Positions 1-64,000 of a stretch of 64,000 nucleotides of DNA are shown here, piece after piece. A program made the position numbers and the translations under genes. The DNA lies in NCBI RefSeq assembly GCF_013364155.1, contig NZ_CP054916.1:2910501-2974500 (forward strand), written 5' to 3'. The notes beneath the pieces are model-generated. The model was not told the origin of the DNA and ran no database searches. It saw only the letters and a program-made list of their open reading frames with translations. Each line of letters begins with the position of its first letter. Position 1 is the first letter of the stretch. The DNA comes from Streptomyces sp. NA02950. GTDB taxonomy: Bacteria > Actinomycetota > Actinomycetes > Streptomycetales > Streptomycetaceae.

Positions 1-992
1 GGTACGGCTCGGTCAGCCCCGAGGCGCGCGAACGTGTCCGCGCCGCCGCCGAGAAGCTGGGCTACCGCGCCAACCAGCTCGCCCGCAGCATGATCACCGG
101 CCGGACCCATACGCTCGGGGTGGTGATCGCGGACATCCAGAACCCGTTCTTCGCCGGGGTCACCCGCGGGATCACCGACGCCGCACACGCGGCGGGCTAC
201 CAGGTGCTGCTGGCCAACACCGACGAGGACCTCGGCGCCGAGCGCGCCGCCGTGAAGACGCTCTGCGACAAGCACGTGGACGGCCTGGTGGTGGCCCCCG
301 CGTCCACCACCGAGGTCGGCCATCTGGCCGCGCTGGTCGAGGGGGTGTGCCCGGTGGTGCTCCTGGACCGGCACGCGCCCGCGCTGCCGACGGACGCGGT
401 GACGGTGGACAACCAGGGCGCGAGCGAGGACGCGGTGCGCAGGCTGATCGCCGCCGGACACCGCCGGATCGCCCTGGTGACGCTGGTCGGCAGCGAAACG
501 GGGAACGGGGCGGGGGCGGAGGACGAGGCCTCGGCCCCGGGGCCGTTCCCGATCTCGACCGGTGTCGAGCGCGTCGCGGGCTATCGCGCCGCGCTGCGTG
601 CGGCCGGGGTCGAGGACACCGACGCGTATCTGCGGGTGGGCACCTTCCACCGGCAGGACCCGGCCGCCCTCACCGACGAGCTGCTCTCCCTGCCGGAACC
701 GCCGACCGCCGTCTTCGCCACCGACAGCATGATCGCGCTCGGGGTGCTCTCCGCGGTGAACGCCCGCGGGCTGCGCGTCCCGGACGACATCTCGGTGGTC
801 GCCTTCGACGACGCGGAGTGGACCCGGGTGGTCCGGCCGCGGCTCAGCGTGGTGGCCCAGCCGGTGCAGGAGTTGGGGGCGGAGGCGGTACGGGCGCTGG
901 TGACCCGCATCGAGACGGGCGCCCGGCCGCCGCGCCACATCACGCTGGACACGGCCTTCATCACCCGCGACTCGATCGCCCCACCGCCGTAG
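1..992 (+). CDS. LacI-family transcriptional regulator, 5' end cut off by window
   Basis: Reading from base 3 gives an open frame with no start codon, so the gene begins left of the window. The first residues (VSPEARERVRAAAEKLGYRAN) are the end of a LacI-type helix-turn-helix and hinge helix, including the LARSM-like hinge. They are followed by the periplasmic-binding-protein-like sensor domain (TLGVVIADIQNPFF near the start, VAFDDAEWTRVV near the end). About 330 residues are visible, so only roughly the first 20-25 residues should be missing. The family usually represses sugar-use genes and releases DNA when its ligand binds; the ligand cannot be told from this sequence. It converges on gatB across a 400-bp non-coding stretch. 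The family call is firm and the target is unknown. Confidence 0.93.
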   Translation, partial: YGSVSPEARERVRAAAEKLGYRANQLARSMITGRTHTLGVVIADIQNPFFAGVTRGITDAAHAAGYQVLLANTDEDLGAERAAVKTLCDKHVDGLVVAPASTTEVGHLAALVEGVCPVVLLDRHAPALPTDAVTVDNQGASEDAVRRLIAAGHRRIALVTLVGSETGNGAGAEDEASAPGPFPISTGVERVAGYRAALRAAGVEDTDAYLRVGTFHRQDPAALTDELLSLPEPPTAVFATDSMIALGVLSAVNARGLRVPDDISVVAFDDAEWTRVVRPRLSVVAQPVQELGAEAVRALVTRIETGARPPRHITLDTAFITRDSIAPPP

Positions 993-1391
993 GCGGGCCG
1001 GAGGCCGCCGGGAACGAGCCGGTGCCGTGGGCGGCCCGGAGAGCCGCGGCCCGCCGGGCCGCGCCGCCGCGGACGGCCCGCCCGCTCACGGCGCCGAGTC
1101 CGCCCCGCGCGCCAGGACCGGCCACGCGCCCAGAGGCGGCCTGCCGTAGGCGGTGACCGCCGACGCCCGGCACCGACCTCACCACAACGGCTCGCCCCGC
1201 GCCGCCGGGCGCGGAGCCGCCCGGCCTCGGCGGTGCCGACGGACCGGCGGCTGCGCCACGGCTGCGGCTTCGGGGCGACCGCCGGTGAGCACGCGGCGGC
1301 CGCCGCGGGCGGCGGCTGTCCGTCCGTCGGCCGCGGGCAGCACAACGGGGCGGGCCCCAGCGGGCCCACCCCGTCGTCGGTCCGGTGACGC
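993..1391. other. Non-coding GC-rich gap between convergent genes
   Basis: No convincing gene lies in these 400 bases; the open frames are GC-rich shadows without a ribosome-binding site or a recognisable protein. The stretch carries several GC-rich inverted repeats: a 7-bp stem with 3-nt loop at 1046-1062, a perfect 14-bp palindrome at 1293-1306, and the hairpin listed separately at 1345-1374. It separates the ends of the LacI gene and gatB, so transcription termination from both sides is the likely role. Confidence 0.6.
1345..1374 (-). terminator. Hairpin terminator candidate behind gatB
   Basis: ACGGGG (1345-1350) pairs with CCCCGT (1369-1374), and GGGCCC (1352-1357) pairs with GGGCCC (1362-1367). 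There is one unpaired base on each side and a CAGC loop. It lies 18 bases beyond the gatB stop codon. There is no T-tract, as is common for Streptomyces terminators. Confidence 0.55.
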
Positions 1392-2897
1392 TCAGCCCTC
1401 GACGCCGAGCTTCTCCAGGATCAGCTGACGGACGCGCGCCGCGTCCGCCTGGCCGCGGGTGGCCTTCATGACCGCGCCGACCAGCGCGCCCGCGGCCGCG
1501 ACCTTGCCGCCGCGGATCTTGTCGGCGATGGCGGCGTTGGCGGCGATCGCCTCGTCGACGGCGGTGCCGAGCGCGCCCTCGTCCGAGACGACCTTCAGAC
1601 CGCGCTTCTCCACCACGGCGTCCGGGTCGCCCTCGCCCGCGAGCACGCCCTCGATGACCTGGCGCGCCAGCTTGTCGTTGAGCGAGCCCTCCTTGACCAG
1701 GGCGCACACCCGCGCGACCTGCTCCGGGGTGATCGGCAGGGCGGCGAGGTCGGTGCCCTCCTCATTGGCCCGGCGGGCCAGTTCGCCCATCCACCACTTA
1801 CGGGCCTGGTCGGCCGGGGCACCCGCGTCGATCGTGGCGGTGATCAGGTCGAGCGCGCCCGCGTTGAGCACGGACTGCATCTCGTGCTCCGAGATGCCCC
1901 AGTCCTCGCGCAGCCGGGTGCGGCGCACCCGCGGCAGCTCCGGGAGCCCGGCCCGCAGCTCCTCGACCCACTCCCGGGGCGGGGCGACCGGCACCAGGTC
2001 CGGCTCGGGGAAGTAGCGGTAGTCCTCCGCCTCCTCCTTGACCCGGCCGGGGGTGGTGGAGCCGTCCTCCTCGTGGAAGTGACGGGTCTCCTGGATGATC
2101 TTCCCGCCGCCGCTGAGCACGGCGGCATGGCGCTGGATCTCGAAGCGCGCCGCGCGCTCCACCGAGCGCAGCGAGTTGACGTTCTTCGTCTCCGAGCGGG
2201 TGCCGAACGTCTCGGCGCCGTGCGGCCGCAGCGAGAGGTTCACGTCGCAGCGCATCTGGCCCATCTCCATGCGCGCCTCGGAGACCCCGAGCGCCTTGAT
2301 GAGCTCACGCAGTTCGGTGACGTACGCCTTGGCGACCTCCGGCGCCTTCTCCCCCGCCCCGACGATCGGCTTGGTGACGATCTCGATCAGCGGAATCCCG
2401 GCCCGGTTGTAGTCCAGGAGGGAGTGCGAGGCGCCCTGGATACGGCCGGTGGCGCCGCCGACATGGGTGGACTTGCCGGTGTCTTCCTCCATGTGGGCGC
2501 GCTCGATCTCGACGCGGAAGATCTCCCCCTCGACCTCGACGTCCAGATAGCCGTTGAAGGCGATCGGCTCGTCGTACTGCGAGGTCTGGAAGTTCTTCGG
2601 CATGTCCGGATAGAAGTAGTTCTTCCGGGCGAAGCGGCACCACTCGGCGATCTCGCAGTTCAGCGCGAGCCCGATCTTGACGGCGGACTCGACACCGGTC
2701 GCGTTGACGACCGGCAGCGAGCCGGGCAGGCCGAGGCAGGTGGGGCAGGTCTGGGCGTTGGGCTCGGCGCCCAGCGTCGTGGAACACCCGCAGAACATCT
2801 TGGTCTTGGTGCCGAGCTCGACATGCACCTCGAGCCCCATCACGGGGTCGTAGGCGGCCAGGGCGTCCTCGTACGACACCAGTTCAGTGACGGTCAC
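1392..2897 (-). CDS. gatB: Asp/Glu-tRNA amidotransferase subunit B
   Basis: 501 residues starting at GTG (2897-2895). GatB binds mischarged Glu-tRNA(Gln) or Asp-tRNA(Asn), activates the side chain and amidates it with ammonia from GatA. The sequence has the GatB hallmarks: an N-terminal [16 protein letters not shown] segment, two zinc-type cysteine pairs (FCGCS and CPTCLG), the [16 protein letters not shown] block, the [16 protein letters not shown] block, and a helical YqeY-like C-terminal tail. The length is normal. It is the last gene of gatC-gatA-small gene-gatB, 14 bases behind the small gene. The locus implies that this organism makes Gln-tRNA and perhaps Asn-tRNA by the indirect route. 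Confidence 0.98.
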
Positions 2898-2911
2898 GGA
2901 AAACTAACCTC

Positions 2912-3147
2912 TCAGTCCGCGAGGACGTCGTCGTCGCCCATGCGCTTCAGCTCGCGGACGAGCAGGGCGACGCCGGTGACGATGGCGGCGGCGGAGACCA
3001 CCGCATCGGCCAGCTGGAGCTTGTCGTTCTCGAAGCGGGCCTTCTTGGCCTGCTTCAGGACGTTGACCGCGCCGAACAGCGTGGTCCCGATGGACAGGTA
3101 GGTACCGGGCTTGGACTTCTTGAAGCCCTTGGCCTTCTTCAGAGCGC

Positions 3148-3151
<4 letters not shown>
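2912..3151 (-). CDS. Small conserved protein between gatA and gatB
   Basis: 79 residues starting at GTG (3151-3149), which overlaps the gatA stop as GTGA, so translation is probably coupled to gatA. The protein is basic at the N terminus ([14 protein letters not shown]), has a possible hydrophobic helix ([15 protein letters not shown]) near residues 49-63, and ends acidic. I know no function for it. Its position inside a translation operon and the tight overlap argue that it is a real gene. As I recall, a similar small gene sits here in other Streptomyces. A membrane-associated role is possible but not shown. Confidence 0.75.
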
Positions 3152-4641
<1,490 letters not shown>

Positions 4642-4646
4642 GGCGG

Positions 4647-4943
4647 TCACTCCTCCCCCAGGATCTGCGGCACCTTGAAACGCTGCTGCTCCTGGGCCGG
4701 GGCGCAGGCCAGCGCCTCCTGCGGGGTCAGCGAAGGACGGACCTCGTCCGGGCGCATGACGTTGGTCAGCGGCAGCGGGTGGGAGGTCGGCGGTACGTCT
4801 TGGTCGGCGACCTCGGAGACGCGGGCGACCGCGCCGATGATGTCGTCCAGCTGTCCGGCGAAGTGGTCGAGCTCTTCGTCCTTCAGCTCCAGACGCGCCA
4901 GCCGGGCGAGGTGGGCGACCTCCTCGCGCGTGATGCCAGGCAT
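4647..4943 (-). CDS. gatC: Asp/Glu-tRNA amidotransferase subunit C
   Basis: 98 residues from ATG at 4943. GatC is the small belt-like subunit that wraps the GatA-GatB interface and stabilises the complex. The family pattern [17 protein letters not shown], the [15 protein letters not shown] helix and the proline-rich middle ([19 protein letters not shown]) are all present. It is first in the operon, 5 bases ahead of gatA. The upstream region (4944-5098) separates it from the end of rmdB and should hold the operon promoter; I could not assign one with confidence. Confidence 0.97.
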
Positions 4944-5098
4944 GCAGGGATCCTCGGGGTGAGTGTGTAAGTTCCGGCCCCAATCCTATGGCGCCGCCGG
5001 CGCCGGGCGCGAAACGCTTTCCCCCCGTCTCTCCCCTGTCCCGTCCATCCGCCCCGTTCACCCGTGCCGTCACCCGCGCCGGTTGCCCCCGCTCCGGG

Positions 5099-7198
5099 CT
5101 AGGTGACCGGCTGGTCGGCGTCGGTTTCGGCCGGGGACGGCTCGGCGTCCCGCTCCTCGCGGCTCCAGCCGCTCTCACCGCGGGCCCGCAGCCAGGCGGT
5201 GGTCTCCTCGGGCGGCATGGCGGCGGCCACCAGCCAGCCCTGGACCGCGTCGCACCCCAGGTCGCGCAGGCGCTCCCAGGTCTCGTCGTCCTCCACGCCC
5301 TCGGCGACGACCAGCAGGCCCAGCGAATGCGCGAGGTCGACCGTACAGCGGACGATCTCCGCGTCCTCGTTGTCCACGGCCAGCCGGGCCACGAAGGAGC
5401 GGTCGATCTTGAGTTCGCTCACCGGGAGCCGCCGCAGATGCACCAGGGAGGAGTAGCCGGTGCCGAAGTCGTCGAGGGACATCCGCACGCCGTGGCCGGT
5501 CAGCCCGGCGAGGGTGTCGGCCGCGCGCTGCGGGTCCTCCAGCAGCACATGCTCGGTTATCTCCAGCTGGAGGGCACCGGCCGGGACGCCGTGCCGGGCC
5601 AGCCGCCCGGCCACCGCGCCCGCGAAACCGGGGGTGTGGACATCGCGCGGCGAGACATTGACGGCGACCGGCACCTCGAGACCGTCCGCCCGCCACCGGG
5701 CGACCTGGCCGAGGGCGGTCTCCAGCACGTATTCGGTCAGCCGCGGCATCAGCCCGGAGCTTTCGGCCATGGCGATGAACTCGTCCGGCGGCACCCGGCC
5801 GCGGTCCGGGTGCACCCAGCGGACCAGCGCCTCCAGCCCGGCGACATGGCCGTCGAAACCGACCTTGGGCTGGTAGTGGAGCTCCACCTCGCCCGCGTCC
5901 AGGGCGCGCCGCAGATCGCCCAGCAGTCCGAGCCGGTCGGGGGTGTTGCCGTCGCGGCGGGCCTCGTAGAGCTCGACCCCACTGCGGTCCCGCTTGGCCT
6001 GGTACATCGCGACATCGGCGCGGCGCAGCAGCCCCTCGGCGTCCAGCGCGTGGTCGGGGTAGACGGCGACCCCGGCGCTGGCCTCGAGCACCAGGGTGAG
6101 CCCGTCGAGGTCGAGCGGTGAGCCGAGGTCGCCGACGAGGACGCGGGCGGAGCGCTGGGCGGCGGTGAGCGAGTCGGTGGTGGGCAGCAGCACCGCGAAT
6201 TCGTCTCCGCCGAGCCGGGCCACCTCCGCCCCGCGCGGCAGGGCCCGCCGCAGCCGCTCGGCGATCTGGAGCAGCAGCCGGTCGCCCGCCAGATGACCCA
6301 ATGTGTCGTTGACCGAACGGAACCGGTCCAGGTCGAGCAGAACGAGCGCGGTACGGGTTCCGGCCCTCTCGGCCTCGTCCAGCGCGGCCCAGGTGCGCTC
6401 CAGCAGCCACTGGCGGTTGGGCAGCCCGGTGAGCGGATCGCGCAGTTGCTCCTCGGCGCGCACCCGGGCGATCCACAGCGTGGAGTCCAGGGCGACCAGC
6501 GGGACCGCGAACAGCGGGAGCAGCAGCGGGGTGTCCCCGGCGACGACGACGATCAGCGGGGCGATGCCGAGCAGCGCGATCCCGACGAGGGCGTGCCGGA
6601 CGAGGGCGGTGCGGGCGGCGGTGGGCAGTCCGGCGCCGGGCGGGGCGAGGGAGTACCAGAGCAGGGCGCGGGTGACGGCGAGATAGACGAAGGCGGTCAG
6701 GACCGTCTGGGGGATGGCGGACATCGCCCAGGTGTCGGTGTGCCAGGGGTGTTCGACCGAGGGCCGGGTGCCGAAGGCGGCGAGGGTGAGGGCACCGGCG
6801 CCGACGCCGAGGATGTCGACCGCGCCGTGCAGCACGGCCTGTCGCCAGCGGTGCCGCCGGGCGGCGCCGACCAGCACCACCACGGCGAGGCTGATGAGCA
6901 CGGCCGGGATCCAGCCGTAGAGCAGCAGCGCGGCCAGGGTTAACGCGGCGCCGGAGCCGGTGCCGCCCCACCAGCGGTCCCGGCCCAGGGCGACGAGATG
7001 GCCGACGATGATGCCGGTGAGCACGGCGAACGACCAGCCCACCGTGCCGTCGGGAAAGAGTGCGTGGCCCGCGTCGAGCACCCGGAACACTCCGATGCCG
7101 AACGCGAAAGCGGCCATGGCGACCGCCGCGGCCGGCAGCGCGGGCAGGACTGCCCGGCGCAGCCGCGACGCCGGGGCGGCGCTTTCGGTCGGTTTCAT
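5099..7198 (-). CDS. rmdB: Membrane GGDEF-EAL cyclic-di-GMP enzyme, RmdB-like
   Basis: 699 residues from ATG at 7198-7196 (weak GAGAGGG upstream; the open frame runs 74 codons further without a better start). The N-terminal ~230 residues form several hydrophobic segments. They are followed by a GGDEF domain with an intact [11 protein letters not shown] motif and an EAL domain with [20 protein letters not shown] and [10 protein letters not shown]. In S. coelicolor the gene in this position (SCO5495, by memory) is RmdB, a c-di-GMP phosphodiesterase controlling aerial development; the symbol rests on architecture plus gene order. An intact EAL core fits phosphodiesterase activity, and the intact GGDEF may be active or regulatory. 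Codon 86 (6943-6941) is TTA, so translation may depend on the bldA tRNA. Confidence 0.88.
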
Positions 7199-7456
7199 AC
7201 CCGTCCCTCTCACAGCCGGCGGTGCCAGCGCCACGGCAGGCGCACACCTCAACAGTAGGCGGCAGAAGGCCGGGACGGGCGGGGATCGGCAGCGGTTGCC
7301 CGAATGCCGCCCGACGATCGGTGACCTTCTGGTATGCGCTGTAAGGGTGATGCCCGCCGGCTGCGTGCGGGAAGTGCTCCCAGTCGTAATCCGGCCACCT
7401 TTGAACTGCTGTACAGACAAGATGGCCGGACCACTGCGCCGGTCGGGTGGACCGGG

Positions 7457-9670
<2,214 letters not shown>

Positions 9671-10687
9671 TTACTCAGGGTTGTCCGCGAGCGATCTCGC
9701 CGCCCGGACGCAATGGGCCAGCGCGGCACGGGCATACGCGGGCGAAGCACCCGCGAGCCCGCACGACGGAGTGATCACCACGGACTCCGCGAGAGTCCCC
9801 GGCGACAGCCCCAGCCTGCGCCACAGCGTCCTGACACCCCTGACGCTACCGGCAGGGTCGGACAATGGACCCTCCACGCCGGGGACGGCGCCGACGAACA
9901 GCGCCGTACCGCCCTCCACGGTCTCTCCGACCGCCTCCTCCTCACTCTCCGTGAGGAGCGAGAGGTCGAAGGAGATGCCCGCGGCCCCGGCCCGGCGCAG
10001 CAGCCGGAACGGCACGGACGGCGCGCAGGAGTGGACCACCACGGGCCCGTCCGCCGCCGCGACCAGATCGCGCAGCGCGCCCTCGACCACCCCCCGGTCC
10101 ACCGCGGGGTGGGTGCGGTAGCCGCTGGCCGTACGGACGCTCCCGGCCAGCACCGCGGTCAGCGACGGCTCGTCGAGCTGGAGCACCACCTCGGCGCCCG
10201 GCACCCGGCGGCGCACCTCCGCGAGATGGGCCCGCAGGCCCTCGGCGAGCGAGGCGGTCAGGTCCCGGCAGGCACCCGGGTCGCTCAGCGCGGCCTCCCC
10301 GCCGCGCAGTTCCAGGGCGGCGGCAAGGGTCCACGGCCCGACGGCCGACACCTTCAGCGCCCCCCGGTGCCCTTGCGTGTACTCCTCCAGGGCGTCGAGG
10401 TCCTCGCCCAGCCAGGACCGGGCCCGCCGGGTGTCCCGGCCCGGCCGGTCGCTGATCCGCCAGCCGCTGGGCTCGACATGGGCGTACAGCTCGACGAGCA
10501 TCCCGGCGGTCCGCCCGATCATGTCCGCGCCGGGCCCCCGCGCGGGCAGCTCCGCCAGATACGGCAGGGCCTCCAGCGACCCGGTGACGGTCTTCGCGGC
10601 CTCCCGCGCGTCGCCGCCCGGCATCGACCCGACGCCGGTCGCGGCCCCCGCGCCCCAGCTGTGGTGGTTGCTGCTCTTCTCGCTCAC
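9671..10687 (-). CDS. MetE C-terminal-domain methionine synthase-like protein
   Basis: 338 residues, matching only the catalytic C-terminal half of cobalamin-independent methionine synthase. The zinc-site elements can be followed: VVVHSCAP supplies His and Cys, LQLDEPSL the acidic residue, and TPSCGLAG the C-terminal Cys. The opening GVGSMPGGDAREAAK is typical of this short actinobacterial/archaeal-type family. Such stand-alone domains transfer a methyl group to a thiol, but the donor and acceptor are often not methyl-THF and homocysteine, so the label 'methionine synthase' is family inheritance. It lies directly upstream of ligA and probably shares its transcript. Confidence 0.85.
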   Translation of the reverse strand: MSEKSSNHHSWGAGAATGVGSMPGGDAREAAKTVTGSLEALPYLAELPARGPGADMIGRTAGMLVELYAHVEPSGWRISDRPGRDTRRARSWLGEDLDALEEYTQGHRGALKVSAVGPWTLAAALELRGGEAALSDPGACRDLTASLAEGLRAHLAEVRRRVPGAEVVLQLDEPSLTAVLAGSVRTASGYRTHPAVDRGVVEGALRDLVAAADGPVVVHSCAPSVPFRLLRRAGAAGISFDLSLLTESEEEAVGETVEGGTALFVGAVPGVEGPLSDPAGSVRGVRTLWRRLGLSPGTLAESVVITPSCGLAGASPAYARAALAHCVRAARSLADNPE

Positions 10688-11058
10688 CCGGGAAGCCTAA
10701 GCGCTCCGCGGGAAGCGCCACGCGGTGCCGTCAGTCGTCCGCCGCCGCGTGGTGGCCGGTCGCGCCCACGCGGCGGAGCCGCACATCGACACAGCCCCGC
10801 GCCCCCGCGGGGCGCAACCGAACCGCACCGGATTTCAGCGCGGCCGCTCAGGCACTGTCCGGGCGGTCGCGGATCGGTCCGCGGCGCCCGGCGCGGGGGG
10901 GCGCCTCCCAGCGGTGGCCGGGGGAACGTCGCGCGCCGAGAAGATCACCGGGACACGGCCCGTGGAACTCGCCCGGGGCGGTGGCGCCGCCGCCCGGACC
11001 GGGCACCCCGGCGGACGGCGGCGACAGCGACGCCGGTGACGGCGACGGCCGCGCCGAC
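10688..11058. other. Gene-free GC-rich gap
   Basis: 371 bases between the start of the MetE-like gene and the 21-bp repeat block. Open frames exist on both strands, but their proteins are Arg/Ala/Gly-rich shadows without a ribosome-binding site. The part next to 10687 must hold the promoter of the MetE-like/ligA pair; I see no clear -35/-10 match. Confidence 0.5.
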
Positions 11059-11184
11059 GTACGGACCCGCCGCGCGGACGTACGGGTCAGCCGCGCGGAC
11101 CCACGGGTCAGCCGCGCGGACCCACGGGTCAGCCGCGCGGACCCACGGGTCAGCCGCGCGGACGTACGGGTCAGCCGCGCGGAC
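11059..11184. repeat. Six-copy 21-bp tandem repeat carrying the SDR stop codon
   Basis: The unit boundaries are 11059, 11080, 11101, 11122, 11143 and 11164. The middle three units are identical (CCACGGGTCAGCCGCGCGGAC in two parts: CCACGGGTCAG + CCGCGCGGAC); units at 11080 and 11164 start with GT instead of CC, and the first unit is degenerate. Twenty-one is a multiple of three. On the minus strand each unit reads CGC-GGC-TGA in the SDR frame, so the SDR ends in unit six and five further units follow, four of them with an in-frame TGA. It looks like slippage copying of the gene's 3' end. Confidence 0.9.
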
Positions 11185-11860
11185 GCACCGACAGATCGGT
11201 GATCTCCGCGTCATGCGGCAGGTCGAGCGCGGTCAGCACGGTGGTGGCCACGGTCTCCGGCGCGATCCAGCGGTCCGGGTCGTACTCCTTGCCCTCCTGC
11301 TGGTGCACCTTCACCTGCATCGGGGTCGCGGTGCGCCCGGGGTAGACGGTGGTCACCCGCACCCCGTTGCCGCTCTCCTCCCAGCGCAGCGCGTCGGCCA
11401 GCGCCTTGAGGCCGTGCTTGCTCGCGGCGTACGCGCCCCACTGGGCGTTGGCACGCAGTCCCGCACCGGAGTTGAGGAACAGCACATGCCCCTTGGCCAG
11501 CCTGAGCTGCGGCAGCAGCAGCCGGGTCAGCTCGGCGGGCGAGACGAGGTTGGCGGCGAGCTGGCGGTTCCACGCCTTGGGGGTCAGCTCACCGATCTCC
11601 CCGAGGTCGACCACGCCCGCGATGTGCAGCAGCGAGTCCAGCCGGTCCGGCAGGGTCTGGTGACTCAGCGCCCAGGACAGCTTCTCCGGGTCCGCGAGGT
11701 CTCCGACGACCGTGCGCGCCCCGGGGAACCGCCGCTCCAGTTCCTTCGCCCGTCCGGCGTCCCGCGCCAGCAGCCACAGGTCGTCGCCGCGGCCGGCCAG
11801 CCGCTCGGCCACCGCCGTACCGATGCCCGAGCCTGCCCCAGTGATCAGATGCGTTCCCAT
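11171..11860 (-). CDS. Short-chain dehydrogenase/reductase
   Basis: 229 residues from ATG at 11860-11858. The open frame extends 20 codons further, but MGTHLITGAG is the natural start. It is a Rossmann-fold NAD(P)-dependent oxidoreductase. The cofactor motif TGAGSGIG lies near residues 8-15, the catalytic serine in LFLNSGAG, and the catalytic YAASK about 14 residues later, all in classical-SDR order. The acidic/basic pattern after strand 2 (LARDAGRAKEL) suggests NADP preference, though weakly. The substrate is unknown. The last codons and stop lie inside a 21-bp tandem repeat, so the C terminus (RPRG) is part of the repeat unit. Confidence 0.93.
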   Translation of the reverse strand: MGTHLITGAGSGIGTAVAERLAGRGDDLWLLARDAGRAKELERRFPGARTVVGDLADPEKLSWALSHQTLPDRLDSLLHIAGVVDLGEIGELTPKAWNRQLAANLVSPAELTRLLLPQLRLAKGHVLFLNSGAGLRANAQWGAYAASKHGLKALADALRWEESGNGVRVTTVYPGRTATPMQVKVHQQEGKEYDPDRWIAPETVATTVLTALDLPHDAEITDLSVRPRG

Positions 11861-11980
11861 GCCCCCAGCTTGCCTCACCGCGTGCACGTGCACGCCCTGG
11901 CTTGGCGCAATCCCGCGCACCCGGGGCGGGTGGCCTTCCCGCCGGGCGCCCGCGTCCTGTAACGGCCGACGGCGGCGCTC

Positions 11981-12508
11981 CTAGACCGTCTCCAGATACG
12001 CCATCGCCGAGGCGCCGTCGTCCGCGAAGAAGACCAGCTCGCTCAGCGGCCGGGGCAGGAAACCCTCCGCCTCCATCCGCTGGAACTGCTGCCGCAGCCC
12101 GTCGTAGAACCCGGCCGTGTTGAGCAGCACCACCGGCTTGATGTGCAGACCGTGCTTCTTCAATTCCAGGATCTCGGTGGCCTCGTCGAGCGTCCCGGTG
12201 CCGCCGACCATGACCACCACCGCGTCGGCCCGGGCCAGCAACTGCGCCTTGCGCTCGGCGAGATCCTTGGTGATCACCATCTCGTCGGCGTTCGGGCGGG
12301 CCTTATCCGCCAGGAACTCCACCGAAACCCCCACCAACCGCCCGCCGTTCTCGTGCACCCCGTCCGCCATGACCTTCATCAGCCCGACGTCCGACCCGCC
12401 CCAGACCAGTGTGTGCCCGCCCTTGCCGATCAGCTCGGCGAACTCCCGGGCGGGGGCGGTGTAGCGGGCGCCGAGATCAGCGGCGGAGCAGAAGACACAG
12501 ATGTTCAT
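11981..12508 (-). CDS. LOG-family (TIGR00730) nucleotide phosphoribohydrolase
   Basis: 175 residues. The family cleaves nucleoside 5'-monophosphates, including cytokinin nucleotides in some members; it used to be annotated 'lysine decarboxylase'. The Rossmann-like start (ICVFCSAAD), the LVWGGSDVGLM loop, the conserved Arg86-Lys87 (ERKAQL) and the GGTGTLDE motif (102-109) are present. The usual proline before GGxGT is replaced by valine (VMVGGTGT); I would not draw a functional conclusion from that alone. It stands alone between the SDR and a DUF308 membrane protein, all on the minus strand. Confidence 0.92.
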   Translation of the reverse strand: MNICVFCSAADLGARYTAPAREFAELIGKGGHTLVWGGSDVGLMKVMADGVHENGGRLVGVSVEFLADKARPNADEMVITKDLAERKAQLLARADAVVVMVGGTGTLDEATEILELKKHGLHIKPVVLLNTAGFYDGLRQQFQRMEAEGFLPRPLSELVFFADDGASAMAYLETV

Positions 12509-12617
12509 GGCGCCACTCTACGAGTGCGCGGCGCGCCGCCCCGGGGGCCGGACCCCCGTCGCACGCCCGCCCGGGACCCGCGGGGCGACGCCACCCGCCG
12601 GGAGCCTCACCCGGTGG

Positions 12618-13310
12618 CTACGGCTGGGGGTGGGGCTGCGAGCGGAAGTGCAGGCCGCGTCCGGCCCTGCGCGGTGGACGGTGGCCGCTGCCGACGCGCA
12701 GCTGGACGCCGTGGACGATTTCGACCGCCCCGAGGGCGATCAGCCACACCCCGGCGGTCAGGGCGAGCGCCGTGATGGAGCCGAAGGGCAGGACGATCAG
12801 CAGGATTCCGGCCAGCACACTGATCATCCCGAGGGCGATCTGCCACCCGCGGGCGGGCAGCCTCTCCGCGGAGATGGCCGTGGCGGTCAGCATGACGCCG
12901 CGCAGCAGCCAGCCGAATCCGATCCACAGGGCGAGCAGCAGGATCGACTGCGCGGGCCCGCGGAAGCAGAGCAGTCCGAGGAGCACGGAGAGGGCGCCGC
13001 TGACGAAGCCCAGGACGCGCAGATGCCGCGGCACATGCGCACCGAACGCCCCGGCCAGCTGAAGGATGCCGCTGACCAGCAGATACGTACCGAAGAGAGC
13101 GCCGACCACCGCCAGCGTGGCCGCCGGCCACGCCAGTACGACGATGCCCAGCACGATGGCCGCCAGGCCCGCGGCGACCAGCACCTGCCAGGCGGCGTCG
13201 GACAGGACGCCCATGAGACCGGCGTGCAGACCGACGAGGCCACCGGGGCCGCCGGGTCGCTCGCCCCGCTGCTCGTCGGCGCCATGAGGGGTATCGGAGG
13301 AGAAAATCAC
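12618..13310 (-). CDS. HdeD/DUF308-type membrane protein
   Basis: 230 residues if translated from GTG at 13310-13308. That start is favoured by CCAGGAGGTGG nine bases upstream; an ATG 66 bases earlier has no such site. About six hydrophobic segments follow in pairs (LVAAGLAAIVLGIVVLAWP, LAVVGALFGTYLLVSGILQL, LGFVSGALSVLLGLLCF, SILLLALWIGFGWLLRGVM, IALGMISVLAGILLIVL, ALALTAGVWLIALGAVEI), with the internal-repeat look of HdeD-like proteins. The C terminus is basic and cytosolic. In enterobacteria HdeD is tied to acid resistance; no role is known to me in Streptomyces. It is 55 bases or more past the mnmA gene, on the same strand. Confidence 0.82.
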   Translation of the reverse strand: MIFSSDTPHGADEQRGERPGGPGGLVGLHAGLMGVLSDAAWQVLVAAGLAAIVLGIVVLAWPAATLAVVGALFGTYLLVSGILQLAGAFGAHVPRHLRVLGFVSGALSVLLGLLCFRGPAQSILLLALWIGFGWLLRGVMLTATAISAERLPARGWQIALGMISVLAGILLIVLPFGSITALALTAGVWLIALGAVEIVHGVQLRVGSGHRPPRRAGRGLHFRSQPHPQP

Positions 13311-13431
13311 GGTCGTCCACCTCCTGGGGCTCCTCGGGAAGGAGGATCGCGGTAGACCGGACGCAACCATCGTCACCCCGCGGCCGCCGCTTCGCCTGGG
13401 GAACCGCCCGGCACCCCGCGCCGGGCCGGTG

Positions 13432-14589
13432 CTACGCCCGCGGAACGGCCGGGCGCGCCCGCTCGGTGGTGGCGATGGTCGCCGAGCCGACCACCCGCGT
13501 CCCGTCGTAGAGGACGATGGCCTGGCCGGGGGCGACGCCCCGGACCGGCTCGGTGAAGGTCACCCGCAGCTCGGCGCCGTCGACCAGCTCCGCCGTGACC
13601 TCGGTCTCGCCGCCGTGGGCGCGCAGCTGGGCGGTGTAGCCTCCGGGGCCCGAAGGGGCCGTGCCGCACCAGCGGGGCCTGACGGCGGTGAGGGCGGCGA
13701 CGTCCAGGGACTCGGCGGGGCCCACGGTGACCGTGTTGTTCACCGGGGAGATGTCCAGGACGTAGCGCGGCTTGCCGTCGGGCGCCGGGTGGCCGATGCG
13801 CAGCCCCTTGCGCTGGCCGATGGTGAAGCCGTACGCACCCTCGTGGCTGCCCAGCCTGCGCCCCTCCTCGTCGACGATGTCGCCCTCGGCGGTGCCCAGA
13901 TGGCGCGCGAGGAAGCCCTGGGTGTCACCGTCCGCGATGAAGCAGATGTCGTGGCTGTCGGGCTTCTTGGCGACCGCGAGCCCCCGCCGCTCGGCCTCCG
14001 CGCGGATCTCGTCCTTGGTGGTCAGCGTGTCCCCGAGGGGGAACATGGCGTGGGCGAGCTGGCGCTCGTCCAGCACCCCGAGGACATAGGACTGGTCCTT
14101 GGCCATGTCGCTGGCGCGGTGCAGCTCACGGGAGCCGTCCTCGCGGAGCACGACGGTGGCGTAGTGGCCGGTGCACACGGCGTCGAAGCCGAGCGCGAGC
14201 GCCTTGTCCAGCAGCGCGGCGAACTTGATCTTCTCGTTGCAGCGCAGACAGGGGTTGGGGGTGCGGCCCGCCTCGTACTCGGCGATGAAGTCCTCGACCA
14301 CGTCCTCGCGGAACCGCTCGGCGAGGTCCCACACGTAGAAGGGGATGCCGATCACATCGGCCGCGCGCCGGGCGTCGCGCGAGTCCTCGATGGTGCAGCA
14401 GCCGCGGGCGCCGGTGCGGAAGGACTGCGGATTGGCGGAGAGCGCGAGGTGGACGCCGGTCACGTCGTGGCCCGCCTCGGCCGCGCGGGCCGCCGCGACC
14501 GCGGAGTCCACCCCGCCGGACATGGCGGCGAGGACGCGCAGGCGACGGCCGTCGCGGGGACCTGTGGGCGCACCGGGGAAGTCAGTCAT
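13432..14589 (-). CDS. mnmA: tRNA-specific 2-thiouridylase
   Basis: 385 residues from ATG at 14589-14587, with GGAGGGG four bases upstream. MnmA thiolates U34 of Lys, Glu and Gln tRNAs using sulfur relayed from a cysteine desulfurase. The PP-loop SGGVDS (24-29), the catalytic Cys in RGCCTIED, the [12 protein letters not shown] block with the second cysteine pair, GHYATV, KDQSYVL and [14 protein letters not shown] are all present, and the length is normal. A cysteine desulfurase gene lies 3 kb away on the same strand and is the likely sulfur donor. A divergent amidase starts 160 bases away. Confidence 0.97.
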
Positions 14590-14749
14590 AACCCCTCCAG
14601 GGTAGGCCCTGCCCCGGTATGGCCTCCGCGCGGAGCGGCCCCCGCCGCCCGGCGGCGGGCACGTCGTCCGGCGGCCCGCCCGCACCGGCGCCCTGTCATG
14701 ATCCGAGCACCCCGGAACCCGGCCGTGGCCCCCGCGCGTTGAGCGGACC

Positions 14750-15436
14750 GTGAGCGAGAGCACAGGCGGGACCACCACGACCGGCGGCGGGCGCCGCCGG
14801 ATCAGCAGGCGCGCCGTGCTGCTCGGCGGTACCGCGGCCGGGCTGACCGCGGCCGGGGTCGCCGGGTACGCCGCACGGGAGGATCTGGAGCGGCTGTGGT
14901 GGCGGCTGCCCGGGGTGGACCAGGAGCGCGTGGCCGGGGCGGTCGACCATCCGGGGGCGGAGTGGGTCGCGGCCTCGGGGGCGAACTGGCGGCGGGCGGA
15001 CCGGCCGTACGACTACCCCGTGGACCGGGTGGTGATCCATGTGGTGCAGGGCGGTTTCGCGGACGCCCTGAGGGTCTTCCGCGATCCCGGGCACCGCGCC
15101 GCGGCGCACTATGTGGTGCGGCGCGACGGCCATGTCGCGCAGACGGTCCGTGAGCTGGACGTGGCGTTCCACGCGGGCAACCGCGCGTACAACGAGCGCA
15201 GTGTCGGCATCGAGCACGAGGGCTTCGTCAGCCGGGCGAGCTCCTTCACGGACGCGATGTACCGCTCCTCGGCCGAGCTGACCGCCGCGATCTGCGAGCG
15301 CTACGGGATACCGAGGGACCGCGAGCACATCGTGGGCCATGTGGAGGTGCCGGGCACCGACCACACCGACCCGGGGCCCCTGTGGGACTGGGACCGCTAT
15401 CTGCGGCTGGTGCGGGCGGTGCGGTCGGCGACGTGA
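14750..15436 (+). CDS. N-acetylmuramoyl-L-alanine amidase, Tat-type signal
   Basis: 228 residues from GTG at 14750. The N terminus [13 protein letters not shown], followed by a hydrophobic Ala/Gly stretch, looks like a twin-arginine signal, so export as a folded zinc enzyme is likely. The mature part is an amidase_2/PGRP domain: VVIHVVQGG carries the first zinc His, then [35 protein letters not shown], and the C-terminal [17 protein letters not shown] with the second His and the Asp/His region. It should cut the amide bond between N-acetylmuramic acid and the peptide stem. It is transcribed divergently from mnmA and converges on the next gene with a 26-base gap. Confidence 0.93.
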
Positions 15437-15462
15437 GGGGTGAGGGCCCGGCGGACAGGGGA

Positions 15463-17082
15463 TCAGGAGGCGCCGAAGACGACGGCGAGCGGACGGCCCT
15501 TGCTGTCGCTGGTGGGCCTGCTCGCCTCGCTGTCGCCGATGTACAGCTTCTTGCCCTGGTAGATCATCGTGCAGTCGCCGTAGGTGTCCATGTCCGATTC
15601 CGCGTCCTTCATGTCGTCCGGATGCTTCTGGAGCGTGGTCATGTCGAAGGTCTTGGGATCGATCCGCACGACCCCGCCGCCCTCGCTGTACATGGAGCCC
15701 AGATAGGCGAACACGGATCCGTCCTGGTCCGTCTGGATGGGGATCAGCGACCTGCTCTCGGCCATCTTGGTCTTCCCGGTCTCCTTGCCGGTCTTCAGGT
15801 CGATGCCGGTGATCCGTTCGCCCGGACCGCCGTCGTCCACGTCCACCTCCGAGGAGAGGTAGATGGTGCCGCTCTTCTTGTCGAGGGCGAGCTCCGTGCA
15901 TCCCTCCACGCCGGTGGCCGGACAGTCCGGCTGGTACCCCTTGGCCAGGACGTCGATCGTGCCGAGCAGTTTGCCCCGCTTGCCGCTGTCGTCGATGGTC
16001 AGGATGTCCGTGGTGCCCGTCCCGGCGTCCGAGTCGCCGGTGTCGACGGCCACGACGAGGGGTGCGGTGGAGATGACGTGCGCGTATTCGACCTTCCCGG
16101 CCAGCTTGTAGGAGGAGGTCACCGCCCGCGTCCTGGGATTCACCGTCTGGATCTCCAGCCGCTCGGTGCTGGCGATGTCCTCTTTACAGCCGCGGATCGC
16201 GATGAGCTTGTCGTCGCCGCCCGCGTACCCGTTGTCGTCGCAGTCAGCGATGTACTTCGGCCTCCACAGCGGTGTGCCGTCGAGCGACCAGGCTCCTCCG
16301 CCGCTGGTACCCCCCGCCGCCACGGTGCCACCGCCGACGGTGACTTCGTCGAACTCCACCCCGGCGTTGCCCTCGGTGTCCGACCCCTCCTTCTGCCAGG
16401 CCAGCTTGCCCTTGTTCAGGTCGACCAGAGCGACCTGGGTGCACGACGCGTCGGCCCCCTTGCCGTCCCGGAACAGGACCGCGGTCATGTCCTCCTTGGT
16501 GACATTCCGGGATGCCCAGCAGAGCTGCCCGTCGAGCGGTATCTCCCACTGCGACGTGGCGCCGTCGAGCGAATAGCCGACGATTTTGTCGACTTCCCCC
16601 TTCACGAAGTTCTTGTCGGTCACCCAGGTGCCCATGCTGTTGGTGTCCTTGCCGACCTTCGGCATGGACACCTTGCCCAGCGTCTTCGCCTGGACACCTT
16701 CAGAGGACGATCCTCCGCTCTTGCCGCCGTCGTCACCTCCGGTCGCCAGCGCGATTCCGCCGCCCACCAGGGCCACCGCGAGGACTCCGCCGATGATCAT
16801 CCCCAGGGGCGGCTTGGACCGCCGGCCACGGCCACGGCCACGGCCGCCCCCGCCCGAGCGGCCGTGCCCACCGGGCCCACCCGGACCGCCACCGTGCCCG
16901 CCCGAGCCGCCCGGACCGCCCGGCCCCCCGGGGCCGCCGTAGCCCTCGGGACCGCCCGCGCCCGGCCCCGGGTATCCTCCGCCGCCGAAGTGCCCCGCCG
17001 GCGACGGCGGTTGGTGCGGCCCTTGCGGGTGCGGCGGCGGATACGACGGCTGGTGGTGCGGCGGCAGCGGAGGCTGCGACAT
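15463..17082 (-). CDS. Membrane-anchored PQQ-like beta-propeller protein
   Basis: 539 residues. The first ~85 are extremely Pro/Gly/His-rich (MSQPPLPPHHQPSYPPP, GGPGGPGGPGGSGGHGG), followed by a basic stretch and one transmembrane helix (GMIIGGVLAVALVGGGIAL, about 95-113). A Ser/Gly linker and a ~400-residue extracellular domain complete it. The outer domain shows repeated blades with DG/DLKTGKET-type turns (ITGIDLKTGKETGKTKM, VRIDPKTFDMTTL) like a PQQ-binding-like propeller. Cysteines in DCDDNGYAGG, RGCKED and PDCPATGVEGCTEL may form disulfides outside the membrane. This cytosolic disordered tail plus propeller layout is common in actinobacteria; the ligand is unknown. It probably senses or scaffolds at the cell surface. 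Confidence 0.85.
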   Translation of the reverse strand: MSQPPLPPHHQPSYPPPHPQGPHQPPSPAGHFGGGGYPGPGAGGPEGYGGPGGPGGPGGSGGHGGGPGGPGGHGRSGGGGRGRGRGRRSKPPLGMIIGGVLAVALVGGGIALATGGDDGGKSGGSSSEGVQAKTLGKVSMPKVGKDTNSMGTWVTDKNFVKGEVDKIVGYSLDGATSQWEIPLDGQLCWASRNVTKEDMTAVLFRDGKGADASCTQVALVDLNKGKLAWQKEGSDTEGNAGVEFDEVTVGGGTVAAGGTSGGGAWSLDGTPLWRPKYIADCDDNGYAGGDDKLIAIRGCKEDIASTERLEIQTVNPRTRAVTSSYKLAGKVEYAHVISTAPLVVAVDTGDSDAGTGTTDILTIDDSGKRGKLLGTIDVLAKGYQPDCPATGVEGCTELALDKKSGTIYLSSEVDVDDGGPGERITGIDLKTGKETGKTKMAESRSLIPIQTDQDGSVFAYLGSMYSEGGGVVRIDPKTFDMTTLQKHPDDMKDAESDMDTYGDCTMIYQGKKLYIGDSEASRPTSDSKGRPLAVVFGAS

Positions 17083-17373
17083 CCAGGGCTCCTGTTCACA
17101 CGGGCCCGGCTCAGGAACCGGCGCTCACCGCGTGCTCATCGTGCCGGACACGCCGCCGGCACGGGAAACCGCCCACGCCGATCCGGCTCGGGCCGGTTCT
17201 CATAAAAGGCGGCCTGCGCATTCCCCCGGAATCACAGGACCGTTGCGGATCAATTCTTTCCGCCGCGCCTCCGCGATCTCAAGCGGAAATCCCTGTTCCG
17301 GGGACTATTTGGAGTGAACGGCAGATCACTTCGCATTCCCCGGTGAGACGAAAGGGGCAGGAGCGGACAGGGC

Positions 17374-18543
17374 CTAACTCAGCCCGGCGCCGCGCGCCCG
17401 CTCCACAGCCGGGCCGATCGCCTCCGCCACCGCGTCCACATCGGCCTTGGTCGAGGTGTGGCCGAAGGAGAAGCGCAGCGTGCCGCGGGCGAGGTCGGCG
17501 TCGGTCCCGGTGGCCAGCACCACATGGCTGGGCTGGGCGATACCGGCCGTGCAGGCGGAGCCCGTCGAGCAGGAGATGCCCTGTGCGTCCAGCAGCAGAA
17601 GCAGCGAGTCGCCCTCGCAGCCGGGGAAGGAGAAGTGGGCGTTGGCCGGGAGGCGGCCCGCGGGGTCGGGGTCGCCGCCGAGGATCGCGTCGGGCACGGC
17701 GGTGCGCACGGCGGCGATCAGCGCGTCGCGCAGCGCGCCGATCTCCCGCGCGAACTCCTCGCGGTGCGCGGCGGCATGGGCACCGGCGACGGCGAACGAG
17801 GCGATGGCCGGGGTGTCCAGGGTGCCGGAGCGCACCTGGCGCTCCTGGCCGCCGCCGTGCAGCAGCGGTACGGGGCCGTGTTCACGGCCGAGCAGCAGCG
17901 CGCCGATGCCGTAGGGGCCGCCGATCTTGTGGCCGCTGACGGTCATCGCGGCCAGCCCCGAGGCCGCGAAGTCGACCTCCAGCTGGCCGAACGCCTGGAC
18001 CGCGTCGGCGTGCAGCGGTACGCCGAACTCCTCGGCCGCCTCGGCGAGTTCACGGACCGGCTGGACCGTGCCGATCTCGTTGTTGGCCCACATGACGGTC
18101 GCGAGGGCGACGGTCGCGGGGTCGCGGGCGATGGCCTCGCGCAGCGCTTCGGGATGCACCCGCCCCAGGGAATCGACCGGCAGCCATTCGACCCGCGCGC
18201 CCTCGTGCTCGGCGAGCCAGTCGACGGCGTCGAGCACGGCGTGGTGCTCGACGGGGCTGGCGAGCAGCCGGGTGCGGGCCGGGTCGGCGTCCCTGCGGGA
18301 CCAGTAGAGCCCCTTGACCGCGAGGTTGTCGGCCTCGGTCCCGCCCGAGGTGAAGACCACCTCGCTCGGGCGGGCGCCCAGCGCGGCGGCGAGCGATTCC
18401 CGGGACTCCTCGACGGTACGGCGGGCCCGCCGTCCGGCGGCGTGCAGCGAGGAGGCGTTGCCGGTGACGGCGAGCTGGGCGGTCAGCGCCTGCACCGCCT
18501 CCGGGAGCATCGGGGTGGTGGCGGCGTGGTCGAGGTAAACCAT
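17374..18543 (-). CDS. Cysteine desulfurase (NifS/IscS class)
   Basis: 389 residues from ATG at 18543-18541 (MVYLDHAATTPM). It is a PLP enzyme that takes sulfur from cysteine as an enzyme persulfide for tRNA thiolation and Fe-S assembly. The signature parts are present: LDHAATTP at the N terminus, SGGTEADN (66-73), the PLP lysine in SGHKIGGPYG (Lys206), and the persulfide cysteine in STGSACTAG (Cys331). The length and SxSAC loop fit group I (IscS/NifS-like), not SufS. Its closeness to mnmA suggests it feeds tRNA 2-thiolation. It is divergent from the alpha/beta-hydrolase gene. I leave the symbol empty because nifS and iscS cannot be told apart here. Confidence 0.95.
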   Translation of the reverse strand: MVYLDHAATTPMLPEAVQALTAQLAVTGNASSLHAAGRRARRTVEESRESLAAALGARPSEVVFTSGGTEADNLAVKGLYWSRRDADPARTRLLASPVEHHAVLDAVDWLAEHEGARVEWLPVDSLGRVHPEALREAIARDPATVALATVMWANNEIGTVQPVRELAEAAEEFGVPLHADAVQAFGQLEVDFAASGLAAMTVSGHKIGGPYGIGALLLGREHGPVPLLHGGGQERQVRSGTLDTPAIASFAVAGAHAAAHREEFAREIGALRDALIAAVRTAVPDAILGGDPDPAGRLPANAHFSFPGCEGDSLLLLLDAQGISCSTGSACTAGIAQPSHVVLATGTDADLARGTLRFSFGHTSTKADVDAVAEAIGPAVERARGAGLS

Positions 18544-18627
18544 GGTGGCCCCGATTCTACGAGCCGTGGTGGGGGCGCGTGCCGGGCGCGTGGTCGTAGA
18601 TGCGGCGCGTCGCCTGTGCGGCACCCC

Positions 18628-18657
18628 TCGACAGGACCTGTAAGGAGTGTCTAGAGT
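18628..18657 (+). promoter_or_regulatory. Promoter giving a leaderless hydrolase mRNA
   Basis: TCGACA (18628-18633), an 18-base spacer and TAGAGT (18652-18657) match the Streptomyces vegetative consensus TTGACN / TAGAPuT closely. Seven bases then separate the -10 from the ATG at 18665, so transcription should start at or next to the start codon. No Shine-Dalgarno sequence lies at a usable distance. Confidence 0.65.
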
Positions 18658-18664
18658 TTTACTC

Positions 18665-19525
18665 ATGACAGACCACTGGAATCTGGACCGTACGTACCGC
18701 GGTGCCTCCGGCGACGTCCGCTGGACCGCCCTCGGCGCGCCCGACGCGCCCGCGGTCGTCCTCCTCCACGGCACACCGTTCTCCTCGTACGTCTGGCGTG
18801 ATGTCGCCCGCGGGCTCGCCGGACACCATCGCGTCTACGTCTGGGACATGCCGGGCTACGGCGTCTCCGCGAAGCACGAGGGCCAGGACGTGTCCCTCGC
18901 CGCCCAGGGCCGGGTCTTCGGCGAGCTGCTCGACCACTGGGGGCTGACCGCGCCCGGGGCCGAACCGGCGGTCGTGGCCCATGACTTCGGCGGCTGTGTC
19001 GCGCTGCGCGCCCATCTGCTGCACGGTGCGCGCTACCGGCGGCTGGCCCTGGTCGATCCGGTCGCCCTCCCGCCCTTCGGCTCCGCCGCCTATCAGCTGT
19101 TCGGCGGCCACTCCAAGGTCTTCACGGAGCTGCCTCCGGCGCTCCACCGGGCGCTGGTGCGCGAGTACCTCGGCTCGGCGAGCGGGCCGGGACTGCATCC
19201 GGCCGTGTGGGAGCGGCTCGTGGAACCGTGGTGCGGGAAGGACGGACAGCCCGCGTTCTACCGGCAGATCGCGCAGAACGACCAGCGGTTCATCGACGAG
19301 ATCGAGGGTCTGTACGGGGAGATCGTGCCGCCGGTGCTGGTCTGCTGGGGCAGCGACGACGCGTGGATTCCTGTCGAGCACGCGCATGAGCTGGCCTCCC
19401 GCATCCCCGGGGCGGAGCTGCGGCTGATCGAGGGAGCGGGCCATCTGGTCCAGGAGGACGCCCCTGCCGAGCTGACCGCCGCACTGCTCGGCTTCCTCGG
19501 CAGCCCGGACGGGGGAACACCCTGA
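18665..19525 (+). CDS. Alpha/beta hydrolase with aspartate nucleophile
   Basis: 286 residues from ATG at 18665. The oxyanion-hole motif is VLLHGTPFSS, the nucleophile elbow VAHDFGG (Asp in place of Ser), the acid is in CWGSDDAWIP, and the catalytic His is in GAGHLVQED. An aspartate nucleophile points to the haloalkane dehalogenase/epoxide hydrolase branch, not to an esterase. The cap region (FGSAAYQLFGGHSKVF and on) should shape the substrate pocket; the natural substrate is unknown. A GTG 18 bases upstream is in frame but overlaps the only AAGGAG, whereas a consensus promoter fits the ATG as a leaderless start. It is divergent from the cysteine desulfurase. Confidence 0.9.
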   Translation: MTDHWNLDRTYRGASGDVRWTALGAPDAPAVVLLHGTPFSSYVWRDVARGLAGHHRVYVWDMPGYGVSAKHEGQDVSLAAQGRVFGELLDHWGLTAPGAEPAVVAHDFGGCVALRAHLLHGARYRRLALVDPVALPPFGSAAYQLFGGHSKVFTELPPALHRALVREYLGSASGPGLHPAVWERLVEPWCGKDGQPAFYRQIAQNDQRFIDEIEGLYGEIVPPVLVCWGSDDAWIPVEHAHELASRIPGAELRLIEGAGHLVQEDAPAELTAALLGFLGSPDGGTP

Positions 19526-19656
19526 CGGCGGGCTAGGGATCGCCCCGGTAGCGGGAAGGACACTCGCGGGAAAACCTGACGGCGGATGTCAACTTAACCC
19601 GGGAAGCTCTCCCCCGATCCCGACGCAGTCCCTCCCGACGAACGGAAAGGGTCCTC

Positions 19657-20244
19657 ATGGACGCCGCACAGCCCCTGCCCGACCCGCGCCCCTTCTACGA
19701 GCGCGCCGCCGACCAGATGGCCGCGCTGATCGACCTGACGAGCAAGGACACGCTGGACGCACCGACCCCCTGTAGCGAATACGACGTACGCGGCCTGGTG
19801 TCCCATGTCATCGCCGGTACCCGGCGCTTCGTGGCGGTGGGCGAGAAGGGCGCCGCGCCGGACGCCCCCGACGAGGCCCCCGACGTCCCCGACGACGGAC
19901 TGGCCGAGGCGTACGCCACGGAGCGCCGCCGGCTGGCGGCGGCCTGGGCGGATGACACCACGCTGGACACCGAGGTCACCGTGCCGTGGGGCACGATGCC
20001 CGGCCGGTACGCGCTCAGCGGTTCGGTGATGGAGACGGTGATGCACTCCTGGGACCTGTCCCGGGCCCTGGGCCATCCGATCCCGCTCGACCAGGAGCTG
20101 GCCGGGTTCGCTCTGGCGACCGGACGGCAGGCGCTTCCGGCGGAGGGGCGCGAGGGCCTGCCCTTCGATCCGGTGGTCCCGGTCGACCCGGCGGAGACCG
20201 ACACCTACGCCCAGCTGGCGGGCTGGCTCGGCCGCACCCCGTAG
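19657..20244 (+). CDS. TIGR03086/DinB-like metal-binding protein
   Basis: 195 residues, with GGAAAGG before the ATG. It belongs to the mycothiol-dependent maleylpyruvate-isomerase-like/DinB superfamily. The N-terminal TPCSEYDVRGLVSHV helix, with the first histidine, and the later MHSWDLSRALG, with the second, are the family hallmarks of a triple-His metal site. The C terminus LPFDPVVPVD...TYAQLAGWLGRTP is the usual ending (F...V.V...D....L.A..GR.P). The family is common in actinobacteria and is thought to use mycothiol as cosubstrate; no substrate can be assigned. It converges on the SRPBCC gene. Confidence 0.88.
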   Translation: MDAAQPLPDPRPFYERAADQMAALIDLTSKDTLDAPTPCSEYDVRGLVSHVIAGTRRFVAVGEKGAAPDAPDEAPDVPDDGLAEAYATERRRLAAAWADDTTLDTEVTVPWGTMPGRYALSGSVMETVMHSWDLSRALGHPIPLDQELAGFALATGRQALPAEGREGLPFDPVVPVDPAETDTYAQLAGWLGRTP

Positions 20245-20273
20245 CTTCCCGCCCGGGTCACCGGCGCACCGCG

Positions 20274-21164
20274 TCAGCCCGGCATCCGCAGCAGCTTCGC
20301 CGCGAGCAGTGCGATATGGCGGCGCCAGGCGGTGAGCACTTCGGCCCGCCGCTCCTCGCCCGCGTCCCCGGGGCCGGTCTGGGTGAGGATCAGGCGGGCA
20401 CCGTGGCCGGTGCCCTGGGTCAGCTCCCAGCGCACCCGGCCGACGGGACGGCCGTCCAGCTCCCAGTCGTAGGCGAGCACCCGCGGCGCCTCGACCTCGG
20501 TCACCGGCCCGGCGGGGACGGCGTCCACCCGGAATCCGAAGGGCACGGGGCCGCCGACGACGGGTGCCCCGGCGCCGGTCCCGGGCCCGGGCTTTCCGGC
20601 CAGCGCCTGCCACGCCGATTCGGCGGGGCGGACGAGCTGGCGCTCGAAGCGCAGCCGCCAGCCGCCGCCCTCGGCGGTCTCGACCGCCCCTTCGGCCAGC
20701 CCGAACGCCTCGATGTACTTCTCGTGCAGCTCGGCCATGTCCCCGGGGGCGGTCTCGGCGCCGTCCAGCAGTGCCGCGAGCCCGGTCAGACAGGCGTGCC
20801 AGCCGGAGGCGAAGCTTGCCGCGCCGAACCGGTCGCCGAAGGTGTGGGTGAGGGTCAGCACACAGCCGTCGCCGTCGGGGCGCAGCTCCCAGCGGAGCTG
20901 GTCGTCGCCCCAGGTGAAGGCGAAAACCCGGGGCGGATCCAGCTCGGTGACCTCACCGCCCATGTCCGGCCCCTCACGGCCGGGAAAGACGAAGCCCATC
21001 TCTCCGCCGGCCTTCAGCTCCACCCGGACCTCGGAGGGGAACCAGTGGGCCAGCTGGGCGGGCTCGGTCAGCGCCCGCCAGACCTTCTCCGGGGGATGGG
21101 CGATCCGCCGCTCCAGCCGCAGGGCGGAGCGGCCGCCGCCGTCCTGGCTGAGTGTGTCCTTCAT
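20274..21164 (-). CDS. Two-domain SRPBCC (AHSA1-like) protein
   Basis: 296 residues from ATG at 21164-21162, whose TGA/ATG overlap with the upstream ArsR gene (ATGA) implies translational coupling. It has two START/AHSA1-type halves. The first has RRIAHPPEKVWRALTEPAQLAHWFP and VFAFTWGDDQLRWEL; the second has FERQLVRPAESAWQALAG and VLAYDWELDGRPVGRVRWEL. Each ends with a helix (FASGWHACLTGLAALLDG; VLTAWRRHIALLAAKLL). The fold binds hydrophobic ligands; pairing with an ArsR regulator is the classic arrangement and suggests a ligand- or stress-responsive unit. The ligand is unknown. Confidence 0.9.
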   Translation of the reverse strand: MKDTLSQDGGGRSALRLERRIAHPPEKVWRALTEPAQLAHWFPSEVRVELKAGGEMGFVFPGREGPDMGGEVTELDPPRVFAFTWGDDQLRWELRPDGDGCVLTLTHTFGDRFGAASFASGWHACLTGLAALLDGAETAPGDMAELHEKYIEAFGLAEGAVETAEGGGWRLRFERQLVRPAESAWQALAGKPGPGTGAGAPVVGGPVPFGFRVDAVPAGPVTEVEAPRVLAYDWELDGRPVGRVRWELTQGTGHGARLILTQTGPGDAGEERRAEVLTAWRRHIALLAAKLLRMPG

Positions 21165-21553
21165 GGCTCTTCGCCCTCGGGGGCGTCTGGGGCGTCTGGT
21201 GCGTCGGGGACCTGGGTGGCTTGGGAGGCGCCGGGTGCTCCGGCGCTGTCGGGCAGGGTGTCGAGGTGCCGCTCGAGCGCGTCCAGACGGTCGGTCCACA
21301 GCCGCCGGTACGGCGCCAGCCAGGCGTCGACCTCGGCCAGCGGCTCGGGGCACAGCTCGTACCACCGGCGCTGGGCGTCCCGGCGGACCCGCACCAGACC
21401 GGCTTCGCGCAGCACCCGCAGATGCTTGGAGGTGCCCGGCTGGGTCAGCCCCAGCCGCTCGGTCAGCTCACCGACCAGCCGGGGACGCTCCAGCAGGAGG
21501 TCCAGGATCTGCCGTCGGGTCGGCTCCGCGAGCACGTCGAACGGTATGGCCAT
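21161..21553 (-). CDS. ArsR-family regulator coupled to SRPBCC gene
   Basis: 130 residues. The winged helix is clear: FDVLAEPTRRQILDLL, ELTERLGLTQPGTSKHLRVLREAGLV (recognition helix) and the wing VRRDAQRRWYELCPEPL. There are no ArsR/SmtB metal-ligand cysteine pairs, so this is the non-metal type that normally sits upstream of an AHSA1/SRPBCC gene. The C-terminal tail is low complexity (PDAPDAPDAPEGEE). The ATG lies inside a pair of CGAGATATG direct repeats with no Shine-Dalgarno, so a leaderless start and autoregulation at that site are both possible. Confidence 0.93.
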   Translation of the reverse strand: MAIPFDVLAEPTRRQILDLLLERPRLVGELTERLGLTQPGTSKHLRVLREAGLVRVRRDAQRRWYELCPEPLAEVDAWLAPYRRLWTDRLDALERHLDTLPDSAGAPGASQATQVPDAPDAPDAPEGEEP

Positions 21554-21570
21554 ATCTCGAACATATCTCG
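21551..21570 (-). promoter_or_regulatory. Direct repeat at the ArsR start codon
   Basis: CATATCTCG occurs at 21551-21559 and again at 21562-21570, two bases apart; on the minus strand this is CGAGATATG twice. The second copy in the direction of transcription supplies the ATG of the ArsR gene. A TATATA run (about 21575-21580) lies just upstream and could be a -10. It could be an ArsR operator, but one half-site overlaps coding sequence. Confidence 0.35.
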
Positions 21571-21610
21571 ACGGCTATATAACCGCAACGGAATACATAG
21601 ACTTCGCGCG

Positions 21611-22270
21611 TCAGACTTCCTCGGCCGCCGTACTGCGCCGGTTCCAGGCGCGCGGCGCCCGCCAGCCGAACCGCATCGCCAGCAGCCGGACCATGAACGC
21701 CGTGGTGGCGGCGAGCGCGCTGGTGGCCCCCGTCAGCGCGTCGAAGTGGATGAGCAGCGCCGCGATGGACGCGCCCACGATGGCCGGGACGGCGTACAGA
21801 TCGCGGTCCCAGCGCAGCAGCGAGGGCACCTCGTTGGCCAGCACATCGCGCAGCACTCCACCGCCGACCGCCGTGGCCATGCCGAGGGTGACGGACGAGG
21901 TGAGCCCCAGCCCGTGGTCATGCGCCTTCATGGTGCCCATCACACAGAACAGCCCGAGCCCGGCGGCGTCGAAGACGCCCACCGCCCCGGTGATCCGCTC
22001 GACCTCCGGGTGGAGGAAGAAGACGATCAGGGTGGCGATGAGCGGGGTGAAGAAATAGCCGAGGTCGGTGAAGGCGATGGGCGGTACCGCGCCGATCACC
22101 AGATCCCGGAACACCCCGCCGCCCAGCGCCGTGGCCTCCGCGAGCACCGCCATGCCGAAGACATCGAAGTTCTTCCGTACGCCCAGCAGGGCGCCGGATA
22201 TCGCGAAGAAGAAGATTCCGACCAGCTCGAACACATGCTGGACGGAGGGGGTGAACCATTCGATGAGCAC
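21611..22270 (-). CDS. TRIC/UPF0126 (YicG-type) membrane protein
   Basis: 219 residues, with seven hydrophobic segments in an inverted-repeat arrangement. The two family signature loops are GGGVFRDLVIGAVPP (first half) and GGGVLRDVLANEVPS (second half). The first helix is HVFELVGIFFFAISGALLGV. The family was long UPF0126 and is now described as bacterial homologues of trimeric intracellular cation channels, with some members reported as glycine transporters; the precise cargo here is unknown. It stands between the ArsR promoter and the end of oppF. Confidence 0.93.
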   Translation of the reverse strand: MLIEWFTPSVQHVFELVGIFFFAISGALLGVRKNFDVFGMAVLAEATALGGGVFRDLVIGAVPPIAFTDLGYFFTPLIATLIVFFLHPEVERITGAVGVFDAAGLGLFCVMGTMKAHDHGLGLTSSVTLGMATAVGGGVLRDVLANEVPSLLRWDRDLYAVPAIVGASIAALLIHFDALTGATSALAATTAFMVRLLAMRFGWRAPRAWNRRSTAAEEV

Positions 22271-22333
22271 GCGACATTCTTACCTGCCGGTCCGACCGGC
22301 CGACGCGCCCGAAGCCGCCACCCCCGCCCCGTC

Positions 22334-23452
22334 TCAGCTGTCGGTCTCCTTCGTCACCTTCCGTACCGTCTCGGCGGCGGCCTTCTCCTGGGACACCTGG
22401 TCGGCTGCGTCGGACGCGTCGGGTACGTTCTCCGGGTGGTGGCAGGCCACCTGGTGCCCGGTCTTCAGCGCCACCAGCGGCGGCTCCTGCCGCTTGCACA
22501 CCTCGGTCGCCTTCCAGCAGCGGGTGTGGAAGCGGCAGCCGGACGGCGGGGAGATCGGAGAGGGCACATCGCCCTTGAGGAGGATCCGCTCCCGCTTGGC
22601 CCGCCGCTTGGGGTCGGGCACCGGCACCGCGGAGAGCAGCGCCTTGGTGTACGGGTGCATCGGCGCCTCGTAGAGCGCCTTGCGGTCCGCCAGCTCGACG
22701 ATCTTCCCCAGGTACATCACCGCGATCCGGTCCGAGACGTGCCGGATCACCGACAGGTCGTGCGCGATGATCACGTAGGTGAGACCCAGCTCGTCCTGGA
22801 GGTCGTCCAGCAGGTTGACCACCTGCGCCTGGATGGAGACGTCCAGCGCGGAGACCGGCTCGTCGGCCACGACCAGCTTCGGCTTCAGGGCGAGCGCCCG
22901 GGCGATGCCGATGCGCTGCCGCTGACCGCCGGAGAACTCGTGCGGATAGCGGTTGTAGTGCTCGGGGTTGAGTCCCACCAGCTCCAGCAGCCGCTGGACC
23001 TCCGCCTTGATCCCGCCGTCGGGCTTGACGCCCTGGAGCCGGAAGGGGGCGCCGACGATCGCGCCCACCGTGTGCCGGGGGTTCAGCGAGGAGTACGGGT
23101 CCTGGAAGATCATCTGGACGTCACGGCGCATCGGGCGCATCGCGGCGGTACCCAGATGCGTGATGTCCTCGCCCTCGAACTCGATCTTCCCGGAGGTGGG
23201 TTCCAGCAGCCGGGTGACCAGCCGTCCCATGGTGGACTTGCCGCAGCCGGACTCGCCCACCACGCCCAGGGTCTCCCCCGGCCGTACGTCGAAGTCCAGT
23301 CCGTCGACCGCCTGCACCGCACCGCCCTGCCGTTGCAGCAGCCCCTTCCTGATGGGGAAGTGCTTGACCAGGTTCGACACCCTGAGCAGGGGCTCGGGCG
23401 TCGGGGTCGCCTGCTCCGGGTCGGTCATCTTCGGATCCTTCGTGTCCGTCAC
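22334..23452 (-). CDS. Oligopeptide ABC transporter ATPase (OppF type)
   Basis: 372 residues from GTG at 23452, overlapping the oppD-type stop as GTGA; an ATG eight codons later is an alternative start. It has Walker [10 protein letters not shown], the signature [15 protein letters not shown], Walker [14 protein letters not shown], and the C-terminal oligopeptide/dipeptide domain with the Fe-S-like cysteine pattern around [18 protein letters not shown]. OppF pairs with OppD to power peptide import. A ~35-residue Lys/Glu/Ala tail ([15 protein letters not shown]) follows the domain. It is the last gene of the operon. Confidence 0.95.
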
Positions 23453-24588
23453 AGCTTCGGCGCAATCTCTTCGGTCCAGATCCGCGTGCGGTCCTCCCGC
23501 GCCATATGGCAGGCGCTGAAGTGCCCCTCGCTCCCGGCCACCGATGTCAGTTCCGGCCGCTCGGTGCGGGTGATCCCGTCCCGGGGCACATCGGCGTACG
23601 GGCAGCGCGGGTGGAAGGCACAGCCGGAGGGCACGTTGATCAGGCTGGGCGGGGAGCCCTTGACCGGGATCAGCCGCTCGGTCTGGTCGCGGTCGATCCG
23701 GGGCATCGAGCCCAGCAGCCCCCAGGTGTACGGATGCTGGGGCTCGTAGAAGACCTTCTCGGCCGGACCGCGCTCGACACAGCGGCCGCCGTACATCACC
23801 AGCAGCTCGTCGGCGAGCTCGGCGACGACGCCCAGGTCATGGGTGATGATGATGACCGCCGAGCCGAACTCCTTCTGGAGGTCCCGGATCAGATCCAGGA
23901 TCTGCGCCTGGACGGTGACGTCCAGGGCGGTGGTCGGCTCGTCCGCGATCAGCAGCTCGGGGTTGTTGACCAGCGACATCGCGATCATCGCGCGCTGGCG
24001 CATGCCGCCGGAGAACTCGTGCGGATAGCTGTCCACCCGCTTGTCGGGCTGCGGGATGCCCACCCGGTCCAGCAGCTCGACCGCGCGCCTGCGGGCCGCG
24101 TCCTTGGTGACGTCGTGGTGGACCCGGTACGCCTCCACGATCTGCTTGCCGATCGTGTAGTAGGGGTGCAGCGCGGACAGCGGATCCTGGAAGATCATCG
24201 ACATCTCGCGGCCGCGCAGCTTGCGCACCTCGTCCGGGTCGGCGCCCAGCAGCTCCTGGCCGCCCAGCCAGATCTCCCCGGAGATCCGCGCCTTGCGGCG
24301 GCCGTACTGCCCGGCGGTGTGCAGCCCCATGATGCCGAGCGAGGTGACGGACTTGCCGGAGCCGGACTCGCCGACGATACCGAGCGTCCTGCCCTTCTCC
24401 AGCCGGAAGCTGAGCCCGTCCACGGATTTGACCAGACCGTCGTCGGTCGGGAAGTGGACCCGCAGATCACGCACTTCGAGGAAGGCGGTGGGGGCGGGCG
24501 AACCGGCCGCGGCCACCTCCCCGACGGCGGCCTCGGGGGCCGCCACCGCGTTGGTCTCCGGTGTCCCGGATTTGTTCAAGTCGGTCAT
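23449..24588 (-). CDS. Oligopeptide ABC transporter ATPase (OppD type)
   Basis: 379 residues from ATG at 24588-24586, which overlaps the permease stop as ATGA. The open frame continues far upstream but inside oppB. It has Walker [10 protein letters not shown], the Q-loop region [14 protein letters not shown], the signature [15 protein letters not shown], Walker [15 protein letters not shown], and the C-terminal cysteine-bearing peptide-transporter domain ([11 protein letters not shown]). An Ala/Pro-rich stretch of about 35 residues precedes the first ABC strand. It acts with the OppF-type ATPase beneath the two permeases. Confidence 0.95.
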
Positions 24589-25583
24589 CCGAGCCTCACT
24601 CGCGGGTCGATGACGGCGTACAGCAGGTCCACGACGAGGTTGGCGACCACGATGCACAGCGCGGCGATCAGGGTCACCCCGAGGATCACGGGGAGGTCCT
24701 TGTCGCTGATCGCGTTCACCGCGAGCCGGCCGAGGCCGGGCAGGTTGTAGGTGGTCTCGGTGAGGACCGCGCCGCCGAGCAGCGCGCCGAGGTCCAGGCC
24801 GAGCAGGGTGAGGATGGGCGTCCAGGTGGAGCGCATCGCGTGCCGCCCGATGACCACCCGTTCCCGCAGGCCCTTGGCCCGGGCGGTACGGATGTAGTCC
24901 TCGCCCATGATCTCCAGCATGGTGGCCCGGGTGAGCCGGGCGTACATCGCCGCGTAGAGGAAGGCGAGGGTGATCCAGGGCAGGATCAGGCTCTCGAACC
25001 ACATACCGGGATCGTCACCGAGCCCCTTGTAGTTCACGTCCACCCATTTCAGCTGGTAACTGAAGATGGCCAGGGAGAGCAGACCGGTGAAGTAGATCGG
25101 CAGCGAGACACCGGCCAGGGCGACGGTCATCGCCGAGCGGTCCCACAGGGTGCCCCGGCGCAGCGCGGAGACCACACCGGTGGCCACCCCGCCGACGACC
25201 CACAGCAGACAGGCGCCCGCGGCGAGCGAGAGGGTGACCGGCATGGCGTCGGTCAGCTGCGGCCACACCGCCTGCTCGGTACGGAAGGAGTAGCCGAAGC
25301 AGGGTGCGGGGCAGTGGGTGACGTCCGAGCCGTTGGCGTAGTCGCGGCCGACGAACAGTCCCTCGACGAAGTGCCAGAACTGCAGCAGCAGCGGATCGCC
25401 GAGCTCCAGCTTCTTCCTGATGCCCTCGATCGCTTCCGGGTCGGCCTGTTTGCCGACGAACAGCAGCGCCGGGTCGGATCCCGCCCACTTGGGGATCACG
25501 AAGAAGATGGCGAAGGTCGTCAGGGTGACGACCAGCAGCATCATGACGACGGCGAACAAGCGCCGGATGACATAAGCAAGCAC
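24585..25583 (-). CDS. Peptide ABC transporter permease (OppB type)
   Basis: 332 residues from GTG at 25583-25581. It has six transmembrane segments: RRLFAVVMMLLVVTLTTFAIFF first, then after a periplasmic loop LSLAAGACLLWVVGGVATG, VALAGVSLPIYFTGLLSLAIF, LPWITLAFLYAAMYARLTRATM and the last pair. The EAA-type cytoplasmic loop that contacts the ATPases is RTARAKGLRERVVIGRHAMR. The loop between helices 1 and 2 is long and has a Cys pair (HCPAPCFGYSF). No Shine-Dalgarno is visible before the GTG: the upstream bases belong to a large hairpin at 25597-25641. Confidence 0.93.
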   Translation of the reverse strand: MLAYVIRRLFAVVMMLLVVTLTTFAIFFVIPKWAGSDPALLFVGKQADPEAIEGIRKKLELGDPLLLQFWHFVEGLFVGRDYANGSDVTHCPAPCFGYSFRTEQAVWPQLTDAMPVTLSLAAGACLLWVVGGVATGVVSALRRGTLWDRSAMTVALAGVSLPIYFTGLLSLAIFSYQLKWVDVNYKGLGDDPGMWFESLILPWITLAFLYAAMYARLTRATMLEIMGEDYIRTARAKGLRERVVIGRHAMRSTWTPILTLLGLDLGALLGGAVLTETTYNLPGLGRLAVNAISDKDLPVILGVTLIAALCIVVANLVVDLLYAVIDPRVRLG

Positions 25584-25596
25584 TGTGCGCGGCCCG

Positions 25597-25641
25597 GTGG
25601 CGGTCCGGTCACCCCCTGGTGGGGGGCTTCCGGACCGCCAC
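25597..25641 (-). terminator. Large hairpin between oppA and oppB
   Basis: GTGGCGGTCCGG (25597-25608) and CCGGACCGCCAC (25630-25641) form a perfect 12-bp stem. Inside it CCCCC and GGGGG can pair as a second hairpin. The structure sits between the binding-protein gene and the oppB start, a usual place for partial termination or mRNA stabilisation that keeps the binding protein in excess over the permease. Confidence 0.7.
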
Positions 25642-25712
25642 GCGCGGCCATCACCTGCCCTTCGGGCCTAGCGGGTGCGGCGACGGTGGGGTGGAGGGTC
25701 GCAGGGGGACCG

Positions 25713-27476
25713 TCACTTGACCCCGAGGGAGACGTAGTCGTAACGGCCGTTGTACGCCGCCGACGTGTAGGCGTTGGTCAGACGCGAGCTGCGCCAGGTG
25801 ATGTTCTTCTCGTAGATGAAGGGCATCTGCACGGCCAGGTCCGCGACCTTGTGGTTCATCTTCGTGTAGATCTCACCGGCCTTGGCCGGGTCGGTCTCCT
25901 TGAGCGCCTCGTCGAAGTACTTGTTGATCGTCGGGTCGTTCGTCTCGGAGACGTTGTAGTTACCCGTCTGCTCGATGAACCGGCCGTCGATCAGCGGCTG
26001 CGAGAAACCCTGGCCGGTGGGGAAGTCCGGACCCCAACCGGTCATCGAAAGACCGTAGTTGCGCTTCTTCATCACCGACGGGGAGCCGGTGATGCTGGCG
26101 GACGAAGCGCCCTCGATCGGCTCGACCTCCAGCTTGATGCCGACCTTGCCCAGGGACTCCTGGAGCGTCTCGGCGGCCTCGACCTCACCCGGCTGGTCGT
26201 TGCGGGCCACGATGTTGGCACTGAAACCGCCGGGCTTGCCGCACTGCTTCAGCTCGTCCTTGGCCTTGGCCGCGTCCGCCTTGCCGCCGCGCTTGAGGAT
26301 GCCGTACGGGTCGTAGTTGTCCGCGCCCTTGACGCTCTTGGGGAGCATGTTGGTGGCGATGTCACCACCGGCCTGCGGGCCGCCGCGGGTGGTCTGGAGC
26401 GCCTTGTAGTCGGTGCCGTAGATGACCGCCCTGCGGCAGTGGAGGTTGTCGAACGGCTTGATCTTGGTGGCCATGTCGACGTAGCGGACGAAGCTGGTCT
26501 CGATGTTGTCGACATTGCCCTTGTGCTGCTTGAGCGCGGCGGTGCGCCCGGACTGGGTCATACCTGTGGCGCTCAGGAAGACGTCGTAGTCGCCCTTGAT
26601 CAGGAGCTTGTCGATCGCCTCGAGGTTGGAGTTGAAGGTGACCGTGACCTTGTCCGGCAGCGCGGCGCGGATCGGGTCGGACTTCCTGTTCCACTTGGGG
26701 TTGCGCACCAGGGCGGCGCTCTTGCCCGGCGTGTACGAGGTGAACTTGTACGGGCCGGAGGAGAAGGGCCGGTTGGTGTACTTGGCGCCGGTGTCCTTGG
26801 ACGCCTTCACCGGGGAGCCGGTCGGCATCGCGAGCATCTGCTCGAAGTCACCGTTGGGCTTGGCGAGGTTGAAGACGATGGTCTTGTCGTCCGGCGTCTC
26901 GATCGCCTTCAGGCCCAGCTTGTCCTTGGACTTGTCCTTGTAGGGACCGGGGTACTCGCCCTTCGGGTCGAGCACCTGGCGCAGATAGCTGGGGCCGCCG
27001 GAGACGACGTCCTTGGCCCAGATGCGCTCGATGCCGTACTTGACGTCCTTGGAGGTGATGGCCGAGCCGTCCTCCCAGCTGACGCCGTCCCGCAGGGTGT
27101 AGGTGTAGGTCTTGCCACCGTTGGTGATCTTGGCCGTGGAGGTGGCCAGGTCCGGCACCAGTTCATTGGCCGCGTTGCCCGGCTTGGGCGCGTACGAGAT
27201 CAGTTGGCGCGCGTAGAAGCGGGCGAAGTCCCAGGCGAAGCCGTAGTACTGACGCTGCGGGTCGAGGGAGTCGAAGTCCTGCTTGTTGACGAACTTCAGG
27301 GTGCCGCCCTTCTTGGCCGACTTGTTGGCAACGCCCTTCATCGCGGCGTTGAAACCGGCCCCCGAGCCACTCTCGTCATCGGACCCACCACCACAGGCCG
27401 CGGTGGCCAGGAGGGCGCAGACGACAGCCGTCGCACCGACGACCCGCCTGCTTCTCGACGAACGTAGGGGTTTCAT
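25713..27476 (-). CDS. Peptide-binding lipoprotein of ABC importer (OppA type)
   Basis: 587 residues from ATG at 27476-27474. The lipoprotein signal is RRVVGATAVVCALLATAACGGG, with the lipid-anchored Cys in TAACG. The mature part is a family-5 solute-binding protein: GGTLKFVNKQDFDSLDPQ at the start, the YTYTLRDGVSWEDGSAITSKDVKYGIER block, and YGLSMTGWGPDFPTGQGF near the end. It captures extracellular oligopeptides and hands them to the permeases. Gene order permease-binding protein-permease-ATPase-ATPase is the same as in the Streptomyces bldK locus; from memory this copy corresponds to SCO5476-5480, not bldK itself. Confidence 0.95.
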   Translation of the reverse strand: MKPLRSSRSRRVVGATAVVCALLATAACGGGSDDESGSGAGFNAAMKGVANKSAKKGGTLKFVNKQDFDSLDPQRQYYGFAWDFARFYARQLISYAPKPGNAANELVPDLATSTAKITNGGKTYTYTLRDGVSWEDGSAITSKDVKYGIERIWAKDVVSGGPSYLRQVLDPKGEYPGPYKDKSKDKLGLKAIETPDDKTIVFNLAKPNGDFEQMLAMPTGSPVKASKDTGAKYTNRPFSSGPYKFTSYTPGKSAALVRNPKWNRKSDPIRAALPDKVTVTFNSNLEAIDKLLIKGDYDVFLSATGMTQSGRTAALKQHKGNVDNIETSFVRYVDMATKIKPFDNLHCRRAVIYGTDYKALQTTRGGPQAGGDIATNMLPKSVKGADNYDPYGILKRGGKADAAKAKDELKQCGKPGGFSANIVARNDQPGEVEAAETLQESLGKVGIKLEVEPIEGASSASITGSPSVMKKRNYGLSMTGWGPDFPTGQGFSQPLIDGRFIEQTGNYNVSETNDPTINKYFDEALKETDPAKAGEIYTKMNHKVADLAVQMPFIYEKNITWRSSRLTNAYTSAAYNGRYDYVSLGVK

Positions 27477-27603
27477 AGTTGCTGCAACCTCCGGAATAGC
27501 GGTCCTTGGCATGGCGCCGGGGAGTGATCGGACAGCCGCCTGACAGATGTGGCAGGGGGACATACGTCTGGGTGCGCCCGGACCGGAGCCGGGTGTGTCA
27601 CCG

Positions 27604-28608
27604 TCATCGGGTGCCCTTCGGATCGAGGGCGTCGCGGACGCCGTCGCCGAACAGGTTGAAGGCCAGCACCGTGATGAAGATCGCCGCACCTGGGATGATC
27701 ATGAACATCGGATCGTCCTCGTAGGTGCCCACGGCCTTGGAGAGCATCTGTCCCCAGGACGCGGTCGGCGGTTTGACGCCCGCCCCGAGGAAGCTGAGCG
27801 CCGCCTCGGTGAGGATGTTGGTGGGGATCATCAACGTCGTGTAGACGGTGATCGGCGCCACCAGGTTGGGCAGCAGTTCACGGAAGAGGATGTAGCGCCG
27901 GCCTGCGCCCAGGCTCCGCGCGGCCTCGACGTACTCCTTCTCGCGCAGCGACAGCGTCTGGCCGCGCACGATCCGGCCGACGTAGGGCCAGCCGAAGAAG
28001 CCGATCACCGAGACCAGGATGGTGATGCGCACCCCGCTGCCGGTCAGTCCCAGCAGGTCGTTCGGGAGCACCGACACCAGGGAGATGATGAAGAGCAGCT
28101 GCGGGAAGGCCAGCAGCATGTCCATCGTCCGGCTGATCACCGTGTCCACCCAGCCACCGAAATATCCGGCGATGATGCCGAACACGGTGCCCAGGACCAC
28201 GGCGACGACCGCCGCGAGAAAGGCCACCAGCAGTGAGATCCGCGCGCCGTAGACCACCCGGCTGAACACATCGCGGCCGTTGGAGGGCTCCACACCGAAG
28301 AGGAAGTCGGGGCTCATACCGCCCCAGTCGCCCTTGGGGGTGCCGAACAGCGGGTCGATCTCATCCTGGTGGAACTCGTTCGGCGGATGGCCGAGCAGGC
28401 TCACGATCAGCGGCGCGAAGACGGCCACGAGCACCAGCAGGATGACAACGGCTCCACCGGCCAGCGCCAGCTTGTCCCGCTTCAGACGCATCCAGGCGAT
28501 CTGCCGCAGCGATCTGCCCTCGACCGATGTCTTGACTACATCCGCCGCTACATCGGCAGTCGCGACCGGCTCCGCCTCCGCGCTCGTGCCGTGCAATGGT
28601 GCCGTCAT
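27604..28608 (-). CDS. Peptide ABC transporter permease (OppC type)
   Basis: 334 residues, with GAGAGGGG upstream of the ATG. A ~40-residue cytoplasmic N terminus precedes the first membrane helix (LALAGGAVVILLVLVAVFAPLIV). The periplasmic loop has the OppC-type FLFGVEPSNGRDVFSRVVYGARISL block, and four or five further helices follow. The ATPase-docking EAA loop is EYVEAARSLGAGRRYILFRELLPN, split here as EYVEAARSLGAG and RRYILFRELLPN. The end NLFGDGVRDALDPKGTR is the classic OppC/DppC terminus. It is the first gene of the operon. Confidence 0.95.
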   Translation of the reverse strand: MTAPLHGTSAEAEPVATADVAADVVKTSVEGRSLRQIAWMRLKRDKLALAGGAVVILLVLVAVFAPLIVSLLGHPPNEFHQDEIDPLFGTPKGDWGGMSPDFLFGVEPSNGRDVFSRVVYGARISLLVAFLAAVVAVVLGTVFGIIAGYFGGWVDTVISRTMDMLLAFPQLLFIISLVSVLPNDLLGLTGSGVRITILVSVIGFFGWPYVGRIVRGQTLSLREKEYVEAARSLGAGRRYILFRELLPNLVAPITVYTTLMIPTNILTEAALSFLGAGVKPPTASWGQMLSKAVGTYEDDPMFMIIPGAAIFITVLAFNLFGDGVRDALDPKGTR

Positions 28609-29059
28609 CGTGGTGGGGACCCCTCTCGACCGGTGGTGACCGGCCCACGACTCGCCGCTGTGGCGGCTTTGTTCATCACCTGGAGAAAGTCAGGCTCGTG
28701 GTACGGAACCTTTCCTGAAGGGGCTCTACGCGCAGAACCGCACCCCTTGGAGCGGGAGTCTTCATCGCGCTTGTGATCACCCGCCAGACCCCACGGGCAA
28801 TGGATGCCTAACCGTGATGTGGCGCACGCAGTTCCGGTATACGGACAGTCGTGCTGCGAGAGCGAAGCAGTAACGTCGAGTCCGCTATGGGTTTTTCGGC
28901 CATATCCGGGCGATATGCGCGCCGGGCTGAGCAGAGGTCCCGCGCATCGGCACGCACCCGGGGTAACCGCCGGTCCGCCGGGGGAATCCGCCCCGGCGGC
29001 CCCGGGTCAAACCTTGGTAAACGAACGGGTCATGGGTGGTTCACCGGACGGGACGCCGT
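28609..29059. other. Gene-free region upstream of the opp operon
   Basis: 451 bases between the oppC start and the end of the first SseB gene. I see no credible gene. It includes less GC-rich patches (around 28655-28720 and 28840-28910) that suit a promoter and regulator sites for the opp operon, but no -35/-10 pair was clear enough to call. Confidence 0.5.
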
Positions 29060-29854
29060 TCAGTACGCGGGGCGCGGCGGCGGATAGCCGTAGCCGTAGG
29101 ACGGCCCGGCGGGCGCGGCACCGTAGGCGTCCCGGTCGAAGAAGGGACGGGCGTTGGCCCGCATCCACATGGCGACCGGGTCGTACGCGTCCGACAGCGC
29201 GACCGTGGAGACCGGCAGCCCGTCCGGCACCGCTCCGACCGACTGCTCCATCATCGTCCGTACCGACTGCACGGCCGGTCCGCTGGTGTCGTACAGATCC
29301 AGGCCGATGGCCAGATACGGAGCACCGAGCGCCGGCTGCACCCAGGCCCTGCGCAGCGACCGCACCGCGGTGGTGCGATGCGCGTTCTGCCCCAACAGGG
29401 CATAGAACTGGGGGAGGTCGATGGAGGGCTCGGTCACCCGCAGCGGTCCCGCGGGCAGCCGGTCCAGCCCTCCGGCGATCCGGCGCAGATCGAGCCAGGG
29501 GATGCCCACACCGCCGCCGGGCGCATGCGGATTGAGCCACAGACCGTAGCGGTCGCGGTAGAGGGAGTCGGCGATCAGTCGGCCCTCCACCACCTCATGG
29601 GCGCGGTTCCAGCCGCTGGCCGCCAGTTCCTGGGCGGAGGTCACACACGGGGCGTAACCGAGGCCGCTCACGTCCATGTTGCCGTACTGGGCGTCGGCCG
29701 CACCGGGCGAACCGTGCCACAGCAGCATCCAGACCTGGCCCTCGGCAAGGGCGTGCAGCAGCGCCTCGTAGGCGTCGTACCGGCCGGGAGCGACCTGTTG
29801 CAGCATCCGCTCCACCTGACCGGCGGCCGCCCCCCACTCCGCGCCCGCGCTCAC
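29060..29854 (-). CDS. SseB-family protein (first copy)
   Basis: 264 residues. It matches the actinobacterial 'enhanced serine sensitivity' SseB-like family. The N-terminal part has YDAYEALLHALAEGQVWMLLWHG, the middle has IPWLDLRRIAGGLDRLPAGPLRV, and a C-terminal SseB_C-like domain has APYLAIGLDLYDTSGPAVQSVRTMMEQSV and MRANARPFFDRDAYG. It ends in a Pro/Tyr/Gly tail (YGYGYPPPRPAY). The biochemical role is unknown. The last domain resembles the C-terminal half of the neighbouring gene (both end in an ARPF-F/Y-DRD motif), so the pair probably arose by duplication. Confidence 0.8.
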   Translation of the reverse strand: MSAGAEWGAAAGQVERMLQQVAPGRYDAYEALLHALAEGQVWMLLWHGSPGAADAQYGNMDVSGLGYAPCVTSAQELAASGWNRAHEVVEGRLIADSLYRDRYGLWLNPHAPGGGVGIPWLDLRRIAGGLDRLPAGPLRVTEPSIDLPQFYALLGQNAHRTTAVRSLRRAWVQPALGAPYLAIGLDLYDTSGPAVQSVRTMMEQSVGAVPDGLPVSTVALSDAYDPVAMWMRANARPFFDRDAYGAAPAGPSYGYGYPPPRPAY

Positions 29855-29965
29855 CTGGGTCCGCCCCTCTCTCGGCTGTGCCCCGTACCTCAGCGGGGCA
29901 CGTGGATGCGCCCCGCCTGGTCATGAAACCAGCTTACGGGCCACGGCTGGGGGCCCTGGGATGAG

Positions 29966-30760
29966 TCAGAGGTCACGGTCGTAGAACGGACGCACCCGTT
30001 GCAGCATCCAGTCCGCGACCGGGTCCTGCGCGATGTCCAGCAGCACGAGTTGCACGGCCCAGGGCAGCGGCACCACGCCGAGCGCCCTCCCGAGCGCGTC
30101 CACCGCGACCGCCTGGCCCTCCGGGCCGGGTGTGTCGAGCTCGATGCCGACGAAGAGGGCGGGCGGATCGCCCTCGACACTGGCCAGGGCGCGCCGCGCG
30201 GTCCGTATCCCCTTGTCCTTGGCGAACTCGATACCGGCGGCGGCGAGGAAGTCGACCGGTTCGTCCTGCCAGTCGGGTTCGAAGAGCCGCACCCGGCCGC
30301 CGGAGGCCGGGCCGTCCAGCTCGGTGCGGCCGGTACGGCACAACTCCGCCACGGCGGCGGGCGGAAGCGGCACGCCCACCGGGCCGCCGGGATTCACCGC
30401 GATGCCCATCTGGGGCGGCAGCCCGCGGGCGAACTCCGCGGCCGGGGCGACGGTGAACGACATATGGCCGCCGACGATCTGGAGGAACTGCTGCTCGGAG
30501 CTGAACACCGGGACGTACGCGGCGCCTTCGATCTCCATGGTCGGCAGATCGAGACCGCGGCTCTCCGGGCCACCGCCGTTGGGCAGCGGAACCCAGACAT
30601 GACTGCGGCCGAGCACCTCGACGATACGGGCGCCGGCCCCGGGGACCTCGACCGAGGCGACCAGCACCTCTTCGAGCTCATTGCCGGGGAACGCGGGTAC
30701 AGCGCTGTCGGGGAAACCTCCGTGAGCCGGTGGGAAACCGTGCTGCTCCGGGATGCTCAT
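29966..30760 (-). CDS. SseB-family protein (second copy)
   Basis: 264 residues from ATG at 30760-30758 (MSIPEQHG); a TTG three codons upstream is a weaker alternative. It has an N-terminal SseB domain (NELEEVLVASVEVPG, YVPVFSSEQQFLQIVGG, GLPPQMGIAVNPGG) and a C-terminal domain with ALFVGIELDTPGPEGQAVAVDALGRAL and VADWMLQRVRPFYDRDL. The same C-terminal layout occurs in the downstream gene. The family name comes from a serine-sensitivity phenotype in E. coli; it is notable, though possibly chance, that a glycine/serine gene set lies 1.5 kb away. Confidence 0.8.
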   Translation of the reverse strand: MSIPEQHGFPPAHGGFPDSAVPAFPGNELEEVLVASVEVPGAGARIVEVLGRSHVWVPLPNGGGPESRGLDLPTMEIEGAAYVPVFSSEQQFLQIVGGHMSFTVAPAAEFARGLPPQMGIAVNPGGPVGVPLPPAAVAELCRTGRTELDGPASGGRVRLFEPDWQDEPVDFLAAAGIEFAKDKGIRTARRALASVEGDPPALFVGIELDTPGPEGQAVAVDALGRALGVVPLPWAVQLVLLDIAQDPVADWMLQRVRPFYDRDL

Positions 30761-30983
30761 CTCTTTCAACCGCCATCTCGTCCGACCTGCATCAGCACCC
30801 TAACCGCTGGGCGGCACAAGGCCATCGGCCGCGTTCTCATCTCCACACCACATCCCCACCTCGGAGCGGTGCGAAGCACGCGGGGTGATTCAGGGTGCGC
30901 TCAGGGTGCGCTCGCGATGTGCTCGAGCGCCGGTCGTACGCCACTCACGCCCCGCTCGTCTGACGGTTGTCGGGCGGTGGATT

Positions 30984-31784
30984 TCACTCGAAGGAGATGC
31001 CGCGCAGCGCGCTGGTCGCCGCCCGGTCCAGCAGCACCGCCGAGGCGCAGCCGGCCGGTGGCCGCCCCGCCTCCACCCCGGCGACCAGCCGCCGCACGGC
31101 GCGCCGGTGCCGTCCGAAGGCGTACCCGGAGACTCCGCGGCCGCGGGCGGCCTGCCCCTTCAGGGCGACCTCGGGCTCCACATCGAGCAGCACCATGTGG
31201 AGCCGCCGGCCCCGGCGCCGGGTGTCCCAGGCCAGCCAGCGGCGGACCCAGGGCAGCGCGCCGCAGTCGTGCACCACCACACTGGCGTCCGAGCGCAGCG
31301 CGCGGTGCAGCCCGGCGTAGTGGGCACAGCGGACCAGCGGCCGGTAGAGCGCGTAGGGCAGCCAGCCCGGCAGCCGCCGCTCCCACGCCTCGCGTGTGTT
31401 CTGGGAGTCGATCCGGACCACCGTGCCGCCGTCGTCGTCCAGCGGGGCGACCGTCCGGTTGATCAGTGTGGTCTTGCCGCTGCCCGGCAGCCCGGAGGCG
31501 ACCAGCACGTCGTGGGCCGGATAGCGCAGCTCGGGCACCCCGGCGCCGCTCCGGACCGCCGGGGGCCCGCCCCCTTCGGCGCCCACCGCGGCGCCCGCGG
31601 CCCGCTCGTCCGGCGGCGTGACCGCGCCCGGGTCGACGCACGCGTCGGCGCACGCGTCACCGCCGGTGCGCAGATCGTGGACCAGGGCCCGGCGCCCCGG
31701 CCGGACCGGCCCCGCGGACGGCGCGCGTCCGCGCCGCACCGGCAGGGGCCCACGTGACGTCGCATACGCTCCCTGCCCATGCAC
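30984..31784 (-). CDS. P-loop (AAA_33-like) ATP-binding protein
   Basis: 266 residues. The first ~85 residues are Arg/Pro/Ala-rich and may be partly non-native if translation starts later. Then come VLVASGLPGSGKTTLINR (Walker A), RIDSQNTREAWE, VVVHDCGALPWVRRWLAWDTRRRG and MVLLDVEPEVALKGQAARGRGVSGYAFGRH with a lid-like Arg cluster. This is the kinase-like fold found in zeta-toxin-like and polynucleotide-kinase-like proteins; the substrate is unknown. It is divergent from the riboswitch-controlled gcv genes. Confidence 0.82.
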   Translation of the reverse strand: MHGQGAYATSRGPLPVRRGRAPSAGPVRPGRRALVHDLRTGGDACADACVDPGAVTPPDERAAGAAVGAEGGGPPAVRSGAGVPELRYPAHDVLVASGLPGSGKTTLINRTVAPLDDDGGTVVRIDSQNTREAWERRLPGWLPYALYRPLVRCAHYAGLHRALRSDASVVVHDCGALPWVRRWLAWDTRRRGRRLHMVLLDVEPEVALKGQAARGRGVSGYAFGRHRRAVRRLVAGVEAGRPPAGCASAVLLDRAATSALRGISFE

Positions 31785-31939
31785 CGTGATCGTCCTCCCA
31801 GGTCGGTCACTGCGGCTCGTACCCGAAGAGTGTCAAGAAAAGGTAATACGCATCAAGGCGGTCGCCTCACGGACTGGGGGTTCCCTTCTCGCCAGTACGT
31901 GCGATGATGTCCGCGCAACTCCATACCGGCCGCTTGAAT

Positions 31940-32154
31940 CCGCGCGGGAGAGTCCTTGGTCACACCGGCAGCCGCCGGCGGCCCGGGCGCCGAAGGAGCA
32001 AGTCCTCCCTTGAATCTCTCAGGCCCTATTACCGCGCGGGCGAGGCAGATCTGAAAAGCGAGCCGCTGTGCGTGGCTCCACCCAAGGTGCAAGCCGGACC
32101 CCGTGCGGGCGTCACGGCGAACCTCTCAGGTTCCGATGACAGATGGGGAGGACG
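31940..32154 (+). ncRNA. Tandem glycine riboswitch upstream of gcvT
   Basis: Two glycine aptamers lie in tandem. Aptamer 1 (31940-32039) is closed by CCGCGCGG at both ends and contains GGGAGAGTCC, GCCGAAGGAGCAAGTCC and GAATCTCTCAGGC. Aptamer 2 (about 32040-32154) contains AGATCTGAAAAGCGAGCC, CACCCAAGGTGCAAGCC and GGCGAACCTCTCAGGTTCCG followed by GATGACAGATGGGG. This is the classic arrangement that senses excess glycine and turns on the glycine cleavage genes. The gcvT ATG lies 50 bases downstream. Confidence 0.95.
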
Positions 32155-32174
32155 TTCTGCGTCCTGTTGTCCCC
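32145..32174 (+). promoter_or_regulatory. Candidate expression platform of the glycine riboswitch
   Basis: AGGACG (32149-32154) pairs with CGTCCT (32160-32165), and outer GGGG (32145-32148) can pair with CCCC (32171-32174). The left arm overlaps the closing end of aptamer 2, so ligand-bound and hairpin forms compete. There is no T-tract; the gcvT ribosome site (TTGGAG, 32190-32195) is just downstream, so control could be by termination or by translation. Confidence 0.5.
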
Positions 32175-32203
32175 GCCGCGATCTCGATCTTGGAGCCTGA
32201 ATC

Positions 32204-33331
32204 ATGACCGACGCCCCGACCGCGCCACGCCGCACCGCGCTGGACGCGCTGCACCGTGCGCTCGGTGCCACCATGACCGACTTCGCGGGCTGGGACATGC
32301 CGCTGCGCTACGCGAGCGAGCGCGACGAGCACACCGCCGTCCGCACCCGCGCCGGGCTCTTCGACCTCTCCCACATGGGTGAGATCACACTCACCGGGCC
32401 GCAGGCCGGGCAGGCCCTGGACCACGCCCTGGTCGGGCATCTCTCGGCGCTCGCCGTGGGCCGCGCCCGCTACACCATGATCTGCGACACCGAGGGCGGC
32501 ATCCTCGACGACCTGATCGTCTACCGTCTCGCCGACGAAGCGTTCATGGTGGTGGCCAATGCCTCGAACGCCCAGGTGGTACTGGACGCGCTGACCGAAC
32601 GGGCCTCCGGCTTCGAGACGGCCGTCCGGGACGACCGGGAGGCGTACGCGCTGCTCGCGGTCCAGGGGCCGGAGTCCCCGGGCATCCTCAAGAGCCTGAC
32701 CGACGCCGACCTGGACAACCTCAAGTACTACGCCGGTCTGCCGGGCACCGTCGCGGGGGTCTCCGCGCTGATCGCCCGCACCGGCTACACCGGTGAGGAC
32801 GGCTTCGAGCTGTTCGTCGCGCCGGACGACGCCGAGCGGCTGTGGCAGGCCCTGTCCGAGGCGGGCGCCCCCGCGGGCCTGGTGCCCTGCGGTCTCTCCT
32901 GCCGGGACACCCTGCGGCTGGAGGCGGGGATGCCGCTGTACGGACATGAGCTGACCACCTCCACGACCCCGTTCGACGCCGGGCTCGGCCGAGTGGTGAA
33001 GTTCGAGAAGGCCGGTGACTTCGTCGGCCGCGAGGCCCTCCAGGACGCGGCGCGCCGGGCGGAGAACGAGCCCCCGCGCGCCCTCGTGGGCCTGATCGCT
33101 TCAGGCCGCCGGGTGCCGCGCGCCGGATACCCGGTGGTGGGCCCGGACGGCACGGTGATCGGCGAGGTCACCTCGGGTGCCCCCTCCCCCACGCTCGGCA
33201 AGCCCATCGCCATCGCCTACGTCGACGCGGAGCACGCGAACCCCGGCACCGAGGGCGTGGCCGTGGACATCCGCGGTACCCGGGAGCCGTACGAGGTCGT
33301 CGCGCTCCCCTTCTACCGGCGCGAGCGCTGA
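32204..33331 (+). CDS. gcvT: Glycine cleavage system T protein (aminomethyltransferase)
   Basis: 375 residues, with TTGGAGCC upstream of the ATG. GcvT moves the methylene group from the aminomethyl-lipoyl arm of GcvH to tetrahydrofolate and releases ammonia. The family landmarks are [33 protein letters not shown], the folate-site [11 protein letters not shown] and [22 protein letters not shown], and the C-terminal barrel [22 protein letters not shown]. It is controlled by the tandem glycine riboswitch and is followed by gcvH after a 167-base spacer with a 47-bp duplication. The P protein (gcvP) is not in the window. Confidence 0.98.
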
Positions 33332-33347
33332 CCGCACGGCGCACCGC

Positions 33348-33441
33348 CCGGGGCGCGTTGTCCCGGCGCTGTCGCCCGGTACCGCACCCACCCCCCGGGG
33401 CGCGTTGTCCCGGCGCTGTAGCCCGGTACCGCACCCACCCC
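33348..33441. repeat. 47-bp tandem duplication between gcvT and gcvH
   Basis: Copy 1 is 33348-33394 and copy 2 is 33395-33441. They are identical except for one base (C in copy 1, A in copy 2, position 26 of the unit). The unit starts CCGGGGCGCGTTGTCCC and ends GCACCCACCCC. It lies wholly in the untranslated spacer. Confidence 0.92.
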
Positions 33442-33498
33442 GTCCCATCAGCCAAGACCCGTTCCTCAGCATTCCCTCGCATCCAGGAGAATCGGACC

Positions 33499-33876
33499 AT
33501 GAGCAACCCCCAGCAACTGCGCTACAGCAAGGAGCACGAGTGGCTGTCGGCCGCCGACGACGGCGTGTCGACGATCGGTATCACCGAGTTCGCGGCCAAC
33601 TCGCTCGGCGATGTCGTCTACGTCCAGCTTCCGGAGGTGGGCGCCACCGTCACCGCCGGTGAGAGCTGTGGCGAGCTGGAGTCCACGAAGTCGGTGAGCG
33701 ACCTGTACGCGCCGGTCACCGGGGAGGTCACCGAGATCAACGAGGACGTGGTGAACGACCCGGCGCTGGTGAACTCCGCCCCCTTCGAGGGCGGCTGGCT
33801 GTTCAAGGTGAGGGTGACGGACGAGCCGGACGACCTGCTCTCCGCCGATGACTACACCGCCTTCTGCGAAAACTGA
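33499..33876 (+). CDS. gcvH: Glycine cleavage system H protein
   Basis: 125 residues from ATG at 33499, with AGGAGA upstream. It carries the lipoyl arm that shuttles the aminomethyl group between the P, T and L proteins. The lipoylation site is Lys64 in [15 protein letters not shown]. The KEHEWL start, [19 protein letters not shown] and GGWLFKV are family-typical, and the length is normal. The open frame continues upstream into the 47-bp repeat, but no ribosome site supports an earlier start. glyA follows 23 bases later. Confidence 0.98.
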
Positions 33877-33899
33877 CCCTCCTCTCGATCGGGACCCTG

Positions 33900-35165
33900 A
33901 TGTCGCTTCTCAACAGCTCCCTTCACGAGCTCGACCCGGATATCGCCGCCGCCGTCGACGCCGAGCTCCACCGCCAGCAGTCCACCCTGGAGATGATCGC
34001 CTCGGAGAACTTCGCTCCGGTGGCGGTCATGGAGGCCCAGGGGTCGGTCCTGACCAACAAGTACGCCGAGGGCTACCCCGGCCGCCGCTACTACGGCGGC
34101 TGTGAGCACGTCGATGTCGTCGAGCAGATCGCCATCGACCGGGTGAAGGCGCTCTTCGGCGCCGAGGCGGCCAATGTGCAGCCGCACTCGGGCGCCCAGG
34201 CCAACGCGGCCGCCATGTTCGCGCTGCTCTCCCCCGGCGACACCATCCTGGGTCTCAACCTGGCGCACGGCGGCCACCTCACGCACGGGATGAAGATCAA
34301 CTTCTCCGGCAAGCTCTACAACGTGGTGCCCTACCACGTGGACCCGAAGACCGGCCTGGTCGACATGGACGAGGTCGAGCGGCTGGCCAAGGAGCACCGC
34401 CCCAAGCTGGTGATCGCGGGCTGGTCGGCCTACCCGCGCCAGCTGGACTTCCCCGCCTTCCGGCGGATCGCCGACGAGGTCGGCGCCTACCTGATGGTGG
34501 ACATGGCCCACTTCGCGGGCCTGGTGGCGGCCGGGCTGCACCCCTCGCCCGTCCCCCACGCCCATGTGGTGACCACCACCACCCACAAGACCCTGGGCGG
34601 CCCCCGCGGCGGAGTGATCCTCTCGACGCAGGAGCTGGCCAAGAAGATCAACTCTGCGGTCTTCCCCGGCCAGCAGGGCGGTCCGCTGGAGCATGTCATC
34701 GCGGCCAAGGCGGTGTCCTTCAAGGTCGCGGCGGGCTCGGCCTTCAAGGAGCGCCAGGAGCGCACCCTCGAGGGCTCCCGGATCCTCGCGGAGCGGCTCA
34801 CCCAGCCCGATGTCGCCGAGGTGGGCGTCTCCGTCCTGTCCGGCGGCACCGATGTCCATCTGGTCCTGGTCGACCTGCGCGACTCCGAGCTGGACGGCAG
34901 GCAGGCCGAGGACCGGCTGCACGAGGTCGGCATCACCGTCAACCGCAACGCCGTCCCCAACGACCCCCGGCCCCCGATGGTCACCTCGGGTCTGCGGATC
35001 GGCACCCCGGCGCTGGCCACCCGCGGCTTCACCGCCGACGACTTCCGTGAGGTCGCCGATGTGATCGCCGAGACCCTCAAGCCGTCGTACGACGCCAAGG
35101 CGCTGGGGGCCCGGGTCACGGCGCTGGCCGACAAGCACCCGCTCTACCCGGACCTGGGCAAGTAA
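33900..35165 (+). CDS. glyA: Serine hydroxymethyltransferase
   Basis: 421 residues from ATG at 33900. It is a PLP enzyme that interconverts serine and glycine with tetrahydrofolate. The PLP lysine is Lys230 in [14 protein letters not shown]. Other landmarks are [38 protein letters not shown] and [15 protein letters not shown]. The enzyme uses the methylene-THF made by the GcvT/H system next to it, so the operon turns two glycines into one serine. The ribosome site is weak (GGGACC), which may mean coupling to gcvH. Confidence 0.98.
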
Positions 35166-35251
35166 CAGGACCGGCCGTGGGGGGCGCCGGCCCCGGCGCC
35201 CCCCACGCATCGCACCACCGCACGCCCCCGTGCAGACAAAGGAGTTCAACG

Positions 35252-36634
35252 GTGGCCATCTCCGTCTTCGATCTGTTCTCGATCGGCATCGGCCCCTCCA
35301 GCTCGCATACGGTCGGCCCGATGCGAGCGGCGCGGATGTTCGTCCGCCGTCTGAAGAACGAGGGCCTGCTCGCTCACACCACCTCCGTACGCGCCGAGCT
35401 CTTCGGCTCCCTGGGCGCCACCGGCCACGGCCACGGCACTCCGAAGGCCGTACTGCTGGGCCTCGAGGGCCACTCCCCGCGCACCGTCGACGTCGAGACC
35501 GCCGACGACCAGGTCGAGCGCATCCGCACCACCAAGCGGCTGCGGCTGCTGGACGCCGAGATCGGCCCCGGCCACGAGATCGACTTCGACGAGTCCTCCC
35601 AGCTGGTGCTGCACCGCCGCCGCTCGCTGCCGTACCACGCCAACGGCATGACCCTCCAGGCGTACGACGCCGAGGGCGTCCCGCTGCTGGAGAAGACCTA
35701 CTACTCGGTCGGCGGCGGCTTCGTGGTCGACGAGGACGCGGTCGGCGAGGACCGCATCAAGCTCGACGACACCGAGCTGACCCACCCCTTCCGCACCGGC
35801 GACGAGCTGCTGCGGATCTCCCGTGAGACCGGCCTGTCCATCTCCGCGCTCATGCTGGAGAACGAGAAGGCGTGGCGCACCGAGGACGAGATCCGCGCGG
35901 GACTGCTGGAGATCTGGGAGGTCATGCAGTCCTGTGTCTCCCGAGGGCTGTCCCGCGAGGGCATCCTCCCCGGCGGCCTCAAGGTCCGCCGCCGTGCCGC
36001 CAACGCGGCCCGCGCCCTGCGCGCCGAGGGCGACCAGACCGCCCACGCCATGGAGTGGGTCACCCTCTACGCCATGGCGGTCAACGAGGAGAACGCGGCC
36101 GGCGGCCGTGTGGTCACCGCCCCCACCAACGGCGCGGCGGGCATCATCCCCGCCGTCCTCCACTACTACACCCGCTTCGTCCCCGGCGCCGACGAGGAAG
36201 GCGTCATCCGCTTCCTCCTCGCCGCGGGCGCGATCGGCATGCTCTTCAAGGAGAACGCCTCCATCTCCGGCGCCGAGGTCGGCTGCCAGGGCGAGGTCGG
36301 CTCCGCCTGCTCCATGGCCGCGGGCGGCCTCGCCGAGGTCCTCGGCGGCTCCCCCGAACAGGTCGAGAACGCCGCCGAGATCGGCATGGAACACAACCTC
36401 GGCCTCACCTGCGACCCCGTCGGCGGCCTCGTCCAGATCCCCTGCATCGAGCGCAACGGCATGGCGTCGGTGAAGGCGGTCACGGCGGCCCGGATGTCCC
36501 TCCGCGGCGACGGCCGCCACCATGTCTCCCTCGACAAGGTCATCAAGACCATGAAGGAGACCGGTGCCGATATGAAGGTCAAGTACAAGGAGACCGCGCG
36601 GGGCGGGCTCGCGGTGAACGTCATCGAGTGCTAG
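35252..36634 (+). CDS. sdaA: L-serine ammonia-lyase, iron-sulfur type
   Basis: 460 residues from GTG at 35252, preceded by AAAGGAG (35238-35244); the open frame extends 25 codons further without a ribosome site. It converts serine to pyruvate and ammonia. The beta domain ([24 protein letters not shown]) is followed by the alpha catalytic domain with the Fe-S cysteines in [14 protein letters not shown] and [14 protein letters not shown]. The single-chain (beta+alpha fused) form is the actinobacterial/enteric type. Placed after gcvT-gcvH-glyA, it completes a route from glycine through serine to pyruvate. A strong hairpin follows. Confidence 0.98.
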
Positions 36635-36667
36635 GGAAAGCCGCCTGGTCGTAGCCATCGGCCTTCC

Positions 36668-36700
36668 GCTGCCCGGCGGCCCCTTCGGCCGCCGGGCAGC
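36668..36700 (+). terminator. Strong hairpin after sdaA
   Basis: GCTGCCCGGCGGCC (36668-36681) and GGCCGCCGGGCAGC (36687-36700) form a perfect 14-bp stem with a 5-base loop, 34 bases after the sdaA stop. It marks the end of the glycine/serine operon and probably the left edge of the accessory region. Confidence 0.85.
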
Positions 36701-37477
36701 GGTGCTTCCGTGCGTGGTTCAGTCCCCGTGTTCGTCGGGGCCGCTGGAGGCGTCGTGGGGGGCGAAGCCGGATGAGGAGATGGAGCGGGCCGGCCGCCTC
36801 ACGTTCCTCCCGAACGTCGGGCGGCGCGCCACGGCACGCCGCGCCCGCGCGACATGACTCTCCTGCGCGCAGGGAAAGATGCCGGTCCCGGAGGCCGGTC
36901 GGCCGGAACCCGGGGCCACGCTGCCAGACGGTCCGCCGCCACGGGACCGGTGTCGTCGCTCACGCCCCACCAGTTCCGGCCACTCCACGCGCCACCGCGC
37001 GCCGTGCGGTCGGTCATATCTCTGGCGGTCACACCTCCAGCAGGACGGTGAACGGGCCGTGGTTCGCGCGAACCCGGCGTGCGGGTAGACCTGGGGGCGT
37101 CCGTGATGACTGGACGGTGCATGTACCGCGGTGGCCGCGCGGGACGGCCGCCCTTCACAACCGGCCGTATGACGGGCTACAGTCGAAAAACTTGCAGCGC
37201 TAGTTTAATCGGCGGTACGCACCGCCCCTCAGCACCACGACGGCGAGGTGTGCCCTCATGGATCTCGGACTCACACCGAAGCACGCCACCGGCGCCACCT
37301 GGCCACGGCCCGGATAGTCGTCCCGGCGGGCTGTGCCCGGCGCGGCCCGGAGGCGCCCGTGCGGCATGCGGAGGAGCGCATGCACACGGATGCGCCGGGC
37401 GCCAGCCACACCCGCGTCAACGCCTTCGGCCAAGCCCTCCGTCTCACACCCCACACCGCCACCCAACAGGAGGCCCC
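36701..37477. other. 777-bp gap with no convincing gene
   Basis: Several overlapping open frames exist (for example 36719-36988 and 36799-37158 on the minus strand), but none has a recognisable protein or a good ribosome-binding site. The base composition drops slightly around 37160-37215 (CAGTCGAAAAACTTGCAGCGCTAGTTTAATC, in two parts: CAGTCGAAAAACTTGCAG and CGCTAGTTTAATC). It may contain the thiolase promoter and decayed sequence at the edge of the accessory region. Confidence 0.45.
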
Positions 37478-38665
37478 GTGCGCCCCGTGTACTTCGCAGC
37501 CGCCCGCCGGACCCCCATCGGCCGGCTGCGTGGCGCCCTGTCCACCGTCCGCCCTGACGATCTCGCCGCAACCGTCCTCACAGGCCTGCTCGACGATGTT
37601 CCCGCCCTGGACCCGGTCCGCATCGACGACGTCTACTGGGGCGCCGCCAACCAGGCGGGCGAGGACAATCGCAATGTCGCCCGGATGGCAGTACTGCTGG
37701 CCGGCCTGCCCGAGTCCGTACCCGGAGCCACGGTCAACCGGCTGTGCGCCTCGGGCATGGAAGCGATCACCACCGCCGCTCGGACCATCGCCGCCGGAGA
37801 GGCCGAGGTGGTGGTGGCCGGCGGCTCGGAGTCGATGAGCCGTGCCCCCTTCGTACTGCCGCGCCCGGACGAGGCGCTGCCGCACAAGGTCGAGACGTAT
37901 GACACCCGGCTCGGCTGGCGGTTGACCAACCCCCGCATGCACCAGCTGCATGGCGTGCTCTCCATGGGCGAGACCGCCGAAGAGGTCGCCGAGCGCTACG
38001 GTGTCGGCCGCGAACGGCAGGACGCCTTCGCACTGCGCAGTCACCAACGCGCCGCCGCCGCCCGCAAGGACGGCCTCTTCGACGCCGAGATCCTGCCCGT
38101 CACCCGGCCCGACGGGGTGGTCGTCGCCGCGGACGAGGGCATCCGCGAGGACACCACAGCCGAACGCCTCGCCTCCCTCGAGCCGGTCTTCCGCCAGGGC
38201 GGCAGCGTCACCGCCGGCAACGCCTCCCCGATGAACGACGGTGCTGCCGGGGTGCTGCTGGTCAGCGAGGAGGCGCTGCGCGAGCTGGAGCTGGAGCCGC
38301 TGGGACGTTACGCCGCGGGCGCCAGTGCCGGGGTCCATCCCGACACCATGGGCATCGGTCCGGTCCCCGCCACCCGCAAGGCGCTGGCCCGGCTCGGCCG
38401 GGACGTCGCCGGCATCGAGGAGGCGGAGTTCAATGAGGCCTTCGCCGCCCAGGCACTCGCCTGCATGGACCAGTTGGGCATGGACCCGGAGCTGGTCAAC
38501 CCCACTGGCGGTGCCATCGCGCTCGGCCACCCGCTCGGCTGCTCCGGCGCCCGCATTCTCACCACCTTGCTGCACCGGATGCGCCGCACCGGCGCCCGCC
38601 GCGGGCTGGCCACCATGTGCGTCGGCGTCGGACAGGGCAGCGCCGTGGTCGTCGACCGCGGCTGA
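37478..38665 (+). CDS. Acetyl-CoA acyltransferase (thiolase)
   Basis: 395 residues from GTG at 37478, with AGGAGG (37468-37473) upstream; the open frame runs 133 codons further upstream without a start signal. It is a degradative-type thiolase. The catalytic Cys is in NRLCASGMEAI, the active-site His in the GGAIALGHPLGCSGAR block, and the second Cys in MCVGVGQGSAVVV. NASPMNDGAAG and FNEAFAAQALA are also typical. The YFAAARRTPIGRLRGAL start fits beta-ketoadipyl-CoA/acetyl-CoA thiolases; which chain length it cuts is uncertain. It is followed by a broken SDR gene, a CoA ligase and a flavoprotein on the same strand. Confidence 0.95.
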   Translation: MRPVYFAAARRTPIGRLRGALSTVRPDDLAATVLTGLLDDVPALDPVRIDDVYWGAANQAGEDNRNVARMAVLLAGLPESVPGATVNRLCASGMEAITTAARTIAAGEAEVVVAGGSESMSRAPFVLPRPDEALPHKVETYDTRLGWRLTNPRMHQLHGVLSMGETAEEVAERYGVGRERQDAFALRSHQRAAAARKDGLFDAEILPVTRPDGVVVAADEGIREDTTAERLASLEPVFRQGGSVTAGNASPMNDGAAGVLLVSEEALRELELEPLGRYAAGASAGVHPDTMGIGPVPATRKALARLGRDVAGIEEAEFNEAFAAQALACMDQLGMDPELVNPTGGAIALGHPLGCSGARILTTLLHRMRRTGARRGLATMCVGVGQGSAVVVDRG

Positions 38666-38704
38666 CATCCCCTCACCGAGAACCTCACCCATGGGAGAAC
38701 ATTC

Positions 38705-38967
38705 GTGAGCAGGTTCACCGACGAGGTCGCCGTCGTCACCGGAGCCGCCCCGGGGGCATCGGGGCGGCCACCGTCCAGCGCCTGGCCGAGGAGGGCGCCG
38801 CTGTCGCCGTCGTCGGCCTGACCGCTGAGCGGGGCGAGGCTGTGGCGGCGCAGATCCGGGAGACAGGCGGCACCGCACCTGCGTACGGATGCGACGTCGC
38901 CGCCCTCGATGCCGTCGAATCCGTCGGTGGCTTGCCCCCGTACGTCAACGCCGGAGCCCGCTGCCCC
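38705..38967 (+). pseudogene. Frameshifted, truncated SDR (FabG-like) remnant
   Basis: From GTG 38705 the frame gives VSRFTDEVAVVTGAAPG and then goes wrong. After a one-base shift in the C/G run at 38746-38756 the sequence resumes as GGIGAATVQRLAEEGAAVAVVGL, then GGTAPAYGCDVAALDAVESV and a VNAG that looks like the NNAG motif. So this is the N-terminal ~85 residues of a classical SDR, lacking the Ser-Tyr-Lys catalytic half. It lies between the thiolase and the CoA ligase, where an intact 3-hydroxyacyl-CoA dehydrogenase would make sense. It should not be functional unless the shift is a sequencing error, and even then it is cut short. Confidence 0.8.
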
Positions 38968-39113
38968 CGCCCGCCCCCGAGGAGCAGCGGCCATGGACCT
39001 CCGTCGGCCCCCCTCCGGTTCTCTCGGGCTGTTCCCCTTCGCCCGCAGGCTGTCGACCACCGGCTCGCACACACGTCCGTACCGCATACCGCTCAATGAG
39101 GAGAGGATTCCGG

Positions 39114-40610
39114 ATGACCGCAACCGTCTGCTTCGAAGACACGGAGATCGCCCCCGAGGAGCTTGATGCGCGAGCCCGCAAACTGGCCGGCGGGCTGGCG
39201 GCGCTGGGGCTGCGCGAGGGCGATGTGGTCGCGGTGCTCCTGCGCAACGATCCCGCCTACGTGGACGTCATCCTCGCCTGCCGGATCGGCGGGTTCTCCT
39301 ACTGCCCCATCAACTGGCATTTCACGCCGTCCGAGATCGGCTACATCCTGCAGGACTGCGGCGCCCGGGCGGTGATCGGCCACGCAGATCTGCTCAGTGC
39401 GGCACACGACGTGCTGCCCCACGGCGTCACCACGCTCGCCGTCGCGGGCAATGCCGGCGGAGAAACGGCCGAGTACGAGACCTGGCTGGTCCATCAGCCC
39501 GATTACAGCGGCCCGGTCGTCGCACCGCGCGGGCACATGGCCTATACCTCGGGCACGACCGGACGGCCCAAGGGGGTGGTCCGCGCTCCCATACCGCTGG
39601 CAGAACTGGAGCTGTACCAGAGGCGCTCACTTGAGGTGATGAGGGCCTGTTTCGGGGTGCGGGCCGGCTGCCGTGCCCTCGTACCGGCTCCTCTCTACCA
39701 CAGTGCGCCGAGCGGCTTCGCGCAGTGGACGAGCCAGATCGCCGACACCCTCGTCATCGCGCCCCGCTTCGACGCCGAGCAGACGCTCGCCCTCATCGAA
39801 CGCCACCGCATCGACACCCTGTACTGCGTCCCCACCATGTACGTCCGCCTGCTGAAACTGCCGCGCACCGTGCGTGAGCGCTATGACCTGTCCTCGCTGC
39901 GCTTCGTCGGATCGACGGGCGCGCCCTGTGCTCCGGAGGTGAAGAAGGCGCTGATCGACTGGCTCGGTCCGATCGTGTACGAGACCTACGCCTCCAGCGA
40001 GAGCGGCTGGATCACCGTGATCGACTCCAGGGAGGCACTCGAGCGTCCCGGTAGTGTCGGCCGCCCGGTGGGTGAGGCGCGCATCCGTATCGTCTCCCCG
40101 GACGGCGTGGACTGTCCCCCAGGAGAGACCGGGATCATTTACGTACACCAGCCCGCGTACACCGACTTCACCTACCGGAACCAGCCCGAGGCGCGAGAGC
40201 GCGTCGCGCTGGACGGCCTGATCACCCTCGGAGACATGGGCTACCTCGACGAGGACGGCTACCTCTACATCTGCGATCGCGCGGTGGACATGGTGATCTC
40301 CGGCGGAGTCAACATCTATCCGGCCGAGATCGAGAGCGCGATCCTCGGGCAGCCCGGTGTGCTCGACTGCGCGGTGTTCGGCGTGCCCGACCCGGAATTC
40401 GGCGAGCGGCTGCAGGCCGTGGTGCAAGCGGAACGCGATGCCGTGATCGACCCGGAGGACATCGGCCGGGCACTACGCACCACGCTCGCCGGATTCAAGA
40501 TCCCGAAGAACATCGAGATCGTCGACGACCTGCCGCGCGACGACAACGGCAAGATCGCCAAGCATCGCATCCGCGCCCATGCCGTGGCGTCCGGGGCACG
40601 GCGGACCTGA
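39114..40610 (+). CDS. AMP-forming acyl-CoA synthetase
   Basis: 498 residues from ATG at 39114, with GAGGAGAGG upstream. It is an ANL-superfamily ligase that activates a carboxylic acid as acyl-AMP and then makes the CoA thioester. The P-loop is MAYTSGTTGRPKGVV, A5 is YETYASSESGW, A7 YLDEDGYLYICDR, A8 GGVNIYPAEIE and A10 DDNGKIAKH with the catalytic lysine. The N terminus is short (starts right at the ...LDARARKLAGGLAALG helix), at the low end for the family. The substrate is unknown; with a thiolase and SDR remnant next to it, an acyl or aryl acid degradation role is likely. Confidence 0.93.
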   Translation: MTATVCFEDTEIAPEELDARARKLAGGLAALGLREGDVVAVLLRNDPAYVDVILACRIGGFSYCPINWHFTPSEIGYILQDCGARAVIGHADLLSAAHDVLPHGVTTLAVAGNAGGETAEYETWLVHQPDYSGPVVAPRGHMAYTSGTTGRPKGVVRAPIPLAELELYQRRSLEVMRACFGVRAGCRALVPAPLYHSAPSGFAQWTSQIADTLVIAPRFDAEQTLALIERHRIDTLYCVPTMYVRLLKLPRTVRERYDLSSLRFVGSTGAPCAPEVKKALIDWLGPIVYETYASSESGWITVIDSREALERPGSVGRPVGEARIRIVSPDGVDCPPGETGIIYVHQPAYTDFTYRNQPEARERVALDGLITLGDMGYLDEDGYLYICDRAVDMVISGGVNIYPAEIESAILGQPGVLDCAVFGVPDPEFGERLQAVVQAERDAVIDPEDIGRALRTTLAGFKIPKNIEIVDDLPRDDNGKIAKHRIRAHAVASGARRT

Positions 40611-40660
40611 CGGCCGCCCGGTTCCAGCCACCGCATCACCACGGCCAGCAGGAGAGTCAT

Positions 40661-41644
40661 ATGACACCCATCGACCATCTGAAGGACCGGTTGTCCTTGC
40701 CGGTGCTCGCATCACCGATGTTCATCATCTCCACCCCCGAATTGGTCATCGCTCAGTGCCTCGGCGGGATCATCGGGTCCTTCCCCGCGCTCAACGCCCG
40801 GCCGAAGGAAGACCTCGAGGGGTGGCTCACACGCATCGAAACGGCTCTCGCCGAGGCGAAGGCGGCCGAACCGGCACGCACGATCGCCCCGTACGCGGTC
40901 AACCAGATCGTGCACCAGAGCAACGACCGCCTCGAACACGATATGGAGGTCTGTGTCCGGCACCAGGTGCCGATCATCATCACCTCGCTGAGCACACCCG
41001 GCGAGGTGGTCGGCCGCGTTCACGGATACGGAGGAATGGTCTTCCACGACGTCACCACCATCCGGCACGCCGAGAAGGCCCTCGAGGCCGGAGTGGACGG
41101 GCTGATCCTCGTCTGCGCGGGGGCCGGCGGCCACGCCGGCAACCTGAGCCCGTTCGCGCTGGTCGGCGAGGTGCGCCGGTTCTATGACGGCCCCCTCATC
41201 CTGTCCGGAGCGATCACCACCGGCGCGTCTGTTCTCGCCGCGGAGGCGATGGGCGCCGACCTTGCCTACATGGGCACCCGGTTCATCGCCACCACCGAGG
41301 CCAGGGCGGCGGACGCGTACAAGTCGATGATCGTGAGTTCTCATGCCTCCGACATCGTCCACACACCGTTCTTCACCGGAGTCCACGGCAACTATCTGAA
41401 GCCGAGCATCACCGCCGCCGGCCTTGATCCGGATCATCTGGGAGATGCGGGTGAGGAACGGATAGCGTTCGCGTCGTCCACCCATGTGAAACCGTGGAAG
41501 GACATCTGGGGCGCGGGACAGGGCGTGGGACAGATCGATGCGGTCCAACCGACGGCGGAGGTGATCGCTTCCCTCAGGGCGGAGTACGCGCGGGCCCGGC
41601 GCCGCCTGGCGGTGACCGACGCGGTAGTGGAGGCGGACGCATGA
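40661..41644 (+). CDS. Nitronate monooxygenase-like flavoprotein
   Basis: 327 residues. It is a FMN-binding TIM barrel of the 2-nitropropane dioxygenase/nitronate monooxygenase family. SLPVLASPMFIISTPELVIAQC, IGSFPALNARP, IIITSLSTPGEVV, the GLILVCAGAGGHAGNLSPFAL loop with the catalytic-type His, and the FMN phosphate-binding ILSGAITTGASVLAAEAMGADLAYMGTRFI region are typical. Relatives include true nitronate oxygenases and FabK-like reductases, so the reaction is not certain. In this cluster a role beside acyl-CoA turnover is more likely than nitroalkane detoxification, but that is inference. Confidence 0.9.
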   Translation: MTPIDHLKDRLSLPVLASPMFIISTPELVIAQCLGGIIGSFPALNARPKEDLEGWLTRIETALAEAKAAEPARTIAPYAVNQIVHQSNDRLEHDMEVCVRHQVPIIITSLSTPGEVVGRVHGYGGMVFHDVTTIRHAEKALEAGVDGLILVCAGAGGHAGNLSPFALVGEVRRFYDGPLILSGAITTGASVLAAEAMGADLAYMGTRFIATTEARAADAYKSMIVSSHASDIVHTPFFTGVHGNYLKPSITAAGLDPDHLGDAGEERIAFASSTHVKPWKDIWGAGQGVGQIDAVQPTAEVIASLRAEYARARRRLAVTDAVVEADA

Positions 41645-41736
41645 CGGTTCGGGCCGACCAACTCGGCCACCGCTGGGCATGGGCGCGGAAAGGGCCGGCA
41701 GCCGGGCGTGGGTGCCGCTGGCCCACGGCGCGCGGC

Positions 41737-42303
41737 TCAGATCTGGCCGAGGTCGATTTCCACCGGGAACGGAGCCGCGACCTTCACCACACCGGTGAAC
41801 ACGTCTCCTTCCCGATAGGCCCTGCTCGCGGGGTCGAGGACGTAGGTGTACACCAGCGGTACGCCGGTAGCGGCCTGCTCGATCCGCCAGTAAAAGGCGG
41901 TCCCGGCCTTGGCGTACTGATCCACCTTCACGATCCGGTCGGTTGTCTCCGACCCTGGTGACATGACCTCGGCGACCAGCAGCACATGTTCGGGTCGGGT
42001 GGGTGTGATGTCGATCGTCTCCGCGCGGTACACGACCACGTCGGGACGGCGATTGGTGAGCGGAACGTCCTGCAATCGGACATCGAAGTCCGTATCGGCG
42101 TTCCAGTCGGGCCCCGCCGCGGCCTCCAGGGCATTCGCGAGTATGCGGGCCAGGCGGTTTTGTCGCTTGGACGCACTGGGGCTCACCACAACCATCCCGT
42201 CCACGATCTCGACGCCCGCGCACTGCTCCTCGGACCAGGAGTCGTACTGCTCGGCCGTGATCTGCTCATGCATCCACGCGGGAGCGACCATCTCGGCGGT
42301 CAT
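41737..42303 (-). CDS. Uma2-family putative restriction-endonuclease-like protein
   Basis: 188 residues, with GGGAGGTG before the ATG. Uma2 (DUF820) proteins have a PD-(D/E)xK nuclease fold. VEIVDGMVVVSPSASKRQNRLARILANAL starts the fold, TNRRPDVVVYRAE gives the Asp, and LLVAEVMSPGSETTDRIVKVDQYAKAG gives the Glu and conserved lysine. Streptomyces carry many copies; their role is unknown, and nuclease activity is inferred from the fold. Its stop codon lies 92 bases beyond the end of the flavoprotein gene and faces it. Confidence 0.9.
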   Translation of the reverse strand: MTAEMVAPAWMHEQITAEQYDSWSEEQCAGVEIVDGMVVVSPSASKRQNRLARILANALEAAAGPDWNADTDFDVRLQDVPLTNRRPDVVVYRAETIDITPTRPEHVLLVAEVMSPGSETTDRIVKVDQYAKAGTAFYWRIEQAATGVPLVYTYVLDPASRAYREGDVFTGVVKVAAPFPVEIDLGQI

Positions 42304-42403
42304 GACTCACCTCCCTGAATCTGCGCGACGGTCCTGGTGCTGCTGGAGGCAGCCTAACGGGGCGGACTCATAGCCGCCCCCTTGTCCCAGTCCGCCACCA
42401 CAT

Positions 42404-42787
42404 TCACCGCCCCTTCTCGCGCCGCAAAAATTCCCGAACAGCAGCGCGCCGTCCCGCCCGAAATCCCTCCGGATCAGCATCGTATTGACTGCACTCGGCA
42501 CACCATTTCTGGAAGGCTTCGGCGATCGATTCACGAGAGTGGACGAATTCTCCCTGTTCACCATGCCGCATAAGTGATGCATTCATCGGGTTGCGCGTCA
42601 TGTCGAAACCATGCAAGCGGAGCAGAGCGTTTCCGACCATCGGGTCCGCTACGTCCCCCTCTTCTGCTTCAACCCATTGCGCGGCCCACAGATGTGCTTC
42701 TTCCCGGGACTCCTGACCATCGATGAGCCTGCGCCAGTGGAGGGCGACCTCGTTACGCGTCGGCACTTCAGATGGACTTTCCGTCAT
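42404..42787 (-). CDS. Small acidic protein, candidate immunity partner
   Basis: 127 residues from ATG at 42787-42785, chosen because GGAAGG lies seven bases upstream; an ATG two codons earlier is too close to it. I do not recognise the family. The protein is helical-looking and acidic (EVALHWRRLIDGQESREEAHLWAAQWVEAEEGD, in part), with a Cys pair in KWCAECSQYD and a basic end (FRAGRRAAVREFLRREKGR). It starts 31 bases after the stop of the PrsW-like gene on the same strand. A small acidic gene directly behind a protein with a soluble C-terminal module is the standard layout for toxin immunity, so that is my working guess, not a demonstrated function. Confidence 0.7.
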   Translation of the reverse strand: MTESPSEVPTRNEVALHWRRLIDGQESREEAHLWAAQWVEAEEGDVADPMVGNALLRLHGFDMTRNPMNASLMRHGEQGEFVHSRESIAEAFQKWCAECSQYDADPEGFRAGRRAAVREFLRREKGR

Positions 42788-42818
42788 GCGCATACCTTCC
42801 GATCGGAGGGGAGGGAGA

Positions 42819-44780
42819 TCATTCCCATGCCCCCGAGCCCAGGTGTCTTTCAACATAGCCGTTCTTCGCATTGAAGCTTGTAATGGGCTCGCCACTTGGA
42901 TTACTCGGATCTTTGATGACGATGTCCGATGTTCCATCCCCTCTGTCCAACACCTTGATCATATTCCCTTTGTCGACATCTATGTAGAGCTCGCCGTCCT
43001 GCCAGACCTTGTCCACGTCCACGTCCCGTTCACCGCGGCGAACGGCGCTGTGCACATCTCGTTGACTGGTCGAACCGCTGTCACCGACTTCGCCTCCGCC
43101 GTTCGCGACTGCCGCCATGAGGACGACGCCCAGGGTTCCGTACACGGCCGCGTGGATGGCGGCCTCCTGAGTGATGACACCCGCGCCCACTCTGGCGCCC
43201 ACCAGCGCGAAACCGAGTCCGCTGCCCGGTGAGAGAAGAGCGAGCACGGCCAGGAGCATCAAGGCGAAGCCGAGATAGGCGAGGAAGTTGTCGAGGGCTT
43301 CCAGGAGGTGGAGGCTGCGGATCACCGGGCCGTCCGGCGGCGTTCCCCCGCCCAGTCTGAACAGCAGCAGCGCGCCCATGACACAGCCACCCAACGCGGT
43401 CCAGATCCGCAGCCGGATCAGGGCCAGCACCTCGCCGTGCGGGAGGGCCAGGGTCCAACGCCAGGCGCGCAGCAGCCGGATGAGCTGCCAGCCGGTCCAC
43501 AGCAGGGCCACGACGCCGAAGCCGACCAGGACGCGCGGCCCGTTGCCGGAGGCGAAACGGTGCTGGACCTCGGCCGCGGCGGGGAAGGAACCGACCCCCA
43601 AGAGGATCAGGGCCGGGAGGGCCAGGGCGAAGGAGACGAGTGCGAACCACTTACGGCGCCAGTCCCGCATCCCGCGCCCCGCCTGGGCCACAGCGCGTAA
43701 GCCGACACGCCGCCAGGCATGTTCGCGGTCGGATGCGTCGATCTGGGCGACGCTCCAGACGACCGTACGGTGGAGGGCGTCCGCACCGGGATACGGCGCA
43801 CCCGCCACCCCGTAGAGGAAGCCCCGCCGCAGCCGGGCGAAACGCAGCGCGATCAATGCCGACCAGGGCACGCACCAGGCGCCGTACGCCGCCAGGGCGC
43901 CCAGGCCCGACCGTCCGGCACGCTCCGTCCGCAGCAGGACATCCGGCACGAGCGTTTTGCCCCGCCGCAGCCGCCCCAGGTCAACGGCCATGGCGAACGC
44001 CAGGCACACCAGCGGCACCGCCCACAGCACCCCCTCGAAGGTGTCGACCCGGGAGGCGGCGTCGCGGTCGGTCGGGTGCGCGGCGGCGTAGTTGGTGAGC
44101 GTGTGATGGGCACAGGCGGCCACCAGCGGCAGTGCGCCGAGCGCGCGCAACCAGCCCCGGGCACGAAACAGCACACCAATTCCGAGCGCGGTCAGGACCG
44201 TGTACACCAGATGCGGGCTGGTCACCGCGGCCGGTGTGGGGTCGCCCAGTTCGAGGGCGGCCTGCGGGGCGGGGAACCAGGTGGAGAAGACCTGGTCGGG
44301 ACCGGGGATGTACGGCGCCCGCAGACTGTCCGGGATGGCCCATCCGCCCGCCGGGTGCGCGATCGCCCGCTCCGCATCGAGCCCGTACCGCGCCACGGCC
44401 TCCAGCAGCCCGAACCCGGCCCCCAGCCCCGCACCGAGGACCACGCAGTCGGTGAGACCCCACTGACGGCGGATCCTGACGTTCCAGCCGATCAGCACCA
44501 GGGGAGCGACCTTGATCAGCTCTTCGATGACCGGGTCGGCTGTGTAACTGGCGGTCTTCACGACCTCGTTCAGTGAGTTCCCGGTCAGTTCCACGGCACT
44601 GCGGGTGTAGGCCAGCTCCAGCAGCGCCGCCGCGACCCCGCATCCGTAGACGCCCACCGCGATGGCCATCACACCTGTGGAGATCCGCACGGACCGTGTA
44701 GGCGACGACAGCACCAGCAACTGCGCCACGCCGTACACGGTCGCGGCCACCATGAGCAACGCCACGCCCAGCCCCCCCAA
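42819..44780 (-). CDS. PrsW-type intramembrane protease with soluble C-terminal domain
   Basis: Up to 653 residues. The start is uncertain: TTG at 44780 is the longest reasonable one and ATG at 44753 is possible. The protein is strongly hydrophobic with about 12 membrane segments. The PrsW/CPBP-type active-site parts are EELIK (86-90), FGLLE (123-127) and HHTLTN (225-230), so the first ~260 residues look like an intact glutamic-type intramembrane protease. A second membrane bundle follows. After residue ~565 comes a polar ~90-residue tail (RDVHSAVRRGERDVDVDKVW, LYIDVDKGNMIKVLDRGDG, NAKNGYVERHLGSGAWE). Such tails on membrane carriers are typical of polymorphic toxin modules, and I recall PrsW peptidases being linked to such systems. 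Codon 361 is TTA. Confidence 0.8.
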   Translation of the reverse strand: MGGLGVALLMVAATVYGVAQLLVLSSPTRSVRISTGVMAIAVGVYGCGVAAALLELAYTRSAVELTGNSLNEVVKTASYTADPVIEELIKVAPLVLIGWNVRIRRQWGLTDCVVLGAGLGAGFGLLEAVARYGLDAERAIAHPAGGWAIPDSLRAPYIPGPDQVFSTWFPAPQAALELGDPTPAAVTSPHLVYTVLTALGIGVLFRARGWLRALGALPLVAACAHHTLTNYAAAHPTDRDAASRVDTFEGVLWAVPLVCLAFAMAVDLGRLRRGKTLVPDVLLRTERAGRSGLGALAAYGAWCVPWSALIALRFARLRRGFLYGVAGAPYPGADALHRTVVWSVAQIDASDREHAWRRVGLRAVAQAGRGMRDWRRKWFALVSFALALPALILLGVGSFPAAAEVQHRFASGNGPRVLVGFGVVALLWTGWQLIRLLRAWRWTLALPHGEVLALIRLRIWTALGGCVMGALLLFRLGGGTPPDGPVIRSLHLLEALDNFLAYLGFALMLLAVLALLSPGSGLGFALVGARVGAGVITQEAAIHAAVYGTLGVVLMAAVANGGGEVGDSGSTSQRDVHSAVRRGERDVDVDKVWQDGELYIDVDKGNMIKVLDRGDGTSDIVIKDPSNPSGEPITSFNAKNGYVERHLGSGAWE

Positions 44781-44892
44781 CGGATGTTCGATCCGGATGG
44801 CGAGGCTATGACTTGATCATGAGCGCGACAAGGGACGCCCGCAACGCCCCACTCGCGGCACCCCCCGTCCGCACACACGCAGCTCTCAACTT

Positions 44893-44910
44893 CGCGTAGG
44901 CCCCTACGCG
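44893..44910. promoter_or_regulatory. 18-bp near-perfect palindrome in a divergent intergenic region
   Basis: CGCGTAGG (44893-44900), CC, CCTACGCG (44903-44910) form 8-bp perfect arms. The site lies in the 318-bp gap between the divergent prsW-like and abi genes, a natural position for an operator. The gap otherwise holds no gene I can support. Confidence 0.45.
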
Positions 44911-45098
44911 ACAGTGAGTCAGGCTTTCTGATAGCTTGTCACCAGTGGGCAGGGGGTGCCGAATCAAGGTGACGCGGCACATGACGCGCACCACGGCAGA
45001 ACTGTGCCCCGGGGCGCTTGCTATGCCTAGGCGCACACCGGGGCTTACACGGCGACGATACCTGGCGTCAATGGTGGAATCAATCCCGCGGGGGTGTA

Positions 45099-45788
45099 GT
45101 GCGTACTCAGGAGTCAAGGCTCGGCGCAGTTGCCAGGGCCGTACGGGCGGAGGTGTTCTCCCCACCCGGCTGCCTCTGCTCTCCCGAGTGTGACGGCACC
45201 ATGCGCTGGTACGCCTGGGAAGCCGAGATCGCCTCGGCCTTCTTCGCACTCCTCCGGCACCTTGAGCGGACACTCGGACATGCCATGGCGAAGGAGCTCA
45301 CGGCGCGGTTCGGGCGGGTTGACTGGTGGGACCACCCCGAGATCGACCTCCACCATGTCTCCCGTAGCAAGATCACGGCCATCCAGAAAAAGCTCGCCCG
45401 CGACCGCCGGCGCGTACGCACGACCGAGGCCGTGCAGCGCGAGCTCACGCTGGGCTTCTGGGTCTCCTTGCTCGGCCCCGGCAACGACTACGAGACTCGG
45501 CTCTGGCGGCCCACCCTCCGACTCGCTTTCCCCTCTTATCGCGGCCCCAGGAAACCCCTCCACCAAGACCTCGATGACCTGCGTAAGCTGCGCAATCAGG
45601 TAGCTCACCACGAGCCGATTGGTTCCCGCCCCCTCGCCGCCGACCGGGAAAGCGCGTACCGCATCCTCGGGTACCTTTCGGCGGATGTACGCGACTGGGC
45701 GGCCGCAGAGGACCAGATTCCCCAGCTACTCGCCGAGCGTCCGGCTCCCTGCGCCCCGGCGGTCCCGGGCCCTCGGAAGGAACACTGA
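45099..45788 (+). CDS. Abi-like HEPN-domain protein
   Basis: 229 residues from GTG at 45099; ATG at 45201 (MRWYAWE) is a shorter alternative. It resembles the Abi_2/AbiD-F type abortive-infection family: YAWEAEIASAFFALLRHLERTLGHAM, FWVSLLGPGNDYETRLWRP, and the HEPN RNase-type motif RNQVAHHEPI (Arg165-His170, Rx4H). HEPN proteins of this kind usually cut RNA when triggered by phage infection. The stop codon is one base from the start of a half-size HsdS gene, so the two are almost certainly co-translated, suggesting the partner may control it. Phage-defence function is inferred from the family and context. Confidence 0.85.
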   Translation: MRTQESRLGAVARAVRAEVFSPPGCLCSPECDGTMRWYAWEAEIASAFFALLRHLERTLGHAMAKELTARFGRVDWWDHPEIDLHHVSRSKITAIQKKLARDRRRVRTTEAVQRELTLGFWVSLLGPGNDYETRLWRPTLRLAFPSYRGPRKPLHQDLDDLRKLRNQVAHHEPIGSRPLAADRESAYRILGYLSADVRDWAAAEDQIPQLLAERPAPCAPAVPGPRKEH

Positions 45789-45789
45789 G

Positions 45790-46416
45790 ATGCCCAAGTA
45801 CGAACGGCCTCGGCTCGGCGAACTCTGCGAGATCGTGCCCGGCCCCTCCGGCGGACTCCTGGAAGAACTGTCGGCGGACATCGAGGACGGAGTGCCCGTC
45901 ATCTCACCTCCCGACCTCACCGGCCACCAGGCGGTGGACAGCAGTCACATCCGCCGGGTGAGCAGGGAAAAGGCGGGGGGCCTGGCCACGCGCTACCGAC
46001 TCCGCGAGGGTGACGTGATCCTCGTGCGTCAGTCCACGACGGGGCTCGGACGGCAGGCGCTGGTCACCAGGGAGCAGGAAGGATGGCTGTTCGCCACATC
46101 CTGTCTACGGGTCGCGGTGACGAGCGACCGGCTCCTCCCCTCCTATCTGCTCCACTACCTCGGTCACGCTCCGGTGCGCCGCTGGCTGTCCAACCGGGCC
46201 AATCCCGGACAGGCGGTGGAGACCCTGACGACAGCGAATTTGGCGCAGTTGCCGGTGCTGTTGCCGGACCTCGAGAGTCAGCGGGCGCTGGCAGGCGCAC
46301 TCGACGAGATCAACGCACAGCTACGGATGCACGATGAGCTGAGCCGGCGGCTAGGCCTCCTCAGCCGAGCTGTGCTGACCACCCAGCTGGGTAACGCGCC
46401 GCTACAGGTGCACTGA
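45790..46416 (+). CDS. Half-size HsdS-like protein with one target-recognition domain
   Basis: 208 residues from ATG at 45790. It has one TRD followed by one coiled-coil spacer, where normal type I specificity subunits have two of each. LGELCEIVPGPSG opens the TRD, VPVISPPDLTG and YRLREGDVILVRQSTTGLGRQALVT form the strands, SYLLHYLGHAPVRRWL and AQLPVLLPDLESQRALAGALDEINAQL lead into the helix, and RLGLLSRAVLTTQL ends it. It could dimerise to see a palindromic site, replace a TRD in the complex encoded downstream, or regulate the HEPN protein with which it is coupled. It is separated from the hsdM-hsdS pair by rloA-rloB. Confidence 0.82.
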   Translation: MPKYERPRLGELCEIVPGPSGGLLEELSADIEDGVPVISPPDLTGHQAVDSSHIRRVSREKAGGLATRYRLREGDVILVRQSTTGLGRQALVTREQEGWLFATSCLRVAVTSDRLLPSYLLHYLGHAPVRRWLSNRANPGQAVETLTTANLAQLPVLLPDLESQRALAGALDEINAQLRMHDELSRRLGLLSRAVLTTQLGNAPLQVH

Positions 46417-46555
46417 GCGTGGCACGGTCCGTGGACGCCATTCCTCCCTTGCACGCGACAAGATGGTTTCTTGGTGTACCGACCCGCACCGAGTTGCAAG
46501 ATGATCACTCCGCGCCGCCGCATCACCGTTACGCTGTGTCGACGAGGAGGGTGGC

Positions 46556-47812
46556 ATGCTGCTGAGATTCCGCGTGGCGAACGCGCTGTCCCTGCGCGAC
46601 GAGCAGGAGCTGTCCTTCGTCGTCCCCCAGGGCGAGGACTCACTCGCGGCCCGCACACTGAAGCTGTCAGACGGCAAGACCATCGATGTCTATCCGCTGC
46701 TCGGCATCTTCGGAGCCAACGCATCCGGGAAATCGAACGTCATCAGCGCGCTCAAGAAAATGCGCGAGGCGGTCCTCAAGTCCTACACGGGCTGGACGCC
46801 CCACGAGCCCGTCCCCCGCGAGCGCTTCGCACTCGACCCGGCCATGGCCGCGGAGAGCAGCTTCTACGAGGCGGACTTCGTCCTGGAGGACGGCGTCCGC
46901 TGGACCTACGGCTTCGAGCTGAGCGACACCCGGGTCGAAGCGGAGTGGCTGCACGCCTATCCCAAGGGGCGTCGTCAGGAATGGCTCGACCGCGACGCCT
47001 CCCGGGACAGGGAGTTCCACTTCTCCGGTGACCGGATTCAGGACCGCGCGCTCCTGGCCCGTACCACCCGCTCCAACGCGCTCCTCCTCTCCCGGGCCGC
47101 CGCCGACAACCATCCCCAGCTCAGCCGCATCCACCGCTGGTTCTTCGACAACCTGTGGGACATCGACCCGGAGGCCGAACGGCTGCAACGCGAGGCGTAC
47201 ACGACGCAGAGGCTCCAGGACCCCGAGGCTCGGTCCCGCATCGAGGAGCTGCTGCGCGTCGCCGACCTCGGCATCATGGGCACCCAGCTCGAACGGCGCC
47301 CCGGCTCCGACCGCCCGTCGGTCCGCCTGGTGCACACCGACGGCGGCGGCGAGGGTGTGGCCATCGCCTGGGACCGGGAGTCGTTCGGCACCCGCTCCTG
47401 GTTCGCCCTGCTGGGCCCGCTACTGCTCGCCCTGGACCAGGGAGCGGTGCTCCTGATCGACGAACTCGACTCCAGCCTGCACCCGCGGTTCGCGGCCGAG
47501 GTCGTCCGGCTCTTCCACGACCCCCTGGTCAATCCGCGCGGCGCTCAGCTCGTCTTCACCTCACACGACCCATCCTTGCTGTCGACCCCGAGCGGCGGCC
47601 GGCTGCTGGACCCCGGTCAGATCTGGCTCACCGAAAAGGACAGCCGGGGCGCGAGCGAGCTGTATCCCCTGACGGCGGCGGAGCCGGGCGAGGACGAGGA
47701 CCTGACCCGCTCCTATCTGGAAGGCGCCTTCGGTGGTATCCCCACTCTCACCGCGGGCCAGATCGGGCGAAGACTGCTGATGGCACGAGCGACGGAGGTG
47801 GAGCGGACCTGA
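46556..47812 (+). CDS. RloA/AbiLi-like ATPase
   Basis: 418 residues. It is an ABC/SMC-like ATPase of the AAA_15/AAA_21 group: MLLRFRVANALSLRDEQELSFV start, Walker A GANASGKS (53-60), a long helical insertion, a signature-like region (SFGTRSWFALLGPL), Walker B VLLIDELDSSLHP (298-310) and the H-loop FTSHDPSLL. It is directly followed by a RloB protein, the pair known from type I restriction loci (restriction-linked orfs) and as the AbiL abortive-infection system. By analogy with OLD/PARIS-type pairs, the ATPase would sense or gate and the partner would act as nuclease. Confidence 0.9.
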   Translation: MLLRFRVANALSLRDEQELSFVVPQGEDSLAARTLKLSDGKTIDVYPLLGIFGANASGKSNVISALKKMREAVLKSYTGWTPHEPVPRERFALDPAMAAESSFYEADFVLEDGVRWTYGFELSDTRVEAEWLHAYPKGRRQEWLDRDASRDREFHFSGDRIQDRALLARTTRSNALLLSRAAADNHPQLSRIHRWFFDNLWDIDPEAERLQREAYTTQRLQDPEARSRIEELLRVADLGIMGTQLERRPGSDRPSVRLVHTDGGGEGVAIAWDRESFGTRSWFALLGPLLLALDQGAVLLIDELDSSLHPRFAAEVVRLFHDPLVNPRGAQLVFTSHDPSLLSTPSGGRLLDPGQIWLTEKDSRGASELYPLTAAEPGEDEDLTRSYLEGAFGGIPTLTAGQIGRRLLMARATEVERT

Positions 47813-48561
47813 TGGCTCCGAAGAGGGGGAGGGACTCGGCACAGCGCACCGCCCGGCGATCCGTTCGCCGCCGCATGGTCTACGTCTTCACAGAGGGCAC
47901 GCTGACCGAGCCCTCGTACATCGACGCACTGTTAGCCCTCCGGAAGGACGCGCGGAAGGACGAACCACTCCCGGCGGGAAAGGTCGAGTCCACCATCGAG
48001 ATCATGTGGGACGAGCGCACTGACGGCGGTCGGCGGGGCCCACAGCGCAGTCATCGCGAGCGCAAGCCGCTGGCGATCGTCGAGGCGGCCATCGCGCACA
48101 AGAAGAAGGTGACGCGCGAGACGCGGGGCCTGGAGAAGAAGTACCAGCCCTCGGTGTGGTGCCTCTTCGACCGGGACGACCACCAGGGCATTCAGCGAGC
48201 CGCGAACATGGCCGAGCAGGCCGGCGTCAACGTCGCGTACTCCCACCCCTGCTTCGAGCTGTGGCGGCTGCTGCACTACCAGAACTACACGACCGGGCTC
48301 GGCGGAGCATGCGGTGCGGCCTCGGGCAAGCTGCGGGGGAACCCGAAGTTCGTCAAGACCTACGGGCGGCATCTGACGTCCGTCTCCGAGGACAAGGCGA
48401 AGCTGGTGCTTCCGGAGCAGGTGCGGGGCGGGTACAAGAACGCCAAGAAGTTCGCGCAGAAGATCAACGAAGAGCACACCTCGCCCGAGCGCGAGAAATG
48501 GGACCCCTACACCGATGTGTGGTGCTTCGTCGAGGACGGTATCGGTCTCACCGACTACTGA
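47812..48561 (+). CDS. RloB/AbiLii-like TOPRIM-type protein
   Basis: 249 residues from ATG at 47812, which overlaps the rloA stop by one base (TGATG), so translation is coupled. RloB hallmarks are VYVFTEGTLTEPSYI (23-37) with the acidic Glu, WCLFDRDDHQGI with the DxD-type acidic pair, and SHPCFELWRLLHYQNY. The fold is expected to be TOPRIM-like, so it is a candidate effector nuclease for the RloA ATPase. Codon 41 (47932-47934) is TTA, a codon read only by the bldA tRNA in Streptomyces, so the effector may be made mainly in later growth. Phage defence is inferred. Confidence 0.88.
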   Translation: MAPKRGRDSAQRTARRSVRRRMVYVFTEGTLTEPSYIDALLALRKDARKDEPLPAGKVESTIEIMWDERTDGGRRGPQRSHRERKPLAIVEAAIAHKKKVTRETRGLEKKYQPSVWCLFDRDDHQGIQRAANMAEQAGVNVAYSHPCFELWRLLHYQNYTTGLGGACGAASGKLRGNPKFVKTYGRHLTSVSEDKAKLVLPEQVRGGYKNAKKFAQKINEEHTSPEREKWDPYTDVWCFVEDGIGLTDY

Positions 48562-48669
48562 CCGTCGCCCCCATTGAAGGCCGTAGGCTGCTCTCCGGCG
48601 CTCCGCTCCGTCTGTCACGGTCGCAGGGGTGGGCCGCCGGGCAGTACATCAGCAGAGGGAGTCTCGTAC

Positions 48670-51375
48670 GTGGCCAAGCTCACGCTCGCCCAGTTGGAAC
48701 GCCATCTGTTCGCGGCAGCGGACATCCTGCGGGGCACGATGGACGCGGCCGAGTACCGCGACTTCATTCTCGTCCTGCTCTTCCTCAAGCGTGTGAACGA
48801 CGAGTTCGACGCCGCCCGGGAAGCGGTCGTCGCGGAGGAGTTGGCGGCCGGCGGCTCCCCGGAGGATGCCGAGGAAGTCGCCGACAGTCCTGAGAGCTAT
48901 GTCAGCCGTAAGGTGCTGTACGTGCCGGATGCGGCCCGCTGGGAGCGGCTGTCCGGAGCAGTGGACGATGTGGCCGGTGGACACCTCCTGCCCGCCCTCC
49001 GTGAGCTGGAGACGAACAACTCCCGTCTGCGCGGCCTGTTCGACCACATCAACTTCAATCGCATCGGCGGAGGCGCGGGCAGCACCTCGTCCGCGAAACT
49101 CGCCGACAAACGCCTCACGGCGCTGATCGGCCACTTCGGCAGCCTGCGGCTGCGCGGCGAGGACTTCGAGTTCCCCGACATGATCGGCGCCGCCTACGAG
49201 TACCTGCTGAAGGACTTCGCCGACTCGGCGGGCAGCAAGGGCGGCGAGTTCTACACCCCCCGTGCGGTCGTCCGCATGATGGTGGAGCTGGCCCGGCCCA
49301 GGGAGAACCAGCGGATCTACGACCCGTGCGTCGGCTCCGGCGGCATGCTCATCCACGCCAAGGAGTACGTCGACGAGCACGGCGAGAACTCCGATGACCT
49401 GCTGCTGGCCGGGCAGGACGCGAACAGCGGGTCCTGGGTCATGGCCACCATGAACATGTTGTTCCACGGCGCCAGCAAGTTCCAGCTCAGCACGGGCGAC
49501 ACCCTCACCGATCCGGCCCATCTGGACACCGACTTCGACCTGGTGCTCAGCAACCCGCCGTTCTCCATGGACTACACGCAGGGAGAGGTCAAGTACCTCA
49601 CCTCTCGCATGCCGTACGGGGCGACGTCCGAGCGCGGCAAGGCCGACCTGATGTTCCTGCAGCACATGCTGTACCAGGTGCGCGACCGGGGCGGAGCCGT
49701 GTTCAGCGTCATGCCGCACGGTGTCCTGTTCCGGAGCGGCGCGGAGCGCGCCATCCGTACCGAGCTGCTGAAGGCGAACCTGGTCGAGGCCGTCATCGGG
49801 CTGGCCCCGAACCTTTTCTACGGCACCGGCATCCCCGCCTGCGTCATCGTGCTACGCGCCCCCGGCGGCAAGCCGCGCCACCAGAACGACGACGTGCTCT
49901 TCATCAACGCCGACCGCGAGTTCCACGCAGAGCGGGCCCAGAACGTGCTGTTGCCGGAGCATGTCGAGAAGATCGTCTCGACGTACCACCGCTTCCGCGA
50001 CGACGAGAACTTCGCCGGGGTGGAGGGCTTCGCCCGCCGCGTCAGCCGCGACGAGCTCGCGGCCAATGACGACAACCTCAACATCCGCCGCTACGTGGAC
50101 AACACCCCGCCACCCGAGCCGCAGGATGTGCGGGCGCATCTGAAGGGCGGGGTGCCGCGCGCGGAGATCGAGGCGAAGAAGGGGCTGCTGGACTCGTACG
50201 GGATCGGCGTCACCGATCTGTTCGCGGAGCGCCCCGGTGACCCGGATTACGTGGACTTCCTGCCGGAGGGACAGCAGCCGGACGCCGCCCGGCTGGCGGA
50301 GCTGGCGCGGACGCGTGAGGGCGTGCTGCGCGGGGAGTTCGAGAAGTGGTGGAGGCGGGAGGCGGAGCAGATCGCGGCGCTGGCCCCGGCGGACGGTGAC
50401 GACCGTACGGAGAACGAGCGGCGCAGGCAGCTCGCCCGGCTGCGGGCGGACCTGATCGAGTCGTTCCGGAGCACGCTGCTCCAGGTCGGACTGCTGGACG
50501 AGTACGCCCTGGCGGGCGCGGTCGCCGGGTGGTGGCAGGACGCACGCAACGAGCTCAAGGCCCTGTCGGTGGGCGGCTTCACGGGCGTGGTGGACGGCTG
50601 GGTGGAGAACGTCGAGACGATGCTCGCCCCGGAGCGCGACCCCAGGACGGGCGGAGCGCGCAACCGGTCGGGGGCCGAGCGGCGCCAGGCCTACGACCAC
50701 AAGGTGGTCGCGGCCATTGCCTCGGACTTCCTTGAGCAACTGGCGTCAGCGGACCGTCACAAGGCGCGGCTGGACGCGAAGCTCAAGGCCGCACAGGAGG
50801 CGGAGGCGGCCCTCGCGGAGGCGAGGGCGGAGGCCGAGACGGGTGATGTCGAGAGCTCGGGCGATTCCGGGTCCATCGACCCGGCACTTGCTGAGTCGGT
50901 GCTCAGCAAGACGGAGATGACCAAGCTGAAGAAGGACCGCACGGCAGCCGGTAACGAGGTCAAGCGGCTGGAAAGCGACTTCTGGCCGCTGGAGTCCGCC
51001 CAGCGGGGGCGGTCTAAGGCGAAGAAGAAGACGGTGGCCGCTGCCGAGGACACGATGCAGGTCAAGCTGGATGTCCTGGAGGTCGCGCCTCTGGAGGCCG
51101 AGGCCGACAAGCCGCCGAAGCCACCACGCCTGACGCGTGCCCGAAAGGCGCTGGCGGAGGAGACAAATGGTGAGCGCCGGGTGGTGCTCGACATTCTGCG
51201 GGATGACCTGGCCAGCAAGCTGGAGGGTCATGTCGTGCGCCGCCGTCGGGAGTTGGTGGAGGCGTACCGGGTGTGGGAGGACAAATACGCGGTGTCAATG
51301 CGGGAGATCGAGGCCCAGCGGGCGGAAGCCGCGAAGCGTCTGGACAGGTTCCTGGAGGAGCTGGGTTATGCATAG
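48670..51375 (+). CDS. hsdM: Type I restriction-modification methylase subunit
   Basis: 901 residues from GTG at 48670 (VAKLTLAQLERHL), with GAGGGAG upstream; an in-frame ATG 32 codons earlier lacks a site. The N-terminal helical domain (residues 1-165) leads to the N6-adenine methylase core: FYTPRAVVRMMVEL (194-207), SAM motif I YDPCVGSGGML (217-227) and catalytic motif LSNPPFSM (293-300). The core ends near residue 490. Nearly 400 more residues follow, rich in charged helices (EAEAALAEARAEAETG, RRRRELVEAYRVWEDKYAV). That extension is longer than in classical HsdM and may replace contacts usually made by HsdS. The stop overlaps the hsdS start by 8 bases. Confidence 0.96.
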   Translation: MAKLTLAQLERHLFAAADILRGTMDAAEYRDFILVLLFLKRVNDEFDAAREAVVAEELAAGGSPEDAEEVADSPESYVSRKVLYVPDAARWERLSGAVDDVAGGHLLPALRELETNNSRLRGLFDHINFNRIGGGAGSTSSAKLADKRLTALIGHFGSLRLRGEDFEFPDMIGAAYEYLLKDFADSAGSKGGEFYTPRAVVRMMVELARPRENQRIYDPCVGSGGMLIHAKEYVDEHGENSDDLLLAGQDANSGSWVMATMNMLFHGASKFQLSTGDTLTDPAHLDTDFDLVLSNPPFSMDYTQGEVKYLTSRMPYGATSERGKADLMFLQHMLYQVRDRGGAVFSVMPHGVLFRSGAERAIRTELLKANLVEAVIGLAPNLFYGTGIPACVIVLRAPGGKPRHQNDDVLFINADREFHAERAQNVLLPEHVEKIVSTYHRFRDDENFAGVEGFARRVSRDELAANDDNLNIRRYVDNTPPPEPQDVRAHLKGGVPRAEIEAKKGLLDSYGIGVTDLFAERPGDPDYVDFLPEGQQPDAARLAELARTREGVLRGEFEKWWRREAEQIAALAPADGDDRTENERRRQLARLRADLIESFRSTLLQVGLLDEYALAGAVAGWWQDARNELKALSVGGFTGVVDGWVENVETMLAPERDPRTGGARNRSGAERRQAYDHKVVAAIASDFLEQLASADRHKARLDAKLKAAQEAEAALAEARAEAETGDVESSGDSGSIDPALAESVLSKTEMTKLKKDRTAAGNEVKRLESDFWPLESAQRGRSKAKKKTVAAAEDTMQVKLDVLEVAPLEAEADKPPKPPRLTRARKALAEETNGERRVVLDILRDDLASKLEGHVVRRRRELVEAYRVWEDKYAVSMREIEAQRAEAAKRLDRFLEELGYA

Positions 51376-52564
51376 CGCGACAATAAAACTCAGGGACGTT
51401 GCTGCCGTGAATCCCGAAACGCTGGGGTCCCTAACTGATCCAGACATGGTCTTCACCTACGTGGACCTGTCGGCGGTACGAGAAAGACGTGTGGTTTGGA
51501 ACGATACTCGACAAACCAGGTTTGCCGATTCATCCTCTCGCGCACGCCGCGTGGTGCGGACAGGTGACGCTATCTTTGGGACTGTAAGACCCGCGAACCA
51601 ATCACACGCTTCATTCCAGTCACTGAACGATAGAGTCGTTGTTTCTACAGGCTTCACCGTACTTCGCCCTGATCCCGCCAAGTTGAATCACCGTTACCTC
51701 CACTACCTACTATTTAGCCGTGATGTACTACGCCAGTCAGTACGGGCTGCCGTGGGCTCCAATTATCCGGCAGTAACAGACCAAGACGTCGCCGAGCTCA
51801 AGGTCAATCTCCCATCTCTGAGTAATCAACTGCGGATCGTCGAGACGCTGGACTCCCTCACCGACTCGGAAAGTTCAATCGAGGCCTCCATCGCCAAGTT
51901 GCGCATCACACGCCAGGCTCGTATCGATGCGGCCGCGACCTGTGAAGCGGATGGCGGTTGCCTGGGCGAACGCCTCCTCCGGATGGATGCGGGTCGCAGT
52001 CCGGATCTTCCGAACGCCCCGGCCGCACCCGGTGCCTGGGGGGTGCTGAAAGTCAGCGCCGTGCACACGGACGGCTTCCGCCCCATGGAGAACAAGGCCG
52101 TCACCGACCCCTCGCACGTCAATGAGCGCTACAGAGTCCACTCGGGCGATCTTCTGATTTCACGGGCCAACACGCCAGAACTGGTGGGATCTGCCTGTAT
52201 CGCCTCGCAGACGGCCCAGCACCTGATGCTGAGCGACAAGACGCTGAGAATCGTCGAGAATCCGGCCCTAGCCGACCGGGAGTTCATCAACCTTTGCCTG
52301 GCGAGTGAGCATGTCCGGCAGCAGATCTCCACGTTGTCCTCAGGCAGCAGTCGCAGCATGCAGAACATCAGCCAAAAGGCCATTTCCGCGCTGATTCTGC
52401 CATGGCCACCCTTGGCAGCGCAGCGGAAGACGGTGGCCGAAGTCGCGGCCCTCGACACCCTGATCGCGGCCGAAAGGGCGAACCTCGCCAAGCTGAGGTC
52501 GCTGAAGGCTGGACTGGTGGATGACCTTCTGGCCGGCAAAGTGGGCTTCCGCAACTGCGCGTAG
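51368..52564 (+). CDS. hsdS: Type I restriction-modification specificity subunit
   Basis: 398 residues from ATG at 51368, inside the end of hsdM, so translation is coupled. It has two TRD-plus-helix repeats. The first has IKLRDVAAVNPETL...YLHYLLFSRDVLRQSVRAAVG and NLPSLSNQLRIVETLDSL; the second has GAWGVLKVSAVHTDGFRPMENKAV, RYRVHSGDLLISRANTPELVG and ILPWPPLAAQRKTVAEVAALDTLI. It ends with the usual LKAGLVDDLLAGKVGF. It decides the DNA site of the complex. The first TRD is clearly less GC-rich than its surroundings (29 of 60 bases are G or C at 51481-51540), a sign of TRD exchange. A 48-bp palindrome follows its stop. Confidence 0.95.
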   Translation: MHSATIKLRDVAAVNPETLGSLTDPDMVFTYVDLSAVRERRVVWNDTRQTRFADSSSRARRVVRTGDAIFGTVRPANQSHASFQSLNDRVVVSTGFTVLRPDPAKLNHRYLHYLLFSRDVLRQSVRAAVGSNYPAVTDQDVAELKVNLPSLSNQLRIVETLDSLTDSESSIEASIAKLRITRQARIDAAATCEADGGCLGERLLRMDAGRSPDLPNAPAAPGAWGVLKVSAVHTDGFRPMENKAVTDPSHVNERYRVHSGDLLISRANTPELVGSACIASQTAQHLMLSDKTLRIVENPALADREFINLCLASEHVRQQISTLSSGSSRSMQNISQKAISALILPWPPLAAQRKTVAEVAALDTLIAAERANLAKLRSLKAGLVDDLLAGKVGFRNCA

Positions 52565-52571
52565 AGCCGGG

Positions 52572-52619
52572 TCTTGCGCGTTCCGTGGTTCTCGTGCACG
52601 AGAACCACGGAACGCGCAA
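52572..52619. terminator. Perfect 48-bp palindrome, bidirectional terminator
   Basis: The left arm CTTGCGCGTTCCGTGG + TTCTCGTG (52572-52595) is exactly complementary to the right arm (52596-52619), giving 24-bp arms with no spacer. It begins 8 bases after the hsdS stop and ends 2 bases before the stop of the convergent DUF397 gene, so it can end transcription from both sides. Confidence 0.85.
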
Positions 52620-52621
52620 GG

Positions 52622-52852
52622 CTACGCCTCAGCGCTGGAGAACTTTTCGCTGCGCAGTGCGGCAGTGAACGAGCCCCACGCCTTGCGGGAGGAGACAACG
52701 GCCGGGCCTGCGGGATACTTGCTGTCTCGGACGGGGACAACGCCAGCGGTGGCGGCTATACCGGGTGCGAACTCCACGCACTGGCCTTCATTACCGTTGC
52801 TGTAGCTGGACTTGACCCATTCAGCATGGGACAGGTCGAGGTCAGACCCCAT
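52622..52852 (-). CDS. DUF397-domain protein
   Basis: 76 residues. The DUF397 pattern is complete: AEWVKSSYSNGNEGQCVEFA, then VVPVRDSKYPAGPAVV and WGSFTAAL. These small proteins are the usual partners of XRE/DUF5753 regulators in Streptomyces (the BldB/WhiJ-like type of module), where the small protein is thought to modulate the DNA-binding partner. Here the partner gene directly upstream is broken, and its frame runs 97 bases into this gene. So this DUF397 protein may be an orphan. Confidence 0.92.
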   Translation of the reverse strand: MGSDLDLSHAEWVKSSYSNGNEGQCVEFAPGIAATAGVVPVRDSKYPAGPAVVSSRKAWGSFTAALRSEKFSSAEA

Positions 52853-53669
52853 CGGACGTATTCCTCCATCACTTTACGGATCACGGCCAACGACTCGTCG
52901 GGGTGCAGAGCGGCAGCCCGCAGCCGGTCGTAAGTAGCAGTTGCGCTTGCCACCGCTTCCGGTGAGTCGACGAGTGGGCCCGCCATCGCCGTGTCTGCGT
53001 AGGCGACATCTGCCCCCTCGTCGAACGTCAGGAGCGTGAGACTCTCTGCCGCTGGTGGTGCCCCCACCGCGAACGGTAGTACCTGGATGGTGATGTGCGG
53101 AGACTCGGCTTGCTTCACGAGATGGGCGAGCTGTACCGCGATGATCTCGGCGCCACCCACTATGGTCCGTAGGCACGCCTCGTTCAGGACGCACCACAGG
53201 AGCGGAGGGGCGTCCTTCTCCATCTCCATCACCTCCCGCCTGCGCAGCCGCCGCTCCACCTTCGCGTCGATCTCGCTCGCGCTCTCCCGGGGATGCACGG
53301 CGCGGAATACCTCCCGCGCATACTCGGCCGTCTGCAACATGCCCATGATGAGCGTCGCCGAGTAGTCCAGGATGCTGACCGCCTGCCGCTCCAACTGCAC
53401 GTACGGCACGAACCAGTCCGGGTAGCCATGCTGGCTGGCCCTCTGCCGGAGCCGGGCGAACGTACCCGGCGTGCCGAAGACCTGATCGCACGTGTCGGCG
53501 AACTCCGCACTCGCCAGCCGCTCGCCCGCCTCCACCTTGGCCACGTACTACTGCCCGTAATTGGCCCTCGAGCCCAGCTCCCGCTGGCTCAGTCCCGCCT
53601 GTAACCGCCAGGTCCGGACCTCCGCTCCGAGGCCCTGGACGGTTCCTGTCCATCCTTCGCCTCACTCAC
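52756..53669 (-). pseudogene. Broken XRE/DUF5753 regulator (frameshift plus stop codon)
   Basis: A native start GTG at 53669-53667 (VSEAKDGQEPSRAS) has GGGGAG upstream. After about 14 residues the frame must shift to continue as LGAEVRTWRLQAGLSQRELGSRANYGQ, a helix-turn-helix. Then TAG at 53550-53548 interrupts the frame where QQYVAKVEAGE would be expected, after which the DUF5753 domain runs on (DWFVPYVQLERQAVSILDYS, LIMGMLQTAEYAREV, YDRLRAAALHPDESLAVI). A TTA codon (53604-53602) also lies in the helix-turn-helix. The longest intact frame starts at an internal GTG (53544) and lacks the DNA-binding helices. The C-terminal end also runs on past the usual point into the DUF397 gene. Confidence 0.85.
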
Positions 53670-53757
53670 CTGCGGATCTCCCCTCACGCCAAGCCTCTTG
53701 GTGTGCTCAAACCCCTGTTGCTCGCTGTCGCTCAACGCAATGCTGGGAGTACACAGA

Positions 53758-54072
53758 GTGATTAAAGCCCGCAAGAAACGTTCAGGTCAGGAAGAACCCT
53801 CCATCGTGTTTCCCTCCGAACACGCCATCGAATCCACGTGCCCTACGGAAGCGACAGCCACAGCCCCTCACCACCTCGGTCGCGTCTCGGACCGGGTCAC
53901 CCGCGAGATACAGGAGGTGGCGCACCGACGCGGATGGGCCCCGACGCCTTCGACCGAGCCGTTGGCCACGGCCACCCCGCACGCACTCTTCTGCGGGACG
54001 CTCCCCGAAGACCTCGCAAGGCGGCTCCCCCAGGGACCTCGGCGGCCGGTTCGCGGAGCGGTCGCCCCATGA
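53758..54072 (+). CDS. Small unknown protein, first gene of a coupled trio
   Basis: 104 residues if started at GTG 53758 (GGGAG nine bases upstream); an upstream ATG at 53698 is in frame. The protein is polar, with a possible helix RVSDRVTREIQEVAHRRGW in the middle. I do not recognise a family. Its stop overlaps the next start as ATGA, and it is divergent from the broken XRE gene, the place where Streptomyces DUF397/XRE modules usually have small accessory genes. The start is uncertain. Confidence 0.45.
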   Translation: MIKARKKRSGQEEPSIVFPSEHAIESTCPTEATATAPHHLGRVSDRVTREIQEVAHRRGWAPTPSTEPLATATPHALFCGTLPEDLARRLPQGPRRPVRGAVAP

Positions 54073-54281
54073 GCGCCGATACGCCCTTACCACTGCCAAC
54101 CTCCACCGGAGGGCGCCCGTTGACCGACGTCTGCCCCACCTGCCGCCACTACGCCGCGCTGCGCGAACAGGCCAGACAATCCGGGGACTGCAGCAAGGCC
54201 ACCGACTGCGAAGTCCTGCGCCGGCGCCACCCCGCCCACACCGCACACATCCCCCGGCAACCGGAGACCGATCCGCATGAA
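54069..54281 (+). pseudogene. Small Cys-motif protein, frame probably broken at the 3' end
   Basis: ATG 54069 gives MSADTPLPLPTSTGGRP, then CPTCRHYAALREQARQSGDC and DCEVLRRRHPAHTAH, a short four-cysteine protein of the kind found beside XRE/DUF397 modules. The frame does not stop where expected: it runs on as Pro/Arg-rich sequence through the next gene to about 54896. With a one- or two-base shift it would stop at the TGA of 54278-54280, overlapping the next ATG as ATGA. So either an indel has removed the stop or the protein is unusually long. Codon 7 is TTA. Confidence 0.4.
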
Positions 54282-54555
54282 CCACCGGCCCCACACGCCA
54301 CAGCCCCATCCCCATCACCAGCGGCCCGCCCCCGGCCAGGTGGCCTACGACCCGGCCAGCGGCCGTACCGGCGTAGTGCAGACGGTCCACCCCGTCGGCG
54401 AATTGCTCTTCGACCACCGGGTGACCGCCCCGCGCGTCGCCTTCCTCCGCCCGGAGAGGGGCGGCCTCGAGTGGACGGCCGACGCCACTGCCCTCCGATT
54501 CCCCGCGCATACGGAAGAAGGGGAAGGAGGCGGCACACACCCGCGCATCCCATAA
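54277..54555 (+). CDS. Small conserved Streptomyces-type protein
   Basis: 92 residues. The core GQVAYDPASGRTGVVQTVHP...VTAPRVAFLRPERGGLEWTADATALR looks like the short beta-rich proteins often found near XRE/DUF397 modules in Streptomyces (GxVVYD...G..G.V......LRP..GG.EW). The first ~22 residues are His/Pro-rich. The function is unknown. It is the last gene before hsdR; a 145-base gap follows. Confidence 0.6.
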   Translation: MNHRPHTPQPHPHHQRPAPGQVAYDPASGRTGVVQTVHPVGELLFDHRVTAPRVAFLRPERGGLEWTADATALRFPAHTEEGEGGGTHPRIP

Positions 54556-54700
54556 GCTATCAAAGACCTACAAAAGGTAGGAAGGGCAGCGGCACAACAC
54601 CCCGCGTCTCTCCTCTTCCGGCCGGAAGCCCAACTCCCCTGTCGCACAATGGGCAGGAGGCACGGGCGGGCAGGCCGGACGGGCGAAGGGGCGCGGGCGC

Positions 54701-57700
54701 ATGGCACGGAGAGAGGCCGAACGGGACGAGGTGGAGCGGCCGTTCATCGATCAACTCGTCTCGATGGGCTGGACGCACGTACACGGCCCCGATCTCGGCG
54801 CCGAGCGCTCGTACGACGAGGTGTTCCTCACCAAACGCCTCGCCGCCGCCCTCACCCGCGTCAACCGCCTCGCGGAGAACGGCGAGGAGTGGGTGACGGG
54901 GACCCAGGCCGATCGCGCCATCGGCAATCTGCGGCGGGCGGCCAGGAACATCGCCGGGCGCCCCCTGTTAGCCGCCAACCGCGAGACCACCGACCTCCTC
55001 CTCCACGGCGACCTGGTGAAGGGTGACGAAGTCCATCACCACGGCACCGATCAGAAGGTCCACTACATCGACTGGGACATCGAGGACCCCGAGCGTGTGC
55101 AGCGCAACGAGTTCCTCGTCGTGGACCAGTTCCGGGTGCGCGCAGCCGGGGCCGGTAAGGACGGCGAGGTGGTACTCGACCTTGTGCTGTTCATCAACGG
55201 CATCCCGGTCGCCGTCGTTGAGGCCAAGAGTCCCGATGTCAAGGACCCCATCGGAAAGGCGGTCCGCGATCTGCGGGCGTACACCGGCAACCCGCTGACG
55301 GACGACGGCCGGAAGGACAAGGAGAGGCCGCGCGGCGTCCCCGAGCTGTTCGCTTCCGCGCAGCTGCTGATCGCCGCGTGCGGCGAGACCGCCGCGCTCG
55401 GCACGATCTCCGCTGAGGAGGCGCACTACGCACCGTGGCGCAGCGTCACCCCGGACTACCGGGACGACAGGGCGCTGCGCCGTGAGCTGGAGGAGACGCG
55501 CACGGCGGACGGGCGTCGGCTGTTGGAGCCGGGGGCCGAGCTGACCGAGCAGCACAAGCTGATCGCCGTCGTGCTGAAACCGGAGAACCTGCTCAACGTC
55601 ATCCGGCACTACGTCTTCGAACTGCCGCTCAAGGTCAAGGAGGGCGAGCCCGCGAAGACGGTCAAGACGGTCTGCCGCCACCAGCAGTACCGGGCAGTGG
55701 AGAAGATCGTCCGCAAACTGCGGACCGGGCGGTCCCCGCTCGACGCGGGCGCGGAGAACGACGAGCGCGGGGGCGTCATCTGGCACACCCAGGGCTCCGG
55801 CAAGAGTCTGACGATGGCGTTCCTCGCACGGCGGCTGCACTCGAGCCGTGACCCGGAGCTGAACAGGTTCACCCTCCTCGTGGTCACCGACCGCACCCAG
55901 CTCCAGGACCAGCTCTCGGCCGCCGTCCGGGTCAGTGGAAGCGATATCGGGGTGGCGACCTCGCAGGCCGACCTGGAGGGGCGGCTGGAGCGCGCGGGGC
56001 GGGACGGCGGGCGGTCCGTGATCTTCGCGATGATCCAGAAGTACCTGGGGAGCATCCCGGGGCTCGGTGACACCCGGGGCGACGACCGGGCGCTCGCCGA
56101 AGACTTCGAGCAGGCCCGGGAGCGCGTCGCCGCCGGCGCGGATCCGGAAGAGGTGGCGGACCCGAAGCCCGACGAGGCGACGAAGCGGGCCGCGCGCCGT
56201 GAGTTCCGGGAGTGCAGCGACTCACCCCGGGTGCTGGTGCTCGTGGACGAGGCGCACCGGTCGCACACCTCGGTGCTGCACGCGTGTCTGCGCGACGCGC
56301 TGCCCAACGCGGCCCGGATCGGCTTCACCGGCACGCCGATCATGAAGGGCACCCGGAAGACCACCGGGGAGATCTTCGGCCTGGAGCCGGGCGGCGGGTT
56401 CCTCGACGAGTACCGGATGCGCGAGGCCGAGCGGGACAAGGTGGTCGTGCCCATCCGCTACGAGGGCCGTACCGGGCCCGCGCATGTCCGGGACAAGCGG
56501 GAGCTGGACGAGAAGTTCGAGGATCTGATCGCCCCGCTCGACGGCGACGCCCGGCAGCGGATACGCAACCGCTGGGCGCCGCCCACCGGCCGGGACGTCG
56601 CCGAGTCGACGTCCATGATCCGGGCCAAGGCCCGGGACATGCTCCACCACTATGTGCTGGGCGCGATGCAGTTCGGATTCAAGGCCCAAGTCGCCGCGGT
56701 CAGCCGCCGGGCGGCGGTGCTGTACCGGAACGCGCTGCGTGATGTCCGAGCCGAACTGCTAGCCCGGGTGCGCGACGAATTCGGCCCTGAGGCCCAGGAG
56801 GCACTGCGGCAGAAGAGGTCCGAGGAGTACACCCGCGACGAACTGCTGCTGCTGCGGGCCTGGCACTACCAGGAGCTGCTGCGCCGTATCGACTTCGTGC
56901 CGGTGATCTCGGCGGGCGATGAGCAGAAGTCCGGTGTGTGGCGGGAGTGGACGGACAAGGATAAGCAGGACGAGCATGTGGAGCGGTTCCTGGAGCCGTT
57001 CCCCGACCTGCCCCCTGACAACCCGTGGGAGGTCGTCCACGGCCCGGCGGAACACCCCGTACCGGAGGAGGCCCCCGTACCGGCGGGCGGGCTCAATCCG
57101 TGGAGCGCGCCGGGCCCCTCCGCCACCGTCCCCGCGGCGAAGCCCCCGATCGCGTTCCTGATCGTGAAGTCGATGCTACTCACCGGCTTCGACGCGCCAA
57201 TCGAGCAGGTGCTGTACCTGGACCGCCCCATCCAGGACGCGGAGCTGTTGCAGGCGGTGGCCCGGGTCAACCGCCCTTCCCCGGGCAAGGAGGAGGGGCG
57301 CGTCGTGGACTACTACGGCGTGCTGAACAACCTCGCGGTCACCCTCGCCGCGTACCAGGGGGCACCGCCCACGCTCGGCGCGACGCGCCTGTCCGACGGG
57401 CTGCCCGCGCTGGAAGAGGCGGCTGATCTGGTCGAGCTGTTCCTGGTGGGGCTCGGCGTCGAGGACCTGTCCAGCCGGGCCAAGGTGTCCGAGGCCATGC
57501 TGACGCTCCACGACAAGGAGCAGCGAGCCACGTTCGACCGGCTGCTGCGGAAGTTCATGGGCGCGCTGGATCGCGCCCTCCCGCACGAGGACGCGCTGTG
57601 GCAGGTGCCGAACGCCCAGTCCTGGACGCTGCTGCAAAAGCGCGTACGGCGACACTACCGCGACGCCCCGGGCGGCGGCTTCTCGGTGCGCGGCTACGGC

Positions 57701-58360
57701 CGCAAGGTGCGGGCCCTGATCGCCGATCATCTGGAGCTGCCCGAGATCGAACAGGCCATCGCGCCGGTGTCCATCCTCGCGACCGACTTCGACGAGATCG
57801 TGGACCGTATCCCGGACCTGCGCGAGTCCGCCGCCGAGCAGGTGCAGGCGCTGCGCTACCACCTGGAGGAGCGCGCCCAGCGGGACGACCGGCCCGTGTA
57901 CCGGCAGCTGTCGAAGGAGCTGGAGGAGGTGCTGCGCGAGTTCGACGGGCGCTGGGACAAGATCAAGGAACGTATCGGCCCGCTGATCGAGCGGGCGCGC
58001 GACGCCGAGCAGCCCGACTCCGAGGTGGCCGACCTGTCGCCGTTGGAACAGCGGCTCTACGCCCAGTTGGGAGACCGTCTCAGCGACCACCCGTCGTTCG
58101 CTGTGCCGGACACGGCGTTTCTGCGCACCCTGACCCAGGAGGTGTGCGCGGAGATCGTCGACCGGGTGAAGCTCGCGCGGTACACAGGAGACGACGGCGA
58201 TGTCGCCGAGCTGCAGTCCCATATCTGGCAGCGGCTGCGCCGCGCCGGTCTCAGGGCCCAGCAAGGAGGGCTCGGGCCACTGCAGGGCCTGTCGAACTCA
58301 CTGGCGGGCTACGCACAGGATCACCTGGAGAGCTTCCGCGCCGAGGGTCGGGCACAATAG
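54701..58360 (+). CDS. hsdR: Type I restriction enzyme R subunit
   Basis: 1219 residues from ATG at 54701, with GAAGGGG upstream. The PD-ExK nuclease core is LDLVLFINGIPVAVVEAKSP (Asp160, Glu174, Lys176). Superfamily 2 helicase motifs follow: Walker A TQGSGKS (363-369), VVTDRTQLQDQL, DEAH (516-519), FTGTPIMKG, MLLTGFDAPIEQVLYLD and QAVARVNRPSPGKEEGRVVDYYG. A long helical C-terminal region completes the subunit. It cuts unmethylated DNA after translocation, with HsdM and HsdS. It is about 2.1 kb from hsdS, across a palindrome and an XRE module, so it must have its own promoter. Codon 90 (54968-54970) is TTA. Confidence 0.97.
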   Translation: MARREAERDEVERPFIDQLVSMGWTHVHGPDLGAERSYDEVFLTKRLAAALTRVNRLAENGEEWVTGTQADRAIGNLRRAARNIAGRPLLAANRETTDLLLHGDLVKGDEVHHHGTDQKVHYIDWDIEDPERVQRNEFLVVDQFRVRAAGAGKDGEVVLDLVLFINGIPVAVVEAKSPDVKDPIGKAVRDLRAYTGNPLTDDGRKDKERPRGVPELFASAQLLIAACGETAALGTISAEEAHYAPWRSVTPDYRDDRALRRELEETRTADGRRLLEPGAELTEQHKLIAVVLKPENLLNVIRHYVFELPLKVKEGEPAKTVKTVCRHQQYRAVEKIVRKLRTGRSPLDAGAENDERGGVIWHTQGSGKSLTMAFLARRLHSSRDPELNRFTLLVVTDRTQLQDQLSAAVRVSGSDIGVATSQADLEGRLERAGRDGGRSVIFAMIQKYLGSIPGLGDTRGDDRALAEDFEQARERVAAGADPEEVADPKPDEATKRAARREFRECSDSPRVLVLVDEAHRSHTSVLHACLRDALPNAARIGFTGTPIMKGTRKTTGEIFGLEPGGGFLDEYRMREAERDKVVVPIRYEGRTGPAHVRDKRELDEKFEDLIAPLDGDARQRIRNRWAPPTGRDVAESTSMIRAKARDMLHHYVLGAMQFGFKAQVAAVSRRAAVLYRNALRDVRAELLARVRDEFGPEAQEALRQKRSEEYTRDELLLLRAWHYQELLRRIDFVPVISAGDEQKSGVWREWTDKDKQDEHVERFLEPFPDLPPDNPWEVVHGPAEHPVPEEAPVPAGGLNPWSAPGPSATVPAAKPPIAFLIVKSMLLTGFDAPIEQVLYLDRPIQDAELLQAVARVNRPSPGKEEGRVVDYYGVLNNLAVTLAAYQGAPPTLGATRLSDGLPALEEAADLVELFLVGLGVEDLSSRAKVSEAMLTLHDKEQRATFDRLLRKFMGALDRALPHEDALWQVPNAQSWTLLQKRVRRHYRDAPGGGFSVRGYGRKVRALIADHLELPEIEQAIAPVSILATDFDEIVDRIPDLRESAAEQVQALRYHLEERAQRDDRPVYRQLSKELEEVLREFDGRWDKIKERIGPLIERARDAEQPDSEVADLSPLEQRLYAQLGDRLSDHPSFAVPDTAFLRTLTQEVCAEIVDRVKLARYTGDDGDVAELQSHIWQRLRRAGLRAQQGGLGPLQGLSNSLAGYAQDHLESFRAEGRAQ

Positions 58361-58366
58361 GCGGCT

Positions 58367-59137
58367 GTGTCCGGTGCAAGCTTCCCCTCCCCCACCGCCG
58401 GTGGCACCCGTCTCACCGATGGACAGACGCTGTCGGTGGACGGGCATACGCTCGGTGTGCGGGTCAGTGCCCGCCGCGTCCGCCTCGGCCTGACAGTCGA
58501 GCGGGACGGATCACTGGTCCTGCGCGTCCCGCAGGCGTGCGAGGCGAAGCGGGCCGAGGCGTTCATCCGCACCAACCGGGGCTGGATCGACGGCAAACTG
58601 CGGCTGCGCGAGGAGCGGCAGCCGGTGCGCCCCACCCGGGAGCTGGCCGACGGCGAGATCCACCGCTATCTCGGGCGGGACTACCGGCTGCTGTACGTGG
58701 ACGAGCCGGGAGCGCCCGTACGGCTCGTCGCGGGTCGGCTGCGCATGGACCGGGCCGCCGCTGCCGAGCCCGCACGTGCGGGGCGGGCGCTGGCGGACTG
58801 GTACGCCCGGACCGGTCTGCGGTGGGCCGAGGGGCGTCTTCAGCCCTGGGCCGCACGGATGGACGTGACCGATCCGCGGATCGAGGTGCGCGACGTCGGA
58901 CGACGGTGGGGCACCTACCGCTCGGGCCGGATCGCGCTCCACTGGGCCACCTTCCAGCTCCCGTTCCATTTGGTCGACTACGTGATCGCGCACGAGCTGG
59001 CGCATGTCCGGGTCTCCGGGCACGGCCCGGACTACTGGCGGCTGCTGCGCCGGGCGATGCCGGAGTGCGGTCGCTGGAAGACGGAGTTGGACCAGATGGG
59101 CCGCAGGGTGTGGATGGGAGAGGTGGCCCGGCGGTGA
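58367..59137 (+). CDS. YgjP/SprT-like zinc metallopeptidase
   Basis: 256 residues from GTG at 58367, six bases behind hsdR. It is a YgjP-type (DUF45) metal-dependent hydrolase: VRVSARRVRLGLTVERDGSLVLRVP opens the beta domain, RRWGTYRSGRIALHWATFQLP precedes the active site, and IAHELAHVRVSGHGPDYW gives HExxH (209-213) and the third ligand His219. Such genes often travel with hsdR in type I loci, and RNase- or protease-like roles have been proposed; none is proven to my knowledge. Tight coupling to hsdR suggests it works with or regulates the restriction subunit. Confidence 0.9.
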   Translation: MSGASFPSPTAGGTRLTDGQTLSVDGHTLGVRVSARRVRLGLTVERDGSLVLRVPQACEAKRAEAFIRTNRGWIDGKLRLREERQPVRPTRELADGEIHRYLGRDYRLLYVDEPGAPVRLVAGRLRMDRAAAAEPARAGRALADWYARTGLRWAEGRLQPWAARMDVTDPRIEVRDVGRRWGTYRSGRIALHWATFQLPFHLVDYVIAHELAHVRVSGHGPDYWRLLRRAMPECGRWKTELDQMGRRVWMGEVARR

Positions 59138-59212
59138 GCCCGGTGTCCGGCCCGGAGGCCTTCGGACGACCACGTCCCGAATAACGGTTCGAGGGCGCCG
59201 CGTTGCGGCTGC

Positions 59213-59225
59213 TAGCGTGCCGGAC
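59213..59225 (+). promoter_or_regulatory. Possible -10 element for a leaderless mRNA
   Basis: TAGCGT (59213-59218) resembles the Streptomyces -10 consensus and is followed by seven bases and then the GTG start at 59226, the same spacing as at 18652-18665. No good -35 is evident, and no Shine-Dalgarno lies before the GTG. Confidence 0.4.
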
Positions 59226-59957
59226 GTGGCGAAACTCAATCAGATCATCGCAGTGGAGAAGGGCGTCAAGTCCAAGGCCCAGCAGGACCTGACGGCGGCC
59301 CAACGCGGACTGGACAAGCCGGCGCTGCTGGCGGGGATCTCCCGGACGTACCAGCCGAAGGACGAGGAGGGCGAGCAGCTGCCGCCCGAGTCGACGCGGG
59401 TGCAGGTCAAGGCGGAGGACGTACTCCGTGACACCGCTGCCACCCTGACCCGGCTGTTCGACGTCACCGCCACCAAGGACTGGGCCAACTGCGAGGCCCG
59501 CGCGGACATCGAGGTCGAGGGGCGGACGCTGCTGCGCGATGTGCCCGTGTCGTACCTGCTGTTCCTGGAGAAGCAGCTGGCCGACCTCGGGGGCTTCATC
59601 CGGCGGCTGCCGACGCTCGACGGGGCGGAGTTCTGGACGCTGGACCCGTCCACGGACTCCTGGAAGACCGAGGCCGTGCGCACGGTGCGGACCAAGAAGG
59701 TGCCGCGCAACCATGTGAAGGCGGAGGCCACGGAGAAGCACCCGGCTCAGGTCGAGGTGTATTACGAGGACATTCCGGTCGGGTACTGGACGACGGTGAA
59801 GTTCTCCGGGGCCCTCCCCGCCCGCCGGGTCAACGAGCTGCTGAGCCGGGTGGAAAAGCTCCAGCAGGCGGTCAAGTTCGCCCGCGAGGAGGCCAATGGC
59901 GCCGACGTCACCGACCAGCGCGTCGGCGACGTGGTCTTCGGCTACCTCTTCGGGTAG
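59226..59957 (+). CDS. Conserved protein of unknown function (DUF7873-like)
   Basis: 243 residues from GTG at 59226 (VAKLNQIIAVEKGVKSKAQQDLTAAQ). The protein is soluble and charged, with helices at both ends and a beta-rich middle (VSYLLFLEKQLADLGGFIRRLPTLD; VEVYYEDIPVGYWTTVKFSG). I recognise it as a protein that recurs in Streptomyces genomes but know no function. Lysine-rich segments suggest nucleic-acid or protein contacts, though that is weak. It may have its own leaderless promoter and is followed by a hairpin terminator, so it is probably a separate unit from hsdR. Confidence 0.78.
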   Translation: MAKLNQIIAVEKGVKSKAQQDLTAAQRGLDKPALLAGISRTYQPKDEEGEQLPPESTRVQVKAEDVLRDTAATLTRLFDVTATKDWANCEARADIEVEGRTLLRDVPVSYLLFLEKQLADLGGFIRRLPTLDGAEFWTLDPSTDSWKTEAVRTVRTKKVPRNHVKAEATEKHPAQVEVYYEDIPVGYWTTVKFSGALPARRVNELLSRVEKLQQAVKFAREEANGADVTDQRVGDVVFGYLFG

Positions 59958-59968
59958 CGTCATGAACT

Positions 59969-59997
59969 CCCCGACCGCCCCATAAGGCGGTACGGGG
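59969..59997 (+). terminator. Hairpin terminator after the unknown gene
   Basis: CCCCG-ACCGCC (59969-59979) pairs with GGCGGT-CGGGG (59986-59997, one bulged A) around a six-base CCATAA loop. It lies 11 bases after the stop codon. Confidence 0.75.
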
Positions 59998-60228
59998 TGC
60001 GCGAGGAGCGCAAGCTGAAACTGAAGCTCGTCGTGATACACGCGGCTGCATGGAGGGGTATTGACCACTCCTCCCCAGCACTCGGTCACGAGAGGGGACG
60101 AGTCTGTCTTCGCAGGGTCGCTGGGTTTAGCCCCCAGTCCTCGACAGGCTTTCCGCCCGTGACACGCGTTCAATCTCAGACTCTTGCTCCAGCCTCAGCA
60201 TTCGCCGCCGATCGCTTGAACGACCCGG
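59998..60228. other. Non-coding stretch upstream of the Y RNA
   Basis: No convincing gene. It has several short hairpins: GGAGGGGT/ACTCCTCC with one mismatch near 60053-60080, and CTGGG/CCCAG at about 60122-60139. The stretch should contain the promoter of the RNA at 60229; no clear -35/-10 pair could be named. A minus-strand open frame here (60127-60312) is an artefact opposite the RNA. Confidence 0.5.
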
Positions 60229-60326
60229 CACGGGCTTGGTCGTCGGATGCCGGTTCGAGTCCGGCCCACCCCGCTCACGGGGCGGTAGTTCAAAGGAAGA
60301 ACACGACGACATCAGACTGACCCGTG
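60229..60326 (+). ncRNA. yrlA: Bacterial Y RNA (YrlA) with tRNA-like domain
   Basis: The segment folds as a circularly permuted tRNA on a stem. In order: outer stem CACGGG (60229-60234); GTCGTCG (60239-60245); a T-arm GCCGG-TTCGAGT-CCGGC (60249-60265); an acceptor-like helix CCACCCC (60266-60272) closed by a GCTCAC loop and GGGGCGG (60279-60285), one A-C mismatch; TA; a D-arm GTTC-AAAGGAA-GAAC (60288-60302); CGACGAC (60304-60310) closing the GTCGTCG stem; and CCCGTG (60321-60326) closing the outer stem. The 3' half of a tRNA thus precedes the 5' half, with no CCA end. That is the described design of bacterial Y RNAs, which bind Ro60. No Ro60 (TROVE) gene is in the window. A true tRNA gene is excluded by the order. 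Confidence 0.75.
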
Positions 60327-60450
60327 ACGAAAAGCTCGGGCGTGCGCAGAAGGCGGCACCACAGGGCCCGGGGGATGGCCAAACCCCCGGGCACCGCTCC
60401 TTGTCCCTCCTCCTTTGTTGCCCGCTCGCTTCAGGGGGAACCCGGGGTGG

Positions 60451-61650
60451 ATGAGCGATACCACCACCACATACGAGTCCGGCGGAACGGGATGGTTCGG
60501 GCGGCTACGGAAGTGGGAAACACCACTGCTGCTCGTTGCCAAGAGCACCGTCGCCGCCACCCTCGCCTGGTTCATCGCCGGTGACCTGCTGCACGCCCAG
60601 TCCCCGGCGTTCGCGCCGTTCTCGGCTGTCCTGATCATGAACGTTACGGTGTACCAGTCGGTGGCGGAGTCGCTGCGGTATGTGGCCGCGGTGGTGGCCG
60701 GGGTGGCCGTCCAGTCGGCGCTGGGGTTTCTGGCCGGGCCCGATCTGCTGACGTTCGCGCTGGTGGCGGTGATCGCGCTGGGGATCGGTCAGTGGCGGGC
60801 ACTGGGGGCGCAGCGCTCGCAGGTGGCGACGGCGGCGTTCTTCGCGTTCTCCACCTACGCCGCGGCGTCGGACAACGCCGAGCGGGCCGCCCAGCTGGGG
60901 CAGATCGTGCTGCTCGTGCTCATCGGATGCTCGCTCGGGCTCCTGGTGAACGTGGTGCTGATGCCGCCGCTGCGGTACCGCAGCGCGGAACACGGCATCC
61001 GGTCGCTGGCCCAGGCGCTCGTGGCGGTCCTGGGCGCCGTGGGACCGGCGCTGCGGGAGAGCGAGTTCGCGCGGGAGCACGCACGGCAGTGGTGCTCACG
61101 GGCCGACCGTGCGCAGGCGCTGGTCACCCAGGCGAGGTCCGGTCTGCGGACCGCGGAGGACAGTCTTCCGTTCAATCCGCGGCGACTGCTGCCGCGCCAT
61201 CGGCGGCGGGCCTCCTTCGCGCGGTACCGCGCGGTCCTGAACGCGCTGGAGCGGGCCGCGTACCAGTTGTCGTCACTCACCAGGAGTCTGGAGCGCTGGC
61301 GCGAGGAGGAGCGCAGCTACTCCTACCGGAAGTTCCTGCGGTGCTACGGCGTCTTCCTCGGCTCGCTCGAGGAGATCGCGCGGGTACTGGCCGAACTCGA
61401 CGAGGGGAAGCTGGCGGACCAGGCGGCGACTCTGTGCGGACTGGCCGAGGAGGTGCAGCGTTGCCGCCGGGCCGTCGCCGAGCAGGCGGAGCACGACGGA
61501 CTGCCGCTGGCCGACCCGACGCGGCCCTACGGGGTGCTGGTGATCGAGGCCACCCGGCTGGCCGAGGAGTTCCAGAACGTCTGCGACAGCCTCCAGGCCA
61601 GTTCCCGACCGGGTGCCCAGGACCGTGGCACGACGGGCCAACTGCCCTGA
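60451..61650 (+). CDS. FUSC-type aromatic acid exporter family protein
   Basis: 399 residues from ATG at 60451 (MSDTTTTYESGG). The N-terminal half has about five or six membrane helices (LLLVAKSTVAATLAWFIAGDLL, FAPFSAVLIMNVTVYQSVAESLRYVAAVVAGVAVQS, LLTFALVAVIALGIGQW, IVLLVLIGCSLGLLVNVVLMPP). The cytoplasmic C-terminal half is helical and charged (GLRTAEDSLPFNPR, SLERWREEERSYSYRKFLR). This half-size FUSC/ArAE_1 layout is common in actinobacteria; substrates are unknown, and the exporter label comes from AaeB-like relatives. A strong terminator follows. Confidence 0.88.
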   Translation: MSDTTTTYESGGTGWFGRLRKWETPLLLVAKSTVAATLAWFIAGDLLHAQSPAFAPFSAVLIMNVTVYQSVAESLRYVAAVVAGVAVQSALGFLAGPDLLTFALVAVIALGIGQWRALGAQRSQVATAAFFAFSTYAAASDNAERAAQLGQIVLLVLIGCSLGLLVNVVLMPPLRYRSAEHGIRSLAQALVAVLGAVGPALRESEFAREHARQWCSRADRAQALVTQARSGLRTAEDSLPFNPRRLLPRHRRRASFARYRAVLNALERAAYQLSSLTRSLERWREEERSYSYRKFLRCYGVFLGSLEEIARVLAELDEGKLADQAATLCGLAEEVQRCRRAVAEQAEHDGLPLADPTRPYGVLVIEATRLAEEFQNVCDSLQASSRPGAQDRGTTGQLP

Positions 61651-61682
61651 TCCGGCGGAGCCTCGGGCCTACGCGAGGCATA

Positions 61683-61720
61683 CGAGAAGGGCCCGCCCCC
61701 TCGGGGACGGGCCCTTCTCG
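61683..61720. terminator. Bidirectional hairpin terminator
   Basis: CGAGAAGGGCCCG (61683-61695) and CGGGCCCTTCTCG (61708-61720) form a perfect 13-bp stem; the 12-base interior can add CCCC/GGGG pairs. It lies between the convergent FUSC gene and the small membrane-protein gene. Confidence 0.88.
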
Positions 61721-61756
61721 TCAGGCGTCCGGTCCGCGGACCGCCGCCGGCCACGG

Positions 61757-61927
61757 CTACCAGCGGTACCACCGGCTCCGGCGGCCGCCCGCTCCGGTCG
61801 TGCGGACAACAAATCCGAGCAGCCACACGACGAGGACGATAACCGCAATCCACCACAGTGCCTTGAGCGCGAATCCCGCGCCGAAGAGAAGCAGAGCGAG
61901 CAGAAGAACCACAAGCAGGGGAACCAT
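61757..61927 (-). CDS. Small hydrophobic membrane protein
   Basis: 56 residues from ATG at 61927-61925, with GGAGG nine bases upstream. It is almost entirely membrane: MVPLLVVLLLALLLFGAGFAL and WWIAVIVLVVWLLGFVV, then a basic Arg/Trp/Tyr tail (GGRRSRWYRW). Similar 'hydrophobic proteins' occur widely in Streptomyces; no function is known to me. The open frame extends upstream to 62101 but without a start signal. Confidence 0.8.
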   Translation of the reverse strand: MVPLLVVLLLALLLFGAGFALKALWWIAVIVLVVWLLGFVVRTTGAGGRRSRWYRW

Positions 61928-62118
61928 ATTTATCAACCTCCGACACGACGAGTGCCCCCCATTCCAGAGATCACGCCCCGGAATTCCGTTGGTTTCACCT
62001 CGCCGTTGAGGGGAACTGGGACACGTTTTCACCGCCGCCCCATGGAGGAAGCACGGGCCCGACACGTCCCCCCAAGGACGTGGCGGGCCCGCTGGGACCA
62101 CCGCTCAGATCAGTGCTG

Positions 62119-62424
62119 TCAGCAGCTGATCAGCCGGTCGAAGTGCGAGAAGTTGAAGGCGAGACGGCTGGTGGCGGTCCCGCCCGGCTTCAGGACGTAG
62201 CACGTCTCGTCCACCCGGTCTTTGTACACGACCTTCACCCGCTGCTGCGAGGAGCAGTTGTTGGTGAGATTCACCCAGACCGTGCCCATGTACTGCTCAT
62301 CGGCGACCACACAGCTGGGCACGGCGGCGGACGCCGACGGGGTCGCGGCCGTGGCCACCCCGGCGGAGGCCGCGAGAGCCGTTCCGGCGAGAGCCACAGC
62401 GGCCACATTCAAAACCTTGCGCAT
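62119..62424 (-). CDS. Secreted tendamistat-like protein without the inhibitory triad
   Basis: 101 residues from ATG at 62424-62422. It has a Sec signal (MRKVLNVAAVALAGTALAASAGVATA). The mature part has four cysteines in the pattern of the Streptomyces alpha-amylase inhibitors (tendamistat/HAIM): PSCV, NNC, then RVKVVYKD, CYVLKPGGTAT and a final SC at the C terminus. The spacing between cysteines 2 and 3 (18) equals tendamistat's, by my recollection of that sequence, so two disulfides C1-C2 and C3-C4 are expected. The Trp-Arg-Tyr triad that blocks amylase is absent: the loop reads EQYMGTVWVNLT. So the fold is likely kept but the target has changed. It is transcribed divergently from the lysozyme gene. 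Confidence 0.75.
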   Translation of the reverse strand: MRKVLNVAAVALAGTALAASAGVATAATPSASAAVPSCVVADEQYMGTVWVNLTNNCSSQQRVKVVYKDRVDETCYVLKPGGTATSRLAFNFSHFDRLISC

Positions 62425-62756
62425 AGCCTTTACTCCGCTCACGTCATAGGGAACAAGAAAGCACCCGTCGACCCCCAATTGGCCTCCGGGCACGTTCATT
62501 CAACACATGCCGATGGGCGTCCACGAGTGCACATAAAGAACTCTGATAACTCACGTGACGTGAGGCGAGCCGGGGAGCGGAGAACCGCCGACCTGCCTCC
62601 TATCATGCCGCCGCAGCGCGTTGTTGCTCTTCCCGGCAAACTCATTCGTTCGCGCAAGCGAGATACGCACTCCCGCATCCCGTTGCATAGGGTCCTGGAG
62701 CGGGCATGACAAGAACAGCACCCTCTCCCCACACCCTCCCCCATGAGGCAGGCACC
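62425..62756. other. Divergent intergenic region
   Basis: 332 bases between the secreted protein and the lysozyme gene, relatively AT-rich around 62425-62570. It should hold both promoters. A TAGGGT at 62688-62693 is a possible -10 for the lysozyme, but its -35 is poor. No gene is seen. Confidence 0.5.
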
Positions 62757-63386
62757 ATGCTGCACGGCATCGACGTGAGTTCGCACCAGTCCAGCTTCGA
62801 CCCGGACGGGCTGGCCTTCGTCTTCATCAAGGCCACCGAAGGACGGTCGTACATCAACCCCAAGCAGTCGTCCCAGGCGGCCCGCGCCCGCTCGGCGGGG
62901 TGCGTCGTCGGCTTCTACCACTTCCTGTGGCCCGGGAACATCGCGGCGCAGGCGCGCTACTTCGTCGAGAAGTGCGCGTCCAAGCAGCACGATCTGCTCG
63001 CCGTGGACTGGGAGACCACCGGTTCGGGCACCCGTGCCAGCAACGCCGAGAAGGACCGGTTCATCCGGGAGGTCAAGAAGCTGCGCCCCACCCACCGGGT
63101 CATGCTGTACTGCAACCGCACGTTCTGGCTCACCCACGACACCACGTCCTACGCCGGGGACGGGCTGTGGATCGCGGACTATGTGACGGCCGGCAAGCCC
63201 CGCATCAAGGCGAAGTGGCGGATCCACCAGTACACCGACCACCCGCTCGACAAGGACGTGGCGGACTTCTCCAGCAAGACCGCGCTGAGGACGTGGGCCA
63301 CGGTCAGCCGGGTGGCGCATGCGCTCGAGGACCTGGGCGGTGATGACGAGGAGGACCGGCCGCTGCGCGAGGACAGCGAGGTGTAG
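62757..63386 (+). CDS. Glycoside hydrolase family 25 lysozyme-like protein
   Basis: 209 residues from ATG at 62757 (GAGGCAGG just upstream); an ATG 17 codons earlier is in frame. The GH25 barrel is clear: MLHGIDVSSHQSSF with the first Asp, VFIKATEGRSYINP, VVGFYHFLWPG, and LLAVDWETTG with the catalytic Asp84-x-Glu86, then WIADYV and WRIHQYTD. It should cleave the MurNAc-GlcNAc bond of peptidoglycan. There is no signal peptide, which is unusual for a chromosomal muramidase and more like a phage endolysin; the acidic C-terminal tail (DLGGDDEEDRPLREDSEV) may be a regulatory or binding tail. Confidence 0.9.
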   Translation: MLHGIDVSSHQSSFDPDGLAFVFIKATEGRSYINPKQSSQAARARSAGCVVGFYHFLWPGNIAAQARYFVEKCASKQHDLLAVDWETTGSGTRASNAEKDRFIREVKKLRPTHRVMLYCNRTFWLTHDTTSYAGDGLWIADYVTAGKPRIKAKWRIHQYTDHPLDKDVADFSSKTALRTWATVSRVAHALEDLGGDDEEDRPLREDSEV

Positions 63387-63435
63387 GACCGCCCGGCACC
63401 GGCCGCTGTCAGTGGGCGCGCCTACGCTGCCCGGT

Positions 63436-63744
63436 ATGAGTTACGCAGATCTGCGCGAACTCCGCAGTGCGCTGACCACCGCCTCGGACATCGCGTTCGC
63501 GCTCGATGCCGCGCCCTCCGGGCGGGAGACCGAGCTGCTCACCGACGCCCTGCGCCGGGCGCTGGCCGCGGCCGGGGCGCTCACGGCCGAGCACGGTACC
63601 ACCGGCTGCGCGGAGCATCCGCGCGGGGCCGTCGATCCGCTGTACGGGGATCCGGACGATCCGCTGCCGCCCGGCTACGGCCGCTGTCTGCTGTGCAACG
63701 ACCACAGACGGCGGGCGAGCGCACAGCGGCGCGGGTGGCGCTGA
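63436..63744 (+). CDS. Small unknown protein with Cys-His motif
   Basis: 102 residues from ATG at 63436. The helical first half (LRELRSALTTASDIAFALDAA, LLTDALRRALAAAGAL) is followed by a short motif-rich end: TTGCAEHPRGAVD, and GRCLLCNDHRRR with a C-x-x-C and a His. It could bind zinc. I do not recognise the family. A TACGCT hexamer ends eight bases before the ATG and might be a -10 of a leaderless mRNA. Confidence 0.7.
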   Translation: MSYADLRELRSALTTASDIAFALDAAPSGRETELLTDALRRALAAAGALTAEHGTTGCAEHPRGAVDPLYGDPDDPLPPGYGRCLLCNDHRRRASAQRRGWR

Positions 63745-63773
63745 CACGCCCGCCGCGCCGCCGTGCGGCCCGG

Positions 63774-64000
63774 TCACTTGTCCTTGCTCTGGGCTGCCCA
63801 GAACTCGTCGAAGGTGAGCAGTCCGTCACCGTTGCCGTCATGAGCGTTGATGACGGCCTGGGCGACGGGCTCGGTGACATAGGGGTCACCCAGCTGCGCC
63901 ATCACGCTCGTGTACTCGGCCGCGGTGATCTGACCGTCGCCGTTGAGGTCGAACCGCTCGAACGCCTTGCGCGCCGCCTCGATGTCCGCCACCTGTTCCG
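63774..64000 (-). CDS. EF-hand calcium-binding protein (possibly cut by window)
   Basis: The frame runs from the window edge. A GTG at 63992 gives 72 residues (MADIEAARKAFERFD...), a length typical of the small Streptomyces calcium-binding proteins, so the gene may be nearly complete. Two canonical EF loops are present, DLNGDGQITAAE and DGNGDGLLTFDE, each with D-x-N-x-D-G and a terminal Glu, followed by the expected helix (FDEFWAAQSKDK). It should bind calcium in the cytosol and resembles the CabC/CabD type proteins that affect aerial development. In S. coelicolor the gene in this place is SCO5464, from memory. Confidence 0.92.
   Translation of the reverse strand, partial: EQVADIEAARKAFERFDLNGDGQITAAEYTSVMAQLGDPYVTEPVAQAVINAHDGNGDGLLTFDEFWAAQSKDK

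Follow-up and report, generated by a model that had tools for sequence, protein, structure and literature searches.

Genomic evidence for a conserved RNA with permuted tRNA tops that is inherited with DUF7873 and not with Ro60

In the stretch of the Streptomyces sp. NA02950 genome that was analysed here (64,000 nucleotides, hereafter the window, to which all coordinates without a locus name refer), the gene of a DUF7873 protein is followed directly by a conserved RNA that covaries and has permuted tRNA tops, and the comparison of genomes shows this RNA to be inherited along with DUF7873, without such a tie to Ro60. The original prediction had read 60229-60326 as a Y RNA of the YrlA type. A covarying, permuted tRNA-like domain of that type is indeed found there, but the proposed work with Ro60 is not borne out, because the RNA has no significant association with TROVE genes, lacks the word GGWTACTTC and has, by genomic evidence, another putative partner, namely the DUF7873 protein encoded immediately upstream.

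A permuted tRNA-like head at 60229-60326

The region 60229-60326, on the plus strand like all the RNA features described below, consists of a permuted tRNA-like head on two stems, as judged from its fold, its covariation and its alignment to YrlA. The lower stem is CACGGG/CCCGTG (60229-60234 and 60321-60326) and the upper one, in the place of an anticodon arm, is GTCGTCG/CGACGAC (60239-60245 and 60304-60310). Above them come, in this order, a T-arm GCCGG-TTCGAGT-CCGGC (60249-60265), an acceptor-like helix (60266-60285) with CCACCCC as its 3' strand and GGGGCGG as its 5' strand, and a D-arm TAGTTCAAAGGAAGAAC (60286-60302), all three of which agree with the head descriptor given below. The acceptor-like helix has 6 of 7 pairs with one C.A mismatch, and its cap, GCTCAC, replaces the free ends. 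The centroid fold of 60229-60326 reproduces the permuted head on both stems, so the swapped order of the tRNA parts and the two stems that had been named are as originally claimed. The minimum free energy of the region is -42.8 kcal/mol (z -2.46), and 2 of 200 shuffles folded equally well.

A canonical tRNA has a cloverleaf, an anticodon and free acceptor ends, whereas here a loop joins the acceptor strands, and ARAGORN called no tRNA in the 64-kb window. At 60229-60326 no tmRNA model scored over its threshold (cyano_tmRNA reached 16.5 bits and its cut-off is 70) and no Rfam family was found at gathering score. When the threshold was relaxed, the YrlA model (RF02553) aligned over its full length to 60228-60330 with 28.3 bits (E 4e-4), so that the expected likeness to YrlA is there along the whole model but falls below the gathering score of 69. 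A minus-strand open frame of 61 amino acids (60127-60312) overlaps the RNA region.

The whole RNA and the covariation of module 2

A DNA search with 60170-60400 as the query matched 27 of 61 genomes, and 21 loci were aligned with their conserved flanks. In these 21 loci the conserved RNA is about 400 nt long, from about 59998 to 60392, and lies between the DUF7873 gene and downstream sequence that is not conserved. The coordinates first proposed are thus real but incomplete, as they hold only the tip of module 2 and miss a second module and the outer stems. At the 5' side there is a hairpin TGCGC-GAGGA-GCGCA (59998-60012), which is conserved in alignment A2, is folded in many single-sequence minimum free energy structures and is possibly the 5' part of the RNA. 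Module 1 (60014-60199, from alignment and folds) consists of a platform arm (GCTGAAACTGAAGCT... / ...CTCAGACTCTTGCTCCAGCCTCAGC) and a head. In the genome under study this head is divergent and enlarged and does not satisfy the head descriptor, but in 16 of the 21 aligned loci module 1 is, by eye, a second standard permuted head, for example with GGAGG-TTCGAGT-CCTCC, TCCCGGC/GCCGGGA and TGGCCCAACCAGGCAGAGGC, usually on a closing stem of its own. Head 1 is replaced by a plain hairpin in three loci (L003, L006 and L011) and is missing in L013. Module 2 has an outer stem GCCGCC/GGCGGC (60204-60209 and 60352-60357) and a second, inner stem CGCTTGA/TCGGGCG (60213-60219 and 60336-60342), both obtained with RNAalifold and supported by pair counts and compensatory changes. 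The last element, a hairpin GCCCGGGGG / CCCCCGGGC (60366-60392) that is conserved in A2 and recovered in folds, resembles a terminator with a poor U tract and is probably the 3' end of the RNA.

RNAalifold, given 21 sequences, found 39 pairs in module 2, of which 24 had at least one double change. At 91 chosen loci the covariance model R1 returned 98 matches, and these gave an alignment, A9, of 96 distinct rows, about ten of which are partial or come from module 1. Since A9 was fitted to the structure its pairing figures are favoured, and with this in mind 96.7% of its pair cells were paired (99.8% in the T-stem and 99.7% in the acceptor-like helix) compared to 73.1% after shuffling and 38-45% after sliding, and the covariation score was 0.602 as against 0.192. 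Changes on both sides were seen in 35 of the 39 module 2 pairs, and the conservation of paired positions on which the original prediction had staked itself is therefore there. The stem in the place of the anticodon arm lies outside the R1 model and hence its covariation test is free of the fitting bias. In this test the mean length of the GTCGTCG/CGACGAC stem was 5.45 bp when each strand was paired with its own partner, and 3.87 bp, with a maximum of 4.18 in 500 trials, when partners were re-dealt; stems of at least 5 bp occurred at this place in 69 of 91 sequences compared to an average of 34 after re-dealing. On this comparative evidence the structure of module 2 is under selection.

Co-inheritance with DUF7873

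The DUF7873 gene (59217-59957, plus strand) encodes 246 amino acids from a GTG start that was picked by likeness to relatives, and it lies in an open frame of 317 amino acids (59004-59957) that matches Pfam PF25283 (DUF7873) with 2.9e-117 and 391 bits, the cut-off being 27. The predicted structure of the protein had a pLDDT of 91.4 and a pTM of 0.67, and when it was compared with solved structures there was no clear relative that would indicate RNA binding. None of the literature found in our search names DUF7873. Directly 5' of this gene, at 54701-59137, are a Type I restriction HsdR gene and a YgjP-like metallopeptidase gene, and the named neighbours in the window are restriction, peptidase and exporter genes and not phage genes. 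Elsewhere in the window, at 31935-32152, there are tandem glycine riboswitch aptamers (61.8 and 37.3 bits).

When 295 Streptomyces genomes were surveyed, the full-length R1 match was present in 143, PF25283 in 142 and TROVE (PF05731) in 147. The RNA and DUF7873 occurred together in 141 genomes, the RNA only in 2, DUF7873 only in 1 and neither in 151, where it has to be borne in mind that genomes and loci are related by descent and such counts are not independent trials. In all 142 co-located pairs DUF7873 was on the same strand and upstream of the RNA, and the start of the model lay 6-332 nt (with a median of 189) behind the gene. All three of the discordant genomes, and one more that had been scored as having both, turned out to be decayed, with the protein gene lost or cut and the RNA damaged as well. 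One of them (G284) is without DUF7873 and half of module 1, another (G313) is without DUF7873 and the 5' strand of the RNA, the third (G235) retains only the tail of DUF7873 together with a cut module 2 (35.7 bits), and in the genome scored as having both (G207) a fragment of DUF7873 is left and module 1 is lost. This joint decay is a partial answer to the problem of shared ancestry. In one genome the pair is duplicated about 26.6 kb from both contig ends, as in terminal inverted repeats (G249:C1:26602-26780 and 9778533-9778711).

Heads and platform in phages and other genomes

The head descriptor required a 5-bp T-stem, a TTCRA loop, at least 6 of 7 acceptor pairs and a D-arm with GG, and it was applied to 700 nt at each locus. 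Heads were found downstream of DUF7873 in 83 of 84 loci, upstream in 4 of 84 and in 3 of 1680 shuffles. Further scans, of viral and of genome contigs, took the best 80 hits each and are therefore not an estimate of prevalence in nature. In the viral contigs, mostly fresh loci, these best hits had heads downstream in 133 of 143 loci, upstream in 14 and far downstream in 7, compared to 2 of 1430 shuffles; among the best hits in the genome contigs, heads that do not overlap real tRNAs were downstream in 80 of 80 loci and upstream in none of the 80. The genome contigs came from Streptomyces, Actinoplanes, Salinispora, Actinomadura, Nonomuraea, Nocardia, a Lokiarchaeota MAG contig, a Saprospiraceae MAG and others. 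The descriptor found two heads in 51 of the 84 loci and, among the best 80 hits per scan, in 67 of 143 viral and 41 of 80 genome-contig loci. Ten of the 143 viral loci had no descriptor head, most of these having a T-arm-like sequence and at least one being without it, and a few of the heads that were counted are doubtful, for example those of L091 and L332. In an Rfam scan of 20 sampled loci no family apart from tRNA was found at gathering score.

DUF7873 was present in 73 phage records, from Vibrio (29), Gordonia (12), Rhizobium (12), Klebsiella (7), Serratia (6), Arthrobacter (3), Pseudanabaena (2), Rhodococcus (1) and Microcoleus (1) phages. After the phage gene there were 409-1162 nt without an annotated gene in 10 of 15 regions, and small frames or tRNA calls in the others. 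R1 matched after DUF7873 in phages of Gordonia (82.2 and 54.6 bits), Arthrobacter (77.3) and Rhodococcus (72.6) and in Gordonia phage Keelan (43.5), while Pseudanabaena phage Pam2 gave a partial match of 36.5 bits; outside phages it scored 120 in Nonomuraea and 156 in a Streptomyces plasmid. At the DUF7873 loci of Vibrio, Klebsiella and Rhizobium phages R1 gave no match and the heads were seen by the descriptor only; the DUF7873 proteins that these heads accompany are only about 30% identical. In one Rhizobium phage a YrlA match of 35.9 bits follows DUF7873. Some phage records showed other features as well. In Klebsiella phage Centimanus part of the RNA region is annotated as tRNA-Stop(tta), which is probably a mis-call (L097:3513-3596), Gordonia phage Phendrix has a tmRNA (89 bits) that is not in the feature table of its record (L087:563-1091), and in Rhodococcus phage NiceHouse a Band-7 (SPFH) protein gene lies near the pair, after one tRNA (L088:3874-4746).

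The 8-mers most commonly shared after DUF7873 were words of the T-loop and D-loop. Another high-ranking 8-mer was CTTAAACG. It was found in 30 of 155 viral and phage loci, where shuffles would give 0.6, and TAT[CT]GCTC was likewise found in 30 of 155, where 2.4 were expected. The platforms of Streptomyces and actinophages share the motifs TATYGCTCYA and an AUCGAC/CUUAAACG internal loop. In six related cyanophage loci, a small sample with uneven head segments, the median identity was 83% in the platform around TATTGCTCCAA and 86% in the gene but 59% and 64% in the heads. These identities, together with the replacement of heads by hairpins in Streptomyces, suggest that the RNA is a constant platform with exchangeable heads.

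Relation to Ro60 and to the Y RNAs beside it

That no Ro60 gene lies in the 64-kb window, as originally noted, is correct, since the only TROVE match of the genome is 4.47 Mb away from the RNA; this is also the TROVE gene that had been proposed to be looked for elsewhere in the genome. Just upstream of TROVE, this locus (L001) and six others (L080-L085) have two or three small RNA-like elements, and some of these carry permuted heads. The stem word GGWTACTTC was present in 7 of these 7 Ro60-adjacent loci, from which it was also derived and in which it is a putative Ro60 binding site. In the sequence following DUF7873, of which up to 700 nt were taken per locus, it was present in 0 of 332 stretches (296 distinct), and a looser 3' word, GA[TAC]CTC[GT]GG, in 7 of 332. 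When the YrlA model of Rfam was applied, the Y RNAs of L080-L085 scored 31-41 bits and the L001 elements did not match. Ro60-adjacent Y RNAs are thus below the threshold too and the low YrlA score of the window RNA is no argument. In L001 the two Y-RNA-like elements (L001:470-690, before the TROVE gene at L001:721-2331) have a GGTTACTTC stem and fall short of any Rfam model, and the first contains a T-arm-like piece. Many genomes of the genus that lack the full RNA gave weak matches to R1, near E 1e-6, of which six are Y RNAs beside Ro60 and the remaining ones are perhaps tandem tRNAs. In five loci from genomes of the same taxonomic order (L022, L023, L025, L026 and L028) a permuted head sits on a GGWTACTTC stem with no Ro60 match within about 3 kb, and two viral contigs (L242 and L266) have both a Ro60-like match and DUF7873.

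The RNA could in principle be a Y RNA that acts in trans by binding the distant Ro60 and recruiting RNA-processing enzymes to it. The full-length YrlA alignment, the TROVE gene in the same genome and the fact that Ro60-adjacent Y RNAs with similar heads also score below threshold are compatible with this. However, among the 295 Streptomyces genomes the RNA and TROVE occurred together in 78, the RNA only in 65, TROVE only in 69 and neither in 83, which is not a significant association (Fisher p 0.13). A full-length Streptomyces Ro60 query found no match in 61 of the 65 genomes that have the RNA and no TROVE, and short partial matches in the other 4. There was likewise no TROVE match in 13 of 15 DUF7873 phages, the remaining two being Rhizobium phages. 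Taken with the distribution of GGWTACTTC, this makes a Y RNA working in trans very improbable.

Proposed mechanism and alternatives

What we consider probable is a ribonucleoprotein that needs no Ro60, made of DUF7873 and the YrlA-like RNA, in which the platform would bind the protein and the heads would recruit tRNA-handling enzymes or act as decoys for them. In this proposal the protein comes from the DUF7873 gene and its RNA partner from the sequence directly 3' of that gene, and the RNA would be transcribed separately and fold into one or two long arms. The lower parts of the arms, with TATYGCTCYA and the AUCGAC/CUUAAACG loop, most likely bind DUF7873, a proposal that rests on conservation in part of the family, as most of the viral and phage loci are without the platform motifs. 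The tips of the arms are permuted tRNA tops without an anticodon and, because a loop joins the acceptor strands, without a CCA end. Such heads would offer a tRNA elbow and an acceptor helix but could be neither charged nor decoded, and most likely they recruit or tie up enzymes that recognise the tRNA elbow. As the pair is common in phages, often amid tRNA genes, and patchy in actinobacterial chromosomes, its setting is likely to be phage-host conflict or quality control around tRNA.

A different division of labour is that of a pure decoy, where the heads would do no more than mop up effectors, from host defence or from rival phages, that cut or modify tRNA, and DUF7873 would only stabilise the RNA. 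The many phages with the pair, often amid tRNA genes, fit this, and so do heads that vary more than the platform in the six related loci, as expected for targets in an arms race. Anticodon loops are the usual target of anticodon nucleases, however, and the heads have none, and the named neighbours in the window are not phage genes; we regard a pure decoy as rather unlikely. It is more doubtful still that there is no separate RNA and that the heads are a 3' untranslated element on which DUF7873 or an RNase, e.g. RNase P, acts to regulate or process its own mRNA. The position of the RNA in Streptomyces, on the same strand and shortly after the gene, would suit such an element, but about 400 nt with elaborate, covarying and exchangeable heads is, in our judgement, much for an autoregulatory site. 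In Microcoleus phage My-WqHQDG a HEARO RNA (129 bits) and a frame of 425 amino acids lie between DUF7873 and a 27-bit R1 match (L091:3441-4952), which also speaks against this element, neither point being decisive. Finally, ordinary tRNA genes next to each other might be misread as a permuted head, since the phage loci lie amid tRNA genes and, among the best 80 hits per scan, the 143 viral loci held a real tRNA downstream in 45 and upstream in 41, and unfiltered heads upstream in 14. Only 9 of 202 downstream heads overlapped an ARAGORN tRNA, though, and the window has no tRNA. In the same best hits, tRNA-free heads were found downstream in 132 of 143 viral loci and upstream in 0 of 143, which refutes this artefact and leaves chance with a negligible probability.

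Comparison with known systems and implications

YrlA (RF02553), which Chen et al. reportedly described in 2014 as a tRNA-like bacterial Y RNA, has the same order of T-arm, capped acceptor helix and D-arm on a long stem, and its model aligns to the window RNA in full. The window RNA differs in its score, which is well below gathering, in its family often having two heads per RNA, in following DUF7873 and not being near Ro60, and in lacking the GGWTACTTC stem of the genus. The Ro60-adjacent Streptomyces Y RNAs (L080-L085 and L001) also come as tandem elements and in some cases have permuted heads, but these are separate small elements just upstream of TROVE whose stems carry GGWTACTTC and GATCTCGGG-like words, whereas on the DUF7873 side there is one RNA after the gene. 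The Ro60 (TROVE, PF05731) ribonucleoprotein resembles the pair in having a protein gene beside an RNA with a tRNA-like domain and in occurring in phages, but DUF7873 is a separate Pfam family without significant association with TROVE. A permuted order of tRNA parts is also known from tmRNA and from split or permuted tRNA genes; unlike these, the window RNA has no anticodon, and no mRNA-like part was seen.

The accepted view of bacterial Y RNAs is that they are partners of Ro60, and the domains of YrlA are recognised by tRNA enzymes. Passages of one report describe Y RNAs as tethering Ro60 to PNPase (PMC12282133), and passages of another report that a few jumbo phages, a small subset, have ROT/TROVE, whose partner in cellular organisms is tRNA-like (PMC7824862). 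Here the tRNA-mimic design of Y RNAs is tied by co-inheritance and joint decay to DUF7873, in chromosomes and in many phages. We lean, by a little, towards a broader reading in which DUF7873 would define a second, Ro60-independent class of ribonucleoprotein, a platform RNA with exchangeable cassettes of tRNA tops that phages would have spread, that about half of the Streptomyces species in the sample would have domesticated and that may reprogram or protect the tRNA machinery. The RNA explains why 10 of the 15 phage regions have a stretch without an annotated gene behind DUF7873. This family of unknown function gains a testable biochemical role, and the pair is a natural system for asking what loop-capped tRNA tops recruit or block.
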